Assembly: GCA_937995735.1 (NCBI GenBank)
Contig: CALKIZ010000042.1
Span: 1 to 61,090 of the forward strand
Origin: an uncultured Neomegalonema sp.
GTDB lineage: Bacteria; Pseudomonadota; Alphaproteobacteria; Rhodobacterales; Rhodobacteraceae
Reading direction: 5' to 3'
Length of the DNA stretch: 61,090 nucleotides
A program made the position numbers and the translations under genes. The notes under the pieces were generated by a model. It was not told the DNA's origin and ran no database searches. It saw nothing but the letters and a program-made list of their open reading frames with translations. Of the stretch, positions 1-61,090 are shown piece by piece; within the stretch, counting starts at the first letter, position 1, and the number at the start of each line of letters is the position of its first letter.

Positions 1-102
1 GAAGTCCGGTACAACCGACAGCGACGACATTCTTCGCCCGGCTACACCACACCCGGGCAGGCGAGACGGAACTTCACATCGCGAACCAATATCGCGGCGT
101 GA
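1..102 (+). pseudogene. IS3-family transposase (OrfB) C-terminal fragment, cut by window edge
   Basis: From base 1 the frame reads EVRYNRQRRHSSPGYTTP and stops with TGA at 100-102. The pattern YNR-x-RRHS-x-x-GY-x-(S/T)-P is the usual end of the DDE integrase-type transposase of IS3-family elements. Only the last 33 residues are inside the window, so I cannot say whether the element is intact outside it. The family call rests on this one C-terminal motif. Confidence 0.7.
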
Positions 103-116
103 TCAAATCAGCACAT

Positions 117-141
117 GGTCCGGTTTTAGGGGGCAACGTCA
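117..141 (+). repeat. Candidate right terminal inverted repeat of the IS3-type element
   Basis: Fifteen bases after the transposase stop lies a sequence whose reverse complement begins TGACGTTGCCCCC and continues TAAAACCGGACC. IS3-family ends typically start with TG and carry a run of C/G followed by a short AT-rich tract, so the element may end at the CA at 140-141. The left end is outside the window, so the inverted repeat cannot be paired. No clear gene or site is seen from 142 to 372. Confidence 0.4.
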
Positions 142-372
142 CAACCGACCCGCAGCGCTTTTGCTCAAACCATCAACATGGCACGCGCGTCGTACACGAG
201 CATACAAATCCACAGAATACATCTCCCCGCCTTCAGCTCTTTACTTCCAGCGTCCAGACTGCGGAATTTTACTCCGCTACGGCCAAATCACATGACCGTT
301 TCTGATGACCTATTTTACTCCGAGATTCACAATCGGATAAACCTGTCCAACTCAGCTCTTTGCGACAAGCCC

Positions 373-2481
373 CTATTTCGTCATATGCGCGACAACATTC
401 CGCAAAATTTGCGATACAGAATTATCGCAGTCGTTCTCTAATAGACTTCCGCAAAACGTAATTGATCCAACCGAGAAAACCGCACCGCCTTTCGGTAATT
501 CAAAATAGATCATGTCGGCGCGTAGGAGATCGTTCAGAGGTTCACCGGGCCAATTGGTAATGTGAGTCAGTTGCTCTTCCGGTACGAGGACAAAATCTTT
601 TCCATGGCCTTCGGAGCGTGCAAGAATAACAGCATCTTTGGGTGAGCCGAGGCGGAGATCATGACGGTCTAATTCGAACCCTGCTGCACCGCCACCGCAG
701 AGTCCAAAATCACCGATAATGTCATCGTCAACTCCATCGAATACCCAATGGTATTTTGGGTCGTGGCAAGTGCGGCGGTAATAAGAGCCGTTGAACTCTC
801 CTTGCGCCGTAAACCCGACCCCAGCTAACATTTGAGGGGGGCGACCACTGCGCCGCCATAACCCGCCATATGCACCATCAAATGCATTGTAATATTCGCC
901 CGGTTCGGCAGCCCAAGCGCGAATGCCGTCTTCAGCACGGCGAATTTCGATTATGCCGTCATTTTCAGAATGAATTGCGACACGCCAGTAGAATCCGTTG
1001 CCACCGAGGTATAAAAGATTTCCTCCATTATCACGATAGTTCTGAAGGGCATCTAATGTCTCGAGCGTATGATATTCTGGGTGTGTTGTCGTCATCACGG
1101 CATCGTATCCGGCGATGGATGAGACGCCATCGTCATGCAGTTCTTGATCTGTAATTACGTCATAGTCGATGTCTTTTGCATGTAGCCACGTGATCAAGTG
1201 ACTGTCGGCTTGAAAGTGTCGAAGTCCCGAACCTTTACCGCTGCCAAAAGTGATATAACCGGGGCGAAGATTGAAGAGCGGCCTGCAGTGAGAGGCATGA
1301 CAAATTCCTGAGCCATCGGGGTGAAAATTATAAGTTGAGCGTCCATATTTTGGATGTTCTGCCGGATTATGCGGATAGGCATCCCAAGCTGAGATACGAT
1401 CTTTCCAAGAGGGCTTGAAATCCGGGCGCGCGTGATTGCCATAAACTGTATAAGTGAAAGTAGGGATCAACACACATACTTTGGCTTTTGGTTTTCCCTT
1501 CGGAGCGCATACCCAAAACGGCATTGCATCTTCATGGTCACCAGACTTGATCCGCATGACATAAACGCCGGAAGGCATATCAGCAGGAATGTCAAAGGTG
1601 AAATTTGTCTCCCAGTTGAAATCATAGATGTCGTCTTCGTGGAAGTGTATTGCCGCATAATGATCTGGTGCGTGTCGCCAACACATCTCGCTACCATCCC
1701 ATTTAGAGCTGGTCATGGCGCGTGTGGGATAATTTATCAGGGATGCATGATGACCCAGTGGACCTGTATCCGTGACGGTTGTTGTTGGAATATCTTGAGA
1801 AAAATCCCACGCAGCAAGTATCTTGCCTTCGTTATAAATTTCCGGTGCTTCGATTTTACCGTTGAAATGATCGCAGTAGAGACCTTGCGACAAGCGCGCT
1901 CCAATGACAGCCCGGCCAGCGGCATTGCTTTGATGCTGCACATCTGTCTCTATTACTGTCTCTGGTGTGGTGCTATTGAGCGGAGATTGCCGCACAGAGA
2001 TTGCTCCGTTTTCACAGAGCGCTTCGAGTTGATACCAACTGCGAAGCTCTAACGGCTCATTTGTGCTGTATGAATTTCCCTCTACACGCAGAGCAGCAGC
2101 GCCGGTTTCGTCGATGACCAAAGATACATTTCCAATGCTCAAAACCGTTTGCGCAGTTTCTTTTGCAAGCATTGGAAACACGATTGCGCAAAGGCGAAAT
2201 GATCTGCCAAGTGTAAGGGTGCTATTGGTTACGGCATATGAGCCGGGATGAAATGGCTGATGCCCTGCATCGATTGTCCGTGCCGCGAACCAATGCTCTG
2301 CACTTTCCTCGATAATACCCGGGCTGTCGGGATTAGGGTCAGCGCAAATAGATCGTGTAAGCCAAGCCTGAACGGGCAAGTTAGTTTTAGAAGACAACTT
2401 ATATTCGATGGCTTCGCCGGGCCGCACCGACAAACGATTCGAATATCCAAGCAACGCGATATCGTCGTTTTCGTTTATCAC
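373..2481 (-). CDS. N,N-dimethylformamidase large (beta) subunit-like protein
   Basis: This 702-aa protein (GTG start) resembles the large subunit of N,N-dimethylformamidase, which hydrolyses dimethylformamide to dimethylamine and formate. Residues about 85-250 look like a LamG/concanavalin-type beta-sandwich. The C-terminal part (about 270-690) carries the family landmark around residues 339-350 (IPTFTYTVYGNH) and later HPEYHT and LGGNGFYW segments. Characterised family enzymes hold a mononuclear iron with two Tyr and one Glu; I cannot assign these here. No small-subunit gene is visible nearby, so substrate is uncertain and it may be another amide hydrolase. It is divergent from a peptide-type ABC importer, with about 166 bp between the start codons, which suggests shared regulation. 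No signal peptide is seen. Confidence 0.75.
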   Translation of the reverse strand: MINENDDIALLGYSNRLSVRPGEAIEYKLSSKTNLPVQAWLTRSICADPNPDSPGIIEESAEHWFAARTIDAGHQPFHPGSYAVTNSTLTLGRSFRLCAIVFPMLAKETAQTVLSIGNVSLVIDETGAAALRVEGNSYSTNEPLELRSWYQLEALCENGAISVRQSPLNSTTPETVIETDVQHQSNAAGRAVIGARLSQGLYCDHFNGKIEAPEIYNEGKILAAWDFSQDIPTTTVTDTGPLGHHASLINYPTRAMTSSKWDGSEMCWRHAPDHYAAIHFHEDDIYDFNWETNFTFDIPADMPSGVYVMRIKSGDHEDAMPFWVCAPKGKPKAKVCVLIPTFTYTVYGNHARPDFKPSWKDRISAWDAYPHNPAEHPKYGRSTYNFHPDGSGICHASHCRPLFNLRPGYITFGSGKGSGLRHFQADSHLITWLHAKDIDYDVITDQELHDDGVSSIAGYDAVMTTTHPEYHTLETLDALQNYRDNGGNLLYLGGNGFYWRVAIHSENDGIIEIRRAEDGIRAWAAEPGEYYNAFDGAYGGLWRRSGRPPQMLAGVGFTAQGEFNGSYYRRTCHDPKYHWVFDGVDDDIIGDFGLCGGGAAGFELDRHDLRLGSPKDAVILARSEGHGKDFVLVPEEQLTHITNWPGEPLNDLLRADMIYFELPKGGAVFSVGSITFCGSLLENDCDNSVSQILRNVVAHMTK

Positions 2482-2647
2482 GCTCTTGCTTTCATTAAAT
2501 TAAGCCTCAGGCAGCGCATACTATTGGATAGCAGAACGATTCTTATTCACAATAGGGTTGAGCATATTCGAGATCCGATGCAGGCTGTTATCTTGGCAGC
2601 GCAAAAAAATAAAAAGCTGCTTTCAAAATCCGTGGGAGGATATTGTG

Positions 2648-4240
2648 ATGATCAAGAAGTGGATCAGCAGTGCTGTGGTCGCTGCTACGAGTATTTTGGG
2701 CACTACATTTGCCCAAGCTGAGAAAGAGGGCGGCACGCTCGTTATGATCGTGCAGCCGGAGCCGCCATCGCTCGCGTCCTTTGTTTCGACATCGGGACCA
2801 ATCGGCTTGATGGCACCGAAGATTTACGAAGGTCTTCTCGACTATGACAAAGACCTGAAGGCTGTCCCGGCACTCGCCAAAAGTTGGGACGTGAGCGAGG
2901 ATGGTAAGACTGTCACGTTCAACTTGAATAAAGGTGTGAAATGGCATGACGGCGAACCGTTTACCTCTGCCGATGTGCAGTTCTCGATTATGAATGTATT
3001 GAGCAAAGTGCATCCGCGTGGCCCGAACTCCTTCAAAGAAGTCACCAGCATTGATACGCCGGATGATCATACTGCTGTGTTCAATCTAGCTAATCCAGCG
3101 CCTTATATGATGCGTGCTCTAAGCGCTTATGAATCGCCAATGGTTCCTAAGCATTTGCTTGAAGGGCAGGATATTAAGAGTTCCGATATTGCCAACAAGC
3201 CTGTCGGAACTGGTCCTTTTAAATTCGTAGAATGGAAAAAGGGTCAGTATATTCGTCTCGATAAGAACGAAGACTATTGGAAAGAAGGTTTGCCTTATCT
3301 CGACCGCATCGTTGGGCGCTTCATTCCTGATGCATCGACGCGCACAGCCGCGATGGAAAATGGTGAAGTGCATTACGGTGCTTACGGTGCAATCCCGAAT
3401 GTTGATGTCGTGCGTTTGCGCGAACTTGACAGCATCGGTGTCACCACCGACGGCTATGCAATGATCAATCCGGTTTCGTTGATCGAGTTTAATACAACGG
3501 TAGAACCATTCAATAATCCGGCGATTCGTAAGGCTATTTCGCTGACTCTCGACCGGCAATTCCTGATCGACAATATATGGTTCGGTTATGGCAAGCCTGC
3601 GACAAGTGCTTTGTCGAGCAGTTATTCGGCGACGGGTCTTTACGCGGAAGGAATGCCAAACTATCCCGGCAGGCCCAATGTTGAAGCCGCAAACAAACTT
3701 CTTGATGAAGCTGGTTTTAAGCCAGATGCGGATGGCGTTCGCGCCAAGGCAACGCTTGATCTTATTCCTTATGGGGAAGATTGGCGCCGTACGGGAGAGT
3801 ACATGAAGCAGGCTCTCGGTGATGTCGGGATCGAACTTGATCTACGCTATGAGGATGTTCCTTCTTGGTTGAAGCGCGTTTATGCCGATTACGATTTCGG
3901 TATGAATGTGAATTACTTCTATCAATTGCCTGATCCGGTGCTCGGTGTACACCGCCATTATAGTTCCGATCAGATCAGGCAGGGCACGCATTTCGTAAAT
4001 TCATCCCGGTATAAAAACCCTAAACTTGATGGGCTGATGGCAGATGCTTCGAAAGAGCCTGATGCGAAAAAGCGGAGTGCCGCATATAAAGAAATTCAAG
4101 AGATCCTTGCAGATGATATGCCGGTGGTAAATTTGCATGAAATGAAGTTCCTTACGGTCTTCAATTCAAAACTTAAGGGTCATGAACTTTCTGGATTGGG
4201 CGCTTATGGTTCTTTTGAGCGCACATGGTTTGATGAGTAA
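2648..4240 (+). CDS. ABC transporter substrate-binding protein, family 5 (peptide/opine/nickel type)
   Basis: A 530-aa periplasmic solute-binding protein of the DppA/OppA class (SBP_bac_5). The start at 2648 is chosen because GGAGGA lies at 2635-2640 and the first residues form a good signal peptide (MIKKWISSAVVAATSILG, then an AQA cleavage site near residue 24). Upstream in-frame codons would spoil it. Typical family features follow: VPALAKSWDVSEDGKTVTF, the KWHDGEPFTSADV block and the PVGTGPFKFVEW segment. It is the first gene of an operon with two permeases and a fused ATPase. The divergent amidase-like gene hints that the ligand could be an amide-containing compound, but the ligand is not readable from sequence. 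Confidence 0.9.
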   Translation: MIKKWISSAVVAATSILGTTFAQAEKEGGTLVMIVQPEPPSLASFVSTSGPIGLMAPKIYEGLLDYDKDLKAVPALAKSWDVSEDGKTVTFNLNKGVKWHDGEPFTSADVQFSIMNVLSKVHPRGPNSFKEVTSIDTPDDHTAVFNLANPAPYMMRALSAYESPMVPKHLLEGQDIKSSDIANKPVGTGPFKFVEWKKGQYIRLDKNEDYWKEGLPYLDRIVGRFIPDASTRTAAMENGEVHYGAYGAIPNVDVVRLRELDSIGVTTDGYAMINPVSLIEFNTTVEPFNNPAIRKAISLTLDRQFLIDNIWFGYGKPATSALSSSYSATGLYAEGMPNYPGRPNVEAANKLLDEAGFKPDADGVRAKATLDLIPYGEDWRRTGEYMKQALGDVGIELDLRYEDVPSWLKRVYADYDFGMNVNYFYQLPDPVLGVHRHYSSDQIRQGTHFVNSSRYKNPKLDGLMADASKEPDAKKRSAAYKEIQEILADDMPVVNLHEMKFLTVFNSKLKGHELSGLGAYGSFERTWFDE

Positions 4241-4282
4241 AATGAACCTCATGCGAAACGGCTCACGTCGGTTAGTACAGAC

Positions 4283-5275
4283 ATGAGCCACGCTTCAAAG
4301 CGCCTGCGCTATGTCCTCAAAAGACTATTGCAGGCGTTCCCCATCGTTCTTGCGATCGTCGTTGTGAACTTCTTTTTGCTGCATATGGCAGAAGGAGATG
4401 CTGTCGATGTACTCGCGGGGGAGGCAGGGTCAGCTACGCCGGAATATATGGCGGAATTGCGTAAAAAGTTTGGATTAGACCAACCTCTGCCCGTGCAGCT
4501 TTTGGTGTATCTTAAGAACGTTTTTACATTCGATCTTGGTTATTCTTTCCGGCATGAAATGCCGGTTCTCGACCTTGTACTTGATCGTTTTATTCCGACG
4601 CTTTTGTTGATGATCAGCACTATCATTCTCGCCGTTGGTGTCGGTATTGTTCTCGGACTACTCGCTGCATCGGGCTTGAACACATGGCGCGATACAATGA
4701 TTTCAGTGTTTGCTTTGGTGACGTACGCGACGCCGCTGTTCTGGGTCGGGTTGATGTTTATCGTGATCTTTTCGTTGAACCTCGGTTGGTTTCCGACCAG
4801 TGGTATGAAAAACGTCGCGGCATTCAATGATCCATGGAGTTGGGCGAACATTAAGGATGTTGCGCATCATCTTGTCTTGCCGACAATCACACTATCGCTT
4901 TTCTATCTCGCGCTTTACACACGGTTGATGCGGGCATCTATGCTTGAACAAGCCGGGATGGATTATGTCACCACTGCCCGTGCCAAAGGTCTGACCGAAC
5001 GCCGCATTATGTTTGTCCATGTTCTGCGGAACGCCTTATTACCGGTGGTGACAATGGCCGGCGTACAGGTCGGTGCATTGATTGGTGGATCAGTTATCGT
5101 TGAGTCGGTCTTTGCATGGCCGGGTTTGGGGATGCTTGCATTTGAAGCCCTGTTTGCCCGTGATCTAAATTTACTGCTCGGAATTTTTCTTCTTTCCGCT
5201 TTGCTGGTGGTTGCGGTGAATCTGATTGTTGACATTATTTATTCGTCGCTTGACCCGCGTATCGAGGTAGGCTGA
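4283..5275 (+). CDS. ABC transporter permease, DppB/OppB type
   Basis: A 330-aa inner-membrane permease with an N-terminal transmembrane helix (residues about 15-33), a periplasmic segment and further helices. The cytoplasmic EAA loop is visible as DYVTTARAKGLTERRI followed by HVLRNALLPVV. Length and topology match the DppB class of peptide importers. It begins 42 nt after the binding-protein gene and its TGA shares one base with the next start (TGATG at 5273-5277), so it is translationally coupled to the second permease. Confidence 0.9.
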   Translation: MSHASKRLRYVLKRLLQAFPIVLAIVVVNFFLLHMAEGDAVDVLAGEAGSATPEYMAELRKKFGLDQPLPVQLLVYLKNVFTFDLGYSFRHEMPVLDLVLDRFIPTLLLMISTIILAVGVGIVLGLLAASGLNTWRDTMISVFALVTYATPLFWVGLMFIVIFSLNLGWFPTSGMKNVAAFNDPWSWANIKDVAHHLVLPTITLSLFYLALYTRLMRASMLEQAGMDYVTTARAKGLTERRIMFVHVLRNALLPVVTMAGVQVGALIGGSVIVESVFAWPGLGMLAFEALFARDLNLLLGIFLLSALLVVAVNLIVDIIYSSLDPRIEVG

Positions 5276-6108
5276 TGCGGAACTTTTGGAAGCTATTCAA
5301 AAGAAACCGTTCCGCTGTTGCCGGGCTGGTCATACTCCTCTTCATTATTGTGATGGCGGCAACGGCGCATCTTTTTTTCCCAGAAGATCCATTCAGACTT
5401 GTTGGTCGGTCAATGTCTGCTCCGGGAACAAATGGATTTCTTCTTGGTAGCGACTCTCTTGGTCGCGATGTTGCCTCCGGTATTGCTCATGGTGCGAAGA
5501 CATCCTTACTTATCGGATTGCTCGCGACAATCGTAGCGGTCGGGTTTGGAACCATCATGGGCGGGTTGGCCGGATATTATGGAGGTATCATTGATGACTT
5601 ATTGATGCGCATTACTGAGATGTTTCAAACTATTCCTTCTTTTGTTTTTGCGATTTTGCTGGTGGCGATTATGAAGCCATCTATTGAAAGTATCGTTATC
5701 GCCATTGCCGTTGTTTCTTGGCCCGCTGTTGCCCGTCTTGTGCGTGGTGAATTTCTATCCCTAAAAAATCGAGAATTTGTGCAAGCCTGCCATACGCTGG
5801 GTATGAGCGACATCCGGATTATGCTGGGAGAAATTTTGCCAAACTGTCTGTCGCCCATCATCGTTATTGGGTCATTGATGGTTGCAACTGCAATTCTTAT
5901 TGAGAGCGGTCTTGCATTTTTGGGTTTAGGTGACCCCAATATCATGAGTTGGGGTTTCCAAGTTGGAGCAGGACGTACTTTGCTGCGTTCGGCATGGTGG
6001 ATCGTAACGTTCCCCGGCCTTGCAATTTTGATCACTGTCCTTGCAATTAATCTGGTCGGAGAGGGTCTAAATGATGCTTTGAATCCACGCCTGCGGGAAC
6101 GCCAATGA
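5275..6108 (+). CDS. ABC transporter permease, DppC/OppC type
   Basis: A 277-aa inner-membrane permease that pairs with the upstream DppB-type protein. The N-terminus RNFWKLFKRNRSAVAGLVIL is typical of the OppC_N domain and is followed by the GTNGFLLGSDSLGRDV block. The EAA loop is REFVQACHTLGMSDIRIML followed by EILPNCLSPIIV. The start overlaps the previous stop by one base, and its own stop overlaps the ATPase start by four bases (ATGA at 6105-6108), as in a tightly coupled transporter operon. Confidence 0.9.
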   Translation: MRNFWKLFKRNRSAVAGLVILLFIIVMAATAHLFFPEDPFRLVGRSMSAPGTNGFLLGSDSLGRDVASGIAHGAKTSLLIGLLATIVAVGFGTIMGGLAGYYGGIIDDLLMRITEMFQTIPSFVFAILLVAIMKPSIESIVIAIAVVSWPAVARLVRGEFLSLKNREFVQACHTLGMSDIRIMLGEILPNCLSPIIVIGSLMVATAILIESGLAFLGLGDPNIMSWGFQVGAGRTLLRSAWWIVTFPGLAILITVLAINLVGEGLNDALNPRLRERQ

Positions 6109-7718
6109 GTCTGTTGGAAATTCGTAATCTGCACATTTGCTTGCCTGAGGGGTCAGAGCGGCCCTTTGCGGTTGAGGCGGTTAATCTTGATCTGGCCCCG
6201 AATGAAATCCTTTGTATCGTTGGTGAAAGTGGATCAGGGAAATCCCTAACAGCACGGGCGGTTATGGGATTGCTTCCAAAGCCTCATGTTCGCGTTACCC
6301 ATGGCAGCATCAAGATGGATGGCGAAGATCTCGTCAATGTATCCGATGCGAGAATGCGTGAGATTCGCGGCAGCGATATTTCAATGATCTTTCAGGAACC
6401 GATGACGGCCTTGAATCCTGTTATGACCATCGGCGATCAGATTGATGAAGTATTTCGTTTTCACGTCTCGATGAAGAAAAAAGAACGCCGCCAAAAGGCG
6501 CTTGCCCTACTGAGTGACGTTCATCTTCCCGATCCATTACAAATCATGCTCGCTTATCCACATGAACTCTCGGGTGGTCAGAGACAGCGGGCGATGATTG
6601 CAATGGCGCTTGCGCTTGACCCGAAAATTCTAATTGCTGATGAGCCGACAACAGCCCTCGATGTTACGACCCAAGCTCAAATCTTAAAACTGATCAAAGA
6701 GATGCAGGCGTCGCACAATACGGGCGTTCTCTTTATCACTCATGATTTTGGTGTCGTTGCTGATATTGCTGACCGGGTTGCCGTGATGCAGCAAGGTAAG
6801 CTCGTCGAATCCGGTACGACAGACGAGGTTTTGAACAATCCGCAACATCCTTATACGCAAGCGCTGATAGCTGCCGTTCCCAGCCTCTCCCCGCGACAAC
6901 CCCGGGATCAATCTGCCGAACCCGTTTTACAAGTAGAGGCATTGACCAAAGTATTTCGAAGCGGCGGTGGTTTTTTCGGCTTTGGCGGCGAAGAGCGTAT
7001 GGTCAAGGCCGCGAGCGATGTAACGCTGGAACTTCGCAAAGGCGAAACGCTTGGTATTGTTGGTGAGAGTGGCTCGGGAAAATCTACAGTCGCAAGGTGC
7101 ATTGTGCGTCTGGTCGATGCCGATGATGGAAAGATTTTACTCAACGGAACCGATCTAAGACCATTAAGCCGCGCAGAAATGCGGCCTTTGCGTGCAAATA
7201 TCCAGATGGTGTTCCAAGACCCGTTTGCGTCGCTAAACCCGCGTACCCGTGTGGGCAAAATTATCTCGCAAGGACCGTTGATTCAGGGTGTTCCTATCAA
7301 AGAAGCTCAAGCGAAAGCGCGCGAGTTACTCTCGATTGTTGGTCTTGATAAGCGCGCTTACGACCGTTATCCGCACGAGTTTTCCGGTGGCCAGCGACAA
7401 CGAATTGGCATCGCGCGGGCTTTGGCGTTGAACCCGGATGTTTTAGTGGCAGATGAACCGGTTTCCGCTCTGGATGTTTCAATACAGGCGCAGATATTAA
7501 AGCTGCTCGATAAGATCCGCGAACGGATGACGCTTTCGATGATCTTTATCACGCACGACTTGCGCGTCGCAGCGCAGGTTTGCGACCGCCTTGCCGTCAT
7601 GCGTTACGGCGAAGTCGTTGAAACAGGGCCAACAGCGGAAATATTCGCTAATCCGCAGGCTGCTTACACAAAAGAACTATTGGCAGCGGTTCCGGGTCAA
7701 AGTTGGTCAACGGCTTAG
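6105..7718 (+). CDS. ABC transporter ATPase with two fused nucleotide-binding domains (DppD-DppF type)
   Basis: A 537-aa cytoplasmic ATPase that contains both NBDs of a peptide/nickel importer in one chain. NBD1 has Walker A GESGSGKS at 40-47, signature LSGGQ at 155-159 and Walker B ILIADE at 175-180. NBD2 has Walker A GESGSGKS at 320-327, signature FSGGQ at 426-430 and Walker B VLVADE at 446-451. Each domain ends with the oligopeptide-transporter tail (NPQHPYTQAL and NPQAAYTKELL). It energises the two permeases encoded just upstream and is the last gene of the operon. No clear terminator follows in the 116 bp to the convergent gene. Confidence 0.93.
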   Translation: MSLLEIRNLHICLPEGSERPFAVEAVNLDLAPNEILCIVGESGSGKSLTARAVMGLLPKPHVRVTHGSIKMDGEDLVNVSDARMREIRGSDISMIFQEPMTALNPVMTIGDQIDEVFRFHVSMKKKERRQKALALLSDVHLPDPLQIMLAYPHELSGGQRQRAMIAMALALDPKILIADEPTTALDVTTQAQILKLIKEMQASHNTGVLFITHDFGVVADIADRVAVMQQGKLVESGTTDEVLNNPQHPYTQALIAAVPSLSPRQPRDQSAEPVLQVEALTKVFRSGGGFFGFGGEERMVKAASDVTLELRKGETLGIVGESGSGKSTVARCIVRLVDADDGKILLNGTDLRPLSRAEMRPLRANIQMVFQDPFASLNPRTRVGKIISQGPLIQGVPIKEAQAKARELLSIVGLDKRAYDRYPHEFSGGQRQRIGIARALALNPDVLVADEPVSALDVSIQAQILKLLDKIRERMTLSMIFITHDLRVAAQVCDRLAVMRYGEVVETGPTAEIFANPQAAYTKELLAAVPGQSWSTA

Positions 7719-7834
7719 TTTAAATATGGTCATGATTTTATATGCCCTCCTACAAAGCCGGGGCTGAAAATTTGTCAGAGGGTTAGGCTGAAAATCCGGT
7801 GGGGTTACGAGATAAAATCTATGTATGCGTCTAT

Positions 7835-10800
7835 CTATTCAGTCGGGCGAAAGCCGGAAGTGAAGCCAACCCGATCAAATTCATCCCAGATAGAGTCGTC
7901 TAGTTTGATTCTTAATCGCGCGTAGAAACCGGACTGATAAAGATCCCGGAGGCGCTCTTCTTCGATATCAATGTGATTATATCCAATGCCGATTTGTACA
8001 TTTTGAATAATGTTTGCTTTCAATTCGACTCCAACGCCGAGGGTCACATTGTCACCGTCATTATCTGTGAAGGCGGAGACATTACCGCCAAGCGCGAAGC
8101 GATCTCCGCCAAAGCGCCCTTTGGTAAAATCAAAACCAAAGTCAACTTCTGCTCCGGCACGCATCAAGTGTAATGTCGAATCTGCAGAGAAGTTGTCACT
8201 ATCGAAATCCACATGTTCGCCAGAATATCTTGCGTTCAAGCGGATATCATTGCTTGGATGATATGCTCCTCCAAAACTCCAGCGATGTGTTACTTCGCGC
8301 TGCGTAGAATCATCATCAACTTCCAGCTCGTACAGGCCCAAGCCTCTAAGCCGCGTATCATGTTCAGGCCGGTAGGCGGCTCCGAAACGTAACCGATCCC
8401 GCAGCCGATCATTACTTCGTAAATCGGTCGCAAAACGATTACGGAAGAGCAATGTTAAATCTTCGTTCAGTTCATAACCAATGGCGGTATTCGTGTTGAT
8501 ACCAAGACCACGCTCGTCACGTTCGACTTCGATATCATTACGCAAGATCAGGCCTTGTTCGTTATTTTCATAAGCAAAACCGAGTGTGGCAGCAGAGGAT
8601 CGATTTTCACCTTCGTTAAGTGGCTCGACATGTTCAGCGGTTACCCGCATCGCCAAATTTTCGGTTAAATCCCATTTCGCTTTGATCCCATTCGCAGCAC
8701 CACTATTCCCGCCGCCATTCGCACCCTGACGATACTCTGAAAAACTTTCGATGTTGCTCGTAACTTCGTACTCTGCGCCAATTCGAGTTATAAAATTTGT
8801 GCTCGCTCCATCACCGAGGCCGAAAAAACCGGTATTTGTGCTGGAGATCTCGTTTAATGCGTAAAGACGCAAAGTCGGATTCCATTGATATTCTCCACCT
8901 GTGCTCAAACGCCAGTTATTTGTCTCGGTGAAGTCTTGTTCGAATTCTAGGTTCAGCGAACTATTGGGAAGGAAATGTGGACGCCAAGTAGCGCCAATGA
9001 TCCCGCTATAGACTTCATTGGTCGTATCGTCACTTTGGCGTGTTTCGACAGCTCTAGTTCCAAACTTTAAGTCAAAGGATTGATCAAACGAATACCGCCC
9101 TAGCACTTCTGTGCCAAATCTACGATCATTGGTTTCTAAGTCGCGTGTGTATAAGGAGTCTGTGTTAATACTAAATCGTTCGGTAACAAAATGGTCTGTG
9201 GTAACACGTACTTCTTCGCGGCCCGGCGCAAGAGAAGAGTTTGGGATATCGAAATCTTCATCAGTACGAGCAGCTTCGGCTCGAATGTTATTTCTATCAC
9301 TACGATACTCATAAGATATCCGTCCAGCGTAGCCGGTTTCGTCAAAGCGGTTTTCTGTTTGAGATAATTCAACTTGTACATTACCGAAGCCCCCGCGCCC
9401 GGCTTCGACGTAGGCCGAACGCACTTTACGGCGTTCATCAGACTCAGCAGCCGCATTCGAATGAACTTCACGATAACCGACGGCTAGACCCTCAAAAGGT
9501 TCAACACGGACTTCGCCGCCATAGATCAAGTAGTTGTCGCTGGACCCTTCTTCTGTTTCAAAAGTTACTCGGATAGAAACAGGGTTTAGATCTTCGTCAA
9601 TTAACGGAATTGGTCGGTTAAAGATCAATGCACCACGGAAGAAGTCGAGTGTATAATCTGAGAAACGTGTTTGACGTTGCTCGGAGATAATGACGCTTGG
9701 TTGATCGCGGTCACGTGTGATGATTTCAATGATTTCGCTACCCTCGACGATTCCATCTAAATCGAAATCATAAGGACCGGAAACGCCGCGCCCACGTTGC
9801 TCTAAGACACGCTGATTGTCATCGGTTTCTGCTATAAATAAATCGACTGTGACCGGACCTTTTTCGATATGTGCGCGACCACCAGTTAGGGATCGGCGTA
9901 ATGCACCCAAGCGAATTGTATCTGCTTGCGGTTCAACAGCAATGTCACCATAGAGAATGAATGATTGTTCTCGTTCAACTTTGACATATATCTTCGAGTT
10001 TGAGTGTGCATCAAATCCCCGTTCCGAATTATCACCGTAGACTGGATAGAATTCATCTCTACGAATGTCCCGGAACAGACGCTCTTCAGTATCTTGATCG
10101 CTGTCATAACGAAGCGTCAAAAGGTTCTGGCCAAGAATTTTTCCTTTTAAATAAAGCTGACCGCGTACACCTTCCGTAGTTTCTTCGAAAGAAGAAATCT
10201 CATCGTCTTCGATAAGGCCTTCAAGATCACTTCCATCTTCGCCAAACCGGATTGCGCCTTCAATTACACCTGCGAATACACGTTCATTTAGGTCTGGCGA
10301 AAACGCGATTTGGGTTTTGACCGTTGCAAAGTCGGCTTCAATTCCTATGGTTTCGTTACCGACCAGATCCGGAGGAATGAAATCGAATGTTGCTTCACCG
10401 TTATCAATATACGCTTGCAGGCCGTGTGTAGCATCGCGAATATCCTGTACATCCCAAGTGCCATTCTGAGCAGTTAAGGTCACCTCGGCTGGAACACGCA
10501 CCAATCGGCCCGCATCATCAACAATACGCATTGCAACGGGAATCCGCGCACGGGAATCCGCTGGTGCATTTTCAGGAACGACAAAGACGATACCGGTTGG
10601 TTTGCCCGGAGCATAAACAGTAATTGTCTCGTTGCCGCGATCATTTCCAAACCGGTCGGTTAGAATAACGGAGATTTTATTCTCACCAGACTGTAAGCGG
10701 AGAGCAACATATTCTATTGCCTGCACACCGCGCTCAGTGTGAGTGACTTTTGCGCCGATTTGCGAATTGGAAATTGCCTCTCCGTTTACTTCGAGACGTA

Positions 10801-13684
10801 ATTTTGCTTCGCCCGGTCCTTTGACGCGCAAAGTAAGCGATGGCCTGCTTGTTTCATGGCCATTGGTGATTCCTACAAAACCAAGTTTCGGATCGAGATT
10901 TGCTACCAAATCTTCAATTGGCGTTTTGATAATTGCGAGATCACCGTCGGTGTCGATTTCCTCTCTTTGATCGGCGACTGTCAAAAGTTCAGTCGCGGTA
11001 TCAATGCCGGATTCATTGCGCGAGGCGTTTCTTGTTGTCGCTTCAAACGTTAGGGGTAAATCGTCACGTAAGCGGGACTCGCGATTATCTAACCCCTCAA
11101 AACGTTCTAGGCGGGCTTCGACATCTGCGGCGGCTTTGGGTGTCCATGATAATGGAAAATCTTCGGCGCGTAATTCACCGCGCTTTAAGTCTATTAAGCG
11201 TGATCCGGCGGCTTCAACATCGTCAACATCGGTAACTATTGGCGTAGATGACTTCGGCAATGTACTTTTTTGCAGCGCGAGGACGCCCGTGGTTGGGCGC
11301 AAACCGAATAAAGAATATCGGCCATTTTCATCTGTCACCACCGATAGGCCATTCGAAGTGACAATTTTTACACCGGGTACACCGGGTTCGTGGTGCTTGT
11401 TTCCCTTATCGTCTTTTTCTGTCTGAATACCATCGCCGTTTTTGTCGAGAAAAACCCGCCCTATAACGACAGCTTCATCAGAAAATACGCCGCCGCGATC
11501 ATCAATAGTGATTGTCGACCGAGCCTCTTGTGATGTGAGTCTGACACCCGTTCCCGCGCGTTCACCGCTTAATGTTGCAATGTTGGTTTTCTTGCTTTGC
11601 CTTGTCGCCGTTCCGATGCGAACGCCGTAAGTTACTTCTGTCGTGTTCGTTGGCGTAAGAGTGCCCAAATCGAATGTTAATATACCGTCATTTGTTAAGA
11701 CTGGGGCATCGGCAAAAGGTTGGCCGTCATGGCGGGCGGATCCTTCGATATAAAGAAGACCTGGAGGCAACTGGTCAATGATTTCGGCGTTGAGCAATGC
11801 TTGATCGGTCTCGTTCGTAGCGGTCAAAGTATAGACCACGAAGCCACCACGTCGAACCGTTGTTCGATCTGACGTTTTATCAATTGTTAAGGGTATCGGC
11901 CCGTTTGGATCGAGTGGTACGTCGAAATTTACAATGGATTGTTCATCGAAAGTGAAGGCATCCCCAAAAGAAATTTGGGGATCAATTCGACGATTAAAGC
12001 TGGGGAAAAATTCGCGGATAGATGAAAAGCTGTAACCAAACGGAGGAATAACGTCGAGTCGGTAATCCCCTGCTGGAAGCAGGCCAAGATCAAAGTATCC
12101 TTCTGCGTCGCTTATAGTCTGATTGAACGGATCGTTATTGTTACCTTGCTCGAAGATGAGCACTTCTGCACCAGCGATGGGTGCGTTATCAGTGCTATCA
12201 AATACAAAGCCGCCCGGTTGCAATCCGATATCGGATGTTAGTGTTTCACCCAAACAAATGGTATCGGCTGTGGCATTGATTCTATCTCCGGCCATTCCCT
12301 CGATAACATTATTAAGCTGAGTGGCGTTGTTTGAACGGAGCAAACCGATCTGAGCTGTTATAAACTCTCCGGTGTTTGGCCCTGTCTCCCGAGCAGTGAG
12401 CAGTTCCTGGTCACCGGAATTTGCCGTCGTTATGAGAATGGAAATCTCATCGACAGCATTGGTAATATTACACGCTGCTGCGCCGACAGACACCAGAATA
12501 TTACGGTCAAAAGGTGTGCTATTGATTGGGCTGTTATCTAGACCCGTAAGAAAATTGATGCTTTGCCCGCCCCCACGGACCGGAGTTGTCACGTCGTTAG
12601 ATGCGCGCACATTGTTGCCATCATCAGAATAACCGAGTGCAGTATTCACGACGTTGAGTTGAGTGATGGTCGGCGAGACTGAAACGGTGAAACTTAAAGT
12701 ACTAGACTGGCCTGCACCAAATGGAGTGTCACGTAAAAATCCAACAGCTTCGACATCCCTTAAATCCTCGGGGAGTGAACGTGTATAACTCTGTGCTGAT
12801 TGACCATGCAGATGATAAACAACATCGAAATTTGGTCCATCTACTGCCGAATGAAATACTGTATTAAGCGGAATTTGATCACGTATTAAGACGCCATTAA
12901 ACTGGCGACCATCGACTATCAGTGGCTCGCGTTCTACAGAATTATAAAGTGCAATCTCTTCAGAAGAGTTATTGCGTGCATTGATTGTATACCTGATTTG
13001 TTGATCCCCGGTGAGGAGGACCGCAGATTTCTGCAAAGACAAATTTGCAGTTGTAATGACTGTCCGCCCTCGAGAAGTTAAGTTTATCGGGTTCGTTGCG
13101 GCTGGGTCTACGATCACTTCTTGTGGGGGAACAGCTGTAGCATTGAGTTCAGAATCTGCAATGTCATCAATATTTACATCGCCAGGCGTGATGAACGTGT
13201 AAATTAAGGCGAGCTGATCATCGGGTTCAATTCGAATGGGTTGGTTGGGGTCGACTACAATGTCGCTTCTGTCAATGATGCCATTGTTGTTTGAATCAAT
13301 AAATAGTTGACCGCTGTTGTTGAAATCATCGTTTGCCAATTCAGTTATGGCAAAATTAGTCTCTAGAGGGACGTTCCCAGTATTTTCGGCACGAAAATTA
13401 TATTGGCTTGAACTCGCCCGTGGCACAAATACTTCTTGGCCGCCACTCACTTCTAGTCTTGGGCTGGGCAGTACCTCTGTAAGTCCGGTATTGGATTGTA
13501 TTCTTTCAGTGATACCGAGGCGGGTGTTCAAGAAAGTTGCTTCGGCTTGGTTGGTGATGTGAGAACCGGATGCAGGTGGTCCCGCAAAACTCGCGCTTGC
13601 ACTTAATAGACCGACAATGAATGATCCACAGGTAAAAGCAATCTGCCAGCGTGATCTGCTCTCCCTTCCTGTTTGTTGGATCAT
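7835..13684 (-). CDS. Giant DUF11/SdrB-repeat protein with predicted C-terminal outer-membrane beta-barrel
   Basis: A 1949-aa exported protein. The ATG at 13684 is preferred over an upstream TTG (13711) because it has an AGGA upstream and gives a normal signal peptide (cleavage near SASASFA). The mature N-terminus carries GSHITNQAEATFLN, shared with the upstream 900-aa protein. DUF11-like segments start near residues 211 and 596. Carboxypeptidase-regulatory or SdrB-like segments lie near 498 and 740 (GRVFLDKNGDGIQ). From about residue 1150 to the end there are many alternating-hydrophobicity strands with short turns and repeated YGD, RYDSD and YEYRSDRN motifs, as in an outer-membrane barrel, ending in the strand GFYARLRIKLD. 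It probably displays repeats at the cell surface. I do not recognise a characterised homologue; the barrel is inferred by eye. Confidence 0.75.
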   Translation of the reverse strand: MIQQTGRESRSRWQIAFTCGSFIVGLLSASASFAGPPASGSHITNQAEATFLNTRLGITERIQSNTGLTEVLPSPRLEVSGGQEVFVPRASSSQYNFRAENTGNVPLETNFAITELANDDFNNSGQLFIDSNNNGIIDRSDIVVDPNQPIRIEPDDQLALIYTFITPGDVNIDDIADSELNATAVPPQEVIVDPAATNPINLTSRGRTVITTANLSLQKSAVLLTGDQQIRYTINARNNSSEEIALYNSVEREPLIVDGRQFNGVLIRDQIPLNTVFHSAVDGPNFDVVYHLHGQSAQSYTRSLPEDLRDVEAVGFLRDTPFGAGQSSTLSFTVSVSPTITQLNVVNTALGYSDDGNNVRASNDVTTPVRGGGQSINFLTGLDNSPINSTPFDRNILVSVGAAACNITNAVDEISILITTANSGDQELLTARETGPNTGEFITAQIGLLRSNNATQLNNVIEGMAGDRINATADTICLGETLTSDIGLQPGGFVFDSTDNAPIAGAEVLIFEQGNNNDPFNQTISDAEGYFDLGLLPAGDYRLDVIPPFGYSFSSIREFFPSFNRRIDPQISFGDAFTFDEQSIVNFDVPLDPNGPIPLTIDKTSDRTTVRRGGFVVYTLTATNETDQALLNAEIIDQLPPGLLYIEGSARHDGQPFADAPVLTNDGILTFDLGTLTPTNTTEVTYGVRIGTATRQSKKTNIATLSGERAGTGVRLTSQEARSTITIDDRGGVFSDEAVVIGRVFLDKNGDGIQTEKDDKGNKHHEPGVPGVKIVTSNGLSVVTDENGRYSLFGLRPTTGVLALQKSTLPKSSTPIVTDVDDVEAAGSRLIDLKRGELRAEDFPLSWTPKAAADVEARLERFEGLDNRESRLRDDLPLTFEATTRNASRNESGIDTATELLTVADQREEIDTDGDLAIIKTPIEDLVANLDPKLGFVGITNGHETSRPSLTLRVKGPGEAKLRLEVNGEAISNSQIGAKVTHTERGVQAIEYVALRLQSGENKISVILTDRFGNDRGNETITVYAPGKPTGIVFVVPENAPADSRARIPVAMRIVDDAGRLVRVPAEVTLTAQNGTWDVQDIRDATHGLQAYIDNGEATFDFIPPDLVGNETIGIEADFATVKTQIAFSPDLNERVFAGVIEGAIRFGEDGSDLEGLIEDDEISSFEETTEGVRGQLYLKGKILGQNLLTLRYDSDQDTEERLFRDIRRDEFYPVYGDNSERGFDAHSNSKIYVKVEREQSFILYGDIAVEPQADTIRLGALRRSLTGGRAHIEKGPVTVDLFIAETDDNQRVLEQRGRGVSGPYDFDLDGIVEGSEIIEIITRDRDQPSVIISEQRQTRFSDYTLDFFRGALIFNRPIPLIDEDLNPVSIRVTFETEEGSSDNYLIYGGEVRVEPFEGLAVGYREVHSNAAAESDERRKVRSAYVEAGRGGFGNVQVELSQTENRFDETGYAGRISYEYRSDRNNIRAEAARTDEDFDIPNSSLAPGREEVRVTTDHFVTERFSINTDSLYTRDLETNDRRFGTEVLGRYSFDQSFDLKFGTRAVETRQSDDTTNEVYSGIIGATWRPHFLPNSSLNLEFEQDFTETNNWRLSTGGEYQWNPTLRLYALNEISSTNTGFFGLGDGASTNFITRIGAEYEVTSNIESFSEYRQGANGGGNSGAANGIKAKWDLTENLAMRVTAEHVEPLNEGENRSSAATLGFAYENNEQGLILRNDIEVERDERGLGINTNTAIGYELNEDLTLLFRNRFATDLRSNDRLRDRLRFGAAYRPEHDTRLRGLGLYELEVDDDSTQREVTHRWSFGGAYHPSNDIRLNARYSGEHVDFDSDNFSADSTLHLMRAGAEVDFGFDFTKGRFGGDRFALGGNVSAFTDNDGDNVTLGVGVELKANIIQNVQIGIGYNHIDIEEERLRDLYQSGFYARLRIKLDDSIWDEFDRVGFTSGFRPTE

Positions 13685-13755
13685 TGTGATTATTCCTAGG
13701 GCGGTAGCCAAAATAAGCAGATCGCGGCAAATGCGTTAGGGTAAACGGGTGTTGG

Positions 13756-13781
13756 GATCGGACCGCTTGCGCGGCCCGATC
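13756..13781 (-). other. Stable hairpin between the two DUF11 genes
   Basis: An 11-bp inverted repeat (GATCGGACCGC at 13756-13766, GCGGCCCGATC at 13771-13781, one G-T wobble, TTGC loop) lies between the stop of the 900-aa gene and the start of the giant gene. No T-run follows on the minus strand, so it may act as an mRNA-stability or partial-termination element that sets the ratio of the two proteins. On the plus strand TATGTTTTTA follows, so a terminator for opposing transcripts is also possible. Confidence 0.5.
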
Positions 13782-13788
13782 TATGTTT

Positions 13789-16491
13789 TTATTCGTCAAT
13801 TCTGACGGTGAAGGTGAGCGATGCTGGTGCGCCGGGGATTAGCGTGCCATGCGTACTTTCGAGCGCGCCGCCTTGACCTTCAAGAGGTCGGGTGACGATG
13901 GATGAGCCTGCCGTTGGTGTAAGCGCAATCGAACAACTGCCCCCACACTCGGTCAACGTTGTGAAACCAGGAACAGTATCCTGAATTGTCACGGCGTTTG
14001 CGTCCGCTGTACCAGTGTTGTTTGCAGTGATCTGATACCTGATACATTGACCGGGAGCCGCCTGGATATCAGTTGCTACAAAAGATCCGACAATTGTGCC
14101 GTTACAGGCAGGGTCAACGGCTTGCAGTTTTATCAGTGTCAAGTCGCCCGATGTGATAACGACCGTATCCGTTACAGCATTGTCAGACGCATCAGCATCA
14201 ACAACGGACCCGCCGTTGAGTGATGTTGACAATGTTAGAGTTTCGGCTTCGCTTAAGCCAATTGCACCGTTTGATGGGACTTGAACACGATGGATCAAAG
14301 GAACTGAAGCTCCCGGCGCGATACCCCCTGGGATATCGTTGATGTTATCCAAGACAACATCTCCGGCATCCACAGCACCATCGCTATTTGCATCGAAGAA
14401 TACGGTCCCTACAAAGGTACTGAAACCTCCCGTCGCGCTCGGTGTGATCGAGCCTTCTGTAATTGCGATATTACCTTCGTTCGTCAAAACATGAGGTATA
14501 TCGACTACGCCACCTGGTGCGACTTGCACTGTTTGATCCGTCGTCAGTGCTACATCAACGATTTGGTTCACCGACACGGTATTAACGATTGAGTCGCTTT
14601 GACCTGAAGTCGGTGATGTGACCGCGACCGTTACCGGTGTGTCTCCCGGCGCTTGACCTGCTGGCGGTGTGACAATGACAAGAATATCCTGACTTCCACC
14701 GCCGGGAATAACACCAGTATTATTGATTGGTGTGCCATCGGGCAGTTGGAATTCAACTGTAAAGCCGGCAGGCAATGGTACGTCTAATGACACGTCAAAC
14801 GTATCCGAGGTTGGGCCACCATTTGTGATGGTTAGTGGGAAAGTAGTCGTGACTCCCGGATCAGTGTTATTTGTAATCAACGCTGCACCACTATCAGGTC
14901 CGGTTCCGGCCAATGCTCCGGCAGCGCCAGTATTTGTTAAGTCGATGGATGCGCCTTGAACTGCTCCGGTGAATAGACCTGTAACAGAGTTTGCTAAACC
15001 ACCATTTGTTGATTGAGCGGTTAGTGATAGTTGATAATTCGTAGCACCTGCCGCTGTCGCCGGTGCATTTGCTGGTAGTGTCGCGATAACATTGACTCTT
15101 TGTGATGCACCGGATGCGAGCGGACCCAATGGCCCAACAATTGGAGTCGCACCATCGGCTCCTACCAATTGGAAAGTTGTCCCACTCGGGAAACCAGTGA
15201 TCCCACCACCGGTAACAGCATTTGCTACATTGAGATCAATCGTATCTGAAATATTCGAGCTATTGGTGATGACGAATTCCATGGTAATTGTACCACCTTG
15301 GAATACATCTCCGTTTTCTGTGACGATATCGTTGAGCGCTCCGTCATCATCGGTTGCCGATGTGTTAGTGCCGTCAAGGTTTGTACCGTCGGGATCGCCT
15401 GCAAATGTAGTCGCCGCTGCGTCCGCTGCGGTAACTTGAAATGCAGGTGCAACCGTTACGACGGCTTGGTTCGATGGTGGAAAATCTGTGCCAGCGACGG
15501 TTTGCGTTGCCACGTTTGCAATGTCACCTGCGGGTGCGGCGGCATCAATGATTGCTTGGAATGTTACTGTAGCAGTCCTGCCGCTTGGAACATTGTCAAC
15601 TGTAAACTCAACAGAATTAGTTCCGGTCGTGAAGTTATAGTCGATCTGGAAACCGTTGCCGTTTGACACTTCAAATCCGTCGGAGTCGGTATCTGTCAAT
15701 CCTGTTGCAGAATCTGACCAAATCGCCGAACCGGGAACATAGTTTAAAAGCGTATCCAGCTGATCGGTGACAACCAAGTTGTTTGCCGGAGCCAGACCGG
15801 TACTGGAATAAGTCAATGTCACGGTAACGGTGTCACCCGGACTTGTTATGCCATCACCGTTCGTATCCTGAACGGACATTGCTTTGACGATTTCGGTAAT
15901 CGCCCCAACAGAAACCGTAATTGTATCGGTGTTCGTTGCCGTCAGGGTTGTTGCTGTTGTCGAACTGAACTGGCTTGTCGCTACAACGTCGATTTCTTCG
16001 GTTGCGTTTGTAGGTGCGGTACTTGGGATGGCAGCTTCAATAACAAAACCAAATGACTCGCCAGCTGATAGTGATGGCGTTGCGGTGATGGGCGTGGTGG
16101 TGTCAGCAACACCATCGAAGTTTGCATCTGCAAAAATTTGAATGCTCGTAAAGTCAAATGGTCCGCCCACATCTTCTGTTGCCGTGAGAGTGAATGTATC
16201 GATGCCATTGCCATCGTTGGTGATGGTATGCGGCAAAAATACCAAACCGCCTGGGCTGGCATCTTCTACATTATCCGTAACGAGAGTCACGCCGGCAACT
16301 TGCTGAACGATCGTCTCAACACGGTTAGAAGTAACGCTAATCGTATCGCCAGCCGCGTTAAGATAGGTTGCTGATGCTTGGTTACCGATTCTGGAGCCGG
16401 CAGTCGGTGCTGCTGCGTAACTCGTAACAGCAGTGAGGGATGCTGCGGTAAGCAACAAGCCAAATCGAATTGAACGCTTTTGGATCGTCAT
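13789..16491 (-). CDS. Secreted DUF11-type repeat protein, 900 aa
   Basis: The ATG at 16491 is chosen because GAGGA sits about 9 nt upstream; the longer frame begins with TTG and contains the ribosome-binding site. A signal peptide ends near VTSYAAA. The mature start contains GSRIGNQASATYLNAAG, the same pattern as in the giant downstream protein. The body is built of Thr/Asp/Gly-rich beta-sandwich repeats with DUF11 features, for example GDTVTVTLTYSSTGLAPA with a following VVTDQL, and a Cys-containing terminal repeat (residues about 795-900). No barrel, LPXTG or PEP-CTERM anchor is seen, so it may be released or held by its giant neighbour. The role is probably surface layer or adhesion, by inference only. 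Confidence 0.75.
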   Translation of the reverse strand: MTIQKRSIRFGLLLTAASLTAVTSYAAAPTAGSRIGNQASATYLNAAGDTISVTSNRVETIVQQVAGVTLVTDNVEDASPGGLVFLPHTITNDGNGIDTFTLTATEDVGGPFDFTSIQIFADANFDGVADTTTPITATPSLSAGESFGFVIEAAIPSTAPTNATEEIDVVATSQFSSTTATTLTATNTDTITVSVGAITEIVKAMSVQDTNGDGITSPGDTVTVTLTYSSTGLAPANNLVVTDQLDTLLNYVPGSAIWSDSATGLTDTDSDGFEVSNGNGFQIDYNFTTGTNSVEFTVDNVPSGRTATVTFQAIIDAAAPAGDIANVATQTVAGTDFPPSNQAVVTVAPAFQVTAADAAATTFAGDPDGTNLDGTNTSATDDDGALNDIVTENGDVFQGGTITMEFVITNSSNISDTIDLNVANAVTGGGITGFPSGTTFQLVGADGATPIVGPLGPLASGASQRVNVIATLPANAPATAAGATNYQLSLTAQSTNGGLANSVTGLFTGAVQGASIDLTNTGAAGALAGTGPDSGAALITNNTDPGVTTTFPLTITNGGPTSDTFDVSLDVPLPAGFTVEFQLPDGTPINNTGVIPGGGSQDILVIVTPPAGQAPGDTPVTVAVTSPTSGQSDSIVNTVSVNQIVDVALTTDQTVQVAPGGVVDIPHVLTNEGNIAITEGSITPSATGGFSTFVGTVFFDANSDGAVDAGDVVLDNINDIPGGIAPGASVPLIHRVQVPSNGAIGLSEAETLTLSTSLNGGSVVDADASDNAVTDTVVITSGDLTLIKLQAVDPACNGTIVGSFVATDIQAAPGQCIRYQITANNTGTADANAVTIQDTVPGFTTLTECGGSCSIALTPTAGSSIVTRPLEGQGGALESTHGTLIPGAPASLTFTVRIDE

Positions 16492-16605
16492 TGGTGTAGT
16501 TTCCTCGTGATTCAAGACATGACATATCCATTGCCACCAAAGCTGGAGACTGCGTATGTCTTTGTTATTTATGTATAATTAGCTGATTTGGTACTGACAG
16601 AAGCT

Positions 16606-17109
16606 CTACTTTATCAAGACGCGATACGCATGATTGACGGATACATCCTGTGGCATTGAATTACTCAGAATCCAGCGAACAGCGGTGAAGTGCTCGGGTT
16701 TTGCTGTTTCGATTAAGCGCGACCCGTCAGCTTGAACAACAATGCGTTGTGCCGGAAGCGTTGACCATTCTTCTCCTGGCCGATCAGGATCAAATTCGCC
16801 ACTTACTTCAAGGGTGGCTGCAACATCACTTGTGGAGCGTTCGACAACCAACTCACCACCTTCAGGGACGGGGCCGGTTACTGCAACACCGCTGATTGCG
16901 TTATCAAATGTGTTTGTGTGTCTTATCCGGTACTCGATCATTTGACCGGGTTTAACCTGATCTGCAGGTGCATATTGCTCGACGCCTGTTGCATCTGTTG
17001 TCACAACAAACGCCGTTATCTGGCTTTCAAGCTCGGCAAACGCAACCGTTGGCGCAAACACAACGGCGAAGGACGCAATTTTTGCGATGTATTTATAGCA
17101 ACTGACCAT
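16606..17109 (-). CDS. Small exported DUF11-like companion protein
   Basis: A 167-aa protein with a signal peptide (residues 1 to about 25, ending VAFA) and one beta-rich domain. The sequence PADQVKPGQMIEYRIRHTN followed by SGVAVTGPVPEGGELV follows the pattern of DUF11 and related conserved-repeat domains. A GGAG lies 5 nt before the ATG. It is the first gene of the three-gene surface cluster, about 115 bp before the 900-aa repeat protein. Three co-directional genes with the same fold type suggest one surface structure. It has no known named family that I can identify. Confidence 0.7.
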   Translation of the reverse strand: MVSCYKYIAKIASFAVVFAPTVAFAELESQITAFVVTTDATGVEQYAPADQVKPGQMIEYRIRHTNTFDNAISGVAVTGPVPEGGELVVERSTSDVAATLEVSGEFDPDRPGEEWSTLPAQRIVVQADGSRLIETAKPEHFTAVRWILSNSMPQDVSVNHAYRVLIK

Positions 17110-17363
17110 GATAACTCCGCAGGTTTCATTTGATTAAACAATTCCTGCGGGATATTACGGCGTATACAATTAATGCCGATTTAAATTAATAAAATAAATA
17201 AGCATTTATTATCAAATTTACATAATTACATTAAAATTTTATATTTAGATGCAGCCTTATTTGATAAATTATATAATTTTATTAAAAATATTTATTATTA
17301 TAAATTTATTCTAAATCTCTATTGATTATTAATTGATGTATATTTTCGGCTTTCGCTATCCAG
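17110..17363. promoter_or_regulatory. Very AT-rich intergenic region upstream of the surface-protein cluster
   Basis: About 250 bp, strongly AT-rich from 17160 to 17345, with long runs of A/T and several TTTATTAT-like blocks. It lies between the start of the three-gene DUF11 cluster and the end of the PhcB-like methyltransferase gene, both on the minus strand. It probably holds the cluster promoter and perhaps a binding region for a xenogeneic silencer. No defined operator is visible. Confidence 0.4.
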
Positions 17364-18326
17364 TTATTTTTCCCCAATTGCAAACAGATTCACCCCAGTT
17401 TCATCTGAACGGACTTTGATATTTTTGTATCCCGCCATTTCGAGTAGATTTTTCATCTCATCAGGGGTTCTGTGAATGAGGAACCATTCTCCGACTAATT
17501 CCATATAAGAACGAGACGTCTGTCCTTTGGCAAAATTACCGATAAAGACCTTGCCGTCATTCGCTAAACCTGCGTGGAGACGTTTAAGTAAGGCTATTGC
17601 TACGCGGTCATTCAAATAATCAAAAAGACCGGCGCTCCAAATAAGAGAGACATTATAATCGTCGAATTTCGTACGGATTGCATTTCGCTGAACGAAACTT
17701 ACGCGATCATCAAAACCATGAAGGTTACATTTTGCCCGTTCAATCGCTTTTGCATCATTGTCGAGGAGAGTAAACGTTGTATCAGGACTGTTATAAACAG
17801 CTTTTCTGATGTCCTGACCGGATCCGCAGCCGACGGAGAAGACACTTTTAGGATTTTCGGCAGCAATGTAATCGAGAATTATTTTTGAGCGGTTACGGAC
17901 CGCGCTTACGGCATCAGCGGTGTGGAAGAATTTATCCCATTTAATAAATTCGTCCCGTTGTGAAACATTGTGTCCATAAATGCGCTCGATAATTTCGAAA
18001 TCTCCCGCGTATCCATGCGGTTTTGCGAGTGCAAGGCCTTGCATTGATGAAACATCGTAAAAAAATTCGCGATACTTGGACTTTAAGGACTTTAAAAGAT
18101 CAATGTCGATTTTCTTAACTGATAAACCGTTTTCTTCCCGATACATTGCATCATGTAAGCCATCGAGAGAGTTGGTTATGTTCCCATAATCTGAAACATC
18201 AGGACCACCTTTAAGTATAATTTTTTCAAATCCGTCGAGTATATTGAACAGTTCGGAATTTTTTACTTTCCGCTGATTCTCTTGTAATTTAAGTGCAACC
18301 GAACCGTCCGGTATAATTGCATTCAC
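17364..18326 (-). CDS. PhcB-like SAM-dependent methyltransferase
   Basis: A 320-aa class I methyltransferase. The GTG at 18326 is preferred because GGGGAGG lies 6 nt upstream; the longer frame starts with TTG and has no such site. The SAM-binding motif I is SVGCGSG at about 164-170, followed by an acidic LLDND. The segment KPHGYAGD at 102-109 matches the K-P-x-G-Y-x-G-D block seen in proteins related to PhcB, which makes the methyl ester of a 3-hydroxy fatty acid used as a quorum signal in Ralstonia. No phcSRQ-like regulators are in the window, so its product is unknown. It lies upstream of the DUF11 cluster on the same strand, separated by AT-rich DNA. Confidence 0.65.
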   Translation of the reverse strand: MNAIIPDGSVALKLQENQRKVKNSELFNILDGFEKIILKGGPDVSDYGNITNSLDGLHDAMYREENGLSVKKIDIDLLKSLKSKYREFFYDVSSMQGLALAKPHGYAGDFEIIERIYGHNVSQRDEFIKWDKFFHTADAVSAVRNRSKIILDYIAAENPKSVFSVGCGSGQDIRKAVYNSPDTTFTLLDNDAKAIERAKCNLHGFDDRVSFVQRNAIRTKFDDYNVSLIWSAGLFDYLNDRVAIALLKRLHAGLANDGKVFIGNFAKGQTSRSYMELVGEWFLIHRTPDEMKNLLEMAGYKNIKVRSDETGVNLFAIGEK

Positions 18327-18759
18327 AGGTAGCCTCCCCAAATCCCAAGCGCATGCCGATCTAACGCTACTCAATCGACATCAGCATCGACTGTGCCAGT
18401 CGGCGGGTAGCTCTCAAGGAAAACTTTACATTTATGACAAACTATTCGCGTATTAGGACATCTGGTTCAGTTATTGTGATGTATACGGCACAAAATATTC
18501 CTTTAAAGAGATTTAGATTGTAACATATCACCATATAGTTGTGTCAATTTGGGAAAGTAATGAATCATTTAAGGATTGCAAATGTTAGATTCGTAGACTC
18601 TTTGATCAGTATAGAAAACAGATGCTAAAAACATTTTCGTATAATGAAAATCAATGAACAACAAGACTGAGCCAAGCTTGGTCATAATCACATTTTTTGG
18701 CCATTACCGGACAATATCTAAAATCGTACTAAATATTTATTCGTTGTTTCATCCAACGA
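18327..18759. other. Intergenic region between divergent genes, no gene seen
   Basis: A 433-bp AT-rich stretch between the methyltransferase (minus strand) and the exported glycoamylase-like gene (plus strand). It should contain two divergent promoters. Short open frames here lack ribosome-binding sites and coding character. I see no convincing operator, repeat or RNA structure. Confidence 0.5.
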
Positions 18760-20127
18760 ATGAGAGATATGGCCGTGATCTACTTGGTGAACGTGCTTCG
18801 GTTATTATTTCTGGCTGCGGTAATGTCGTTGCCTGTTGTGCCGCTTTCAAAAGCCGCTGATACGGAAACCGAGTTACGTGATTTCGTTCATGATCGGTTG
18901 GTTGATGCGGTTTTGCTTTATGATCAACAATTTAGAGTGGATGAAACCGGCCAGTATCTTGATGCCCTTCACCTGCATGGATTTTTTCAAGATCCAATGT
19001 CTTCAACTGCGTCGACCGGAATGGGCCTGATTGCTCTGGCAATAGGGGACGCGCTTGGGGTGGTTGAAGATGCGGAGGCGAAAGCGAAGACAACACTTTT
19101 ACATCTGCTGGGTCGCGGAGACACAAAACGCTTTTCCGTCGACCGTTCGAAGAATGGGTGGTTCCGTCATTGGTTCGATAGCAGAACTGGTACTGCGGCG
19201 GCTTGGAACCAGGATAAATTTTCGACGATAGATACTGCAATCCTCGGGGCAGGGGCTGCGATCTTACACAGCTATCTATCGAAAAAAGCTGAGGAGGCTG
19301 GTGAGCCGCTTCCGCGCGCCGCAGAGCTTGCCCGAGAACTGATCATGTCCGTTGATTGGACAACGGCGATACGCAATCCGAAACGTGGTTCGATCCATTT
19401 GGTTTTCTATGGACTTAATGAGCGCCCGACAGAGAATGTTGCTGCGATCCCATTTGATGAATATGCAATTTTACCCTGCATGGCGGCGAGTTACGAAAAG
19501 ATATTAGGCGTTAGCGGCGAGGCAACAAAGGCTTGGAAAAAGCGGTTCGATACGGCTGAAGATTTGCCGATGAGCGCTTACGAAAATTTCACATTACTCG
19601 GAAAGCCAAGAGGGTCGATCCCTTCGCATTTCACGCATCAATTCGCGTTTCATCTTTGTGGAACATATGCCAGCGATCCAGTTTTTCTTGATGAATTAGA
19701 AGAGTTGATGGCGGCGGATAAGCTGTCATTTGCTAAGTCTGGTGGCCCGGAGGCGCTGTGGGGTCTTGGGGCCGGGACGGAGTTGGTGTTCAATAAGGAT
19801 GATGTGATTGTAGGTCAACGCTATGCTGTCTCCCGTCTCAAGAAAAACGAACAGGGTACGGCGTCTCCTGCGATTATGGCGGGGTTTCTTGCAGTTGATG
19901 AAGACAGGGGCCGGACAGATATTCTGTCGGATTTGACAAGCCTTTGGGACGCGAAACAGTGCCGCTATGTGTATCGGGGTCTTAGGTTCATGTGGCGCTG
20001 TGCGCCCCGCGCCCCTGACAAGAGGGTAACACGGGTTGAAGGTGTTGATTTTTCAACATGGATGTTTGGCCTTGCTGCCGCACATCCAAAAATTGGTATC
20101 GAATTTTTTCAGCGCCACGCTTTTTGA
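18760..20127 (+). CDS. Exported GH144/glycoamylase-like protein
   Basis: A 455-aa protein with a signal peptide (cleavage near LSKAADT, residue 32). The pair NGWFRHWFDSRTG (residues about 132-144) and STIDTAILGAGA (155-166) corresponds to the conserved G-F-x-x-H-F-x-D and S-T-I-D-T-A blocks of the glycoamylase-like/GH144 family, whose characterised members act on beta-1,2-glucan. The fold would be an alpha/alpha toroid, in the periplasm. Catalytic residues are not assigned. The start is uncertain: ATG at 18760 has no clear ribosome-binding site, and ATG at 18769 follows a GAGAG. It stands alone, convergent with the oxidoreductase gene. Confidence 0.6.
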   Translation: MRDMAVIYLVNVLRLLFLAAVMSLPVVPLSKAADTETELRDFVHDRLVDAVLLYDQQFRVDETGQYLDALHLHGFFQDPMSSTASTGMGLIALAIGDALGVVEDAEAKAKTTLLHLLGRGDTKRFSVDRSKNGWFRHWFDSRTGTAAAWNQDKFSTIDTAILGAGAAILHSYLSKKAEEAGEPLPRAAELARELIMSVDWTTAIRNPKRGSIHLVFYGLNERPTENVAAIPFDEYAILPCMAASYEKILGVSGEATKAWKKRFDTAEDLPMSAYENFTLLGKPRGSIPSHFTHQFAFHLCGTYASDPVFLDELEELMAADKLSFAKSGGPEALWGLGAGTELVFNKDDVIVGQRYAVSRLKKNEQGTASPAIMAGFLAVDEDRGRTDILSDLTSLWDAKQCRYVYRGLRFMWRCAPRAPDKRVTRVEGVDFSTWMFGLAAAHPKIGIEFFQRHAF

Positions 20128-20147
20128 ACCGAGCAGCAATGAGTGCG

Positions 20148-21134
20148 CTATAACGCGGCCACTGCTTCGAGGATTTTGTCTGAAACATCGACGGGGCCGC
20201 CTTTGGCGCGGTTGGCATGGCGGCGTGCTCCGGGGAGGCGTGCGCCCTCCATATTTTCGATCTTACCGAGCAGCTTCTCACCATGGGCGAGGAAGTCTGC
20301 GCCCGCCGTTTTGCTGGGATCAATCGCCATGAGAAATTCGCCGCCGTTGAAAGGGCAACCGGGAACAGCGGTTTCTTTGGCTTCGAAGCTAAAAACTTCG
20401 CCAATCATTGCACCGGCCATTAGCTCGATCATCAGGGCAATCGCGGAGCCTTTATAGCCGCCGAACGCAAGCTGAACACCGCCATCAAGGATTGCTGTGC
20501 CGTCTGTCGTCGGGTTGCCGTCTTTATCCAGACCCGTGCCTTCGGGAACCGGATGCCCATCGCGGGCATGGATCATTACATCGCCGCGCGCAATCACAGA
20601 TGCAGCCTGATCAAAGGCGAGCACGCCGCCGCCTTCACGCGGCCAAGCAAACGCCATCGGGTTCGTGCCAAACAGAGCCTCGCGGCCACCGGCAGGTGCG
20701 ACATAGGGAACGGCGGCTGTAACAGCGAAGCCTACAAGTCCTTGCTCGGCCAACATTTCCACCTCGGGCCATAGCGCGGCGAAGTGGCGAATGCGGGTTA
20801 GACCGCACATGGCGATGCCTTGGTCCTTGGCGAGCTTTACGAGGGGGTCTTTGGCGCGCTCTAAGGCGAGCGGGGCAAAACCCTCCTGTCCGTGAACTTT
20901 AATAACGGAAGGGGCGACTTGCTCAATGGTTGGATCAGCCGCGCCGTTTGCGTCCCCCTCGCGCAAGCCTTTGATATAAGCGGGCAGGCGAAAAATGCCA
21001 TGAGATTGTGAGCCATCGCGTTCGGCGGCGGTTATCGTGCGCGAAACAGCGGCAGCGTTGGGCGCATCACAGCCATTATCCATCAGTGTCTTCTCACTGA
21101 GGGCATAGATTTCTTCAAGGGTCATTTTGGCCAT
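20148..21134 (-). CDS. Ldh-family oxidoreductase (malate/L-lactate dehydrogenase type 2)
   Basis: A 328-aa NAD(P)-dependent dehydrogenase of the YlbC/DpkA/AllD family, a fold unrelated to classical malate dehydrogenase. Visible family motifs are the SQSHGIFRLPAYIKGL block (residues about 42-57, containing the catalytic His), TNPMAFAWPR, and the GGYKGSAIALMIELMAG segment near the C-terminal half. Possible substrates in the family include malate, sulfolactate, ureidoglycolate and cyclic imino acids; sequence alone does not decide. GGAG lies about 8 nt before the ATG. It is followed on the same strand, after about 100 bp, by the CAP-domain gene's 3' end, so the two are not clearly an operon. Confidence 0.85.
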   Translation of the reverse strand: MAKMTLEEIYALSEKTLMDNGCDAPNAAAVSRTITAAERDGSQSHGIFRLPAYIKGLREGDANGAADPTIEQVAPSVIKVHGQEGFAPLALERAKDPLVKLAKDQGIAMCGLTRIRHFAALWPEVEMLAEQGLVGFAVTAAVPYVAPAGGREALFGTNPMAFAWPREGGGVLAFDQAASVIARGDVMIHARDGHPVPEGTGLDKDGNPTTDGTAILDGGVQLAFGGYKGSAIALMIELMAGAMIGEVFSFEAKETAVPGCPFNGGEFLMAIDPSKTAGADFLAHGEKLLGKIENMEGARLPGARRHANRAKGGPVDVSDKILEAVAAL

Positions 21135-21236
21135 GGGTCATGCTCCGCTTTACAGGGGATAGACCGTGGCGAGACAGGTGGGAAATTGCAAGAGAAGAAC
21201 ACCGCCAAAGACGATGCTCACGTCAGGCAGTCGCTT

Positions 21237-21794
21237 TTAACGTCTGCCGAAGAGCATTGCGACAACGATGCGTTCATTGCGGATCGCGGTTCCGACACCG
21301 GCAAGACGAAGATTTGGGTCTAAAATAGCTTCGCGGTGGCCTTCTTTGGAATTGAGCCAATCGAGCACAGCGCGGCGCACAGTTTCCTGATATTCCCACT
21401 CGATTTCGCCTTCGGCGGTCCAGAGGTTCTCGGCCACTTCAGAGAATTGGCGCACATTGGCTTCTTCAAGACGGGCCTGAAGGTCGCGTCCATCCGGTGC
21501 GAAGTGACCAAAGAAATCACCGGTAAGCATATCTCCAGCATAGGATCCCGCTACGAGACCTAGAGACGCATCCGCTTCCAAGGGCTTGAGGCCTTTATTC
21601 GTACGTTGCAGATTAATCGTCTTGAAAATGGATTTACTGACTCTCAGCGAATAATCGTAACTTGACTGACCCCATGGGCCTTGGCGGTCAGCGCCCGCTA
21701 TTGTCGAGACTAAAGTCGCCTGCTGCGCGCTTGCAACGGGTATTAGAGTTGCGATGGCAATGACGGCGGCGGTAAGCATTCGGAGAATCGACAC
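21237..21794 (-). CDS. Exported CAP/SCP-domain protein
   Basis: A 185-aa protein with a signal peptide (ILRMLTAAVIAIATLIPVAS, cleavage near SAQQ). GTG at 21794 is favoured since GGGAAG lies about 5 nt upstream; ATG at 21779 is an alternative. The CAP domain shows the usual order: N-terminal helix with NLQRTNKGLKPLEAD, GHFAPDGRDL with the conserved His, VAENLW, then SKEGHREAILDPNLRLAGVG, close to the canonical S-x-G-H-R-x-N-I-L box. CAP proteins are secreted and have varied roles; bacterial ones are mostly uncharacterised. It is upstream of the Ldh-family gene on the same strand. Confidence 0.85.
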   Translation of the reverse strand: MSILRMLTAAVIAIATLIPVASAQQATLVSTIAGADRQGPWGQSSYDYSLRVSKSIFKTINLQRTNKGLKPLEADASLGLVAGSYAGDMLTGDFFGHFAPDGRDLQARLEEANVRQFSEVAENLWTAEGEIEWEYQETVRRAVLDWLNSKEGHREAILDPNLRLAGVGTAIRNERIVVAMLFGRR

Positions 21795-21963
21795 AGGGGC
21801 TTCCCTTAAATCAGAACAGTTTTCGTGAGTGTGCGTTGGTATGGTTATCAATTCCTTAACTAAAGCACTTTGCGTTTACATCGAGGCATTAATGGATCGA
21901 AAGGCATGCACTCTTGGCATGGCTCTCGATTCAGCCTTAACGCAATGTGTTCTAAGTCGCAAA

Positions 21964-22335
21964 TCACGACAATCGGAATTGTCCCGGTGCAATGGGAACC
22001 CATGCTTCAACCGCTGCGGTTGCGATGATGTTTGTCTGTCCGAGGGAGGGATGATCGACGTTTAAGCCCCCTTTTCGAGCCGTAACGGTCGCAATGCCGC
22101 GCGGTAGGGAGGCCGCAACCGCCTCTGTGTCGACTTTCTCAGGGTGTTGAACGCCGATTGTAACCCGGACCTCCATATCTTTGTGATCAAGGTCCAAGCT
22201 GCGAAACAGCAATAAAGAAGAATGATGCAGCGCGTCTTGGACGGCGCGGTTTGCCGCTTTGGTGTAGTCTTCGCCGTAAAGATCGTTGCCCGTGCCCATT
22301 TCAAGGATAATGCGGCGTAGTTTGGTATCAGCCAT
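21964..22335 (-). CDS. Lin0512-family protein (second paralogue)
   Basis: A 123-aa soluble protein of the conserved Lin0512 family of unknown function. Key shared features with its upstream paralogue are EMGTGNDLYGEDYTKAA near the N-terminus, a central ALHHSSL block, and VTIGVQHPEKVDTEAV. Its ATG overlaps the stop of the upstream copy by one base (TAATG), so the two are translationally coupled and probably form a hetero-oligomer. It is the last gene of the hydrolase/dehydratase/Lin0512 operon. No signal peptide or membrane segment is present. Confidence 0.8.
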   Translation of the reverse strand: MADTKLRRIILEMGTGNDLYGEDYTKAANRAVQDALHHSSLLLFRSLDLDHKDMEVRVTIGVQHPEKVDTEAVAASLPRGIATVTARKGGLNVDHPSLGQTNIIATAAVEAWVPIAPGQFRLS

Positions 22336-22682
22336 TACGCGGCCTCCATATCAAAGCTGACCGTCACGGCGGCATTGGCGATTACTGTAAATTTCGTGCT
22401 GTCTTCGCTTGGGACGTCCAAGCCGCCTTCGACCGCTTCAACGGTGGCAGTTCCATAAGGCAGGATGGCGGCGACTGCGGTTTTATCAACGGTATCCGGT
22501 TGCGCGACGCCGATTTTCACATGCACGTGCATGGCTTCGCGCGGGAAACCAAAAGCATCAGCCATATTGAGCGAGTTATGCCAGAGGGCATCTTTCAAGG
22601 CGCGAATGGCTGCTTTGGTGTGATCACCGCCTTGCAGGTCGGTACCCATACCGAATTCGACGGCAACAGGAGTGAGAGGCAT
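22335..22682 (-). CDS. Lin0512-family protein (first paralogue)
   Basis: A 115-aa soluble protein with EFGMGTDLQGGDHTKAA, ALWHNSL and VKIGVAQPDTVDKTAV, all aligned to blocks in the adjacent paralogue. The function of the family is unknown. The conserved G-T-D-L-x-G-x-D/H-x-T-K-A-A motif with acidic, His and Lys residues could be a ligand or metal site. The gene starts 1 nt after the stop of the PLP enzyme gene, which ties it to amino-acid or amine metabolism by context only. Confidence 0.8.
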   Translation of the reverse strand: MPLTPVAVEFGMGTDLQGGDHTKAAIRALKDALWHNSLNMADAFGFPREAMHVHVKIGVAQPDTVDKTAVAAILPYGTATVEAVEGGLDVPSEDSTKFTVIANAAVTVSFDMEAA

Positions 22683-22683
22683 A

Positions 22684-23679
22684 TTAGTCTTCCAATTTGG
22701 TCAGAGCGCGCTCGAAAATGGTGCGGTCCACATTGCCGCCCGATGCTGTCACGATCACTGCATCGCCGTCGATAGCCTCTTTGCGAAAAAGAGCGGCGGC
22801 GAGGGCGGCGGCTCCGCCCGGTTCAACAACAATACGCAACCACCGCCATGCTAGGGCCATTGCGGAGAGGGCTTCTTCGTCTGACACTGCCAAGCCGGGT
22901 CCAAACAGTCTTTGGCCGATGGGAAAAGTCAGATCGCCGGGAGTGGGGGTCAGGATTGCGTCTTGGATCGAGCCGGACATCTGTTCGTTGACAACGCGCT
23001 CTCCCGCGATGAGGGAGCGTCCGAAATCATCGAAGTTTTCCGGTTCTGCGGGGCGCACCCGAAGCCCCGGCGCGTGGGCTTCAACGGCCAAAGCAACACC
23101 GGCACTCAATCCGCCACCGGAACAACAGACGATAAAATCAGCTTTTTCCACGCCTAAAGCGCGGGCTTGGTCCGCCACTTCGAGGCCGATGGTTCCTTGG
23201 CCCGAAATGACGTAGCGGTCGTCATAGGGCCTGACGAGGGTAAGACCGCGCTCTTCGGAGAGTGTCGCGCCGATTTCTTCGCGGCTTTCATTATCGCGGT
23301 CATAGAGGATGACTTCAGCACCGTACCCGCGTGTGGCTTCGATTTTTGCGGAGGGTGCATCTTTTGGCATGATGATGACAGCGGGTGTGCCGCGTAGCTG
23401 GGCCGAATGAGCCACGGCTTGGGCATGGTTGCCGGACGAAAAGGCGACGACGCCGCGCTTTAACTCATCATCGTTCAGTAGAGACAACCGGCTCCATGCA
23501 CCGCGAAATTTGAAAGACCCTGTTCGTTGCAGGCATTCAGCCTTTACCAAGACTCGGCGACCGGCGACCTGATTGATTTGAGGAGCTTCCAGCAGAGGCG
23601 TGAGCCGTGAAACACTGTCGAGGCGCTGGGCCGCATCGCGGATGTCGTTGATGTCAGGAGCAATGCTTGCGTTGGTCAT
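22684..23679 (-). CDS. Threonine/serine dehydratase-like PLP enzyme
   Basis: A 331-aa fold-type II PLP enzyme. The Schiff-base lysine is in TGSFKFRGA (about residue 57), followed by the SSGNHAQAVA block that holds the substrate carboxylate and the CCSGGGLSAG phosphate-binding loop. A serine/threonine-like ASGGN lies near the C-terminus. There is no ACT regulatory domain, so it resembles catabolic threonine dehydratase, serine racemase or EutB-type enzymes. It begins 2 nt after the hydrolase stop and is followed 1 nt later by two Lin0512 genes. The specific substrate is not readable; the context suggests a dedicated small pathway. Confidence 0.88.
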   Translation of the reverse strand: MTNASIAPDINDIRDAAQRLDSVSRLTPLLEAPQINQVAGRRVLVKAECLQRTGSFKFRGAWSRLSLLNDDELKRGVVAFSSGNHAQAVAHSAQLRGTPAVIIMPKDAPSAKIEATRGYGAEVILYDRDNESREEIGATLSEERGLTLVRPYDDRYVISGQGTIGLEVADQARALGVEKADFIVCCSGGGLSAGVALAVEAHAPGLRVRPAEPENFDDFGRSLIAGERVVNEQMSGSIQDAILTPTPGDLTFPIGQRLFGPGLAVSDEEALSAMALAWRWLRIVVEPGGAAALAAALFRKEAIDGDAVIVTASGGNVDRTIFERALTKLED

Positions 23680-23681
23680 TC

Positions 23682-24554
23682 TTATGCTGCCTTCACATCT
23701 AATATGCTGATGAGTTTTTGAATGGCTGCAAGCGATTCTGGTTCATCAAGGAAAGGAACATGGCCGCGATTTTTGACCGTTACGGCTGTTAGGTCCGGTT
23801 TGGCGCGGCGCATTTCATCTACTGTTTTTGCCGAGAGTAAATCTGAGTTTTCACCGCGTAATACCAACGTTGGTATCTCTAATACTGCCCGAAATTGTGG
23901 CCACATTTCCGGGACGGGTTCGGTATTTTCCAGAGCGGCATCCCGCAGAGCGAGATCATAATCGAGAACCGGCTTTCCATCTTTTTCGTTAAACGTGCGT
24001 TCCGCCCATGCGCGCCATTCAGCCTCGCTCAAATGAGGAAAGTCTTTTGCGTTACCAGCTTTCATAGCGGCGATTGCATCGTCCCAAGTTTCAAGCGGTT
24101 CCGGCACAATGCCGAGGTAATCGGTAATGCGTTCTAAGCCCTTGGGTTCTAAAACTGGACCAATATCATTGAGCACAACGCCAGCAATCATTGATGGCCG
24201 CACACTGCAAAGAATCATCGCAGCCAAACCACCGCGCGATGTGCCGAGGAGTAGACAAGGGCGATCAAACTCTGCTGACATCAGCGAAAGAATGTCGCCG
24301 ACTTCGATGACGAGATTGTAGTTCTTGAAGTCCGGATCGTAGTCCGAACGTCCGCGTCCACGCGCATCGAGTGCAATGACACGCCGGGTTGGTGCGAGGA
24401 GAGTTGCAAGCGCGTGAAAATCTTTTGCGTTTCGGGTTAACCCCGGAAGGCATAAAACCGGCGTTGCGTTTGAAATCCGCGATCCATACTCGCGAAACGC
24501 CAGTGTAAGGCCGTCACTCGTGCGGAGCGTCCCGTTTCGAAAACCTGTCTCCAC
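23682..24554 (-). CDS. Alpha/beta hydrolase
   Basis: A 290-aa cytoplasmic hydrolase. The GTG start is preceded by GAGGGA. The oxyanion-hole motif is CLPGLTRNAKDF, the nucleophile elbow is LGTSRGGLAA (Ser in G-T-S-R-G), and the terminal His is in KNRGHVPFLDEPE. The LDARGRGRSDYD block is typical of the epoxide-hydrolase/haloperoxidase-like subgroup. It is the first gene of a four-gene operon with the PLP enzyme and two Lin0512 proteins (gaps of 2 and 1 nt, then a 1-nt overlap), so it probably acts on a substrate or product of that pathway. The 116 bp before it separate it from the AAA operon. Confidence 0.87.
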   Translation of the reverse strand: METGFRNGTLRTSDGLTLAFREYGSRISNATPVLCLPGLTRNAKDFHALATLLAPTRRVIALDARGRGRSDYDPDFKNYNLVIEVGDILSLMSAEFDRPCLLLGTSRGGLAAMILCSVRPSMIAGVVLNDIGPVLEPKGLERITDYLGIVPEPLETWDDAIAAMKAGNAKDFPHLSEAEWRAWAERTFNEKDGKPVLDYDLALRDAALENTEPVPEMWPQFRAVLEIPTLVLRGENSDLLSAKTVDEMRRAKPDLTAVTVKNRGHVPFLDEPESLAAIQKLISILDVKAA

Positions 24555-24670
24555 CAGTTTGTATCCCTCGTCCCGCTGTTTGTAAGCGCGAGTCAGCCCC
24601 GGAGAGCTAACGACTTACGGATTACAGTTTGCCCGTGCAGCGGAGGCGGCGCAACCGGCGTCGAAAATTT

Positions 24671-25243
24671 TTATCGACGGCAGGTGGGGTCAGCTTTGCC
24701 TACTTTAGCACCAATCCGCGAGAGATCGCGGGAAAACAGGATGTGGGACACCCGGTCTGTGACGTTTTCGCGGTGTACGATTTCAAACGCCCAAAACTTG
24801 GATTTTCTAGTCGTATCAAATTCGGAGTTTGTGAAAAGAACATACTCCGCAGGAACGGTGAGCGTTTCGTTTTCGCCCATCTCCAGACGCGCCTTTACGA
24901 GCCATTCGGCTGTCATCGGTTCCGTTTTTTCATCAATCTGATACCCGGTATCCGTCAATGAAAAGACGCTATTTTCTTTGGCGATAACCTCACTGTAAGT
25001 GCCGGATCGACGGTTGGCTGACCGGAAACGAACCATGTCGCCAACGCAAAAATCCGCACCGACTTGGCGTAGATACATAGTGCGTGTCTCAAGACCGTCG
25101 GCTGTTTTTGTCAAATTTGTTCGAACGTAATCAACACGCTGATTTAAGAGAAACAAGACAATGAAAAACAGGAGGTACGGGACTAGGCCCCGTATCGTTT
25201 CATTCGCGCGCCAGCTTTGCTCTTTTTCTATGAGAGAAGCCAT
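24671..25243 (-). CDS. Signal-peptidase-I-like membrane protein, apparently lacking catalytic residues
   Basis: A 190-aa protein with one N-terminal transmembrane helix (about 17-34) and a periplasmic domain. Its C-terminal half follows the conserved S26 boxes: VPAEYVLFTNSEFDTTRKS and FWAF (130-153) align with the VP..Y..MGDN.DNS.DSR.WGF box of LepB, and LSRIG (174-178) with the same string in E. coli LepB. GDMVRF (68-73) fits box C. The catalytic Ser of the SM motif appears as Thr55-Met56, and the box D Lys position reads Tyr83-Ser-Glu. It may therefore be a pseudo-peptidase that binds substrates. It is the last gene of the AAA-TPR operon (GAGGG before ATG, 7-nt gap). The alignment was made by eye. 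Confidence 0.6.
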   Translation of the reverse strand: MASLIEKEQSWRANETIRGLVPYLLFFIVLFLLNQRVDYVRTNLTKTADGLETRTMYLRQVGADFCVGDMVRFRSANRRSGTYSEVIAKENSVFSLTDTGYQIDEKTEPMTAEWLVKARLEMGENETLTVPAEYVLFTNSEFDTTRKSKFWAFEIVHRENVTDRVSHILFSRDLSRIGAKVGKADPTCRR

Positions 25244-25250
25244 TATTCCC

Positions 25251-26195
25251 TCAGTATTTCTTCAACGAAACGGACTTCTTCCGTTGGGAAAACTTATTGT
25301 AAATTGCCGGGACTGTCACAAAAACTAATAGCGCAATCCATCCAATCACGATCAGGGTTCGTATGGAATTTAATTCGAATCCTGTAAGGACAATCACCAC
25401 GCTGAAGGCAATGTTATAAAAATCCAAGCCAATCAGGACGATGGGAATAAGAATTACCCAAGCCCCTATCCTGCCCACGAGTGAGTCAAAGCCATAAAAG
25501 ATTGCAAGAATTAAGGTCAGCAAGAAGAACGGCGGAAAGTACATCAACCAGCTTGCCTTGATGAGCAGAGCCATACGGCGGTTTGACGGGTCTGCAGCAA
25601 GCGCAAGGCGGGCGTATTTTCTGGCGGTTCCGGGTCTGGCTAGTTGGAAGTAATTTGTCGCCATCGTTGCATTCAGCTCGGGATCATTCGGAAATTCCGG
25701 GTGCGCCTGCTCCATCAAGCGTCTGGCGCGAAAAATATCGTCGATGCGGTGATGAGCCATGCCGAGGTCTTTGAGCATCGCCGGATTGTCATTTCCGTGG
25801 CCGTACTCTTGGAGTTTTTTGCTGACAGATTTGGTTTTGCCGGATGCTGCATCTATTTGCAGGTCCATCATCTCAATGCGCTGACTCATAAATGGAAAGT
25901 CTGTTTTGAAGCGGTCGCGAATTTTACGGGCTTCGCGCTTTTTTCCCGCTTTCATTAACGCTTCAAATTCCGAGTTTCGTAGCCCTGCGTTTTGAGGGTT
26001 TTCGGCTAGGATTTGCCGCACGAGTTTTAGGGCTTCTTTCGGCTTTTTGGCTTCGATTTCTATATCGACGCGAAGCTGCCATGCATTGATGTTTTTCGGG
26101 TCTTCGTCCAGCGCTTTTCTGACAATACGCCGTGCGCCATCGAAGTTTTCCGCTTTCAATAACGCACGCGCCGTATTGAGAGACGCGCTGCTCAT
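25251..26195 (-). CDS. TPR protein with C-terminal transmembrane helices
   Basis: A 314-aa protein. Residues 1 to about 205 form helical hairpins of TPR type (for example NFDGARRIVRKALDEDPKN and later RPGTARKYARLALAADPSN). Hydrophobic segments follow at about 209-235, 241-272 and 279-299, and the chain ends with a Lys-rich cytoplasmic tail. The TPR part should face the cytosol and could dock the AAA ATPase encoded just upstream, whose stop overlaps this start by four bases (ATGA). The downstream gene encodes a membrane protein like signal peptidase. The three are best read as parts of one membrane complex; no function is known to me. Confidence 0.75.
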   Translation of the reverse strand: MSSASLNTARALLKAENFDGARRIVRKALDEDPKNINAWQLRVDIEIEAKKPKEALKLVRQILAENPQNAGLRNSEFEALMKAGKKREARKIRDRFKTDFPFMSQRIEMMDLQIDAASGKTKSVSKKLQEYGHGNDNPAMLKDLGMAHHRIDDIFRARRLMEQAHPEFPNDPELNATMATNYFQLARPGTARKYARLALAADPSNRRMALLIKASWLMYFPPFFLLTLILAIFYGFDSLVGRIGAWVILIPIVLIGLDFYNIAFSVVIVLTGFELNSIRTLIVIGWIALLVFVTVPAIYNKFSQRKKSVSLKKY

Positions 26196-27370
26196 TTTGC
26201 GTATTTTTTCAGGAACGCAGCGAGGTCGTCATACATACCGCTTTCATTGGCATATTCTGCAAAGCTGCGGGCTTGGCCGAGCCACTCGCCGACAGAAGAT
26301 TTTATTTCCTTGAAGGCTTCAGCGAATTGCTCGTTTGACAGAGGTGACAGGGTATCGACCGAGTCGCTGTCCTCGATGGCAATGTCGATGGCCGTATCCA
26401 CCAAAGCGGACAGGTCAGCGCCGGAAAAGCCGCTGCTTTTGTCGATGATTTTATCGATGTTCAAATCGGGAGACGTGGGGCGATCATCGAGTAGGGTTTT
26501 GAGAATGAACTTCCGCGCCACTTTATCAGGTGGCGGTACGAAGATTGCGCGATCAAATCGACCGGGGCGGCGGAATGCCGAGTCTAGTGACCACGGTACG
26601 TTCGTTGCGCCGAGGAACAGCATCCCCTCGTTGTTTTCGCTAAAGCCGTCCATCTCGGTCAACAGGGCAGAGACGGTGGTGTTGATTTTGGCTGCGCCGT
26701 CAAACTGCCTGCGCTGTGCGAGGGCTTCTACCTCGTCAAAGAACAGCACAACGGGCCGCGAGGCGCGGGCGTCTGCAAAGATTTGGGCGATGCGCTTTTC
26801 GGCATTACCGATATATTGATCGAGGACATCCGCTGCGCGCACGTCATAGAAATGCGCATTACATTCTGTCGCCAAAGCCCGTGCCAGCATGGTCTTGCCG
26901 CATCCCGGCGGTCCATACATCAACACGCCGCCGCCTGCTTTACGCTTGAACCTGTCGAACAAGGCTTTCTTGTTCTGGAACGGGTTGATGATCTTTCGGC
27001 GAACCTGTTTTTTGACTTCTTCCAAGCCGCCAATATCGTTGAAGGTGATGCCGGTTGGTTTTTTGGCCGGCAGAATGGTTTGCTTTTTCGTGAGGCTATA
27101 GACGTTTGAGGCAGCCTCGGGTTCTTGAGGCTTCCAGCGCGCGGCTTCTTCTGCTGCTTCTGCGCCGATGAGCAATTCAGCCGCTTTGTCGCGGAGGCTT
27201 TCATCAGTGATGGTCTCGGGGTCAATCTGCGCGATGGCATCAACCACGATGCTGCTGTCCGGTACATTCTCTAGTAAAATCAGAGCAGCCCGAAAGCTGC
27301 CCTCAGCTTTCGGGTTTTGGATGGTCAGATCGAGAAGCGATTGAATGTCGCTGCTGACTTTTCGATGCAT
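26192..27370 (-). CDS. AAA ATPase of Vps4/p97/FtsH-like type
   Basis: A 392-aa cytoplasmic ATPase. Residues 1-100 are helical and of unknown type. The AAA core has Walker A GPPGCGKT (153-160), a pore-loop aromatic in LDQYIGNAEKR (Tyr186), Walker B VVLFFDEVEAL (207-217), sensor 1 GATN (254-257) and two arginine fingers in RRPGRFD (267-273). The C-terminal helix with ANESGMYDDL resembles Vps4-like ATPases. It should form a hexamer that threads or remodels proteins. It has no protease domain, unlike FtsH, and is followed by a TPR membrane protein (4-nt overlap) and a signal-peptidase-like protein, which suggests membrane-linked protein extraction. Confidence 0.88.
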   Translation of the reverse strand: MHRKVSSDIQSLLDLTIQNPKAEGSFRAALILLENVPDSSIVVDAIAQIDPETITDESLRDKAAELLIGAEAAEEAARWKPQEPEAASNVYSLTKKQTILPAKKPTGITFNDIGGLEEVKKQVRRKIINPFQNKKALFDRFKRKAGGGVLMYGPPGCGKTMLARALATECNAHFYDVRAADVLDQYIGNAEKRIAQIFADARASRPVVLFFDEVEALAQRRQFDGAAKINTTVSALLTEMDGFSENNEGMLFLGATNVPWSLDSAFRRPGRFDRAIFVPPPDKVARKFILKTLLDDRPTSPDLNIDKIIDKSSGFSGADLSALVDTAIDIAIEDSDSVDTLSPLSNEQFAEAFKEIKSSVGEWLGQARSFAEYANESGMYDDLAAFLKKYAK

Positions 27371-27423
27371 CGGGCACTATCCTATTGTTCAGTACTCAGT
27401 CATGCGTGCCTTTGATTGATAAT

Positions 27424-29361
27424 TCAACGCATTCGCGCGCGGTAAACCGCCACATTCTCTAAAACGCGCTGCACGTAGTTTCGCGTTTCATGGAACGGAA
27501 TGCGCTCGATCCAATCAACCATGTTGATTTCGCCCCGTCGGGGGTCGCCGTTGCGTCTTACCCATTCATCAATGCGGCTCGGACCTGCATTATAAGAGGC
27601 GATGGCGAGGGGATAAGACCCGTCAAATCGTTCCAGCATTTTTGACAAATAACACTGACCTATAATCGCATTATACGACCGATCAGACCCGAGCCGCGCG
27701 CGGGAATAGCGCATTCCGGTATCGCCAACGGTGCGTTTGGCGGTGGCGGGCATCACTTGCATGACGCCTTGTGCACCTGCGGAACTGCCCGCTCTCGGGT
27801 CAAAGCCGCTTTCCTGTCGGGCGATGGATAATGTCAAAGCGCGTTCCGGCGGGGCAATTCCCTGACAGCCCTGGACGGGAAGGCGAACGAGCGGATGCGA
27901 GATTTCGGGGACGAAAATCCCTTTCTCGCGGACTTTCCGGCTGAGACCGATTGAAATACGAAAAGCGCCTTGTTTTTCGGCGATCAATCCGAGGGCTTTG
28001 ACTTCATTGGCGTTTTGGCAGGTTTTAGCCGCATCATAAAAGAACGTCCGTGCCGGCACGATGGCCCCGCCTAAGGCGAGCGCTGCGCCAACCGCGACGC
28101 GGCGATCTTGGGTACAGGCCCCGGGGGATTGCTGGATTTGCCCCGGAATTTTTAGGGTGGCTTGCCCGGTCAGGCGCTCGGACGCGAGTTGACCGTAAAA
28201 CGCGCTTTGATAACGCGCGCCTTCTTCGCGCCATTGAGAGGCGAGGGCGGGGTTGCCAATTGCTGATGCGGCTTCGCCTGCCCAAAATGCGGCGCGGGCT
28301 TTGCTGACCGGAGTTTTAACGCCGCCATGCAGTTGGGTAAAGTGCGACAGCGCCATTTTTGGATCGTTTAGTTTTCTGAGCGCGATCCAACCCGCGATCC
28401 ATTCCATATCGGCAAAATATTTGCCTTCGGTGAGGCCATGACCAGCGGCGAGGGCATAAGCGCGCTTATCGCGCTTTGCGTCGAGGGATTCGCGGACAAA
28501 TAACGCGCGTTCGTCGCCCCATTTTTCAGCTCTCCCGAGTCTGCGTTGGCGGGACATCTCAAGCATCATGTCTTCAGCGCCGCGACGGAGGCCACGTTTC
28601 TTGCGCCATACCATGCGGGCGTAAGCAAGCCCCGGATCATTTTGTAGCGAGCGCGGAACTGCCCGTACTAGCCGGTCAACGCCGCCATCGTTTTTAAGCA
28701 ATGCAATGCGGGCATCCGCCAAGGCGCGTGCGGGGCCGGATGCCCGGCGCATTTGCCGTCTTGCAGGGGTCAGGCGGGTGCGCCAAATCAGATTATCAAG
28801 CCGTTGATCATGCAAGCGATTGAGAACATGACCGAATCTCGACAGCAAGCGGCCTTCATATTCCGCTGTTAGGTCCATGTTCAGCCAAGCATCAATCGCG
28901 ACTTGATCCGCGCGCTGGCGTTGGCCGGTCGCTTGAAGCGCTTCGGCATAAAGCGCAGCGCCTTTCCCGGAATGCGGGGCATGGCGGTCGAAGAAATTAA
29001 CGAGTTTTTGTGGCGGGAACACCCCCGGTAGAAGGGCAGCTTCGCCCTGAGCTTGAATGCGTCTTTCATCCGGCCAATCGGGATGGGCTTCGACCCAAAC
29101 CGCCATGCGCTCAAAGTTATCAATGCCGGGTTGCCGCAAGCGCAGCCATTCATACGCCTCAAGCGCAACAGGATCGCGTAGTGATTTTGCGGCATTAAGA
29201 GCTGCAGTCCATTCCCTGGCCTTTGCCTTGGACACAACGCGCTTCATGGCTTCGGCCCTTGGGCTGTCTTGCGTTGAAGCCATTCCAGTCTGTGCGCCAA
29301 GAGTAACGCATAGCCCTAATACTATCGCGGAAAAGCGATTTCGGTATATCGGTCGGATCAT
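27424..29361 (-). CDS. slt: Soluble lytic murein transglycosylase (Slt70 type)
   Basis: A 645-aa periplasmic enzyme that cleaves the MurNAc-GlcNAc bond of peptidoglycan with formation of 1,6-anhydro-muropeptides. ATG at 29361 is preferred to the GTG at 29382. A signal peptide (IVLGLCVTLGAQTGMAS) is followed by a long helical U-domain. The SLT domain has the catalytic Glu near residue 517 in ARQESGFDPRAGSSAGAQG, then MQVMPATAK and AIASYNAGP. It is divergent from dapA, which supplies diaminopimelate for the same polymer. This order (slt, dapA, smpB) is common in alphaproteobacteria. Confidence 0.92.
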   Translation of the reverse strand: MIRPIYRNRFSAIVLGLCVTLGAQTGMASTQDSPRAEAMKRVVSKAKAREWTAALNAAKSLRDPVALEAYEWLRLRQPGIDNFERMAVWVEAHPDWPDERRIQAQGEAALLPGVFPPQKLVNFFDRHAPHSGKGAALYAEALQATGQRQRADQVAIDAWLNMDLTAEYEGRLLSRFGHVLNRLHDQRLDNLIWRTRLTPARRQMRRASGPARALADARIALLKNDGGVDRLVRAVPRSLQNDPGLAYARMVWRKKRGLRRGAEDMMLEMSRQRRLGRAEKWGDERALFVRESLDAKRDKRAYALAAGHGLTEGKYFADMEWIAGWIALRKLNDPKMALSHFTQLHGGVKTPVSKARAAFWAGEAASAIGNPALASQWREEGARYQSAFYGQLASERLTGQATLKIPGQIQQSPGACTQDRRVAVGAALALGGAIVPARTFFYDAAKTCQNANEVKALGLIAEKQGAFRISIGLSRKVREKGIFVPEISHPLVRLPVQGCQGIAPPERALTLSIARQESGFDPRAGSSAGAQGVMQVMPATAKRTVGDTGMRYSRARLGSDRSYNAIIGQCYLSKMLERFDGSYPLAIASYNAGPSRIDEWVRRNGDPRRGEINMVDWIERIPFHETRNYVQRVLENVAVYRARMR

Positions 29362-29524
29362 GTTTCTGCCTGCTCGTTCCACGTTTCGTGGTTTGTTAGG
29401 CTTACAGTATCAAATATTGACGATGCGTGAAAGTATCGACTTTATCAACCACGACTGGCGGTTTCTTTTGCCGCGTTGTTCCCTTACGGTCCCGCTTCCA
29501 GAAACATAACGAAAGATTCGACCG

Positions 29525-30427
29525 ATGTCCTCTTCTCTTCCATTGTCCGAGCGTTTCCGTGGGTCCATGCCTGCTTTGGTTACGCCGTTTAAGAACGGCA
29601 TGGTGGATGAGGATACGCTCAAACAGTTGATTAACTGGCAGATCGACGAGGGGAGTAACGGCATTGTTCCCGTAGGGACAACCGGAGAGTCGCCCACGCT
29701 GACCCATGAAGAACATGAGCGCGTCATTGAATTGACGGTTCAAACGGTTGCCGGACGTGTGCCTGTGATGGCCGGTGCAGGCTCCAACAACACCGCAGAA
29801 GCCATCCGGTTTATGAAACACGCGGCGGATGTCGGCGCGGATGCAGCGCTTGTTGTGACGCCTTATTATAACAAGCCGACGCAGCGGATGCTGTATGAGC
29901 ATTATAAAGCGCTGCATGATGCGGCTGATCTGCCGATCTTTATCTACAATATCCCCGGACGCTCCGTTGTTGATATGAGCACGGAAACGATGGTTGAGCT
30001 GTTTAAGCTGCCCCGGATTGTTGGCATCAAGGATGCGGGCGGTGATGTTGGCAAGGTCGCGGTGCAGCGCATGGCGATGGGACCGGAGTTTATCCAATTT
30101 TCTGCCGAAGACCCGACGGCGGTCGGGTTTAATGCGATGGGCGGGATCGGCTGTGTTTCTGTCACGGCTAATGTTGCGCCTGCGGCTTGTGCGAAACTTC
30201 AGGCGGCGTGCTTGCGCGGCGATTACGCCGAGGCATTGCAATGGCAGGATCGCTTGTTGCCGCTTCATCAGGCGGTTTTCATTGAATCCAGCCCTGCACC
30301 GACGAAATATGCTCTCTCACTACTCGGAAAATGTGCCGAAGATGTCCGGATGCCGATCTGCCCGGTGACAGAAGAGTCCAAGCTCGTAATCAGAGATGCA
30401 ATGGTCCATGCCGGTATATTGAATTAA
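29525..30427 (+). CDS. dapA: 4-hydroxy-tetrahydrodipicolinate synthase
   Basis: A 300-aa enzyme that condenses pyruvate with aspartate semialdehyde, the first committed step to diaminopimelate and lysine. The family signature [21 protein letters not shown] is at about 42-62, the active-site Tyr is in YNIPGRS, and the Schiff-base Lys is in VGIKDAGGD. Length is typical (about 292-300). dapD and dapE of the succinylase branch are 23-26 kb away in the same window. It is followed by smpB after a hairpin. Confidence 0.96.
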
Positions 30428-30449
30428 GCGGCATATTGATTGGAAGGAG

Positions 30450-30470
30450 GCCCCGTATTTTATACGGGGC
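30450..30470 (+). other. Hairpin between dapA and smpB
   Basis: A perfect 9-bp inverted repeat (GCCCCGTAT at 30450-30458, ATACGGGGC at 30462-30470) with a TTT loop. No T-run follows, so it is not a standard terminator. The right arm holds the GGGG that would be the ribosome-binding sequence for the GTG start of smpB at 30479, so the structure could limit smpB translation. Confidence 0.5.
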
Positions 30471-30478
30471 AAATAACA

Positions 30479-30967
30479 GTGGCCCCGAAATCCAAGGCAA
30501 AACCCGGCGATAATGGCAAGCTGATTGCGGAAAACCGCAAGGCGCGGCACAATTATGCGATTGAGGAAAAGATTGAAGCCGGGTTGGTTCTGACCGGAAC
30601 CGAGGTGAAATCCCTTCGTTCGGGGCAGGCAAATATTGCCGAAAGCTATGCTTCGCCGGAGAAAGGCGAGATTTGGCTGATCAACGCGGCGATCCCGCCT
30701 TATCCGCAGGCTCATGAAAAGCTCAATCACGCGGAGCGGCGTCCGCGCAAATTGCTGTTAAAAAAACGCGAGATGGAAAAGCTGAAACAAGCGCGAGAAC
30801 GGCAAGGTATGACAATCGTCCCGCTGCGCTTGTTCTTTAATGACCGGGGCATCGCCAAATTACAGATCGGCGTCGCCAAAGGTAAAAACGTCGCTGATAA
30901 GCGGCAGGATTCCAAAAAGCGCGATTGGCAACGGGATAAAGCGAGATTGCTGCGCGATAAGGGCTGA
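30479..30967 (+). CDS. smpB: SsrA-binding protein SmpB
   Basis: A 162-aa tmRNA-binding protein of the trans-translation system that frees stalled ribosomes. The GTG start at 30479 gives the usual alphaproteobacterial N-terminus ([20 protein letters not shown]). The longer frame would begin with TTG at 30440 and run through a hairpin. Family blocks are [37 protein letters not shown], and the basic C-terminal tail [16 protein letters not shown]-like ([20 protein letters not shown]) that reaches into the decoding centre. tmRNA itself is not in the window. Confidence 0.95.
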
Positions 30968-31056
30968 ATTCGATCCCTACCCTTCGCAATCGTTGACTTT
31001 TTGGCGTGCGCCTGTCATGCGCGGCGTTTTCTACACCCCTGTCCGAGAGAGACTCC

Positions 31057-32154
31057 ATGGGCTTCAAGACCGGCATTGTCGGCCTGCCAAATGTTGGCAA
31101 GTCAACGCTTTTCAACGCATTGACCCGCACGGCGGCAGCGCAAGCGGCGAATTTTCCGTTTTGTACGATTGAACCGAATGTTGGCGAGGTCTCGGTCCCG
31201 GACCCGCGCCTTGATACGATTGCGGAAATCGCCGGATCAGCAAAGATTATCCCAGCGCGTATGACATTTGTGGATATTGCCGGATTGGTCAAAGGCGCTT
31301 CCAAAGGCGAGGGTTTGGGCAATCAGTTCCTTGCCAATATTCGCGAGGTTGATGCCATCGCGCATGTGCTGCGCTGTTTTGATGATGGCGATGTCACTCA
31401 TGTCGAAGGGCGGGTTGATCCCATTGCGGATGCGGAGATTATCGAGACGGAATTGATGCTTGCGGATCTCGAAAGCATTGAAAAACGCTTGGTCAACACC
31501 ACCAAACGGATTCGGGGCGGTGATAAAGAGGCTGCGCAACAGGCGGCTTTGATGGAAAAAGTCAAAGTTCTGCTCGAAGACGGACGCCCCGCGCGTGAGA
31601 TGGAAGTCGATGATGAGGATGCCCGTGCGTGGCGGATGCTTCAGCTTATTACGGCTAAGCCTGTTCTCTTTGTTTGTAATGTCGATGAAGATGCCGCAGC
31701 GGAAGGAAATGAGCATTCTGCCCGTGTTGCAGAAATGGCAGCGGCACAGGGTGCTTCGAGCGTTGTGATTTCGGCAGCGATTGAGGCGGAAATCTCTCAG
31801 CTTGGCGATGAAGACCGCATGGCGTTTCTGGAAGAAATGAATCTGGAAGAACCCGGATTGGATCGGTTGATCCGTAGCGGGTATCAAATGCTTGATTTGA
31901 TAACATATTTTACCTGCGGCCCTAAAGAAGCGCGGGCTTGGACGATCCCGGCGGGCTTTCGCGCACCGCAAGCGGCAGGGGCAATTCATACTGATTTTGA
32001 AAAAGGTTTCATTCGTTCGGAAACGATCGCTCATGCGGATTATGTTGAGCTGGGCGGCGAACAACCCGCGAAAGATGCGGGGAAAATGCGCCTAGAGGGG
32101 AAAGACTACACCGTCGTTGATGGTGATATTATGCATTTCCGCTTTGCGAATTGA
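31057..32154 (+). CDS. ychF: Redox-regulated ATPase/GTPase YchF (OLA1 family)
   Basis: A 365-aa translation-associated P-loop NTPase of the Obg superfamily. ATG at 31057 gives the standard length and N-terminus (MGFKTGIVGLPNVGKSTLFN). The base-specificity motif reads NVDE instead of NKxD, the hallmark that makes family members prefer ATP. Other landmarks are FCTIEPNVG and DIAGLVKGASKGEGLGNQFL. The C-terminal TGS domain begins around ITYFTCGPKEARAW. A strong terminator follows directly. Confidence 0.96.
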   Translation: MGFKTGIVGLPNVGKSTLFNALTRTAAAQAANFPFCTIEPNVGEVSVPDPRLDTIAEIAGSAKIIPARMTFVDIAGLVKGASKGEGLGNQFLANIREVDAIAHVLRCFDDGDVTHVEGRVDPIADAEIIETELMLADLESIEKRLVNTTKRIRGGDKEAAQQAALMEKVKVLLEDGRPAREMEVDDEDARAWRMLQLITAKPVLFVCNVDEDAAAEGNEHSARVAEMAAAQGASSVVISAAIEAEISQLGDEDRMAFLEEMNLEEPGLDRLIRSGYQMLDLITYFTCGPKEARAWTIPAGFRAPQAAGAIHTDFEKGFIRSETIAHADYVELGGEQPAKDAGKMRLEGKDYTVVDGDIMHFRFAN

Positions 32155-32155
32155 T

Positions 32156-32189
32156 ATGCGGCTGCGCCCGAAGGCGCAGCCGCATTTTA
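32156..32189 (+). terminator. Rho-independent terminator after ychF
   Basis: A 13-bp stem (ATGCGGCTGCGCC at 32156-32168 with GGCGCAGCCGCAT at 32173-32185), a CGAA loop, and then TTT. It starts 2 nt after the ychF stop and lies between ychF and the convergent XRE regulator gene, so it may serve both strands. Confidence 0.85.
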
Positions 32190-32194
32190 AAGTC

Positions 32195-32602
32195 TTAATC
32201 GACTAAAGTTTTTACAAGATCGACCAGCTTTCTGCGGGTTTCGATATTATCAATTTTGCTAAACGCGGTGTTAAGTTGCAGGCCTTCTGCGCTGCTGACA
32301 AAGCCCATGACATATTCTGTCTGATCAGGCTCTTTCATTCCTTCCGATGCACCGGGTAAATTCTCCGTTGCAGCGATTGGCATATCTTCGAAGAAGAATT
32401 GAACCGGCACATCAAGGATGCTTGCGATTGTAAACAATCTGCTTGCACCGATGCGGTTCGCACCTTTTTCGTATTTTTGAACTTGCTGGAAAGTTAAATT
32501 CAGTTTTTCGCCAAGTCGTTCTTGAGACATGCCGATCATCATGCGTCTAAGACGCACTCTGCTTCCAACATGAATATCGATTGGGTTTGGGGATTTAGTC
32601 AC
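32195..32602 (-). CDS. XRE-family helix-turn-helix regulator
   Basis: A 135-aa DNA-binding protein. GTG at 32602 is chosen since GGAGG lies about 4 nt upstream and the N-terminus KSPNPIDIHVGSRVRLRR matches relatives. The helix-turn-helix is in IGMSQERLGEKLNLTFQQ and VQKYEKGANRIGASR. The C-terminal part (about 75-135) is helical. This regulator type is widespread and often multicopy in Caulobacterales and Rhizobiales; targets are unknown. It has an AT-rich 5' region of over 600 bp. Confidence 0.88.
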   Translation of the reverse strand: MTKSPNPIDIHVGSRVRLRRMMIGMSQERLGEKLNLTFQQVQKYEKGANRIGASRLFTIASILDVPVQFFFEDMPIAATENLPGASEGMKEPDQTEYVMGFVSSAEGLQLNTAFSKIDNIETRRKLVDLVKTLVD

Positions 32603-33256
32603 GTTTCCTCCGAGGGGGTGAGGGGGTTGAATTTCAACCACTAGCTGGGGTGTAAACAAGATACATTTCTAGTACGCAAAAATTGAATGGTCAAAAAGAA
32701 AATCTCAAAGTTGTGATGTAATTATTGCTAAAATTATATTACTCTTATCACGGATGCAACCTTATATATATTTTAGAAAATATTTATTTATTTACCGAAC
32801 AGTAAATCTTACTTAGAAATTTGTATGATAATTTTTATCAAAGATATCAATGTTAGAAATAATGTACTGTAGAAAACCAAAGATGAATAATTACGGGAAT
32901 TAAAACGTATATAAAACGTTATGTTGTAAAAGCTGATACAGGCGACCTTGGCTTTAACAAGTATAAGGTATAAAATTAATTTTTTGGTTCAAATGCACGC
33001 TACATTACAGCGTAGGATAAAGGCTCTAAAATTCCGAACATTGTAAATAAATTACTGATCTTGTCCCGGATTTCACACTAAGGGTAGGATAAAAGTAGAT
33101 GCAAACGCTCAAAAGCCATTGGTAACAGTATTGAGCAGACACTCCGGACAGATAGATTTTTCATCAGTAAATGCGTCGCAAAACAGGTCGAATCTTTCCT
33201 TTCATTAATGAAACCGCATGACATGGTGGCCCCTGCCATACACAGAGGAAGAGACC
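32603..33256. other. Long AT-rich intergenic region, no gene seen
   Basis: About 650 bp between the divergent XRE regulator and the M24 gene. It is clearly more AT-rich than flanking genes, with many A/T runs between 32680 and 33000. The decamer GTAGGATAAA occurs twice (33012-33021 and 33086-33095). No frame has coding character and I see no tRNA-like fold. It presumably contains the two promoters, and perhaps autoregulatory sites for the XRE protein. Confidence 0.5.
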
Positions 33257-34420
33257 ATGCCACATTTTTCCGACGCGGAATTTCAAAGCCGGATCGACCG
33301 CACCCGCAAGTCGATGAAGCAAACGGGCCTTGATGCGATGCTTTTGTTTGCGCCGGAAAGCCAATACTGGCTGACAGGGTATGACACGTTCGGCTTTTGC
33401 TTTTTCCAATGCCTGATTTTGCCGATGAAAGGCGAGCCGGTTCTTTTGACGCGCTCGGCTGATCTGCGCCAAGCGGAGTTCACATCAATACTGAACGAAA
33501 TCCATGTTTGGAAAGACCGGAAAGATGCAAACGGGGCGGATGACCTGCGTAATCTTCTTGAAGATATGGGTCTTTTTGCCGGTAAACGCCTTGGCGTGGA
33601 ATTGGATACTCAAGGGCTGACCGCAAAAAACTGGCGCATGGTGAAAGGCGCGTTGGTCAAAGGTCGTAAGCAACGGCCTGAGCTTGTGGATGCGTCTTCG
33701 CTTGTGTCTGAATTGCGTTTGGTCAAATCGGATGCGGAAGTAGACTATGCCCGCAAAGCTGCTGAACTCTCGGATCTTGCTTTAGATGCAGCCATTGCGA
33801 TGACCGGTCCCGGTGTTGATGAAGGCGCTATTCTGGCAGCGATGCAGGGAGAGGTTTTTGCGCGCGGCGGCGATTATGCCGGAAACGAGTTCATTATCGG
33901 CTCCGGTGAAGGTGCATTGCTTTGTAGGTATTATTCTGGTCGCAGGATCCTCGAATCACTTGACCAACTCACTTTGGAATGGTCCGGAGCGTGGCGTCGA
34001 TACCATGCACCGATGATGAATACGCTGATTATTGGTAAACCGCGACCCGAACATTTACGGATGCGAGAGGCGTGTATTGAGGCACTAATCGCCTGTGAAA
34101 CTGCGCTAAAGCCTGGAAATACGATGGGAACCGTATTCGGCGAACATGCCAGAATTCTCGATAAACATGGTTTACGGCAACACCGTCTTAACGCTTGTGG
34201 ATATAGCGTCGGCGCACGGTTCACTCCCTCGTGGATGGATTCGCAAATGTTTTTCGAAGGCGCAGAGACGGTAATCGAACCAAATATGACTTTCTTTTTG
34301 CATATGATCCTGATGGACAGCGAGACGGGTACGGCACAATGCCTTGGCCGTACTTCGCTTGTAACTCAGGACGGTTCTGAAAGCCTTTCCCGCGCCAGCC
34401 TCGACCTCGTCGTGACATAG
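33257..34420 (+). CDS. M24-family (creatinase/ectoine-hydrolase-like) protein without the usual metal ligands
   Basis: A 387-aa pita-bread-fold protein. ATG at 33257 is preceded by GAGGAAGAG. The N-terminal creatinase domain includes LLFAPESQYWLTGYDTFGF. In the catalytic domain, the two metal-binding Asp of M24 peptidases (D-x-G ... D-x-T-R) are replaced: the block reads TLEWSGAWRRYHAPMMNT. The RRYHAP string is close to ectoine hydrolase DoeA and similar enzymes. The final block EPNMTFFLHMILMD lacks the usual Glu of metal enzymes. It may hydrolyse a small amide; ectoine genes are absent here. The next gene starts 14 nt downstream but is not functionally related by sequence. Confidence 0.78.
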   Translation: MPHFSDAEFQSRIDRTRKSMKQTGLDAMLLFAPESQYWLTGYDTFGFCFFQCLILPMKGEPVLLTRSADLRQAEFTSILNEIHVWKDRKDANGADDLRNLLEDMGLFAGKRLGVELDTQGLTAKNWRMVKGALVKGRKQRPELVDASSLVSELRLVKSDAEVDYARKAAELSDLALDAAIAMTGPGVDEGAILAAMQGEVFARGGDYAGNEFIIGSGEGALLCRYYSGRRILESLDQLTLEWSGAWRRYHAPMMNTLIIGKPRPEHLRMREACIEALIACETALKPGNTMGTVFGEHARILDKHGLRQHRLNACGYSVGARFTPSWMDSQMFFEGAETVIEPNMTFFLHMILMDSETGTAQCLGRTSLVTQDGSESLSRASLDLVVT

Positions 34421-34434
34421 CCGCTGGTGACCCA

Positions 34435-36396
34435 ATGACCACTCCAAAGCTGACCCAATCTTCCACTGCGCTCGTGCGTGTTCTTGCCTTGCCGATTATG
34501 GTGGGCGCGCTTGCCGGATGCGATTATGCAAGTAAGTTGCCTGATGCCCCCGGTAGTCTGGGCAGCTATGACATCTCGCAAAAACCACCGAGTGTGACCG
34601 GCCGTGGCGAGGCAACGCGGTTGCCGCCGCCTCCGGCAGATGCATTTTCCCGGCTGAAGGCGCCGGTTGAAGACCGGATCGCGAATGCCGTTCAAGCGCC
34701 TGTCAATCAAGCGGTGGCGAATGCCGAGGCTTTCACATCCTCTCCGGAAAATAGTCTTTCCCTGCCGGGTGCGGGGGGCGTAGCTCCTATTGATACACCT
34801 CCTCTGCCGATCCCTACAGGTCAAGCTGCACAAGCCGAGCAAGTTGCGTTTGCGCCGTTGGAGTTTGAAAATATAGGCCAGTCCGCTGAGCCGGTTCTAC
34901 AGCCGGAGCCGATTGCACCTACCGTGGTAGCGAATGATTTCGCGGCTCCGCTCGACGTTGCGGCACAGACATATGCTCCGATCAGTGCGGACGCTCCCGC
35001 ATATACCACGGCCGAGACGCCTGCTTATCAATCCTACGAATCAGCCCCTCTGGATACCTATTCGGTTGCAGGAACTGTTGCCCAACCGGAGGTGAGTTCT
35101 TATGAGCCGGCTCCGATTCAAACGGAAGCTTATTCGATTCCCGCGATTGAGACGTTTGCGCAAGCGCCCGTTGAAACGTATTCAATTTCCGCGCCTCCGC
35201 CTGCGCCTATTGAAACTTATAGTGCACCTGCTGCCACGAATTTTTCGCCGCTCACTGTTTTGCGCTCGCGTCTTCCTAATGGTGCTGTTGTCAATGTGCA
35301 TCCGGTGATTGGCGCGCCGGGTGGCGCTTCGGCGGTGCTGGCCCGCACAGTGGTGTCAACAATCGGTACGCCGGTGGATGAAGAGACGGCGCGTAATGCT
35401 GCAGTTTCCTATAACCTGCGTGGCCGTGCCGAGCGTAACACCGAAGACTATGTCTCGGTAGAATGGACTTTGGTTGATGCCGGCAAAAATGTCATAGGTG
35501 TCTTCCCGGAACGTCAGGATGGCGGAAACTGGAAAGAGATGAATGACACTGCGCTGCGTGCGCTGGGTCAGCGGGTTGCAGACCGGATTGCACGAAATGG
35601 GGCGTTGCGTCAGTCAACCCTCTATACTGCAGCGAACACCGTGTATGATGCGACCCAAAGCATCCAGTATGAAACGGTTCAGGCACAACCGAATTCAACC
35701 TTTGTTTTGACCAAAGGTGCAACCTTGGCGGAAGCGCCGCTCCCCCGGATTTCGCCGCGTACTGCAACGACTTATAGCGCGCCCATCGAAATTGCTACTC
35801 GTCCGGTACAAGCGATTTCGCAACCGATTTCGCAACCGATTTCCACGCAATCTGTAACACAAGCGCCAATACGGGCGGCCGTGCCATCCCCTGCGCCGGT
35901 TCGCGTAACACCGCTTGCGCCGCAAGTGGTGACGCAAGCGCCGCGCCCGGTAGCGCCGCCTCCGGCCTTTGATACGTTGCGTCCGCAAAATGCACAGCAA
36001 CCAGTTTCAGCGCCTGCCGTTGTCGCTTCGGGTCCGCGTCCACTCGTATTTCGCGGCGTACAAGGCGCACCGGGTGATGGAGATCAGGCACTGGGCCGTG
36101 AAGTCGGTAAGCTGCTCGCTCAATCCGGAGCACGTGTGACAACAACGCCGGAGCCGGGCGCTTTGTTCCTGACTGCGCGCGTGTCGAAAACACCGGGCGC
36201 AAACTCTGACCGCATTGCAATTGTCTGGGAAGTGCAGGACGCTAATGGTGCAAATGTTGGTCAAGTGACACAGGAAAATGAAGTTCCGCGCGGCCTGCTC
36301 GATAATGCATGGGGCGAGGATGCCTATTATGCCGCCGAAGGTGCGCGTGACGGTATTATGGAGCTGCTGCAAGGTGTGGGCGCTTTGGAATCGTAA
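34435..36396 (+). CDS. Proline-rich lipoprotein with a duplicated C-terminal domain
   Basis: A 653-aa predicted lipoprotein: a hydrophobic segment leads to the lipobox ALAGC with Cys29. A low-complexity region (about 40-270, and 415-535) is rich in Pro, Ala, Thr and Gln, with repeats such as APxETYS and QPISQPIS. Two related globular domains, about 275-395 and 540-650, share V-x-GAPG-G, a long helix, then EWTLVDAGKNVIG in the first and VWEVQDANGANVG in the second. It is probably an envelope protein that spans part of the periplasm. I know no characterised homologue. A clear terminator follows. Its start is 14 nt after the M24 gene. Confidence 0.75.
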   Translation: MTTPKLTQSSTALVRVLALPIMVGALAGCDYASKLPDAPGSLGSYDISQKPPSVTGRGEATRLPPPPADAFSRLKAPVEDRIANAVQAPVNQAVANAEAFTSSPENSLSLPGAGGVAPIDTPPLPIPTGQAAQAEQVAFAPLEFENIGQSAEPVLQPEPIAPTVVANDFAAPLDVAAQTYAPISADAPAYTTAETPAYQSYESAPLDTYSVAGTVAQPEVSSYEPAPIQTEAYSIPAIETFAQAPVETYSISAPPPAPIETYSAPAATNFSPLTVLRSRLPNGAVVNVHPVIGAPGGASAVLARTVVSTIGTPVDEETARNAAVSYNLRGRAERNTEDYVSVEWTLVDAGKNVIGVFPERQDGGNWKEMNDTALRALGQRVADRIARNGALRQSTLYTAANTVYDATQSIQYETVQAQPNSTFVLTKGATLAEAPLPRISPRTATTYSAPIEIATRPVQAISQPISQPISTQSVTQAPIRAAVPSPAPVRVTPLAPQVVTQAPRPVAPPPAFDTLRPQNAQQPVSAPAVVASGPRPLVFRGVQGAPGDGDQALGREVGKLLAQSGARVTTTPEPGALFLTARVSKTPGANSDRIAIVWEVQDANGANVGQVTQENEVPRGLLDNAWGEDAYYAAEGARDGIMELLQGVGALES

Positions 36397-36442
36397 TCGG
36401 GTTCGGAACGCGCTAAACTCTACAATCAGAATATGTCTTCAG

Positions 36443-36470
36443 AAAGCCCTGTCATTGTGCAGGGCTTTTT
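36443..36470 (+). terminator. Rho-independent terminator after the lipoprotein gene
   Basis: A 9-bp stem (AAAGCCCTG at 36443-36451 with CAGGGCTTT at 36460-36468), an 8-nt loop and a T-rich tail (TTTTTCTTTATT). It is placed 47 nt after the stop codon of the lipoprotein gene. Confidence 0.88.
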
Positions 36471-36540
36471 CTTTATTACTTTTTACTTTAAAGGCATTGA
36501 TGCCACGCGCATCGCCAATTTTTAAGTTGTGGAAAATATT

Positions 36541-36765
36541 CTATTGTCGTTTTTGATATTCACGATACCCGAAGAGCAAGATTAAGGCCCCAATCGCTGC
36601 GCCAATCAGTCCAATCATAATTTGGAAAAGCAGCTTCACGACGATTCCCCCTAACAAGCCACCTACTGCGCCCAATATGCCGCCAAGCACCGGGTCGGCT
36701 TGAAGACGCGGTGCTGCAAAATACCCGAGCGCTGCACCAATGACGATGAAGAGGAGATAGATCAT
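36541..36765 (-). CDS. Small glycine-zipper membrane protein
   Basis: A 74-aa protein made almost wholly of hydrophobic helices: IYLLFIVIGAALGYFAA, then DPVLGGILGAVGGLLGGIVV, and a third segment LIGAAIGALILLFGY before the basic tail REYQKRQ. The Gly-rich packing motifs resemble small inner-membrane proteins such as the GlsB/YmgE (transglycosylase-associated) group, but I cannot assign it firmly. AGGA lies about 9 nt before the ATG. It is just upstream of fmt on the same strand's 3' side but separately placed. Confidence 0.65.
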   Translation of the reverse strand: MIYLLFIVIGAALGYFAAPRLQADPVLGGILGAVGGLLGGIVVKLLFQIMIGLIGAAIGALILLFGYREYQKRQ

Positions 36766-36816
36766 GCTGTCATGTCCTTTTTCATTTGCCGCACCTATAT
36801 AGGCGAACGTCTCCGG

Positions 36817-37737
36817 TTATTCGAGGGTCATGCCGGCATTTAACGGGAAGCCGCGCACAAAATCTGCGAAATCCATTGCGGGTTTGCCTGCGCGCTGCAC
36901 ACGTTGAAGACGGAGCGCGCCGCTGCCGCAGGCGATTAATCCGTTGTCGTCCAGCACTGTTCCCGGTGTGCCGCTCGCGCCCTCGACAGTGGCGAGTAAA
37001 ATCTTGATGCGGTCTTTATCTGCTTCATACCATGCGCCGGGAAAAGGCGAGAGGCCCATAATATGAGCGCGCAAATCATCCGCAGAGCGCGACCAGTCAA
37101 TGCGTGCTTCTGCCTTGTCGATTTTATTGGCGTAAGTGATGCCGTCTTCAGATTGGGGCGTTGCCGTCAATGTGTCGATTGATGCGAGTGCCTGAACCAG
37201 CAATCTCGCGCCGTCTTTGGCCAAACGGTCGTGGAGGTCCGCAGCGGTTTCGGTTGGATCAATTTTTGTGTCTTCGCGCAAAAGAACAGGGCCGGTATCC
37301 AAGCCTGCTTCCATCTGCATGATGCAAATTGCGGTTTGCGTGTCGCCCGCCATAACAGCGCGTTGAATGGGTGCTGCACCGCGCCAGCGCGGAAGGTCGG
37401 ATGGGTGGATGTTGAGGCAACCATATTTCGGGGCGCCGAGAATAGGCTGCGGCAAGATCAATCCATAAGCGGCAACGATTGCAGCATCGGGATTGAGAGC
37501 GGCGAAGGCTTCTTGCTCTGAACCATCACGAAGCGATTTAGGTGTGCGAACCTCAAGACCGAGTTCATCGGCACGCGCGTGAACGGCGGTGGGCCGGTCT
37601 TTTTTTCCGCGTCCAGCGGGGCGTGGCGGCTGTGCATAGACGGCGGCAATCTCGTGTCCCGCTTCAACCAAAGCGTCGAGTGTGGGAACAGCAAAATCAG
37701 GGCTGCCCATGAAAGCCAAGCGCAAAGATTTAGTCAC
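36817..37737 (-). CDS. fmt: Methionyl-tRNA formyltransferase
   Basis: A 306-aa enzyme that formylates initiator Met-tRNA with 10-formyl-tetrahydrofolate. The GTG at 37737 is preferred (GGAG about 10 nt upstream); the longer frame begins with TTG. Motifs: [18 protein letters not shown], the folate-site block [17 protein letters not shown] with the catalytic His and preceding Asn, and [10 protein letters not shown]. The C-terminal tRNA-binding domain starts near [17 protein letters not shown]. The start codon lies inside the end of proA (GTGACTAA, 8-nt overlap), so it is coupled to the proline genes rather than to def. Confidence 0.94.
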
Positions 37738-39005
37738 GTAGCGCGCACTCCGCTTCAACGAGGTATTTGAAACTGGTTAGTTGCTCTGCTCCGATAGGGC
37801 CGCGCGCGTGCATTTTTCCGGTGGCGATTCCGATCTCTGCACCCATGCCAAATTCACCGCCATCGGCAAATTGTGTCGAGGCATTGCGCATGAGAATCGC
37901 ACTATCCAATCGGGTGAAGAACCGATCCGCTATCGCGTCATCTTCGGTCACGATGCTCTCGGTGTGGCTGGAACTGAATTGGCGGATATGGTTGATAGCG
38001 CCATCAATGCCATCCACGGTTTTTGCGGCGATGATGGTATCGAGAAACTCGAAACCGTAGTCATCGTCAGAGGCCGGCTCCACACGCGCGTCGACAGCTT
38101 GTACCGAGGCATCACCGCGTACAGCACATCCGCCGTCGAGAAGTGTCTTAACCACAGGCGAAATGTTCTCCGGTTTTGCTTTGTCGAACAGCAGACATTC
38201 GGCAGCCCCGCAAATTCCAGTACGGCGCAGCTTGGCATTTTCGGCAATGGCGACGGCTTTTTTAATATCGGCAGCGCCGTCAATATAAAGATGCACAATG
38301 CCATCAAGATGAGCAAAGACGGGAACGCGGGCGTCCGTTTGTACGCGCTCGACAAGGCCGCGTCCGCCGCGCGGAATAATGACATCTACACAGCCGTTCA
38401 GACCTGACAGCATCGCGCCCACTGCGGCTCGGTCCCTCGTGGGTACAAGTTGTATCGCTGTTTCGGGAAGGTCAGCCGCGTGCAAGCCTTTCACCAAACA
38501 AGCGTGAATGGCACGGGCGGAATGGAAGCTTTCAGACCCGCCGCGCAAAATTGTTGCATTGCCTGCTTTCAGGCATAGCGCTCCGGCATCAGCGGTGACG
38601 TTCGGGCGGCTTTCATAAATAACGCCGATAACGCCAAGCGGTGTTCGAACGCGCTTGATATGAAGGCCGTTTGGACGGTCCCATTCCGATGTTACCTCGC
38701 CCACAGGATCGGGTAGATCAGCAATACCCTTTAGTGCGGAGACGATACCTTCGATCCGATCATCGGTTAAGACAAGCCGGTCAATCATTGCTGCGCTGAG
38801 GCCTTTTTCAGTTGCATAGGCAACATCCAGAGCATTGGCGTCGATAATCGCTTCGCGGTCGTTGCGGATTGCCTCTGCCGCTGCAATTAATGCAGCGTGT
38901 TTGCGTTCAGCGTTGGCGCTGGCGAGTTCGGTGGCGGCATCTTTTGCAGCGTCGCCAATCTGTTGCATGACGGCGGCAAAATCCAAGTCGGTATGCGTGT
39001 TCATA
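37730..39005 (-). CDS. proA: Gamma-glutamyl phosphate reductase
   Basis: A 425-aa enzyme that reduces glutamyl-5-phosphate to glutamate semialdehyde in proline synthesis. ATG at 39005 (AGGA 8 nt upstream) gives the usual length and N-terminus; the open frame continues upstream only as an overlap with the Uma2 gene. The catalytic Cys is in [13 protein letters not shown], the NADP region in [18 protein letters not shown], and the SSSHTESIV block is near the C-terminus. It is third in a proB-Uma2-proA-fmt order on the minus strand. Confidence 0.95.
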
Positions 39006-39014
39006 ATTGGATTC

Positions 39015-39584
39015 CTAACGCGACCAGAGGACGCCAAGGTTAAACGGTGCGGCCTCGAAAGGTGGGACATCGCATGTATTGTCTTCACTGCGTACATGGG
39101 TGAGCAGCCAGCTATCGCCGGATAGCTCATAGGCTTCGAGGGTCTTTGCATCCGGGTCGATATGCCAGAGATATGTAACCTTTGCATCCGCATAGATTTG
39201 ACGTTTCTCGACGCGATCATGGCGCATTGTTGAGGGCGAGAGCACTTCGCAAATCCAGTCGGGTGCGAGAGTAAAGTATGGGACTTCAGGCATAACAGGC
39301 ATTCTCTCCCGCCGCCAGCCAGTGAGATCCGGAACGACGATGTTTCCGTCAATGTGCACTTCAGGTTTATTTAAAATAGCCCATCCTCTCGGCCCTTCAT
39401 CGTCATAATCAAACGGCCCGCCGATCTTTGATCCAAGTACCGATCTAGCGCGCGTATATTGGAAAGCCGGATGGGGATGTATGTTTAACTTGCCATATAT
39501 GATCTCGGCCACCATGTTTTCAGGAGCATCCAAGACATCCTGATAGGTCGCGGGCGGGTTCTGGATTTTGACAGCAATATTCAT
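39015..39584 (-). CDS. Uma2-family (DUF820) putative PD-(D/E)XK nuclease
   Basis: A 189-aa protein with the Uma2 fold pattern: an early Glu in [16 protein letters not shown], the metal-binding Asp in [15 protein letters not shown], and then [16 protein letters not shown] with the conserved Glu, followed by [10 protein letters not shown] supplying the basic residue. The family belongs to the restriction-endonuclease-like superfamily, has expanded in cyanobacteria and actinobacteria, and is largely uncharacterised. It sits between proB (15 nt upstream) and proA (9 nt downstream), so it must be co-transcribed with proline genes. No partner methylase or toxin/antitoxin gene is adjacent. Confidence 0.85.
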
Positions 39585-39599
39585 CGTACCACTCCTCCG

Positions 39600-40706
39600 C
39601 TAATCCCATAGCACAAGATCGTCGCGGTGGGCTATTGCTGGGCGGGGGGGGTATCCGAGAATTTCTTCGATTTGATCCGTGCGGCGTCCGGCAATCGCGC
39701 GGGCTTCTTCGGCGGTATAGGCGCATAAGGCTGCGCCGAGAGTGGTTCCTTCTAACGTGGTGATCGTTACGGCTTCACCGCGTTCAAAGCCGCCAATGAC
39801 GGTCCGCACACCCGCTGGCAGCAGTGAGCGACCCGTCGCTAGGGCATCCGCAGCCCCTTGGTCAACGACGAGTGTCCCCGCCGGTTTAAGACCCGCAATC
39901 CATTGCTTGCGGGCATTGGGGGGATCGTTCGGCGGGATGAACCATGTGCAGGGACCGCCTTCTGCCAAAGCACGCAGCGGGTTAAGCGCTTCTCCCTTTG
40001 CGATGGCCATGGCACAGCCGCCCTGCATGGCGGTTTTGGCGGCGAGGATTTTTGTGGTCATGCCACCTTTGCTGAGTGCGGAGGCTGCGCCGCCCGCCAT
40101 GGCTTCGATTTCCGGGGTGATGGCGTCTACACGGTCGAGGCGTTTGGCGCTTGGGTCGAGCATCGGGTTGGCCGTGTAAAGCCCGTCAACATCCGAGAGC
40201 AAAACCAACCGGTCAGCGCTGGCCATCAAAGCGACGCGGGCAGCGAGGCGGTCATTATCACCGTAGCGGATTTCATCGGTGGCAACGGTGTCATTCTCGT
40301 TGACGATGGGCAATGCGCCAAGGTCCAGCAAGGTCGCCATTGTCGCGCGCCCGTTCAGATAACGGCGGCGGTGCTTGGTATCGTCGAGGGTAAGCAGGAT
40401 TTGCGCAGCGGTGATATTATGGGGCGCGAAAGCTTCTGCATAGGCACGGGCGAGAGCAATTTGACCGGCGGCGGCGGCGGCTTGGGCTTGCTCAAGGGCG
40501 AGCGCTGTGCGGGGCAGTCCGAGGACTCCGCGACCAAGCGCTATCGCACCAGATGATACGAGAACAACCCGCTTTCCCTGTTGACGAAGGTCGGCAACGT
40601 CTTCTGCGAGGGCGTTAAGCCATTCGGACCGTAGACCGCCCGTACCGGGATCTACCAAAAGAGCTGAACCGATTTTGACAACAATCGTGCGGGCGTCTGG
40701 GATCAT
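39600..40706 (-). CDS. proB: Glutamate 5-kinase with PUA domain
   Basis: A 368-aa enzyme that phosphorylates glutamate, the first step of proline synthesis. The amino-acid-kinase domain shows [28 protein letters not shown], the [20 protein letters not shown] block with the substrate Asn/Asp, and [14 protein letters not shown]. The C-terminal PUA domain starts near [16 protein letters not shown]. Its start overlaps the stop of a small upstream gene by four bases (ATGA), and the Uma2 gene follows at once. Confidence 0.96.
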
Positions 40707-40957
40707 TTTACCGTATCAATGTGATACCGTTTCCGGTCTTCGCTCGACTTATTGGATGATTGGGTTTGCTTTTGGGGCCGGGCAACGGGAGAGCCACCGC
40801 GCGAGGCCGTCGCAACAAGCGGTGCGGTAGCCGGAGCTGTGCCTGAGCCGGATGATCCTGTGGCCGGTGCGGACAGGATCAACTCGTCCTCGAATAATGA
40901 AGCGGGGTCTTTGGCTTCAGGTGCAGACGCGGATGAAGCAGGGCTTACGGTTTCCAT
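40703..40957 (-). CDS. Small disordered protein of unknown function
   Basis: An 84-aa open frame rich in Ser, Ala, Pro, Thr and Gly, with no predicted secondary structure by eye and a basic end ([14 protein letters not shown]). It overlaps proB by four bases, which supports real translation. It has no signal peptide. I recognise no family. It lies between obgE (about 200 bp upstream) and proB. A non-coding chance frame is possible, since such GC-rich low-complexity frames can stay open. Confidence 0.45.
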
Positions 40958-41161
40958 ATTGCAGTATCCTTTTTTTCGTTACGCAATGATCTCATCCGGT
41001 TAAATCAGGCAAGTCATGACAATGACCAATTGCTTTACTGGCGCTATAGTATTGCAATCACGCATAGATTCCAGTTTGTGTGTTTTATTATCGTCGCTTT
41101 TTCTGTCACCGCGTCAAGTCTGTAATTGTACAGTGTGGGGTGGGTATCACACAAAGGTGCT

Positions 41162-42202
<1,041 letters not shown>

Positions 42203-42231
42203 TCACGCCGTGCGTTAAAGCGCAATCGCAG

Positions 42232-42615
42232 TCATTGCCCGAGTTCCTGTCGGACCATGTGCAGGAATTGCCCCCGGCCATAGTGGAAGAGAGCTTCGAT
42301 GACGGCTTCGGCGTCGCGGCCTGAAAATGTTTTGCTGCGGAGAGCGATTTCGGGTTGCGCGGGTAACAAGCCCCAGAATGATGCGTTGCGGGGAGCGCGG
42401 CCTATGACTTCGGCTTCGAATAGATCATCCTGCGATGGTCTGACGCGCAACCGGCCATCATGTTGACTGAGCAGGGTAAAGACGGCACGTCCGCCGGGGC
42501 GCTCTGCGTAGAACGTACGGAAGACCTCTAAAGTTTTCGGATGGCTCGCCATGCCGCGCACCAAAAACGAGCCGTCTTCTTTTGTAACGCTGACATAGAG
42601 TTTGGTTGGTTTCAT
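42232..42615 (-). CDS. Hypothetical protein coupled to the LysE gene
   Basis: A 127-aa soluble protein. ATG at 42615 is chosen because it overlaps the LysE stop by four bases (ATGA); the longer open frame upstream is the shadow of LysE. The sequence has mixed alpha/beta character with a conserved-looking core GRAPRNASFWGLLPAQPEI and a helix AEAVIEALFHYGRGQFLHM. I recognise no family. It could be a small regulator or an unrelated passenger; context does not decide. Confidence 0.55.
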   Translation of the reverse strand: MKPTKLYVSVTKEDGSFLVRGMASHPKTLEVFRTFYAERPGGRAVFTLLSQHDGRLRVRPSQDDLFEAEVIGRAPRNASFWGLLPAQPEIALRSKTFSGRDAEAVIEALFHYGRGQFLHMVRQELGQ

Positions 42616-43205
42616 CGCAGCATCGCCCATATGATCGTGGCAAGTGTTGCAAGGCCGAGGGTTATCATCAAGCCGCGCTCGATCTTTGTACCCGCGACCA
42701 CTGAGGCAATGCGATCTCCGGCAGCGCACCACAGCGTGTGAAAGATAAGCTGCATTGTTGCGAATCCGGCAATAATCATAAGGACTTGCGGAGTCCACGG
42801 TGCGGCGGCATCGGTGAATTGCGTAAACGCACCGAGGGTCATGGCCCATGCTTTAGGATTGAGCGGGTGGACAATCACGCCGTCTTTGAAGGTGAGGCGG
42901 TTTGGAACATCGCGGCTCATCATGCTTGATCCCGCAATGCGCCATGCGAGCCAAATCATATAGGCGGCGCTCGCCAATTTCGCGGCTTCGAAGACCACCG
43001 GATAGGCGCGGATGGCGGCGACCAAGCCCGCGCCCATCGCAATGTTGAGCAAAACCTTGCCGGTTGTCAGACCGATAATCAGACCGGCGCACCCGCGCAG
43101 CCCAAACCGCGCACCCGCACTGAGCGCGACCATATTGGCCGGTCCGGGTGTGCTGACCATCGCCGCAGCAAAGATCAGGAACGGTATGAGGGTGTCTAGG
43201 CTCAC
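42612..43205 (-). CDS. LysE/RhtB-family amino-acid exporter
   Basis: A 197-aa inner-membrane protein with six hydrophobic segments. The N-terminal landmark TPGPANMVALSAGARFGLRG and the central HPLNPKAWAMTLGAFTQF are family hallmarks. Members export amino acids such as lysine, threonine or homoserine, or their analogues. It is preceded by the rpmA terminator and so should have its own promoter in about 15-70 bp. A 127-aa unknown gene overlaps its stop. Confidence 0.9.
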   Translation of the reverse strand: MSLDTLIPFLIFAAAMVSTPGPANMVALSAGARFGLRGCAGLIIGLTTGKVLLNIAMGAGLVAAIRAYPVVFEAAKLASAAYMIWLAWRIAGSSMMSRDVPNRLTFKDGVIVHPLNPKAWAMTLGAFTQFTDAAAPWTPQVLMIIAGFATMQLIFHTLWCAAGDRIASVVAGTKIERGLMITLGLATLATIIWAMLR

Positions 43206-43221
43206 GAAGGCTCCGAAAACG

Positions 43222-43248
43222 AAAAAGGGACCGGCTTTCGCCGATCCC
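43222..43248 (-). terminator. Rho-independent terminator after rplU-rpmA
   Basis: On the minus strand, GGGATCGGC, loop GAAA, GCCGGTCCC (one G-T wobble), then TTTTT. It lies 32 nt after the rpmA stop and before the LysE gene, so it ends the ribosomal-protein transcript. Confidence 0.85.
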
Positions 43249-43279
43249 CTTCAAAAGTCACAAAGATGAAGGTGGCGGC

Positions 43280-43549
43280 TTACTCAGCAGCCTCCGCCGG
43301 CAGTTCAACATTGATGAACGTGCGGCCTTTCAGACCTTTGCTGAATTTTACATGGCCTTCGACTTTTGCGAAGATCGTATGATCCTTGCCCATGCCGACG
43401 TTTTCACCGGGCCACCATTTCGTGCCGCGCTGACGGCAGATGATGTTGCCGGGAATGACCAGCTCGCCGCCGTATTTTTTCACGCCAAGGCGACGCCCTG
43501 CGGAGTCGCGACCGTTGCGGGATGAACCGCCTGCCTTTTTATGTGCCAT
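43280..43549 (-). CDS. rpmA: 50S ribosomal protein L27
   Basis: An 89-aa protein with the standard N-terminus [20 protein letters not shown] that reaches toward the peptidyl-transferase centre, followed by [25 protein letters not shown] and [16 protein letters not shown] precedes the ATG. It begins 12 nt after the rplU stop in the usual rplU-rpmA operon. Confidence 0.97.
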
Positions 43550-43561
43550 CGGTTGTTCTCC

Positions 43562-44296
43562 TTACTCTTCGAGCAGTTTCTTGATTTGAACCATGATTGA
43601 TGGACGATCAACCGTAACACGGCCTTCCAGCTGTGTTTCAATGTATGCCTCAACATAATCCCAATCCGCCGCACTAAATTCGTTAAACTGGCGGTAGTAA
43701 TAGATGCCCATGTCGTTCAGTTGCTTTTGCGATGCAACGCCGAGGCCGGGCAGTTTGGTCAGATCATCACCGTCTTCGACGGGCGCATCCAGGAAGTTAT
43801 TTGGACGGGTGTAATCGTCGATATTTTTCACAGGTGCTGCCGGAGCCTCATCGGCAGGTGCTGCAGCAGGTGCTTCTTTAACTGTGGACGCAGCAGCCGA
43901 TTCTGCATCCTCGTCAGCTTTTGCTTTTGCAGCGGCGTCGCGCGCTTCTTTTTGCGCAGCGTTGGATTTCGATCCGTCTTCGTCGCCCGGAATTCCCTTA
44001 ATGCGAACCGCTGTAAGATATTGGCGGTGACCCTTTTTGGTCATCGAGGAGTGCTTACGGCGGCGCTTTTTGAATGCGATGACTTTCTTGTCGCGGAATT
44101 GTTCAAGGATTTCTCCAGTGACAACCGCGCCGGAAATCATCGGTGTTCCTACGGTTGCCGAGCCATTCGCGCCGTGCATAAGCACATTGTCGAAAGTCAG
44201 CGTATCGCCGGCTTCACCAGCCAGTTTTTCGATTTTGATAACGTCGTTGACAGCAACTTTATATTGCTTGCCGCCAGTCTTGATGACCGCGAACAT
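43562..44296 (-). CDS. rplU: 50S ribosomal protein L21 with long C-terminal extension
   Basis: A 244-aa protein, more than twice the usual bacterial length. Residues 1 to about 103 are a normal L21 (FAVIKTGGKQYKVA, FKKRRRKHSSMTKKGHRQ). A charged Ala-rich linker (about 105-165) leads to a C-terminal domain (about 176-244) with KLPGLGVASQKQLNDMGIYY, a helix-hairpin-helix-like motif, and a helix pair to the end. Such extensions occur in some alphaproteobacterial L21 proteins; the role is unknown. AGAGG precedes the ATG. It is the first gene of rplU-rpmA. Confidence 0.95.
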   Translation of the reverse strand: MFAVIKTGGKQYKVAVNDVIKIEKLAGEAGDTLTFDNVLMHGANGSATVGTPMISGAVVTGEILEQFRDKKVIAFKKRRRKHSSMTKKGHRQYLTAVRIKGIPGDEDGSKSNAAQKEARDAAAKAKADEDAESAAASTVKEAPAAAPADEAPAAPVKNIDDYTRPNNFLDAPVEDGDDLTKLPGLGVASQKQLNDMGIYYYRQFNEFSAADWDYVEAYIETQLEGRVTVDRPSIMVQIKKLLEE

Positions 44297-44387
44297 ATTC
44301 GCCTCTCAATGTCCCGCGTCCTGTGGCGGCGCTTTTCAGCGCGCTTTCCGGCATGTGCCAGCCTCAAACAGCGTCAAATAATAAAGA

Positions 44388-44408
44388 TGCCGCAGACGGA
44401 CTGCGGCA
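44388..44408 (-). terminator. Hairpin with T-rich tail upstream of rplU
   Basis: An 8-bp perfect stem (TGCCGCAG/CTGCGGCA, 5-nt loop) which on the minus strand is followed by TCTTTATTATTT. It lies about 92 nt upstream of rplU. It could be a leader structure of rplU, or a terminator left from a former upstream gene on the minus strand, as the present upstream gene faces the other way. Confidence 0.45.
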
Positions 44409-44543
44409 CAGGAATGCGCTGTATGACGGGAGCGGGCGGGAGAGTCAACACGCGCGGTGTTGTGGTTTTTCTAAAATTGGAGTTTATCGCTCTGAAACAA
44501 GAATGAGACTTCCGCTTTATCTTGCTAGCTGGTAATTGGTTGC

Positions 44544-45203
44544 ATGATCAAACACTTCGCTTATGCAGATGAAGCTGGCTGCTTCACGTTTAACAGAAAT
44601 CGCAACGTTAGTACCTACTTTATAATCGTTACAGTAGTGATGCCGGATTGGCAGGCTCCAACTTTCGGTTTGCAGCAACTACGTCATGATCTGCTTATGA
44701 AAGGCGCTCCTGTTAACGATTATTTTCATGCGACAACTGACGCTCAAGTAATCAGAGATGCGGTTTACGAAAACATTGTGCAGTACGAGTACTCCGTTCA
44801 GGCGACGATTTGTGAAAAGGCCAAGGCGCAGCCGCAGATAACATCGTCAAAAGCACGATTTTACAAGACACCTTGGTATTATCACTGCAAAATTGGTCTC
44901 GCTCCGCTATTTCGCGACGCCGATGAAGTTATCATCACCGCAGCTTCATTGGGTACAAAGAAAGAGAGGCTCACATTTACGAACGCTCTGGGGGATGTGA
45001 TGAGGCAAAATTTAGGGGGCAAGCGTCACACCGTTGATTTTAGGCCATGCCAAGCGGACCCCTGTTTGCAGATCGCCGATTATTGCGCTTGGGCCATACA
45101 GCGAAAATGGGAAAGGGGTGACGAAAGGTCGTATGATCTAATTAAGAATAGGATTACCAGAGAGTTTGATCTGTGGGAACACGGCAAACATCGCTTCTAC
45201 TGA
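44544..45203 (+). CDS. DUF3800-domain protein
   Basis: A 219-aa protein. The N-terminal KHFAYADEAGCF carries the Asp-Glu of the F-x-D-E-S/A-G motif, and the C-terminal region has VDFRPCQADPCLQIADYCAW with the conserved A-D-x-x-A type block. These are the landmarks of DUF3800, an RNase-H-like family of putative nucleases often found in defence islands and near mobile DNA. Here it is alone, between rplU and a hypothetical gene, both on the other strand. The start has no strong ribosome-binding site. The activity is not known for this protein. Confidence 0.78.
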   Translation: MIKHFAYADEAGCFTFNRNRNVSTYFIIVTVVMPDWQAPTFGLQQLRHDLLMKGAPVNDYFHATTDAQVIRDAVYENIVQYEYSVQATICEKAKAQPQITSSKARFYKTPWYYHCKIGLAPLFRDADEVIITAASLGTKKERLTFTNALGDVMRQNLGGKRHTVDFRPCQADPCLQIADYCAWAIQRKWERGDERSYDLIKNRITREFDLWEHGKHRFY

Positions 45204-45379
45204 GTGCAGCCTGCCTCATTGGCGATCTCAGCTATCTAAAAGAGGCCCAGGGGCCAATTCACTGAGCAAAGGCTGCAAGTTGAGTATATCTTGACTGGTA
45301 CTCAAAGTCAACTATTTTGTTCTTTTTATGTTCTTGTTGATAGAGATTCCATAAGCGTTCAAAAAATGACGTCAAGTTT

Positions 45380-46123
45380 TTAGGCGTCTTTGACGTCCCG
45401 CATCTCCAAGAGATCAGCGAGGGTGGCGGAGCCTTTTGACGCGCCTACGCTCAGATGAGCAGCCATGGAAAAGGCGCGGGCTGCGGTCCAGATATCGTGT
45501 TTCTGTAACGTCGCGTTCAAGTGTGAAACGAGAGCATTCAAATCTGTCGAGGCGCATTGATCTAAAAAGGCTTTGGTTTCTTCGAAGCGGACCTCGCTGA
45601 GTGTCCACTCAAGCTGTGCGGTATCATCGAGCATTGCAAAAGCGCTTTTAAGCGCCAAAAGCGTCCGTGTTCGTGCGCCCCGTGGCAGGGTCGGTTTGCC
45701 CAGTAAAGTCAAAACGGTATCAAAAAGATCGAGCCGGGAGGACAACATTTGGCGCGTGACTATGGCCCCGTTATGGGGGCTTTCAACGACAATCGGGTCA
45801 TTGTTAAAGACGGATATGACGCGGGGATCGTCCGGCGCATTACGATGCAGGTCACTCAAAACGCTTGCGCGCCGTGCCGCCGCTTGTATCGGATCGTCGG
45901 ATACTTTTTCTCCTAACAATTCATCCGTGAGGGGATCATTCGCCTCGGCAGGTGAACTGTTTGTGCGACTCTGGCCAGCCATGTGATCGCCGGCCAGCCT
46001 TGTAAAGATCTCATCACCATCCGAAATGGGATTGGCTCTTGAGGTATCAACTTTAGATTGTAATATATTTTTTCTGTAATGTGTTATGCGTGTGGTCGGG
46101 CCGCCGGGGTCTTTTTCAGTCAT
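45380..46123 (-). CDS. Hypothetical protein downstream of pth
   Basis: A 247-aa soluble protein with no signal peptide. Residues 1 to about 95 look disordered and charged; the rest appears helical, with LFDTVLTLLGKPTLPRGA and later helices to DVKDA. I recognise no family. It starts 25 nt after the pth stop on the same strand, so the two are probably co-transcribed. There is no other hint of function. Confidence 0.6.
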   Translation of the reverse strand: MTEKDPGGPTTRITHYRKNILQSKVDTSRANPISDGDEIFTRLAGDHMAGQSRTNSSPAEANDPLTDELLGEKVSDDPIQAAARRASVLSDLHRNAPDDPRVISVFNNDPIVVESPHNGAIVTRQMLSSRLDLFDTVLTLLGKPTLPRGARTRTLLALKSAFAMLDDTAQLEWTLSEVRFEETKAFLDQCASTDLNALVSHLNATLQKHDIWTAARAFSMAAHLSVGASKGSATLADLLEMRDVKDA

Positions 46124-46148
46124 AATCGTTACCCATGTACGGGTCGGA

Positions 46149-46877
46149 TCAGGTTCCCTTGATCATTCTTTTGAGAGCCGCGAAGGGGCCGTCGTCGGAA
46201 TCAGCAGGGGTTTCAGCGGGATTCACGGGTTTTGCATCGTTTTTTAAGGGTTTTGCCTGTGCGATTGCGGATTTTGCCACAGTTTTTGATCGCTTTTCCC
46301 CCTTGTTCGGGGTGTTGAGCACTTGGCCGACCGCCGTCTGGAATCGCTGATCTTCACCTTTCACCAACCATGTTACTTCTTTCGCAACGGTTGCAAGCAG
46401 CGGGCCAAGCCAGTCATTGTCAGACTTCGCAAAGTCATGGAGAACATAACCGGAAACCTTTGATTTATCTCCCGGATGTCCAATGCCTAACCGCACGCGC
46501 CGGTAGGATTCCCCGATATGCGCGTGGATCGAGCGCAACCCGTTATGCCCCGCATGGCCGCCCCCAAGTTTTGTTCTGAGCTTGCCTGGGGCGAGGTCCA
46601 ACTCATCATGAAAGACGATGATTTCCGCCGGGTCCAGCTTATAAAATTGAGCCACAGCAGCGACCGCTCTGCCGGATTCATTCATATATGTTTGGGGTTT
46701 AAGGACGATGACTTTTTCCGTGCCAATCGTACCCTCACGCATCAAACTTTGGTGTTTGGACTTCTCCGGACCAAGCGAAAACGCATCCGCAATCTCATCA
46801 ACCGCCATGAATCCGATATTATGACGGGTGCGGATATACTTGTCACCGGGATTGCCGAGGCCGACCAGAAGAATCAT
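46149..46877 (-). CDS. pth: Peptidyl-tRNA hydrolase
   Basis: A 242-aa enzyme that recycles peptidyl-tRNA released during aborted translation. ATG at 46877 is chosen because GGAG lies 8 nt upstream; the longer frame starts with TTG. Motifs are [20 protein letters not shown] with catalytic His, [10 protein letters not shown] with substrate-binding Asn, and [14 protein letters not shown] with catalytic Asp, then [13 protein letters not shown]. About 50 extra residues, Lys/Ala/Pro-rich, follow the usual end. It is downstream of rplY on the same strand, a frequent pair. Confidence 0.95.
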
Positions 46878-46899
46878 CGCTATTGCTCCATACAACAAC

Positions 46900-46921
46900 G
46901 CCCGCTCTGGCGAGAGCGGGC
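46900..46921 (-). other. Hairpin between rplY and pth
   Basis: A perfect 9-bp stem (GCCCGCTCT at 46900-46908 with AGAGCGGGC at 46913-46921, 4-nt loop). On the minus strand it is followed by GTTGTTGTATGGAG, only a weak T-rich tail, which already contains the pth ribosome-binding site. It may be a partial terminator that lowers pth expression relative to rplY. Confidence 0.55.
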
Positions 46922-46961
46922 GAATGATTACACGTAATATGCGATTAGATCACAAGTTCCG

Positions 46962-47624
46962 TTAAGACTCTTCGCCGCCACCTGCCGCGTCATCTTTTTG
47001 TCCGGTAACCTCGGTTTCAGGCGCTTCTTCGCCTTCAGCGGCATCATCTTCGCTCGCACCGCGCGGTTCAATGATCGTCGCAATTGTAAAGTCCCGATCC
47101 GTAATCGTCGGTGAAGCGCCCTCTGGTAGAGCCGCGTCACTGATGTTGATTGTCGCACCCAAATCAAACGCTGCAAGGTCGATAACAATCGTCTCGGGAA
47201 TACTGCCCGGATCCACCGACAACTCTACCGCATGGCGTACAACATTCAACGTACCGCCCGCTTTCAAGCCAGGACAGGTCTCTTCGTTCAGGAACTCCAC
47301 CGGAATTTCGAGAACAATCTTGGCACCTTTCGTCAAGCGCATGAAGTCTACGTGAATCGGTAGGCCATTCAGCTTATTTTTCTGAATGTCTTTGGGAATG
47401 ACGCGATGAGATTCACCGCTGACTTCCATGTCAAAAATTGTTTGATAAAACCCGCCTTTATTCAGCGTTTTCAGCAACTCATTGCCTTTAAGCTGAATGG
47501 TTACAGGGTCTTTCTTGTCGCCGTAAATCACGCCGGGTACCATACCGGCGCGACGTGCAGCCCGGGCGGCCCCCTTGCCAACTCCCGGACGCGCTTCGAC
47601 GGACATTTTCACAATGTCGCTCAT
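46962..47624 (-). CDS. rplY: 50S ribosomal protein L25/general stress protein Ctc
   Basis: A 220-aa 5S-rRNA-binding protein of the long (TL5/Ctc) type. The N-terminal domain has GVGKGAARAARRAGMVPGVIYG; the second beta domain has KNKLNGLPIHVDFMRLTKG and ETCPGLKAGGTLNVV. The acidic tail (DDAAEGEEAPETEVTG) is typical of alphaproteobacterial forms. GGAG precedes the ATG. It is co-directional with pth. Confidence 0.95.
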   Translation of the reverse strand: MSDIVKMSVEARPGVGKGAARAARRAGMVPGVIYGDKKDPVTIQLKGNELLKTLNKGGFYQTIFDMEVSGESHRVIPKDIQKNKLNGLPIHVDFMRLTKGAKIVLEIPVEFLNEETCPGLKAGGTLNVVRHAVELSVDPGSIPETIVIDLAAFDLGATINISDAALPEGASPTITDRDFTIATIIEPRGASEDDAAEGEEAPETEVTGQKDDAAGGGEES

Positions 47625-47731
47625 CGCTTATTTCTCCAAAATCCGATTTAAAATCTTACGCTCCCTCCAAGGGTGTGAGCGCATGAGAAGCGCGTCTATA
47701 AGGACTATAGGTACAAAAGTGAAGGATTATC

Positions 47732-48598
47732 ATGCCCGAGTTGCCAGAGGTTGAGACGGTTCGGCGAGGATTAATTCCGGTAATGGAGGGCCGACGGATT
47801 GTGAAGGCTATTCAGAATCGCCCTGATTTACGTTGGCCGCTACCAGAAAACTTTGCCGAACGCCTAACAGGAACAACGATTGAGCGAATCGGCAGGCGCG
47901 GAAAATATCTGCTCTTAGACCTCGATAGCGGGGAAACTTTGATCGTTCATCTAGGGATGTCGGGACGTTTCTTGATTTATACTGATGGTATTATCCGTAA
48001 GGGTGCTGACTTCCATCAATCTGTCGGAAGCCAATCTAGTAAACATGATCATATAATTTTGGAGATCGAGGACGGAAATCGTGCAGTTTTCAATGATGCT
48101 AGGCGCTTTGGTGCGATGGATCTCTGGCAGACAGCGTTGATCGGGGACCACAAGTTTTTGTCCGGTATGGGACCGGAGCCTTTGTCCAATCATTTCAATA
48201 GCGAGTATCTCACTAAAACGTTCGCAAACCGCAAAGTTCCTTTAAAAGCGGCATTGTTGGATCAGAGACGTGTTGCTGGTCTGGGCAATATTTATGTTTG
48301 TGAAGCACTCTTTGATGCCGGGCTTTCGCCAACTCGCAGCGCTGGAAGCTTAAGTAGTAGAGATTGCAGCCGACTTGTGGACGTTATCCGTGACGTCTTG
48401 CGAAGAGCCATTGATGCGGGCGGATCAAGCTTACGCGATTTTCATGGTGCGAGCGGCGAACTCGGATATTTCCAACATACCTTTAAAGTCTATGATCAGG
48501 AAGGTAAAAAATGTTCAAAATCAAAATGTTCTGGTACGATTGATCGCATTGTTCAAAGTGGTCGTTCGACCTACTTTTGCGCAATATGTCAGAGATGA
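47732..48598 (+). CDS. mutM: Formamidopyrimidine-DNA glycosylase
   Basis: A 288-aa bifunctional glycosylase/AP lyase that removes 8-oxoguanine. The N-terminus PELPEVETVRRGL provides the catalytic Pro2 and Glu3. The lysine of the active site is in IGRRGKYLLLDL. The helix-two-turn-helix is around QRRVAGLGNIYVCEALF. The C-terminal zinc finger has four Cys in KKCSKSKCSGT and TYFCAICQR. It heads the mutM, enoyl-CoA hydratase, rpsT, dnaA order typical of many alphaproteobacteria. Confidence 0.96.
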   Translation: MPELPEVETVRRGLIPVMEGRRIVKAIQNRPDLRWPLPENFAERLTGTTIERIGRRGKYLLLDLDSGETLIVHLGMSGRFLIYTDGIIRKGADFHQSVGSQSSKHDHIILEIEDGNRAVFNDARRFGAMDLWQTALIGDHKFLSGMGPEPLSNHFNSEYLTKTFANRKVPLKAALLDQRRVAGLGNIYVCEALFDAGLSPTRSAGSLSSRDCSRLVDVIRDVLRRAIDAGGSSLRDFHGASGELGYFQHTFKVYDQEGKKCSKSKCSGTIDRIVQSGRSTYFCAICQR

Positions 48599-48691
48599 AC
48601 TTTTAAATCATTTACGAGATGCCGTTGCGCGCCGGGACTCAATCAGTTACCCGTCTCGCTCTACCGTGATATAGATCAACGGAGCTGATAT

Positions 48692-49468
48692 ATGGCTTTC
48701 GAAACAATTGTCCTGGAAAATCAAGGGCATGTAGGCCTGATTACACTTGATCGACCCGAGTCTCTAAATGCTTTGAATGCGACTCTTTTGGGTGAAATGG
48801 CAACGGCACTTGCTAAATTCGAGGCTGACGAAACAATTGGTGCGATTGTTATCACTGGTAGCGACAAGGCTTTCGCTGCAGGTGCTGATATAAAAGAAAT
48901 GGCAGAGCTGACGTACCCCGGCACCCTATTGGACGACTTCATCGGGGGACCTTGGGAGGCGATTTCCAAGTGCCGTAAACCTGTGATTGCCGCTGTTGCC
49001 GGATATGCGTTGGGCGGCGGATGTGAGATTGCCTTAGCATGCGATATTATCATTGCGGCAGATACTGCACGTTTTGGTCTACCCGAAATTACTTTAGGTG
49101 TTATTCCCGGTGCGGGGGGTACACAGCGATTAACCCGCGCCGTTGGCAAAGCCAAAGCCATGGAAATGATTCTCTCTGGACGCTTTATGACGGCAGAAGA
49201 AGCAGAGCGGGCTTGCCTCGTGAGCCGTGTCGTGCCTGAAGGTGACTTGAAGGATGAAGTCATGTCGCTTGCGGCGAAAATTGCAGATATGTCAGGTGTT
49301 GCTGTCATGGTTGCCAAGAAAGCCGTTGAACGCGCTCATGAATGTTCACTTTCTGAAGGCTTAGAATACGAGCGGACAGTATTCTATTCGTTGTTTTCCA
49401 CCGAAGACCAAAAAGAAGGAATGGCGGCTTTTGTAGAAAAACGAAAAGCGCAGTTCCGCAACCGTTGA
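48692..49468 (+). CDS. Enoyl-CoA hydratase
   Basis: A 258-aa crotonase-fold enzyme that hydrates trans-2-enoyl-CoA in fatty-acid oxidation. Motifs are [31 protein letters not shown] (oxyanion-hole region), [15 protein letters not shown], the first catalytic Glu in [20 protein letters not shown], and the second in [18 protein letters not shown]. Length is standard. It sits alone between mutM and rpsT, as in related genomes, without other beta-oxidation genes. Confidence 0.92.
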
Positions 49469-49530
49469 CGAAACCCACTAGCCGAGTGTATAGCCCTCCC
49501 CTCTAATGAAACAGGATCGTGTAAAAGCAA

Positions 49531-49797
49531 ATGGCAAATTCGCCTCAAGCCCGTAAACGCATTCGTCAAGCAGCGCGTCGTACCGAGATCAATACAGCGC
49601 GCCGCAGTCGTATGCGTACTTTTGTTCGTAAAGTCGAAGAAGCGATTGCTTCTGGCGATGGTGCTGCGGCTAAGGCGGCTCTGCAAGCGGCCCAGCCCGA
49701 AATTATGCGCAGCGCTAATAAAGGCATTGTGCATAGGAATACGGCAAGCCGTAAAATCTCCCGTTTAGCCTCTCGTGTTAAGGCATTAAGCGTTTAG
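49531..49797 (+). CDS. rpsT: 30S ribosomal protein S20
   Basis: An 88-aa basic helical protein that binds 16S rRNA. The N-terminus [20 protein letters not shown] and the [20 protein letters not shown] block are diagnostic. It lies between enoyl-CoA hydratase and dnaA, the usual alphaproteobacterial neighbourhood. Confidence 0.96.
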
Positions 49798-50149
49798 CGC
49801 CTCTAATCGCTTTATCACTGCGAACTTCTGAACAGCGTATCAACAGATTCGCTGCTTTTTCGTGTTTACTACCATAAAAATCCAAAAATTTTTGATTTAT
49901 TTGCCTTGCGCGACTCGGCTCTCGTTCGTTAACTGTATTTTGAATGTTAATGAGCGACTCGGCTCCAATGCTAATATGAAAACGCATCTGTGGAGCCAGC
50001 TGAGGGGTCGTTTTAAAAGGTTTTGAATGCTTTCTGGCAAATTTATCTTTGATAAGTGCTAGATTTACTATTGGTTTACTTGCTTTTGTTTGCCAATAAC
50101 TTTGATTTTACGACTTGGGCGGTCGTGTTTCTGGGGGAGCACTTGGTAT
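49798..50149. promoter_or_regulatory. dnaA upstream region with a 12-bp direct repeat
   Basis: About 350 bp between rpsT and dnaA with no supported gene. GCGACTCGGCTC occurs twice in the same direction (49910-49921 and 49954-49965), 44 bp apart and flanking two TTAA sites. A 12-bp palindrome CAAAAATTTTTG lies at 49883-49894. I see no good match to the DnaA box TTATCCACA. The region probably carries the dnaA promoter; the repeat could be a regulator site. Confidence 0.4.
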
Positions 50150-51553
50150 TTGACCGATAATTTACCGCCATCAATGGATGCGATTTGGACACAAATCCGT
50201 AATGCCTTGCGCGCCGAAATTGGCGAGGCATCTTATCTGAGTTGGATTGCTGTGTTATCTGGACTTTCATTTAAGGATGGAACGATATGGATTTGCGCAC
50301 CCAACCGATTTATTCGTGATAAAGTTTCAGATCGTTTTGGTTCCATACTTCGTGAATATTGGACAAATGCGGCAACTGGCGTTTTGGATGTCAAATTCAG
50401 TACCGCCAACGAAATAAGACAGCCTGTTGTCACTCAACAAGCCTGTTCGATTGGAGGTAATCGACTTACGCTGTCTTCGGTTCCACAATCGGAAAATAAT
50501 TACGGGTCGACATATGTCACTTTAGACGAGCGTTTGAAGTTCGATACGTTTGTTGTTGGAAAGTCGAATGAGTTGGCACATGCCGCTGCACGGCGGGTGG
50601 CAGAGTCCGATGGACCCGGCAACGCTTATAATCCCCTATTTCTGTTCGGGGATGTCGGTATCGGTAAAACGCATCTCATGCAAAGCATCGCATGGGAAAC
50701 CAGAGAACTTTATCCGCACAAAAAAATGCTCTATGTCTCAGCGGAAAAGTTTATGCACCGCTTCGTTAGTGCGCTGCGTTATAAGAACTCTCATTCGTTT
50801 AAAGAAGAATTCCGCTCAGTTGATTTGCTTTTGATTGATGACTTCCAGTTTATCGCCGGCAAGGAATCAACGCAGGAAGAATTTTTCCATACGTTTAATG
50901 CGCTGATTGATCAAAACCGTCAGATCGTTATCAGTGCAGATAGATCGCCAAGCGACCTTGATGGTGTTGAAGACCGGATCAAATCTCGATTGAATTGGGG
51001 TTTGGTGGCTGATATCGGCGCACCGGATTACGAGCTGCGGCTCGGCGTATTGCAATCAAAATTAGATGCGGTGTTTACTACATCACCGACTCTAGACATT
51101 GACCCTGAGGTTCTGGGATTTATCGCCAAGCGTGTCTCTTCAAATATGCGGGTCATCGAAGGGGCATTAAATCGGCTTGTGGCCCATGCGTCATTATTTG
51201 GGCGTCGGGTCGATTGCGATATTGCAGAACAATTATTACAAGACCTGCTCCGTGCTTATGATCGTAAGATAACCATTGATGAAATTCAGCGCTCTGTGGC
51301 TGAGCATTATGACATCAAACTTTCCGATCTGCTGTCACCACGGCGCGCTCGTGCTATCGCTCGCCCGCGTCAGATCGCTATGTTCCTGTCAAAAGACCTT
51401 ACGGATAAGTCTTTACCCGAAATTGGCCGTAAGTTTGGGAACCGTGACCATACTACCATCATGCACGGTGTTAAGCGTGTGACGCAGCTTTGTAAGGATG
51501 ACTCAGGAACCCGCGAAGACGTTGAGATGTTGCGTCGGAGGTTGCAACACTGA
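50150..51553 (+). CDS. dnaA: Chromosomal replication initiator protein DnaA
   Basis: A protein of about 467 aa that opens the replication origin. The start is uncertain: TTG at 50150 has GGGGGAG upstream, while ATG at 50174 has no such site. Domain I includes RAEIGEASYLSWI. The AAA core has Walker A GDVGIGKT (167-174 in this numbering), Walker B LLLIDDFQF, and the sensor/arginine-finger block DRIKSRLNWGLVADI. Domain IV has the DNA-binding signature with RDHTTIMHGVKRV. Domain II is short. A sirtuin gene follows after 2 nt. Confidence 0.96.
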   Translation: MTDNLPPSMDAIWTQIRNALRAEIGEASYLSWIAVLSGLSFKDGTIWICAPNRFIRDKVSDRFGSILREYWTNAATGVLDVKFSTANEIRQPVVTQQACSIGGNRLTLSSVPQSENNYGSTYVTLDERLKFDTFVVGKSNELAHAAARRVAESDGPGNAYNPLFLFGDVGIGKTHLMQSIAWETRELYPHKKMLYVSAEKFMHRFVSALRYKNSHSFKEEFRSVDLLLIDDFQFIAGKESTQEEFFHTFNALIDQNRQIVISADRSPSDLDGVEDRIKSRLNWGLVADIGAPDYELRLGVLQSKLDAVFTTSPTLDIDPEVLGFIAKRVSSNMRVIEGALNRLVAHASLFGRRVDCDIAEQLLQDLLRAYDRKITIDEIQRSVAEHYDIKLSDLLSPRRARAIARPRQIAMFLSKDLTDKSLPEIGRKFGNRDHTTIMHGVKRVTQLCKDDSGTREDVEMLRRRLQH

Positions 51554-51555
51554 TT

Positions 51556-52248
51556 GTGATTCTAACGGGTGCGGGTGTTTCAGCCGAATCTGGTCTGGGA
51601 ACTTTCCGGGATGTGGATGGTCTTTGGTCGGAATATGATCTCGAAGATGTTGCGACCCCACAAGGATATGCGCGTAATCCAAAACTGGTTTTGGATTTTT
51701 ATAATGCCCGCCGTGCTAATCTGCTGTCAGCGATGCCGAACAAAGCGCATGAGGCGCTGGCGCGTTTGGCAAGCAAGCATGATGTCACTTTAATCACCCA
51801 AAACATTGATGATCTGCACGAACGCGGCGGTTCAAATGACGTGATTCACATGCATGGCTCTCTTGTCGAGTCGCTCTGTACGTCATGTTCTGATGTTCTG
51901 GAGTGGCGCGAAGAAATGACGCCCGATAGTGTCTGTCCACAATGTAAGGCTGTCGGCTCTATCCGCCCCAATGTGGTTTGGTTCGGAGAAATGCCCTATC
52001 ACATGGAGCGGATTGAACAGGTTTTACCAGACGCGAGTTTGTTTGTGTCTATCGGCACGAGTGGTGCTGTGTACCCTGCCGCCGGATATGTAGCGGCTTG
52101 CAAACAATTCGGCATTCCGACACTCGAATTAAATCTTGAACCATCGGATAATGCATTTTTATTCGATGACGGACGGTATGGCCCAGCGACTGATATTGTC
52201 ACACGCTGGGTTGATGAAGTGATTTCAGAAAAAATCAGCAATGCATAG
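51556..52248 (+). CDS. cobB: NAD-dependent protein deacylase (sirtuin, CobB/SIRT5 type)
   Basis: A 230-aa sirtuin. NAD-binding motifs are ILTGAGVSAESGLGTFRD and TQNIDDLHERGG; the catalytic His is His100 in HMHGS; zinc Cys are 108, 111, 127 and 130. The Y-x-x-R motif Tyr49-Asn-Ala-Arg52, which in SIRT5 and CobB favours succinyl and other acidic acyl groups, is present. The GTG start lies 2 nt after the dnaA stop, with GGAGG 14 nt upstream inside dnaA, so its translation probably depends on dnaA. I see no terminator between them. Confidence 0.9.
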   Translation: MILTGAGVSAESGLGTFRDVDGLWSEYDLEDVATPQGYARNPKLVLDFYNARRANLLSAMPNKAHEALARLASKHDVTLITQNIDDLHERGGSNDVIHMHGSLVESLCTSCSDVLEWREEMTPDSVCPQCKAVGSIRPNVVWFGEMPYHMERIEQVLPDASLFVSIGTSGAVYPAAGYVAACKQFGIPTLELNLEPSDNAFLFDDGRYGPATDIVTRWVDEVISEKISNA

Positions 52249-52249
52249 T

Positions 52250-53083
52250 TTACGTCGCTAGCTCGTAGTATTTTGCGATTGCTGCCCAGCCGTCTTCGGC
52301 TGTGTCCACGAAGGAAAAAAGATCAGTGTCATTCGGTCCGATCGTGCCTTCTTCGGCGAGCGCTTCAAAGTTGATGACACGTCGCCAGAACGATTCGCCG
52401 AACAGGATAACGGGAACGGGTTCCATGCGTTCAGTTTGGATCAAAGTTAGTGTTTCGAACAGCTCGTCCATTGTTCCGAAACCGCCGGGGAATACAGCAA
52501 TCGCTTTTGCGCGGAGTAAAAAGTGCATCTTGCGGATCGCGAAATAGTGGAAATTGAAACACAGCTCCGGTGTTGTGTAAGCGTTCGGCAGAGGCTCTTG
52601 CCGTAAGACAATGTTGAGGCCGATAGATTTCGCACCCACTTCGCTTGCGCCGCGATTACCTGCCTCCATGACACCGGGGCCACCGCCGGTTACGACGACA
52701 TATTCTTTGTTGTCATGTTTCAAGGATTCTTGACTGACGCGCTGGGCGAAAAGACGGGCTTGTTCGTAATATTTCGAATTTTCTTTTAGATTTTTGCGCT
52801 GCGTATCGTTTTTAGCAGCCCATGGCTCGACACCCGGTTCCGGCAAACGCGCTCCACCAAATAAAACAACTGTCGATTCAATTCCGTGTTCGCTCAGAAT
52901 CATTTCTGGTTTGAGCAATTCTAATTGCAGCCGGATCGGGCGTAGTTCTTCACGTAGCAAGAAATCCTGATCTGCTACCGCAAGCCGATAGGTCGGGGAT
53001 TCGGATTGAGGTGTCTGTGGAATATCCCCGAACCGTTCGAGGTCTTCTTCGACATGCGTGAGTGGTGATTGTTTTTTCTTCAT
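52250..53083 (-). CDS. LOG-family protein (TIGR00730-type nucleotide phosphoribohydrolase)
   Basis: A 277-aa protein. ATG at 53083 has AAGG 8 nt upstream; the longer frame is the shadow of dapD's beginning. Diagnostic motifs are TGGGPGVMEAGNRGASEVG and PGGFGTMDELFE (P-G-G-x-G-T-x-x-E). Family members cleave nucleoside monophosphates to the base and ribose phosphate; plant LOG proteins activate cytokinins in this way. This is the longer bacterial form with about 100 extra N-terminal residues. It is divergent from dapD and convergent with the sirtuin gene. Confidence 0.9.
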   Translation of the reverse strand: MKKKQSPLTHVEEDLERFGDIPQTPQSESPTYRLAVADQDFLLREELRPIRLQLELLKPEMILSEHGIESTVVLFGGARLPEPGVEPWAAKNDTQRKNLKENSKYYEQARLFAQRVSQESLKHDNKEYVVVTGGGPGVMEAGNRGASEVGAKSIGLNIVLRQEPLPNAYTTPELCFNFHYFAIRKMHFLLRAKAIAVFPGGFGTMDELFETLTLIQTERMEPVPVILFGESFWRRVINFEALAEEGTIGPNDTDLFSFVDTAEDGWAAIAKYYELAT

Positions 53084-53203
53084 CTTTGGACCTTCTCGGG
53101 TTGTTCTTAGCCCTTCGCATGACGGAGAGTGAATCGAAAGATTTTCTTTTGCAGGCGAGTCCGCTAGGTGTGCCGGTGAATGTTTAGACACGAGGAGAGT
53201 CTC

Positions 53204-54049
53204 ATGGACCGCGCACAGCTGCAATCCGTTATCGAAGCTGCCTTTGAAGCCCGTGATGGGGTGAATGCAGATACAAAAGGCGAAGTGCGTGATGCGGTTG
53301 ACGAGACGCTGAATTTGCTCGATTCGGGTGTGCTGCGTGTTGCTGAAAAAGGTGCAGACGGTGATTGGACCGTAAATCAATGGGCTAAGATGGCAGTTCT
53401 CCTGTCTTTCCGCCTCAATGACATGACCACGATAGAGGGCGGCCCCGGCGGTTCGTCATGGTGGGATAAAGTGCCGTCCAAATTCGAAGGCTGGGGCGAT
53501 GCTGAGTTTACGAAAGCCGGATTCCGCGCTGTTCCAAATTGCGTAGTTCGCCGCAGTGCGCATATCGCACCGAATGTGGTTCTGATGCCGAGTTTTGTGA
53601 ATCTGGGTGCATTTGTTGACAGTGGGACAATGGTGGATACATGGGCCACGGTTGGTTCATGCGCACAGATTGGCAAGAATGTTCACCTGTCAGGTGGCGC
53701 GGGCATCGGCGGGGTTTTGGAACCACTACAAGCGGGTCCTGTGATTATTGAAGACAATTGCTTCATTGGAGCGCGGTCTGAAGTGGTTGAAGGCTGTATC
53801 GTGCGCGAAGGTGCGGTCATTGGAATGGGTGTCTTCATCGGGCAATCGACCAAGATTGTTGATCGTGCTACCGGCGAAATCTTCATGGGTGAAGTGCCGC
53901 CTTATTCGGTGGTTGTTTCCGGCTCAATGCCGGGAGCAAATCTTCCAGGGAAAGATTATGGGCCAAGCCTCTATTGCGCAGTAATTGTGAAGCGTGTTGA
54001 CGAACGCACACGCTCGAAAACATCAATCAATGAACTATTGAGAGATTAG
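53204..54049 (+). CDS. dapD: Tetrahydrodipicolinate N-succinyltransferase
   Basis: A 281-aa left-handed beta-helix acyltransferase that succinylates tetrahydrodipicolinate in diaminopimelate synthesis. ATG at 53204 is preceded by GAGGAG. Features are the N-terminal helical domain, [33 protein letters not shown], hexapeptide repeats around [20 protein letters not shown], and [19 protein letters not shown]. It works with DapE, encoded about 1 kb downstream on the other strand, and DapA elsewhere in the window. Confidence 0.96.
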
Positions 54050-54058
54050 AGATGAATT

Positions 54059-54079
54059 TTTCTCAGCTTAGCTGAGAAA
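54059..54079 (+). terminator. Hairpin terminator after dapD
   Basis: A perfect 9-bp stem (TTTCTCAGC at 54059-54067, GCTGAGAAA at 54071-54079) with a TTA loop, 10 nt after the dapD stop. It is followed by TTATATAAAATT, a weak T tract. Confidence 0.6.
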
Positions 54080-54161
54080 TTATATAAAATTCAAAGTATT
54101 AATCCAAACGCTACACCCATGACATATGCTTCAACCCGGAACAGTACTGGGGGGTGGCAAC

Positions 54162-54860
54162 ATGTTTCGTATTCTATTTGGATTTGAAGGACGAATTGGC
54201 CGGAGAAACTACTGGCTTGCAATCATTGGCCAATGGACAATTCTTCTCGGATTGTTCTTTGCTTTTTCTAGCGCTTTGGCCGCAGCTTTTAGTGTATTTG
54301 GTGTTGATCTGAGCCAAGGGACTGAGAACGTTAATCTTGCCGACCTTAATGAGAGCGAATCTGCGTTTGCGGGCGGTGTGGGAGTAGCGTCGATTATATT
54401 CATGGTGTTTGTTATGGGTCTGTCCCTTTATATGGGAATTGCCGCACAGGTAAAACGCCTCCACGATCTGAATATGAGCGGCTGGTTCACGCTTATTAAT
54501 TTTGTGGCAGTGCCGATTGCTTCAACACTCATTGCATCTGATCCTGCTAATGGTCCTATTGCCCTGTTTATTATGCTCATGCCGATTGGTTTGGGCCTTG
54601 CGTGCGGGTTTTTTCCGGGAACTTTTGGAGAAAACAAATATGGAACTGATCGGATCAGTATTTTTGATGGTGTGGCCCGCACCGATGAAAGTTGGGCGGA
54701 TCGTGCGCAGGCGCATAAAAATGCCCTTCGTCAGCAAAAAGACACCGCCCGCGGCGTTGACCCTGAGGCGGTGTATGAAAAAAAGACCGCGCGGCGGGTT
54801 GAAAGGCGTGTCTCAAGCGGTTCAGGGCGAAAAGGCTTTGGTAAGCGCGGAATGGCATGA
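54162..54860 (+). CDS. DUF805 membrane protein
   Basis: A 232-aa inner-membrane protein. ATG at 54162 is preceded by GGGGGTGG. The N-terminus ILFGFEGRIGRRNYWLA is the DUF805 hallmark (F-x-G-R-x-x-R-x-x-Y-W), followed by four hydrophobic segments and QVKRLHDLNMSGWFTLINF (R-x-H-D-x-x-x-S-G-W). The long basic C-terminal tail (about 175-232) is disordered and ends KGFGKRGMA. The family's function is not established. It lies between dapD and dapE without clear functional link. Confidence 0.88.
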   Translation: MFRILFGFEGRIGRRNYWLAIIGQWTILLGLFFAFSSALAAAFSVFGVDLSQGTENVNLADLNESESAFAGGVGVASIIFMVFVMGLSLYMGIAAQVKRLHDLNMSGWFTLINFVAVPIASTLIASDPANGPIALFIMLMPIGLGLACGFFPGTFGENKYGTDRISIFDGVARTDESWADRAQAHKNALRQQKDTARGVDPEAVYEKKTARRVERRVSSGSGRKGFGKRGMA

Positions 54861-54912
54861 TCCGGTCAGAGCGTTGTGAATTAGAGTTGCTTCGGTATTG
54901 GCGAAAAAGACC

Positions 54913-56055
54913 CTATCGGGTCTGCGAAAACCAACTTTTCAGGATATTACGGTAAATCTGTGTCAGTGTTGTGATGTCCTTTACTTCGACATGCTCATCG
55001 ACTTTGTGGAGTGTTTTTCCTACGAGGCCGAACTCGACGACAGGACAGATGTGACAAATAAATCTGGCGTCAGATGTGCCACCTGTTGTCGATAACTCCG
55101 GTGAAAGTCCTGTTTCGGATTTAACAACGTCTGCAACAATTTTACTCAAGGGGCCGGGTTCTGTGATAAAACTTTCGCCGCTGATCTTAGTCTTCATCGA
55201 GAGTGTGACGCCGGTTTCTTGAGCGGTTTCATCCATCCATTCTTGCATAGTCTCAATCAAAGATGTCCTTGAGTGACTGTCATTAAACCGAATATTGACC
55301 GTCGCTTTTGCGTATTCCGGGATCACGTTGGTTGCTTGATTGCCCACATCAATTGTTGTGATTGCAAGGGAAGAGGGATCAAAATGAGCGGTCCCAGTGT
55401 CCAACTCCCAATTCGCAAGCCGATTTAGAAGAGCGACGAGAGGCGGCAGGGGGTTCCTGGCGCGATGTGGATAAGCACTGTGCCCTTGGACACCCTGTGC
55501 GGTGAATTTAGCCGTGAGTGAACCTCGTCTCCCTATTTTCATCATATCGCCCATACGCTCGGGGCATGTGGGTTCGCCAACGATACAAGCGTCAAGAGCC
55601 TCGCCATTTTCGCGCATCCAATCCAGAATTGCGATTGTGCCGTCGGTTGCGTCTGCTTCTTCATCACCCGTGATCATAATCGCGATGGAGCCATCAAAAT
55701 TCGGGTTTTCTTCAACGAAAGAGATTGCCGCAGCAACGAAAGCAGCCACGCCGGATTTCATATCTGCCGCCCCGCGTCCCCAGATTTTGCCGTCGCGGAT
55801 ATCGCCGGAGAAGGGGTCCATTGACCAACCTTCGCCGGTTGGAACGACATCGGTATGGCCGTTGAATCCAAAGACCGGCCCATTAGTGCCAAACCGTGCA
55901 TGTAGGTTGAGGATGCCGCCACGATTCGGGCGGTTACAGATAAACCCTTTATCTTCAAGTGTTTGTTGCAGAAGTGGGATCGCTCCTCCATCCGCTGGGG
56001 TTACAGAACGGCACTGGATTAATGCGGCGGTCAAGGCGACAGGATCTATACTCAT
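54913..56055 (-). CDS. dapE: Succinyl-diaminopimelate desuccinylase
   Basis: A 380-aa di-zinc peptidase-like enzyme that removes succinate from succinyl-diaminopimelate. Metal and catalytic residues are visible in [20 protein letters not shown] (His and Asp), [15 protein letters not shown] (bridging Asp) and [14 protein letters not shown] (Glu-Glu, with the general base). The Thr-Gly-Gly-Thr-Ser-Asp-Ala-Arg block ([11 protein letters not shown]) and the C-terminal His in [13 protein letters not shown] complete the site. Length is typical. It is oriented against dapD, so the pair is not an operon. Confidence 0.95.
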
Positions 56056-56154
56056 TCTGGGAAAATAGCTCTCTAAGCTATGTGATGCAAAGCCGTGATT
56101 TCCCTTTGTTCAACTCTGTTCTAAGATCATGTCCTGTAAGAAAGGTTTGCACCA

Positions 56155-56406
56155 ATGAAACTGCTTTATTTCGCATGGTTGCGTGAGAGGATCGGGGTCG
56201 GTTCGGAAGAGGTGTCACCACCGCAAGGAGTTGATACTGTTGGGGCGTTAATTGAATGGCTCAAGACGAGAGAACCGCGTTACGAAGCGGCTTTTGCGCA
56301 AACCGCAGCGATTAAAGTCGCGGTTGATCAAGAGCAAACCGACTTTAATGCGTCGATTATCGGTGCGCGTGAAGTTGCTCTCTTTCCTCCGGTTACGGGC
56401 GGTTAA
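56155..56406 (+). CDS. moaD: Molybdopterin synthase sulfur carrier subunit
   Basis: An 83-aa ubiquitin-fold protein that ends in PPVTGG; the terminal Gly-Gly is thiocarboxylated to carry sulfur for molybdopterin. The N-terminus KLLYFAWLRERIGVGSEEV is typical. Its TAA is followed immediately by the moaE ATG, so the two subunits are made together. No other molybdenum-cofactor genes are in the window. Confidence 0.94.
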   Translation: MKLLYFAWLRERIGVGSEEVSPPQGVDTVGALIEWLKTREPRYEAAFAQTAAIKVAVDQEQTDFNASIIGAREVALFPPVTGG

Positions 56407-56850
56407 ATGGCTGTTCGCGTTCAAGAAGAAGACTTTGACCCCACCACCGAGCTTGATGCGTTATCGGCAGGGCGGGACGATATAGGGGCGTTGGTCAGCT
56501 TTACAGGCTTGGTACGGGGCGGCGACGTGTCAGAGATGGTGCTAGAGCATTATCCCGGCATGACTGAAAAAGCGCTGGAAGAGATTGAAGAAGAGGCAAT
56601 AAAACGCTGGCCCTTACAAGGTGTCACAATCATTCACCGTGTCGGGCCTTTGCCTCCGGGCGCGCGTATTGTTTTTGTGGCTACGGCTTCGCGACACCGT
56701 GCGGCGGCTTTTGAAGCTGCTGAATTTTTGATGGATTTCCTTAAAACCCGTGCCCCTTTCTGGAAAAAAGAGAGTACAGCGAGCGGTGCGCGATGGGTTG
56801 ATGCGCGGGAAACTGATGATGCTGCAGCAGCGCGATGGGCTGTGGAATAA
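56407..56850 (+). CDS. moaE: Molybdopterin synthase catalytic subunit
   Basis: A 147-aa protein that forms molybdopterin from precursor Z with MoaD. Family motifs are GALVSFTGLVRGGDVSEMVL, LEHYPGMTEKALEEI, IIHRVGPLPPGARIVFVAT and RAPFWKKE with the active-site lysines. It starts directly after the moaD stop. Confidence 0.94.
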   Translation: MAVRVQEEDFDPTTELDALSAGRDDIGALVSFTGLVRGGDVSEMVLEHYPGMTEKALEEIEEEAIKRWPLQGVTIIHRVGPLPPGARIVFVATASRHRAAAFEAAEFLMDFLKTRAPFWKKESTASGARWVDARETDDAAAARWAVE

Positions 56851-56868
56851 GTTTGGAGTTGGAGTAGG

Positions 56869-57318
56869 TTATCCCGACTGCTTTTCGTGACGCAGGTTTC
56901 GTGGGGAAATAATCTGAAAGAAGGTTTCAACCAATACCCGCACATCTGGTGTGGTCGTTGGTGGCAGATGGTCAGTAATAGAATTTAGATCGACGATAGG
57001 CCATTGGCTATCATTAGTGACAGTCGTTTTGAGACGATAACATCCCATTGACCAATCAGGGAAGGACCGTTCATGAATTAAACTGTCTTTGAATTCCGAG
57101 ATTCCATTGTGACGCTCATCGCTCCAGATCAGATCTTTCATCTCGGTAATTTTTTCGGGTGGCCCTTCTAAAACCTGAAAAAACATTTGATCGCCATAAA
57201 TCAGTATCCCGGTCAGATTATTGATACTGTTATTTCTTTTAGCTTGTTGGGAGATGATATCGAGTTTCTCCGGCGTCATTTCGTCGACAGCACTACTTGC
57301 ATAAATTATTTGTCGCAT
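56869..57318 (-). CDS. BLUF-domain blue-light photoreceptor
   Basis: A 149-aa single-domain BLUF protein that would bind FAD and sense blue light. The key Tyr is Tyr6 in IIYASSA; the flavin-contacting Asn30 and Gln48 are in AKRNNSINNLTGILIYGDQ and MFFQVLEGPPEKI; the semi-conserved Trp89 and Met91 are in SFPDWSMG. About 45 residues follow the domain and have no recognisable output domain, so it likely acts through a partner protein. It is convergent with moaE and divergent from the MotA-like gene. Confidence 0.92.
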   Translation of the reverse strand: MRQIIYASSAVDEMTPEKLDIISQQAKRNNSINNLTGILIYGDQMFFQVLEGPPEKITEMKDLIWSDERHNGISEFKDSLIHERSFPDWSMGCYRLKTTVTNDSQWPIVDLNSITDHLPPTTTPDVRVLVETFFQIISPRNLRHEKQSG

Positions 57319-57620
57319 CGCTCACCTGAAGATCATTTACAGCAATCCGGTGAATCTCACCTCTGCGTATCGAAAGTTTTGATCTGGTATCTTTTGATAC
57401 TACAAAACTTGCGGTTTGTAAGTTTTTTGTCACTCCAAACTTCTGCCGTCTTTGTTCATCACAAGATTGGGAAATCGGTTATACATCGTATCGGTTTGAA
57501 TTGCTCTGAGGGCAATACAAAACACGCACTTAGCTTCAAAGAAGCGGGTGAAAAGAGTTGAGAGTCCGCAGGCTGGCTAAGGTTTATGGCACTAAGCCCA
57601 TGGCTCAAGAAGAGATAGGG

Positions 57621-58799
57621 ATGCCGATGAGTGAACGGATGGGAGGTCATTTCAGACATACAGTCAGTGTTACGCGCCCATCGCGTACAGCTGTATTTAT
57701 GTTCGGGTTTCTGCTGATTGTAGCCGTTGTAGGATTTCTTCTATTCCAATCAATCCGCACTGTTTTTACGGCGAATCCGTGGTTGAACGGATTGATCCTT
57801 TTCGTCTTACTGATCGGCATCGCATATACATTCTGGCAGGTAAGTCGATTAAATCGCTGTGTTGATTGGATAGAAGCGTTTATCGCTGAACGTCCCGGAT
57901 TAGAGACGATTGAACCGCCTCGGCTGGTTGCGTCTATGGCTGGAATGTTGCGTGACCGGGAAAGCAGGCGTAGCCTTAGTGCTACGACAGTGCGGGCAAT
58001 TCTTGATTCTATTGCAACCCGTCTGGATGAAGCGCGGGACATCGCGCGCTATGCCGCTAATTTGCTTATTTTTCTGGGTCTTTTGGGTACGTTCTGGGGG
58101 TTGTCGATCACGGTCCCTGCTATTGTTGCTACCGTGCAAGATCTTGCGCCCGGAGCGAATGAAAGCGGTGCGAGTACGTTTTCGCGGTTGATAGACAACC
58201 TTGGCGATCAACTTGAGGGGTTGGGCACAGCCTTTGCTTCTTCGCTGTTGGGATTGGCGGGGTCGCTGATCGTGGGTTTTCTCGAAATTATGGCGGGTCA
58301 CGCACAGAACCGGTTTTATCGTGAGCTGGAAGAAGCCCTGTCACAAATCACCCATGTTGCGCGTGGTGAGAGCGGCCCAGAGCACATTTCCGGTTCGATT
58401 GGCCGCACCGCTGAAGCGATGGAAGACCTCGCGGCTTTGATGGCTGAGGATTACGAGCGCGCCGCGCAAACGCATTCATTGATGGAAGGGACTGCGGCAC
58501 AGCTCGCCGCCGTAACCAAACATTATGAAGCCGGAAAATCTGCAACGATGCATTTATCCGGTTCGCAAGATGCCCTGCGTCTAGCCTTGTTGGATGCTAC
58601 TGAACGCAACAAAGGCGTTATTGGTGGTATGGACGAGGCAACGCGGTCCCGTATTCAAAGCATCGACACTCATATGCTGCGGTTGGTTGAAGAATTGACG
58701 GCGGGGCGTACTGAATCAACTGCGCAACTGCGGACAGAAATTCAACAGCTTGGTCGTGTAATTGAGGCGGCTGCGCGCGGGGAGTTGGGCGGTGAATAG
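57621..58799 (+). CDS. MotA/TolQ/ExbB-type proton-channel protein
   Basis: An inner-membrane protein of about 392 aa; the exact start is uncertain (ATG at 57600, 57621 or 57627; AGAAGAG and AGGG lie upstream). Two N-terminal helices (MFGFLLIVAVVGFLLF and GLILFVLLIGIAYTF) are followed by a cytoplasmic region and two more helices (LLIFLGLLGTFWGLSITV and FASSLLGLAGSLIVGFLEI), the MotA_ExbB core. The tail (about 250-392) is helical and may form a coiled coil. Together with the next gene it resembles a stator or energiser pair, but no flagellar, Tol or TonB genes are near. Confidence 0.85.
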   Translation: MPMSERMGGHFRHTVSVTRPSRTAVFMFGFLLIVAVVGFLLFQSIRTVFTANPWLNGLILFVLLIGIAYTFWQVSRLNRCVDWIEAFIAERPGLETIEPPRLVASMAGMLRDRESRRSLSATTVRAILDSIATRLDEARDIARYAANLLIFLGLLGTFWGLSITVPAIVATVQDLAPGANESGASTFSRLIDNLGDQLEGLGTAFASSLLGLAGSLIVGFLEIMAGHAQNRFYRELEEALSQITHVARGESGPEHISGSIGRTAEAMEDLAALMAEDYERAAQTHSLMEGTAAQLAAVTKHYEAGKSATMHLSGSQDALRLALLDATERNKGVIGGMDEATRSRIQSIDTHMLRLVEELTAGRTESTAQLRTEIQQLGRVIEAAARGELGGE

Positions 58800-58880
58800 G
58801 TTCTTGATCTTATGTTCGATGGGTAAAGAACGCTTATTTCAACCGCCGTGCTTGATCATTGATATGAATGGTAAAAGCTA

Positions 58881-60419
58881 ATGGCTCTTCGGCGTCGTTC
58901 TCATGACGGCTTGGGCGGGGCAATCTGGCCCGGCTTTGTTGATGCCATGACCGCAATGTTGCTGGTGCTGACCTTTGTTTTGTCGATCTTTATGATCACG
59001 CAATATTTTCTGCGCGAGACGATTACTGGCCAGGAAACTCAAATTGAACAACAAGAAGAAGCAATCGAAGAAAAAGAACGGGCGCTTGATACGCTGACTT
59101 CCCGGCTAGACTCCTTATCTGATCTGCTGTCGTTAGAGCGCACTGAAAAAGAAAACCTTGCTAGTGAGGGCGCTGAGCTACGTGCTTCGCTTGTGGATGC
59201 AACAGAAGCAAAAAGTGTTGCTGATAGTCGGATTGCGTCGCTGCTTGCAAGTTTGGCCGTTTCAGAAGAGGGCCGCGCTGAACTTGATGAAACGCTCAGT
59301 GCCGAACGTATTGCGTTAGAAAAAGAGCGGGCGGAAACTAAAGCCTTGGAAGTGCTTACCGCAGATTTGAAAGCTAAAGCCGAAAAAGACCTTGCTCAGT
59401 TAAAAATCCTCGAAGGGTCACTTGCTGAGCGCACCGAGGCATTGACAAAAGCCGAGGTGCAACAACTTGTCGAACAAGAGGCCGCTCGAGCACTGCGAGA
59501 GCGTTTGCAATCGTCTGAAACTGAAATGACGGCGCTGGAGCTTGAACTTGATGCTCGGCGCGCCGAGGCCGAGGATACGCTGACATTGCTCGCCGCTGCG
59601 AATATTGCCCAAGAAAAATTGGCGGAAGATTTAGACGTGCGCGATGAAGAACTGACGCGCAGTGAAGCCTTGCTCAAAGTTGCCCGCGCCCAGCTTGCGA
59701 CAGTTGAGCAGTCTTCTGAAAGCGAACAGCAACAGGTCGCGCTTTTAAACGAACAAACAAGGGAATTACGTGCTCAACTCAGGTCGCTGGAAAGCCGTCT
59801 TTCCATAACTGAAGAGGCGCGTGATACCGCAGAATCGACATTAGAAGAACGCGGGGAGGAAATTGCTCTTCTTGGAACCCGTCTCAATGCTGCTCTGGCT
59901 GATCGCAATGCGGCGTTGGAAAAGAACAGGGAATTGCTCGAAGCACAGGTTGATGAACTGGAAAACTTCCGATCCGAGTTTTTTGGGCAAGTGCGACAAA
60001 TTCTCGGCGGACGTGATGAGGTCGCGATTGTGGGGGATCGTTTTGTTTTTCAGTCCGAGGTTTTATTTGAACCGGCCTCTGCTGCTCTCGCCGATGCTGG
60101 TAGGGAGGAGCTTGGCAAGTTTGCAGGGATTTTGAATGAGATTGCAGCGGATATTCCTTCTGAAGTGAATTGGATTCTTCGCATAGACGGGCATACGGAT
60201 AAGCGTCCGCTTCGTAACAGTCCGTTGTATCGGGATAACTGGGCGCTTAGTCAGGCACGGGCGCTGTCAGTTGCGCAATACTTGATTCGTGAGCACGACG
60301 TATCCCCTGAACGTCTTGCTCCAACCGGTTTTGGTGAGTTTCAGCCGCTTGATAACGGGGATACAGCCCAAGCATTGGCCAGAAATCGGCGTATTGAGCT
60401 GAAATTAACAGAACGATAG
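58881..60419 (+). CDS. MotB-like protein with long coiled coil and OmpA peptidoglycan-binding domain
   Basis: A 512-aa protein. The N-terminus has one helix (about 16-44) with an Asp at position 21 (GFVDAMTAMLLVL), equivalent to the proton-binding Asp of MotB. Residues about 50-370 are a nearly unbroken heptad-rich coiled coil (many Glu, Leu, Arg and Ala). The OmpA-like domain begins near residue 385, with LRIDGHTDKRPL, LSQARALSVAQYL and RNRRIELKL. The coiled coil is long enough to span the periplasm. It lies 81 nt after the MotA-like gene and should form a 5:2-type motor with it. Confidence 0.87.
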   Translation: MALRRRSHDGLGGAIWPGFVDAMTAMLLVLTFVLSIFMITQYFLRETITGQETQIEQQEEAIEEKERALDTLTSRLDSLSDLLSLERTEKENLASEGAELRASLVDATEAKSVADSRIASLLASLAVSEEGRAELDETLSAERIALEKERAETKALEVLTADLKAKAEKDLAQLKILEGSLAERTEALTKAEVQQLVEQEAARALRERLQSSETEMTALELELDARRAEAEDTLTLLAAANIAQEKLAEDLDVRDEELTRSEALLKVARAQLATVEQSSESEQQQVALLNEQTRELRAQLRSLESRLSITEEARDTAESTLEERGEEIALLGTRLNAALADRNAALEKNRELLEAQVDELENFRSEFFGQVRQILGGRDEVAIVGDRFVFQSEVLFEPASAALADAGREELGKFAGILNEIAADIPSEVNWILRIDGHTDKRPLRNSPLYRDNWALSQARALSVAQYLIREHDVSPERLAPTGFGEFQPLDNGDTAQALARNRRIELKLTER

Positions 60420-60531
60420 CCTGTAGCTATGAAAGAGATAGGCAATTAATATTTTAAATTGGTTAACGTTTAGGGCAGGTTGGTTTTAAGAGAAATTACG
60501 AATGAACACTGTAAGCGATTAGGAAATAGAC

Positions 60532-60954
60532 ATGAAAACCACCGCCCTTGCCGCCACTCTGTTGCTCGGTTTTGTTTTCGCAGGAGCACCGCAATCAGCG
60601 CAAGCCGCGCCGATTAATGCTCTTGCCTTCAATATAGAGACTGCTGTCCACGCCGATTTTGACGGTGCCGTTGACTCCGGTGCTCTGCTTCATTCGGTTA
60701 ATGGTTTCAAAAAAGGCCATCATGGACATCGTCGCCATCGCAGCTTTGGCCATAAAGGTTTTGGCCGCCGTGGATTCAAAGGCCATCGCGGCTTTAGAGG
60801 TCACCGGGGATTTGGCCATAGACGTTTCCGCAGCCATCGGGGTTTTGGTCATCGTAACTTTGGTCATGGCGGCTTCAAACATCATGGCGACCATCATGGG
60901 TTTGCCAAAAAGAAATTCGGCCTGTTTGGCTTGTTTTTCAAAGGTAAGCCCTAG
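60532..60954 (+). CDS. Exported His/Gly/Arg-rich repeat protein
   Basis: A 140-aa protein with a signal peptide (residues 1-25, cleavage at AQA-APINA). Residues about 62-125 are made of short repeats rich in His, Gly, Phe and Arg, with a core H-R-G-F or H-G-x-x-F (GHRGFRGHRGFGHRRF). About one residue in five here is His, which suggests metal binding or a role at the envelope. The end is KKKFGLFGLFFKGKP. AGGA precedes the ATG by 7 nt. No family is recognised. Its stop abuts the upstream flank of the IS630 fragment. Confidence 0.7.
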   Translation: MKTTALAATLLLGFVFAGAPQSAQAAPINALAFNIETAVHADFDGAVDSGALLHSVNGFKKGHHGHRRHRSFGHKGFGRRGFKGHRGFRGHRGFGHRRFRSHRGFGHRNFGHGGFKHHGDHHGFAKKKFGLFGLFFKGKP

Positions 60955-60996
60955 TACCCACTATCGCTGGATGTTGAGTCGTGATTCAGTGTTGGG

Positions 60997-61090
60997 ATGT
61001 CAAAAAGCATTTCTGAAGCCACTCCGATACATCTGACGGAGTTGGAGCGCGTTGAACTGGAAGGTCTGGCGCGTTCGAGGAAGACGGAGC
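60997..61090 (+). CDS. IS630-family transposase, N-terminal fragment cut by window edge
   Basis: From ATG at 60997 the frame reads MSKSISEATPIHLTEL then ERVELEGLARSRKTE and continues past the window end. The pattern L-T-x-x-E-R-x-x-L-E-x-L-A-R-S-R-x-T is characteristic of the N-terminus of IS630-type transposases (DDE, TA target). Only 31 residues are visible. The bases 60955-60996 would hold the left end of the element; no inverted repeat can be confirmed with one end missing. Confidence 0.7.
   Translation, partial: MSKSISEATPIHLTELERVELEGLARSRKTE

Follow-up and report, generated by a model that had tools for sequence, protein, structure and literature searches.

Membrane protein extraction in bacteria is usually credited to FtsH, in which pulling and cutting are combined in one protein. 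A bacterial pair consisting of a VPS4-like AAA ATPase and a TPR plus 6TM partner has been briefly mentioned in print (PMC11237479). Here, we describe a three-gene operon in a 61,090-nt stretch of DNA from an uncultured Neomegalonema sp. (the window, meaning the whole stretch analysed). Like the published pair, the operon encodes a single-ring AAA ATPase next to a TPR protein that has a membrane part. The TPR protein of the window's clade differs from the one described in that section in being shorter, with one to three strong segments and a conserved tail. Where the published partner has a six-TM domain, hydropathy shows three hydrophobic segments in the window protein; in the TPR partner of relatives from Verrucomicrobiota, Planctomycetota and Bacteroidota, 4-6 membrane segments are mostly predicted. 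The section of PMC11237479 on the pair mentions neither a pseudo-S26 gene nor orphan receptors.

Operon layout and conservation

The three ORFs are all on the minus strand, as are the features given below, and code for an AAA ATPase (26192-27370), a TPR membrane protein (25251-26195) and a 190-aa third protein (24671-25243), named P190 here. The AAA and TPR ORFs overlap by 4 nt (26192-26195), and a 7-nt gap (25244-25250) separates the TPR and P190 ORFs. An ORF re-check returned the coordinates, strand, overlap and gap that an earlier note on this DNA had given. The dN/dS values, determined against one sister species, were 0.036 for the AAA gene, 0.12 for the TPR gene and 0.22 for the P190 gene. 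Since the values are well below 1 in all three genes and other genomes contain the trio or parts of it, the operon is more than a chance arrangement.

The AAA ATPase

The AAA protein (392 aa) is of the VCP/Vps4 type and has one AAA domain, with Pfam matches to AAA (136.5 bits) and AAA_lid_3. Walker A (GPPGCGKT, residues 153-160, 26891..26914) and Walker B (VVLFFDE, residues 207-213, 26732..26752) are present, and Lys159 of the former, Asp212-Glu213 of the latter and Arg268/271/274 were identical in 22/22 aligned sequences. The pore-loop-1 residue Tyr186 (26813..26815) is Y, F or W in 22/22 aligned sequences; of the eight sequences in the genus alignment, seven have Tyr here, and L060, the divergent second copy of genome G009, has His. 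No protease domain was matched among the 25 of 35 Pfam families listed. The M41 protease domain, a trait of FtsH, was likewise not among the Pfam matches listed, and no space is left for it after the lid. The complete AAA core, the pore-loop tyrosine and the absence of a protease domain, all read from the sequence by the earlier note, stood up to the Pfam matches listed and the alignments.

The closest proteins by PDB sequence search and by predicted fold were Cdc48/p97/VAT, the best PDB sequence matches being VCP-like/Cdc48 chains and the nearest fold that of p97/Cdc48. Unlike these proteins, which have two tandem AAA domains, the window protein has one (Pfam) and a short helical N-domain. 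In the trees, where the group names (Cdc48 D1/D2, PAN, FtsH, CdvC) were assigned by score in the searches, by length and by the order of the domains, the AAA family formed a group of its own. The N-terminal helical domain (residues 7-78, 27137..27352) is probably of a degenerate TPR type. AlphaFold predicted four short helices there, with block pLDDT values of 69-78 over residues 11-70, and Pfam TPR matches occupied this position in 3/6 AAA relatives scanned. On the question of an MIT domain, the four short helices are what the model offers, at modest confidence.

The TPR membrane protein and its tail

The TPR protein (314 aa) combines N-terminal TPRs (Pfam TPR_19, 64.4 bits, three stretches) with a C-terminal hydrophobic part, and is presumed to be the receptor or anchor of the AAA ATPase on the basis of the ORF, Pfam and the neighbourhood. 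By hydropathy, the three hydrophobic segments start near residues 215, 252 and 280 (25302..25553), in agreement with the earlier reading. The protein ends in SVSLKKY (25254..25274). All 25 complete TPR proteins from the window's clade, orphans among them, carry a tail of the form hydrophobic-x-hydrophobic plus a final Tyr or Phe; the TPR copies of L045 (internal stop) and L059 (split frame) were left out of this count. The tail was absent in two further Pseudomonadota loci, L081 and L098, in which the TPR gene precedes the AAA gene. This shared tail is a new feature of the clade's TPR proteins. Genus members with complete loci carry 2-4 TPR copies per one AAA gene (two AAA genes in G009). Given that all 25 proteins, orphans among them, share the tail, the sequences suggest that several TPR receptors are served by one motor.

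P190 is related to peptidase S26

The window P190 (190 aa), searched alone, matched nothing in Pfam or NCBIfam at E ≤ 1, and gave one chance-level PHROG match (0.11) and one chance-level PDB match (1.1). Its kinship to S26 is therefore drawn from its relatives. Two of the eight relatives passed the cut-off of Pfam PF10502 (22.9 bits) at 26.5 and 24.0 bits, and one of these also came up when 26 genomes were searched for S26. The nine-member P190 alignment matched S26 in hhalign with 94% probability and an E of 1.2e-7, the S26-like region covering residues 67-173 (24725..25045). In the controls, 60 shuffles reached at most 0.8% (best E 0.07), and the reversed alignment, the AAA alignment and the TPR alignment gave E values of 0.26, 0.55 and 0.45, respectively. 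When the two Pfam-positive members and a fragment were removed, the probability was 88% (60 shuffles, at most 2.1%). Small subsets were not significant: the window with L044 gave 0.2%, these two with L145 and L146 gave 4.4%, and L056 with L059 gave 0.2%. Finally, the P190 profile recovered six proteins from 394 family genomes at E ≤ 0.001, namely three P190s and three others, all of which are Pfam S26 proteins. Judged from these profile comparisons, P190 belongs to a peptidase-S26-related family. In the AlphaFold model from the single sequence (pLDDT 44.9), only the N-terminal helix is confident; it corresponds to a predicted membrane helix at about residues 15-40 (25124..25186), where hydropathy rises from residue 15.

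The catalytic Ser-Lys dyad of S26 is missing. We found no Ser at the nucleophile column and no Lys at the base column in 8/8 P190s covering both; the fragment L058 was left out of the residue counts, and the P190s of L047 and L051, in which the contig ends before the stop codon, cover both sites and were counted. Aligned jointly with LepB proteins, the window P190 shows Thr and Ser at the catalytic columns; this alignment is loose around box B, and a shift of one column is possible. The earlier note had read Thr and Glu at these positions: its Thr stands, while the base column holds Ser and the Glu comes one column later. Its broader claim of S26 kinship with a lost dyad was borne out by the relatives (Pfam, hhalign and the joint alignment). 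Because the dyad is absent, P190 is a relative of S26 and not a signal peptidase. Two cysteines, Cys66 (25046..25048) and the C-terminal Cys188 (24680..24682), are present in all eight of these copies and are presumed to be disulphide partners.

Distribution and linkage of the three genes

The AAA gene was found in 8/14 genus genomes including the window's own (E ≤ 1e-60); the other seven are 64-98% identical, and the second copy in G009 is 51% identical. TPR-membrane copies occurred in 7/8 genus genomes with the AAA gene and P190 in 6/8, and neither occurred in any of the 6 genomes without it, counts in which the species are phylogenetically non-independent. Genome G004 has AAA and TPR genes, yet no P190 match. 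The gene order is AAA-TPR-P190 in the window, L044, L145 and L146, and AAA-P190-TPR in L056 and L059. In G005 and G013, a TPR-P190 pair without the AAA gene lies after gene-transfer-agent-like genes. G013 also contains a P190-like stretch with stops, which was left uncounted.

An AAA gene with an adjacent TPR gene encoding a hydrophobic segment was found at 52/80 AAA loci from several phyla, where adjacent means a gap of at most 450 nt in either direction. Three of the other loci had an adjacent TPR match lacking a hydrophobic segment and 25 had none adjacent. The TPR profile used was built from 13 seed proteins, 5 of them from those loci, and ORF starts were set mechanically. The 80 AAA loci contain 3222 ORFs, none of which was hit by a P190 profile, and this places P190 outside the core. 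In 385 class genomes, a P190 search at E ≤ 1e-10, a threshold that weaker relatives would escape, returned only the window's own P190. The core is the AAA-TPR pair, and P190 is an add-on seen so far in the window's taxonomic family alone.

The earlier note had proposed a genome survey of the trio and regarded the three genes as a fixed set, with the TPR membrane protein as partner of the AAA ATPase. Co-occurrence is conserved, the AAA-TPR-P190 order recurs in two other genera, and the neighbourhood in relatives supports the partnership. The trio does recur, but the widespread unit is the AAA ATPase with the TPR-membrane protein, and P190 is lineage-specific.

We also considered lepB as a general neighbour of the AAA-TPR pair. 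In Subsaxibacter (L071), a working lepB lies directly before the AAA gene; in Aquimarina (L084), one lies about 1.9 kb past the second TPR gene. In a set of 120 Flavobacteriaceae genomes (AAA at E ≤ 1e-100), an S26 gene was within the 1.5-kb flank only in Subsaxibacter among 8 AAA-bearing genomes, and this candidate was rejected.

Proposed mechanism and alternatives

We tentatively propose, giving it a little less than an even chance, that the operon encodes a membrane-anchored protein dislocase or remodeller, p97-like, with a pseudo-signal-peptidase on the outside. The AAA hexamer would dock on the cytosolic side of the TPR receptors, whose basic C-terminal tails would lie in the cytosol and be bound by the motor's helical N-domain or by a TPR groove. 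P190 would cross the membrane once and expose a disulphide-locked peptidase-like domain outside, which may grip a signal-peptide-like or membrane-proximal segment without cleaving it. The AAA motor would then pull the bound protein or dismantle a complex, and one motor might be shared among several receptors. The extraction or quality-control role, which the earlier note also put forward, is inferred.

Instead, P190 could help to assemble the TPR membrane protein, or be a structural subunit of it, with the TPR protein itself as the receptor and the dead fold only bracing its outer side; we hold this reading rather unlikely. P190 adjoins the TPR gene in 8/8 copies and is clustered with the AAA gene in 6/8, and AAA-TPR pairs without P190 are common. 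The parts of PMC4049620 on SipA, an S26 relative of Streptococcus pyogenes, point the same way: a mutation meant to block the cleft had no effect, peptide binding was not detected and pull-downs yielded no partner. Against this, the peptide cleft of SipA is strongly conserved, and its authors prefer a peptide-binding role (PMC4049620).

An ESCRT-like remodeller, in which the AAA ATPase, as a bacterial Vps4, takes apart an array of receptors or a membrane polymer, with the TPR protein in place of ESCRT-III and P190 as a structural periplasmic cap, appears improbable to us. The section of PMC11237479 on the pair terms the bacterial relatives VPS4-like and has snf7 displaced by the TPR plus 6TM protein. 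The CdvC profile matched the AAA protein with 163 bits (cut-off 650). A CdvC-type sequence stood apart from the AAA family in one tree and joined it in another (support 92, not starred), the type being represented by one long-branch sequence that itself scores 441 bits, under the model cut-off of 650. The label 'Vps4-like' in the earlier note is tentative; the PDB and fold matches are best to VCP/Cdc48. The N-domain also argues against an ESCRT role, with its four modelled short helices and the TPRs in half of the relatives scanned, and ESCRT homologues are described as not identifiable in bacteria in the relevant part of PMC10936438. PspA/IM30 did not track the AAA gene, being over the cut-off in 5/8 genus genomes with it and 3/6 without it. 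PspA was thus rejected as an AAA partner, given no co-occurrence in the 14 genus genomes; the own genome's sole PspA_IM30 match is on a different contig, C38.

A defence or mobile-element module, in which the AAA ATPase and accessory membrane proteins would counter phages or act on gene-transfer agents, is very unlikely. It would fit the sporadic AAA gene (4/394 family genomes at E ≤ 1e-60), the matches to the IetA profile (best 110.7 bits, no cut-off given) and the two TPR-P190 pairs after gene-transfer-agent-like genes. However, the NCBIfam IteA score of 103.9 bits (cut-off 510) is expected from AAA kinship, neither the TPR protein nor P190 matches the IetS models, and the window's remaining large ORFs resemble housekeeping genes by eye. 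That P190 is active as a peptidase through catalytic residues placed elsewhere, making the operon a processing-plus-export system, is hardly credible: a non-canonical site could escape an alignment, but the catalytic columns lack the dyad in 8/8 copies and the shared cysteines seem positioned like a disulphide, unlike a new dyad.

Returning to the dislocase or remodeller, its working mode would resemble that of Derlin with p97, or of catalytically dead YqgP with FtsH, the S26 fold replacing the rhomboid. A bolder version, which we consider doubtful, is a bacterial counterpart of ERAD dislocation built on another protease fold. One p97-like ring would serve several tail-bearing TPR receptors. 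On the outside, a dead signal peptidase locked by a disulphide would read retained signal peptides or mis-inserted segments and pass them to the motor to be extracted.

Comparison with known systems

The locus resembles SipA, as described in the parts of PMC4049620 concerned, in having an S26 relative whose Ser-Lys dyad is replaced and whose role is non-enzymatic (for P190, as proposed). It differs in that SipA is part of a sortase pilus cluster (PMC4049620), whereas P190 is encoded together with TPR and AAA proteins and shows a pattern of two cysteines. The YqgP-FtsH system of Bacillus subtilis, according to the relevant part of PMC7231995, likewise uses a protease relative as an AAA adaptor independently of catalysis; unlike YqgP, an active rhomboid, and FtsH, which has its own protease, P190 has lost the S26 dyad and the AAA protein is protease-free. 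As in eukaryotic ERAD (PMC7231995), where Derlin works with p97/Cdc48, a p97-like motor is combined with an inactive membrane protease relative. Derlins are rhomboid-type and polytopic, in contrast to P190, which is S26-type with one predicted membrane helix.

The locus would represent a widespread protease-free p97-like ring linked to membrane receptors and, within a single family, also to a dead protease relative. If the tail recruits the ring, it offers a simple sequence handle for finding receptors and for genetic tests. The arrangement as a whole would follow the logic of Derlin and p97 with a different fold.

P190 and the S26 family

The three genes lie on the minus strand of contig C42, which is covered completely here and belongs to a 3.69-Mb genome in 113 contigs. 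Their ORFs encode the AAA ATPase (392 aa; 26192-27370), a TPR protein with C-terminal hydrophobic segments (314 aa; 25251-26195), and P190, a 190-aa protein read as a pseudo-signal peptidase (24671-25243). The spacing reported in the earlier note was correct: the AAA gene shares 4 nt with the TPR gene, and 7 nt separate the TPR gene from P190. The trio is flanked by a 652-aa ORF upstream and a 290-aa ORF downstream; in a sister species (G012), it is flanked by similar ORFs. Elsewhere in the window, two very large adjoining minus-strand ORFs (7835-16515; 1958 and 908 aa) resemble secreted repeat proteins by eye.

Searched alone, the window's P190 matched nothing in Pfam or NCBIfam at E<=1 and found only a chance-level PDB sequence. 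Among eight relatives scanned, L056 (26.5 bits) and L059 (24.0 bits) exceeded the Pfam S26 cut-off of 22.9 bits, L145 and L051 reached 12 bits, and four had no match; the L056 protein was also recovered unprompted by an S26 search of 26 genomes. In hhalign, a nine-member P190 alignment matched LepB-type signal peptidases (24 rows, 23 distinct) at 94% (E 1.2e-7), compared with at most 0.8% for 60 column shuffles (best E 0.07) and 0.2% for the reversed alignment. Six members, without L056, L059 and L058, gave 88% (shuffles at most 2.1%, best E 0.023); the signal was absent for the two nearest members (0.2%), the four nearest (4.4%), and L056 and L059 alone (0.2%). Across 394 family genomes, the P190 profile found three P190s and three weak matches (E 2e-5 to 7e-4), and all three weak matches were Pfam S26 proteins. 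The resemblance to signal peptidase I claimed in the earlier note is borne out by these matches, and, judged from sequence, P190 is an S26 relative. Another family genome has, beside an ordinary LepB, an S26 protein that looks degenerate and carries DUF805 at its N-terminus (L183, 1441-2382).

The claimed loss of the catalytic Ser and Lys also held. In a joint alignment of the eight copies covering both sites, no Ser occurs in the nucleophile column (T, T, G, G, T, I, T, T) and no Lys in the base column (S, S, V, R, R, R, R, R). L056 and L059 carry the stretch GTAM(N/Q)P, by which the true nucleophile position would be Ala; on both readings it is not Ser. Two cysteines occur in each of the eight copies, the first at the strand of box C and the second close to the C-terminus, which would fit a putative periplasmic disulphide. 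Compared with the sister species, P190 has a dN/dS of 0.22, which shows that it is under constraint.

Distribution of the trio and the core pair

The window's genome and its relatives made up a set of 61, of which 6 had P190; all six belong to the genus. There it occurs in 6/8 genomes that have the AAA and in 0/6 that lack it. Two further genera (G109 and G267) keep the trio in the window's order, with AAA proteins 68% and 65% identical. The three genes co-occur in the genus and in these two genera, and their order varies: AAA-TPR-P190 in the window, L044, L145 and L146, AAA-P190-TPR in L056 and L059, and TPR-P190 without AAA in L047 and L051. G424 has AAA and TPR with no P190 match, a sample of 385 class genomes held no further P190 at E<=1e-10, and none was found among the ORFs of the best 80 AAA loci. 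The core pair consists of the AAA and TPR genes; P190 does not belong to it.

At L051 (2267-6411), TPR-P190 comes after a same-strand set of gene-transfer-agent-like genes, scanned as head completion, tail completion gp17, tail tube and GTA-gp10, as it does at L047 (11563-15544; head completion and GTA-gp10 scanned). Both contigs, from genus members, end inside P190 ahead of any stop codon.

The best 80 loci from an AAA-alignment search of genome contigs were surveyed for the core pair. A TPR-profile match lay <=450 nt from the AAA in 55 of them, and 52 of these 55 neighbours had a hydrophobic segment. The AAA was found at E<=1e-100 in 8/120 Flavobacteriaceae genomes, and a TPR-profile ORF directly followed it in 11/11 loci inspected (these eight and three from another search). 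We recognised no functional study of the pair in the literature searched, subscription papers being mostly beyond reach; as far as these searches show, the pair is of a known, unstudied kind.

The pair is preceded in Subsaxibacter (L071, 4017-6858) by an ordinary signal peptidase gene, with a few bases between them; the other seven Flavobacteriaceae genomes with the AAA had none within 1.5 kb. Two gammaproteobacterial loci (L064, 7011-7424; L065, 2521-2928) carry a small ORF of 136-138 aa with three hydrophobic segments between the AAA and TPR genes. Two tandem TPR-membrane genes follow the AAA at L084 (6862-9339) and L136.

The AAA ATPase

The AAA protein matched Pfam AAA (136.5 bits) and AAA_lid_3. 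Six motor residues checked were invariant in 22/22 aligned sequences, and the pore-loop residue was Y, F or W in all 22. VCP-like/Cdc48 chains were the best PDB sequence matches, and the nearest folds to its structure model (pLDDT 82.4) were p97/Cdc48. In a first tree, built from 64 AAA domains, the family took in relatives of several bacterial phyla as well as four archaeal sequences and stood apart, with support of 98, from Cdc48 D1, D2, PAN, FtsH and one CdvC-type sequence. In a second tree (52 rows), the family shared a branch with CdvC (support 92, not starred), and a grouping with Cdc48 D2 survived the AU test (p-AU 0.178). The ATPase may or may not be Vps4-like, as it was first described. 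Its N-domain is modelled as four short helices; Pfam TPRs occupy this position in three of six relatives scanned (L066, L068 and L071) and are absent from L062, L064 and L145. The N-domain is more likely a degenerate TPR-type domain than an MIT domain.

The TPR tail and multiple receptors

In the window's clade, TPR proteins share a conserved C-terminal tail (SVSLKKY in the window) of the form hydrophobic-x-hydrophobic, usually followed by Lys or Arg, with a final Tyr or Phe. It is kept in fifteen aligned proteins; 11 of the 14 besides the window's are only 21-29% identical to it. All 25 complete copies listed have it (window's family, a Hyphomicrobiales MAG, Lysobacter, Motilimonas and Leucothrix), four with one additional residue (L063, L064, L065 and L147), and their AAA partners form a starred group in the 64-domain tree. 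The tail is missing in L081 and L098, other Pseudomonadota loci among the best 80 in which the TPR gene precedes the AAA, and in the longer TPR forms of other phyla listed among those loci. The residues preceding the tail are mostly basic, which, under the positive-inside rule, suggests a cytosolic C-terminus.

Besides a single AAA of this type, the window's genome encodes three TPR copies; two are orphans on other contigs (L042, 7902-8825; L043, 7626-8567), and both carry the tail. Across 14 genus genomes, TPR copies occurred in 7/8 with AAA and 0/6 without (Fisher p 0.005, genomes treated as unrelated); the lone AAA-bearing exception is G006, whose AAA is broken off at a contig end. The simplest reading is one motor serving several receptors. 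TPR grooves can bind C-terminal peptides, which is why we propose that the AAA would dock on its receptors through the tail.

Mechanism and comparison with known systems

The analysis shows the anatomy, homology, dyad loss, constraint and co-inheritance of the trio. Its best reading is a receptor-docked p97-like dislocase or remodeller with the pseudo-signal-peptidase on the outer side. In the inferred topology, P190 would bind substrate outside the membrane and the AAA motor would extract it. Against this stand the occurrence of TPR-P190 without AAA, after gene-transfer-agent-like genes, and the place of P190 outside the core pair. The AAA-TPR pair was already known; the literature searched, in its accessible parts, made no mention of a pseudo-S26 partner, of orphan receptors or of the tail.

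SipA is, like P190, an S26-type protein that has lost the dyad; a mutation blocking its cleft was harmless and peptide binding was not found (PMC4049620). This makes a structural role for P190, instead of substrate binding, a serious rival. SipA is described in that study as an S26 fold with a conserved cleft, required for pilus assembly. YqgP is reported to be a catalysis-independent adaptor of FtsH, a case that the authors compared with Derlins and p97 (PMC7231995). Together, the YqgP-FtsH and SipA cases make the dislocase or remodeller reading plausible.
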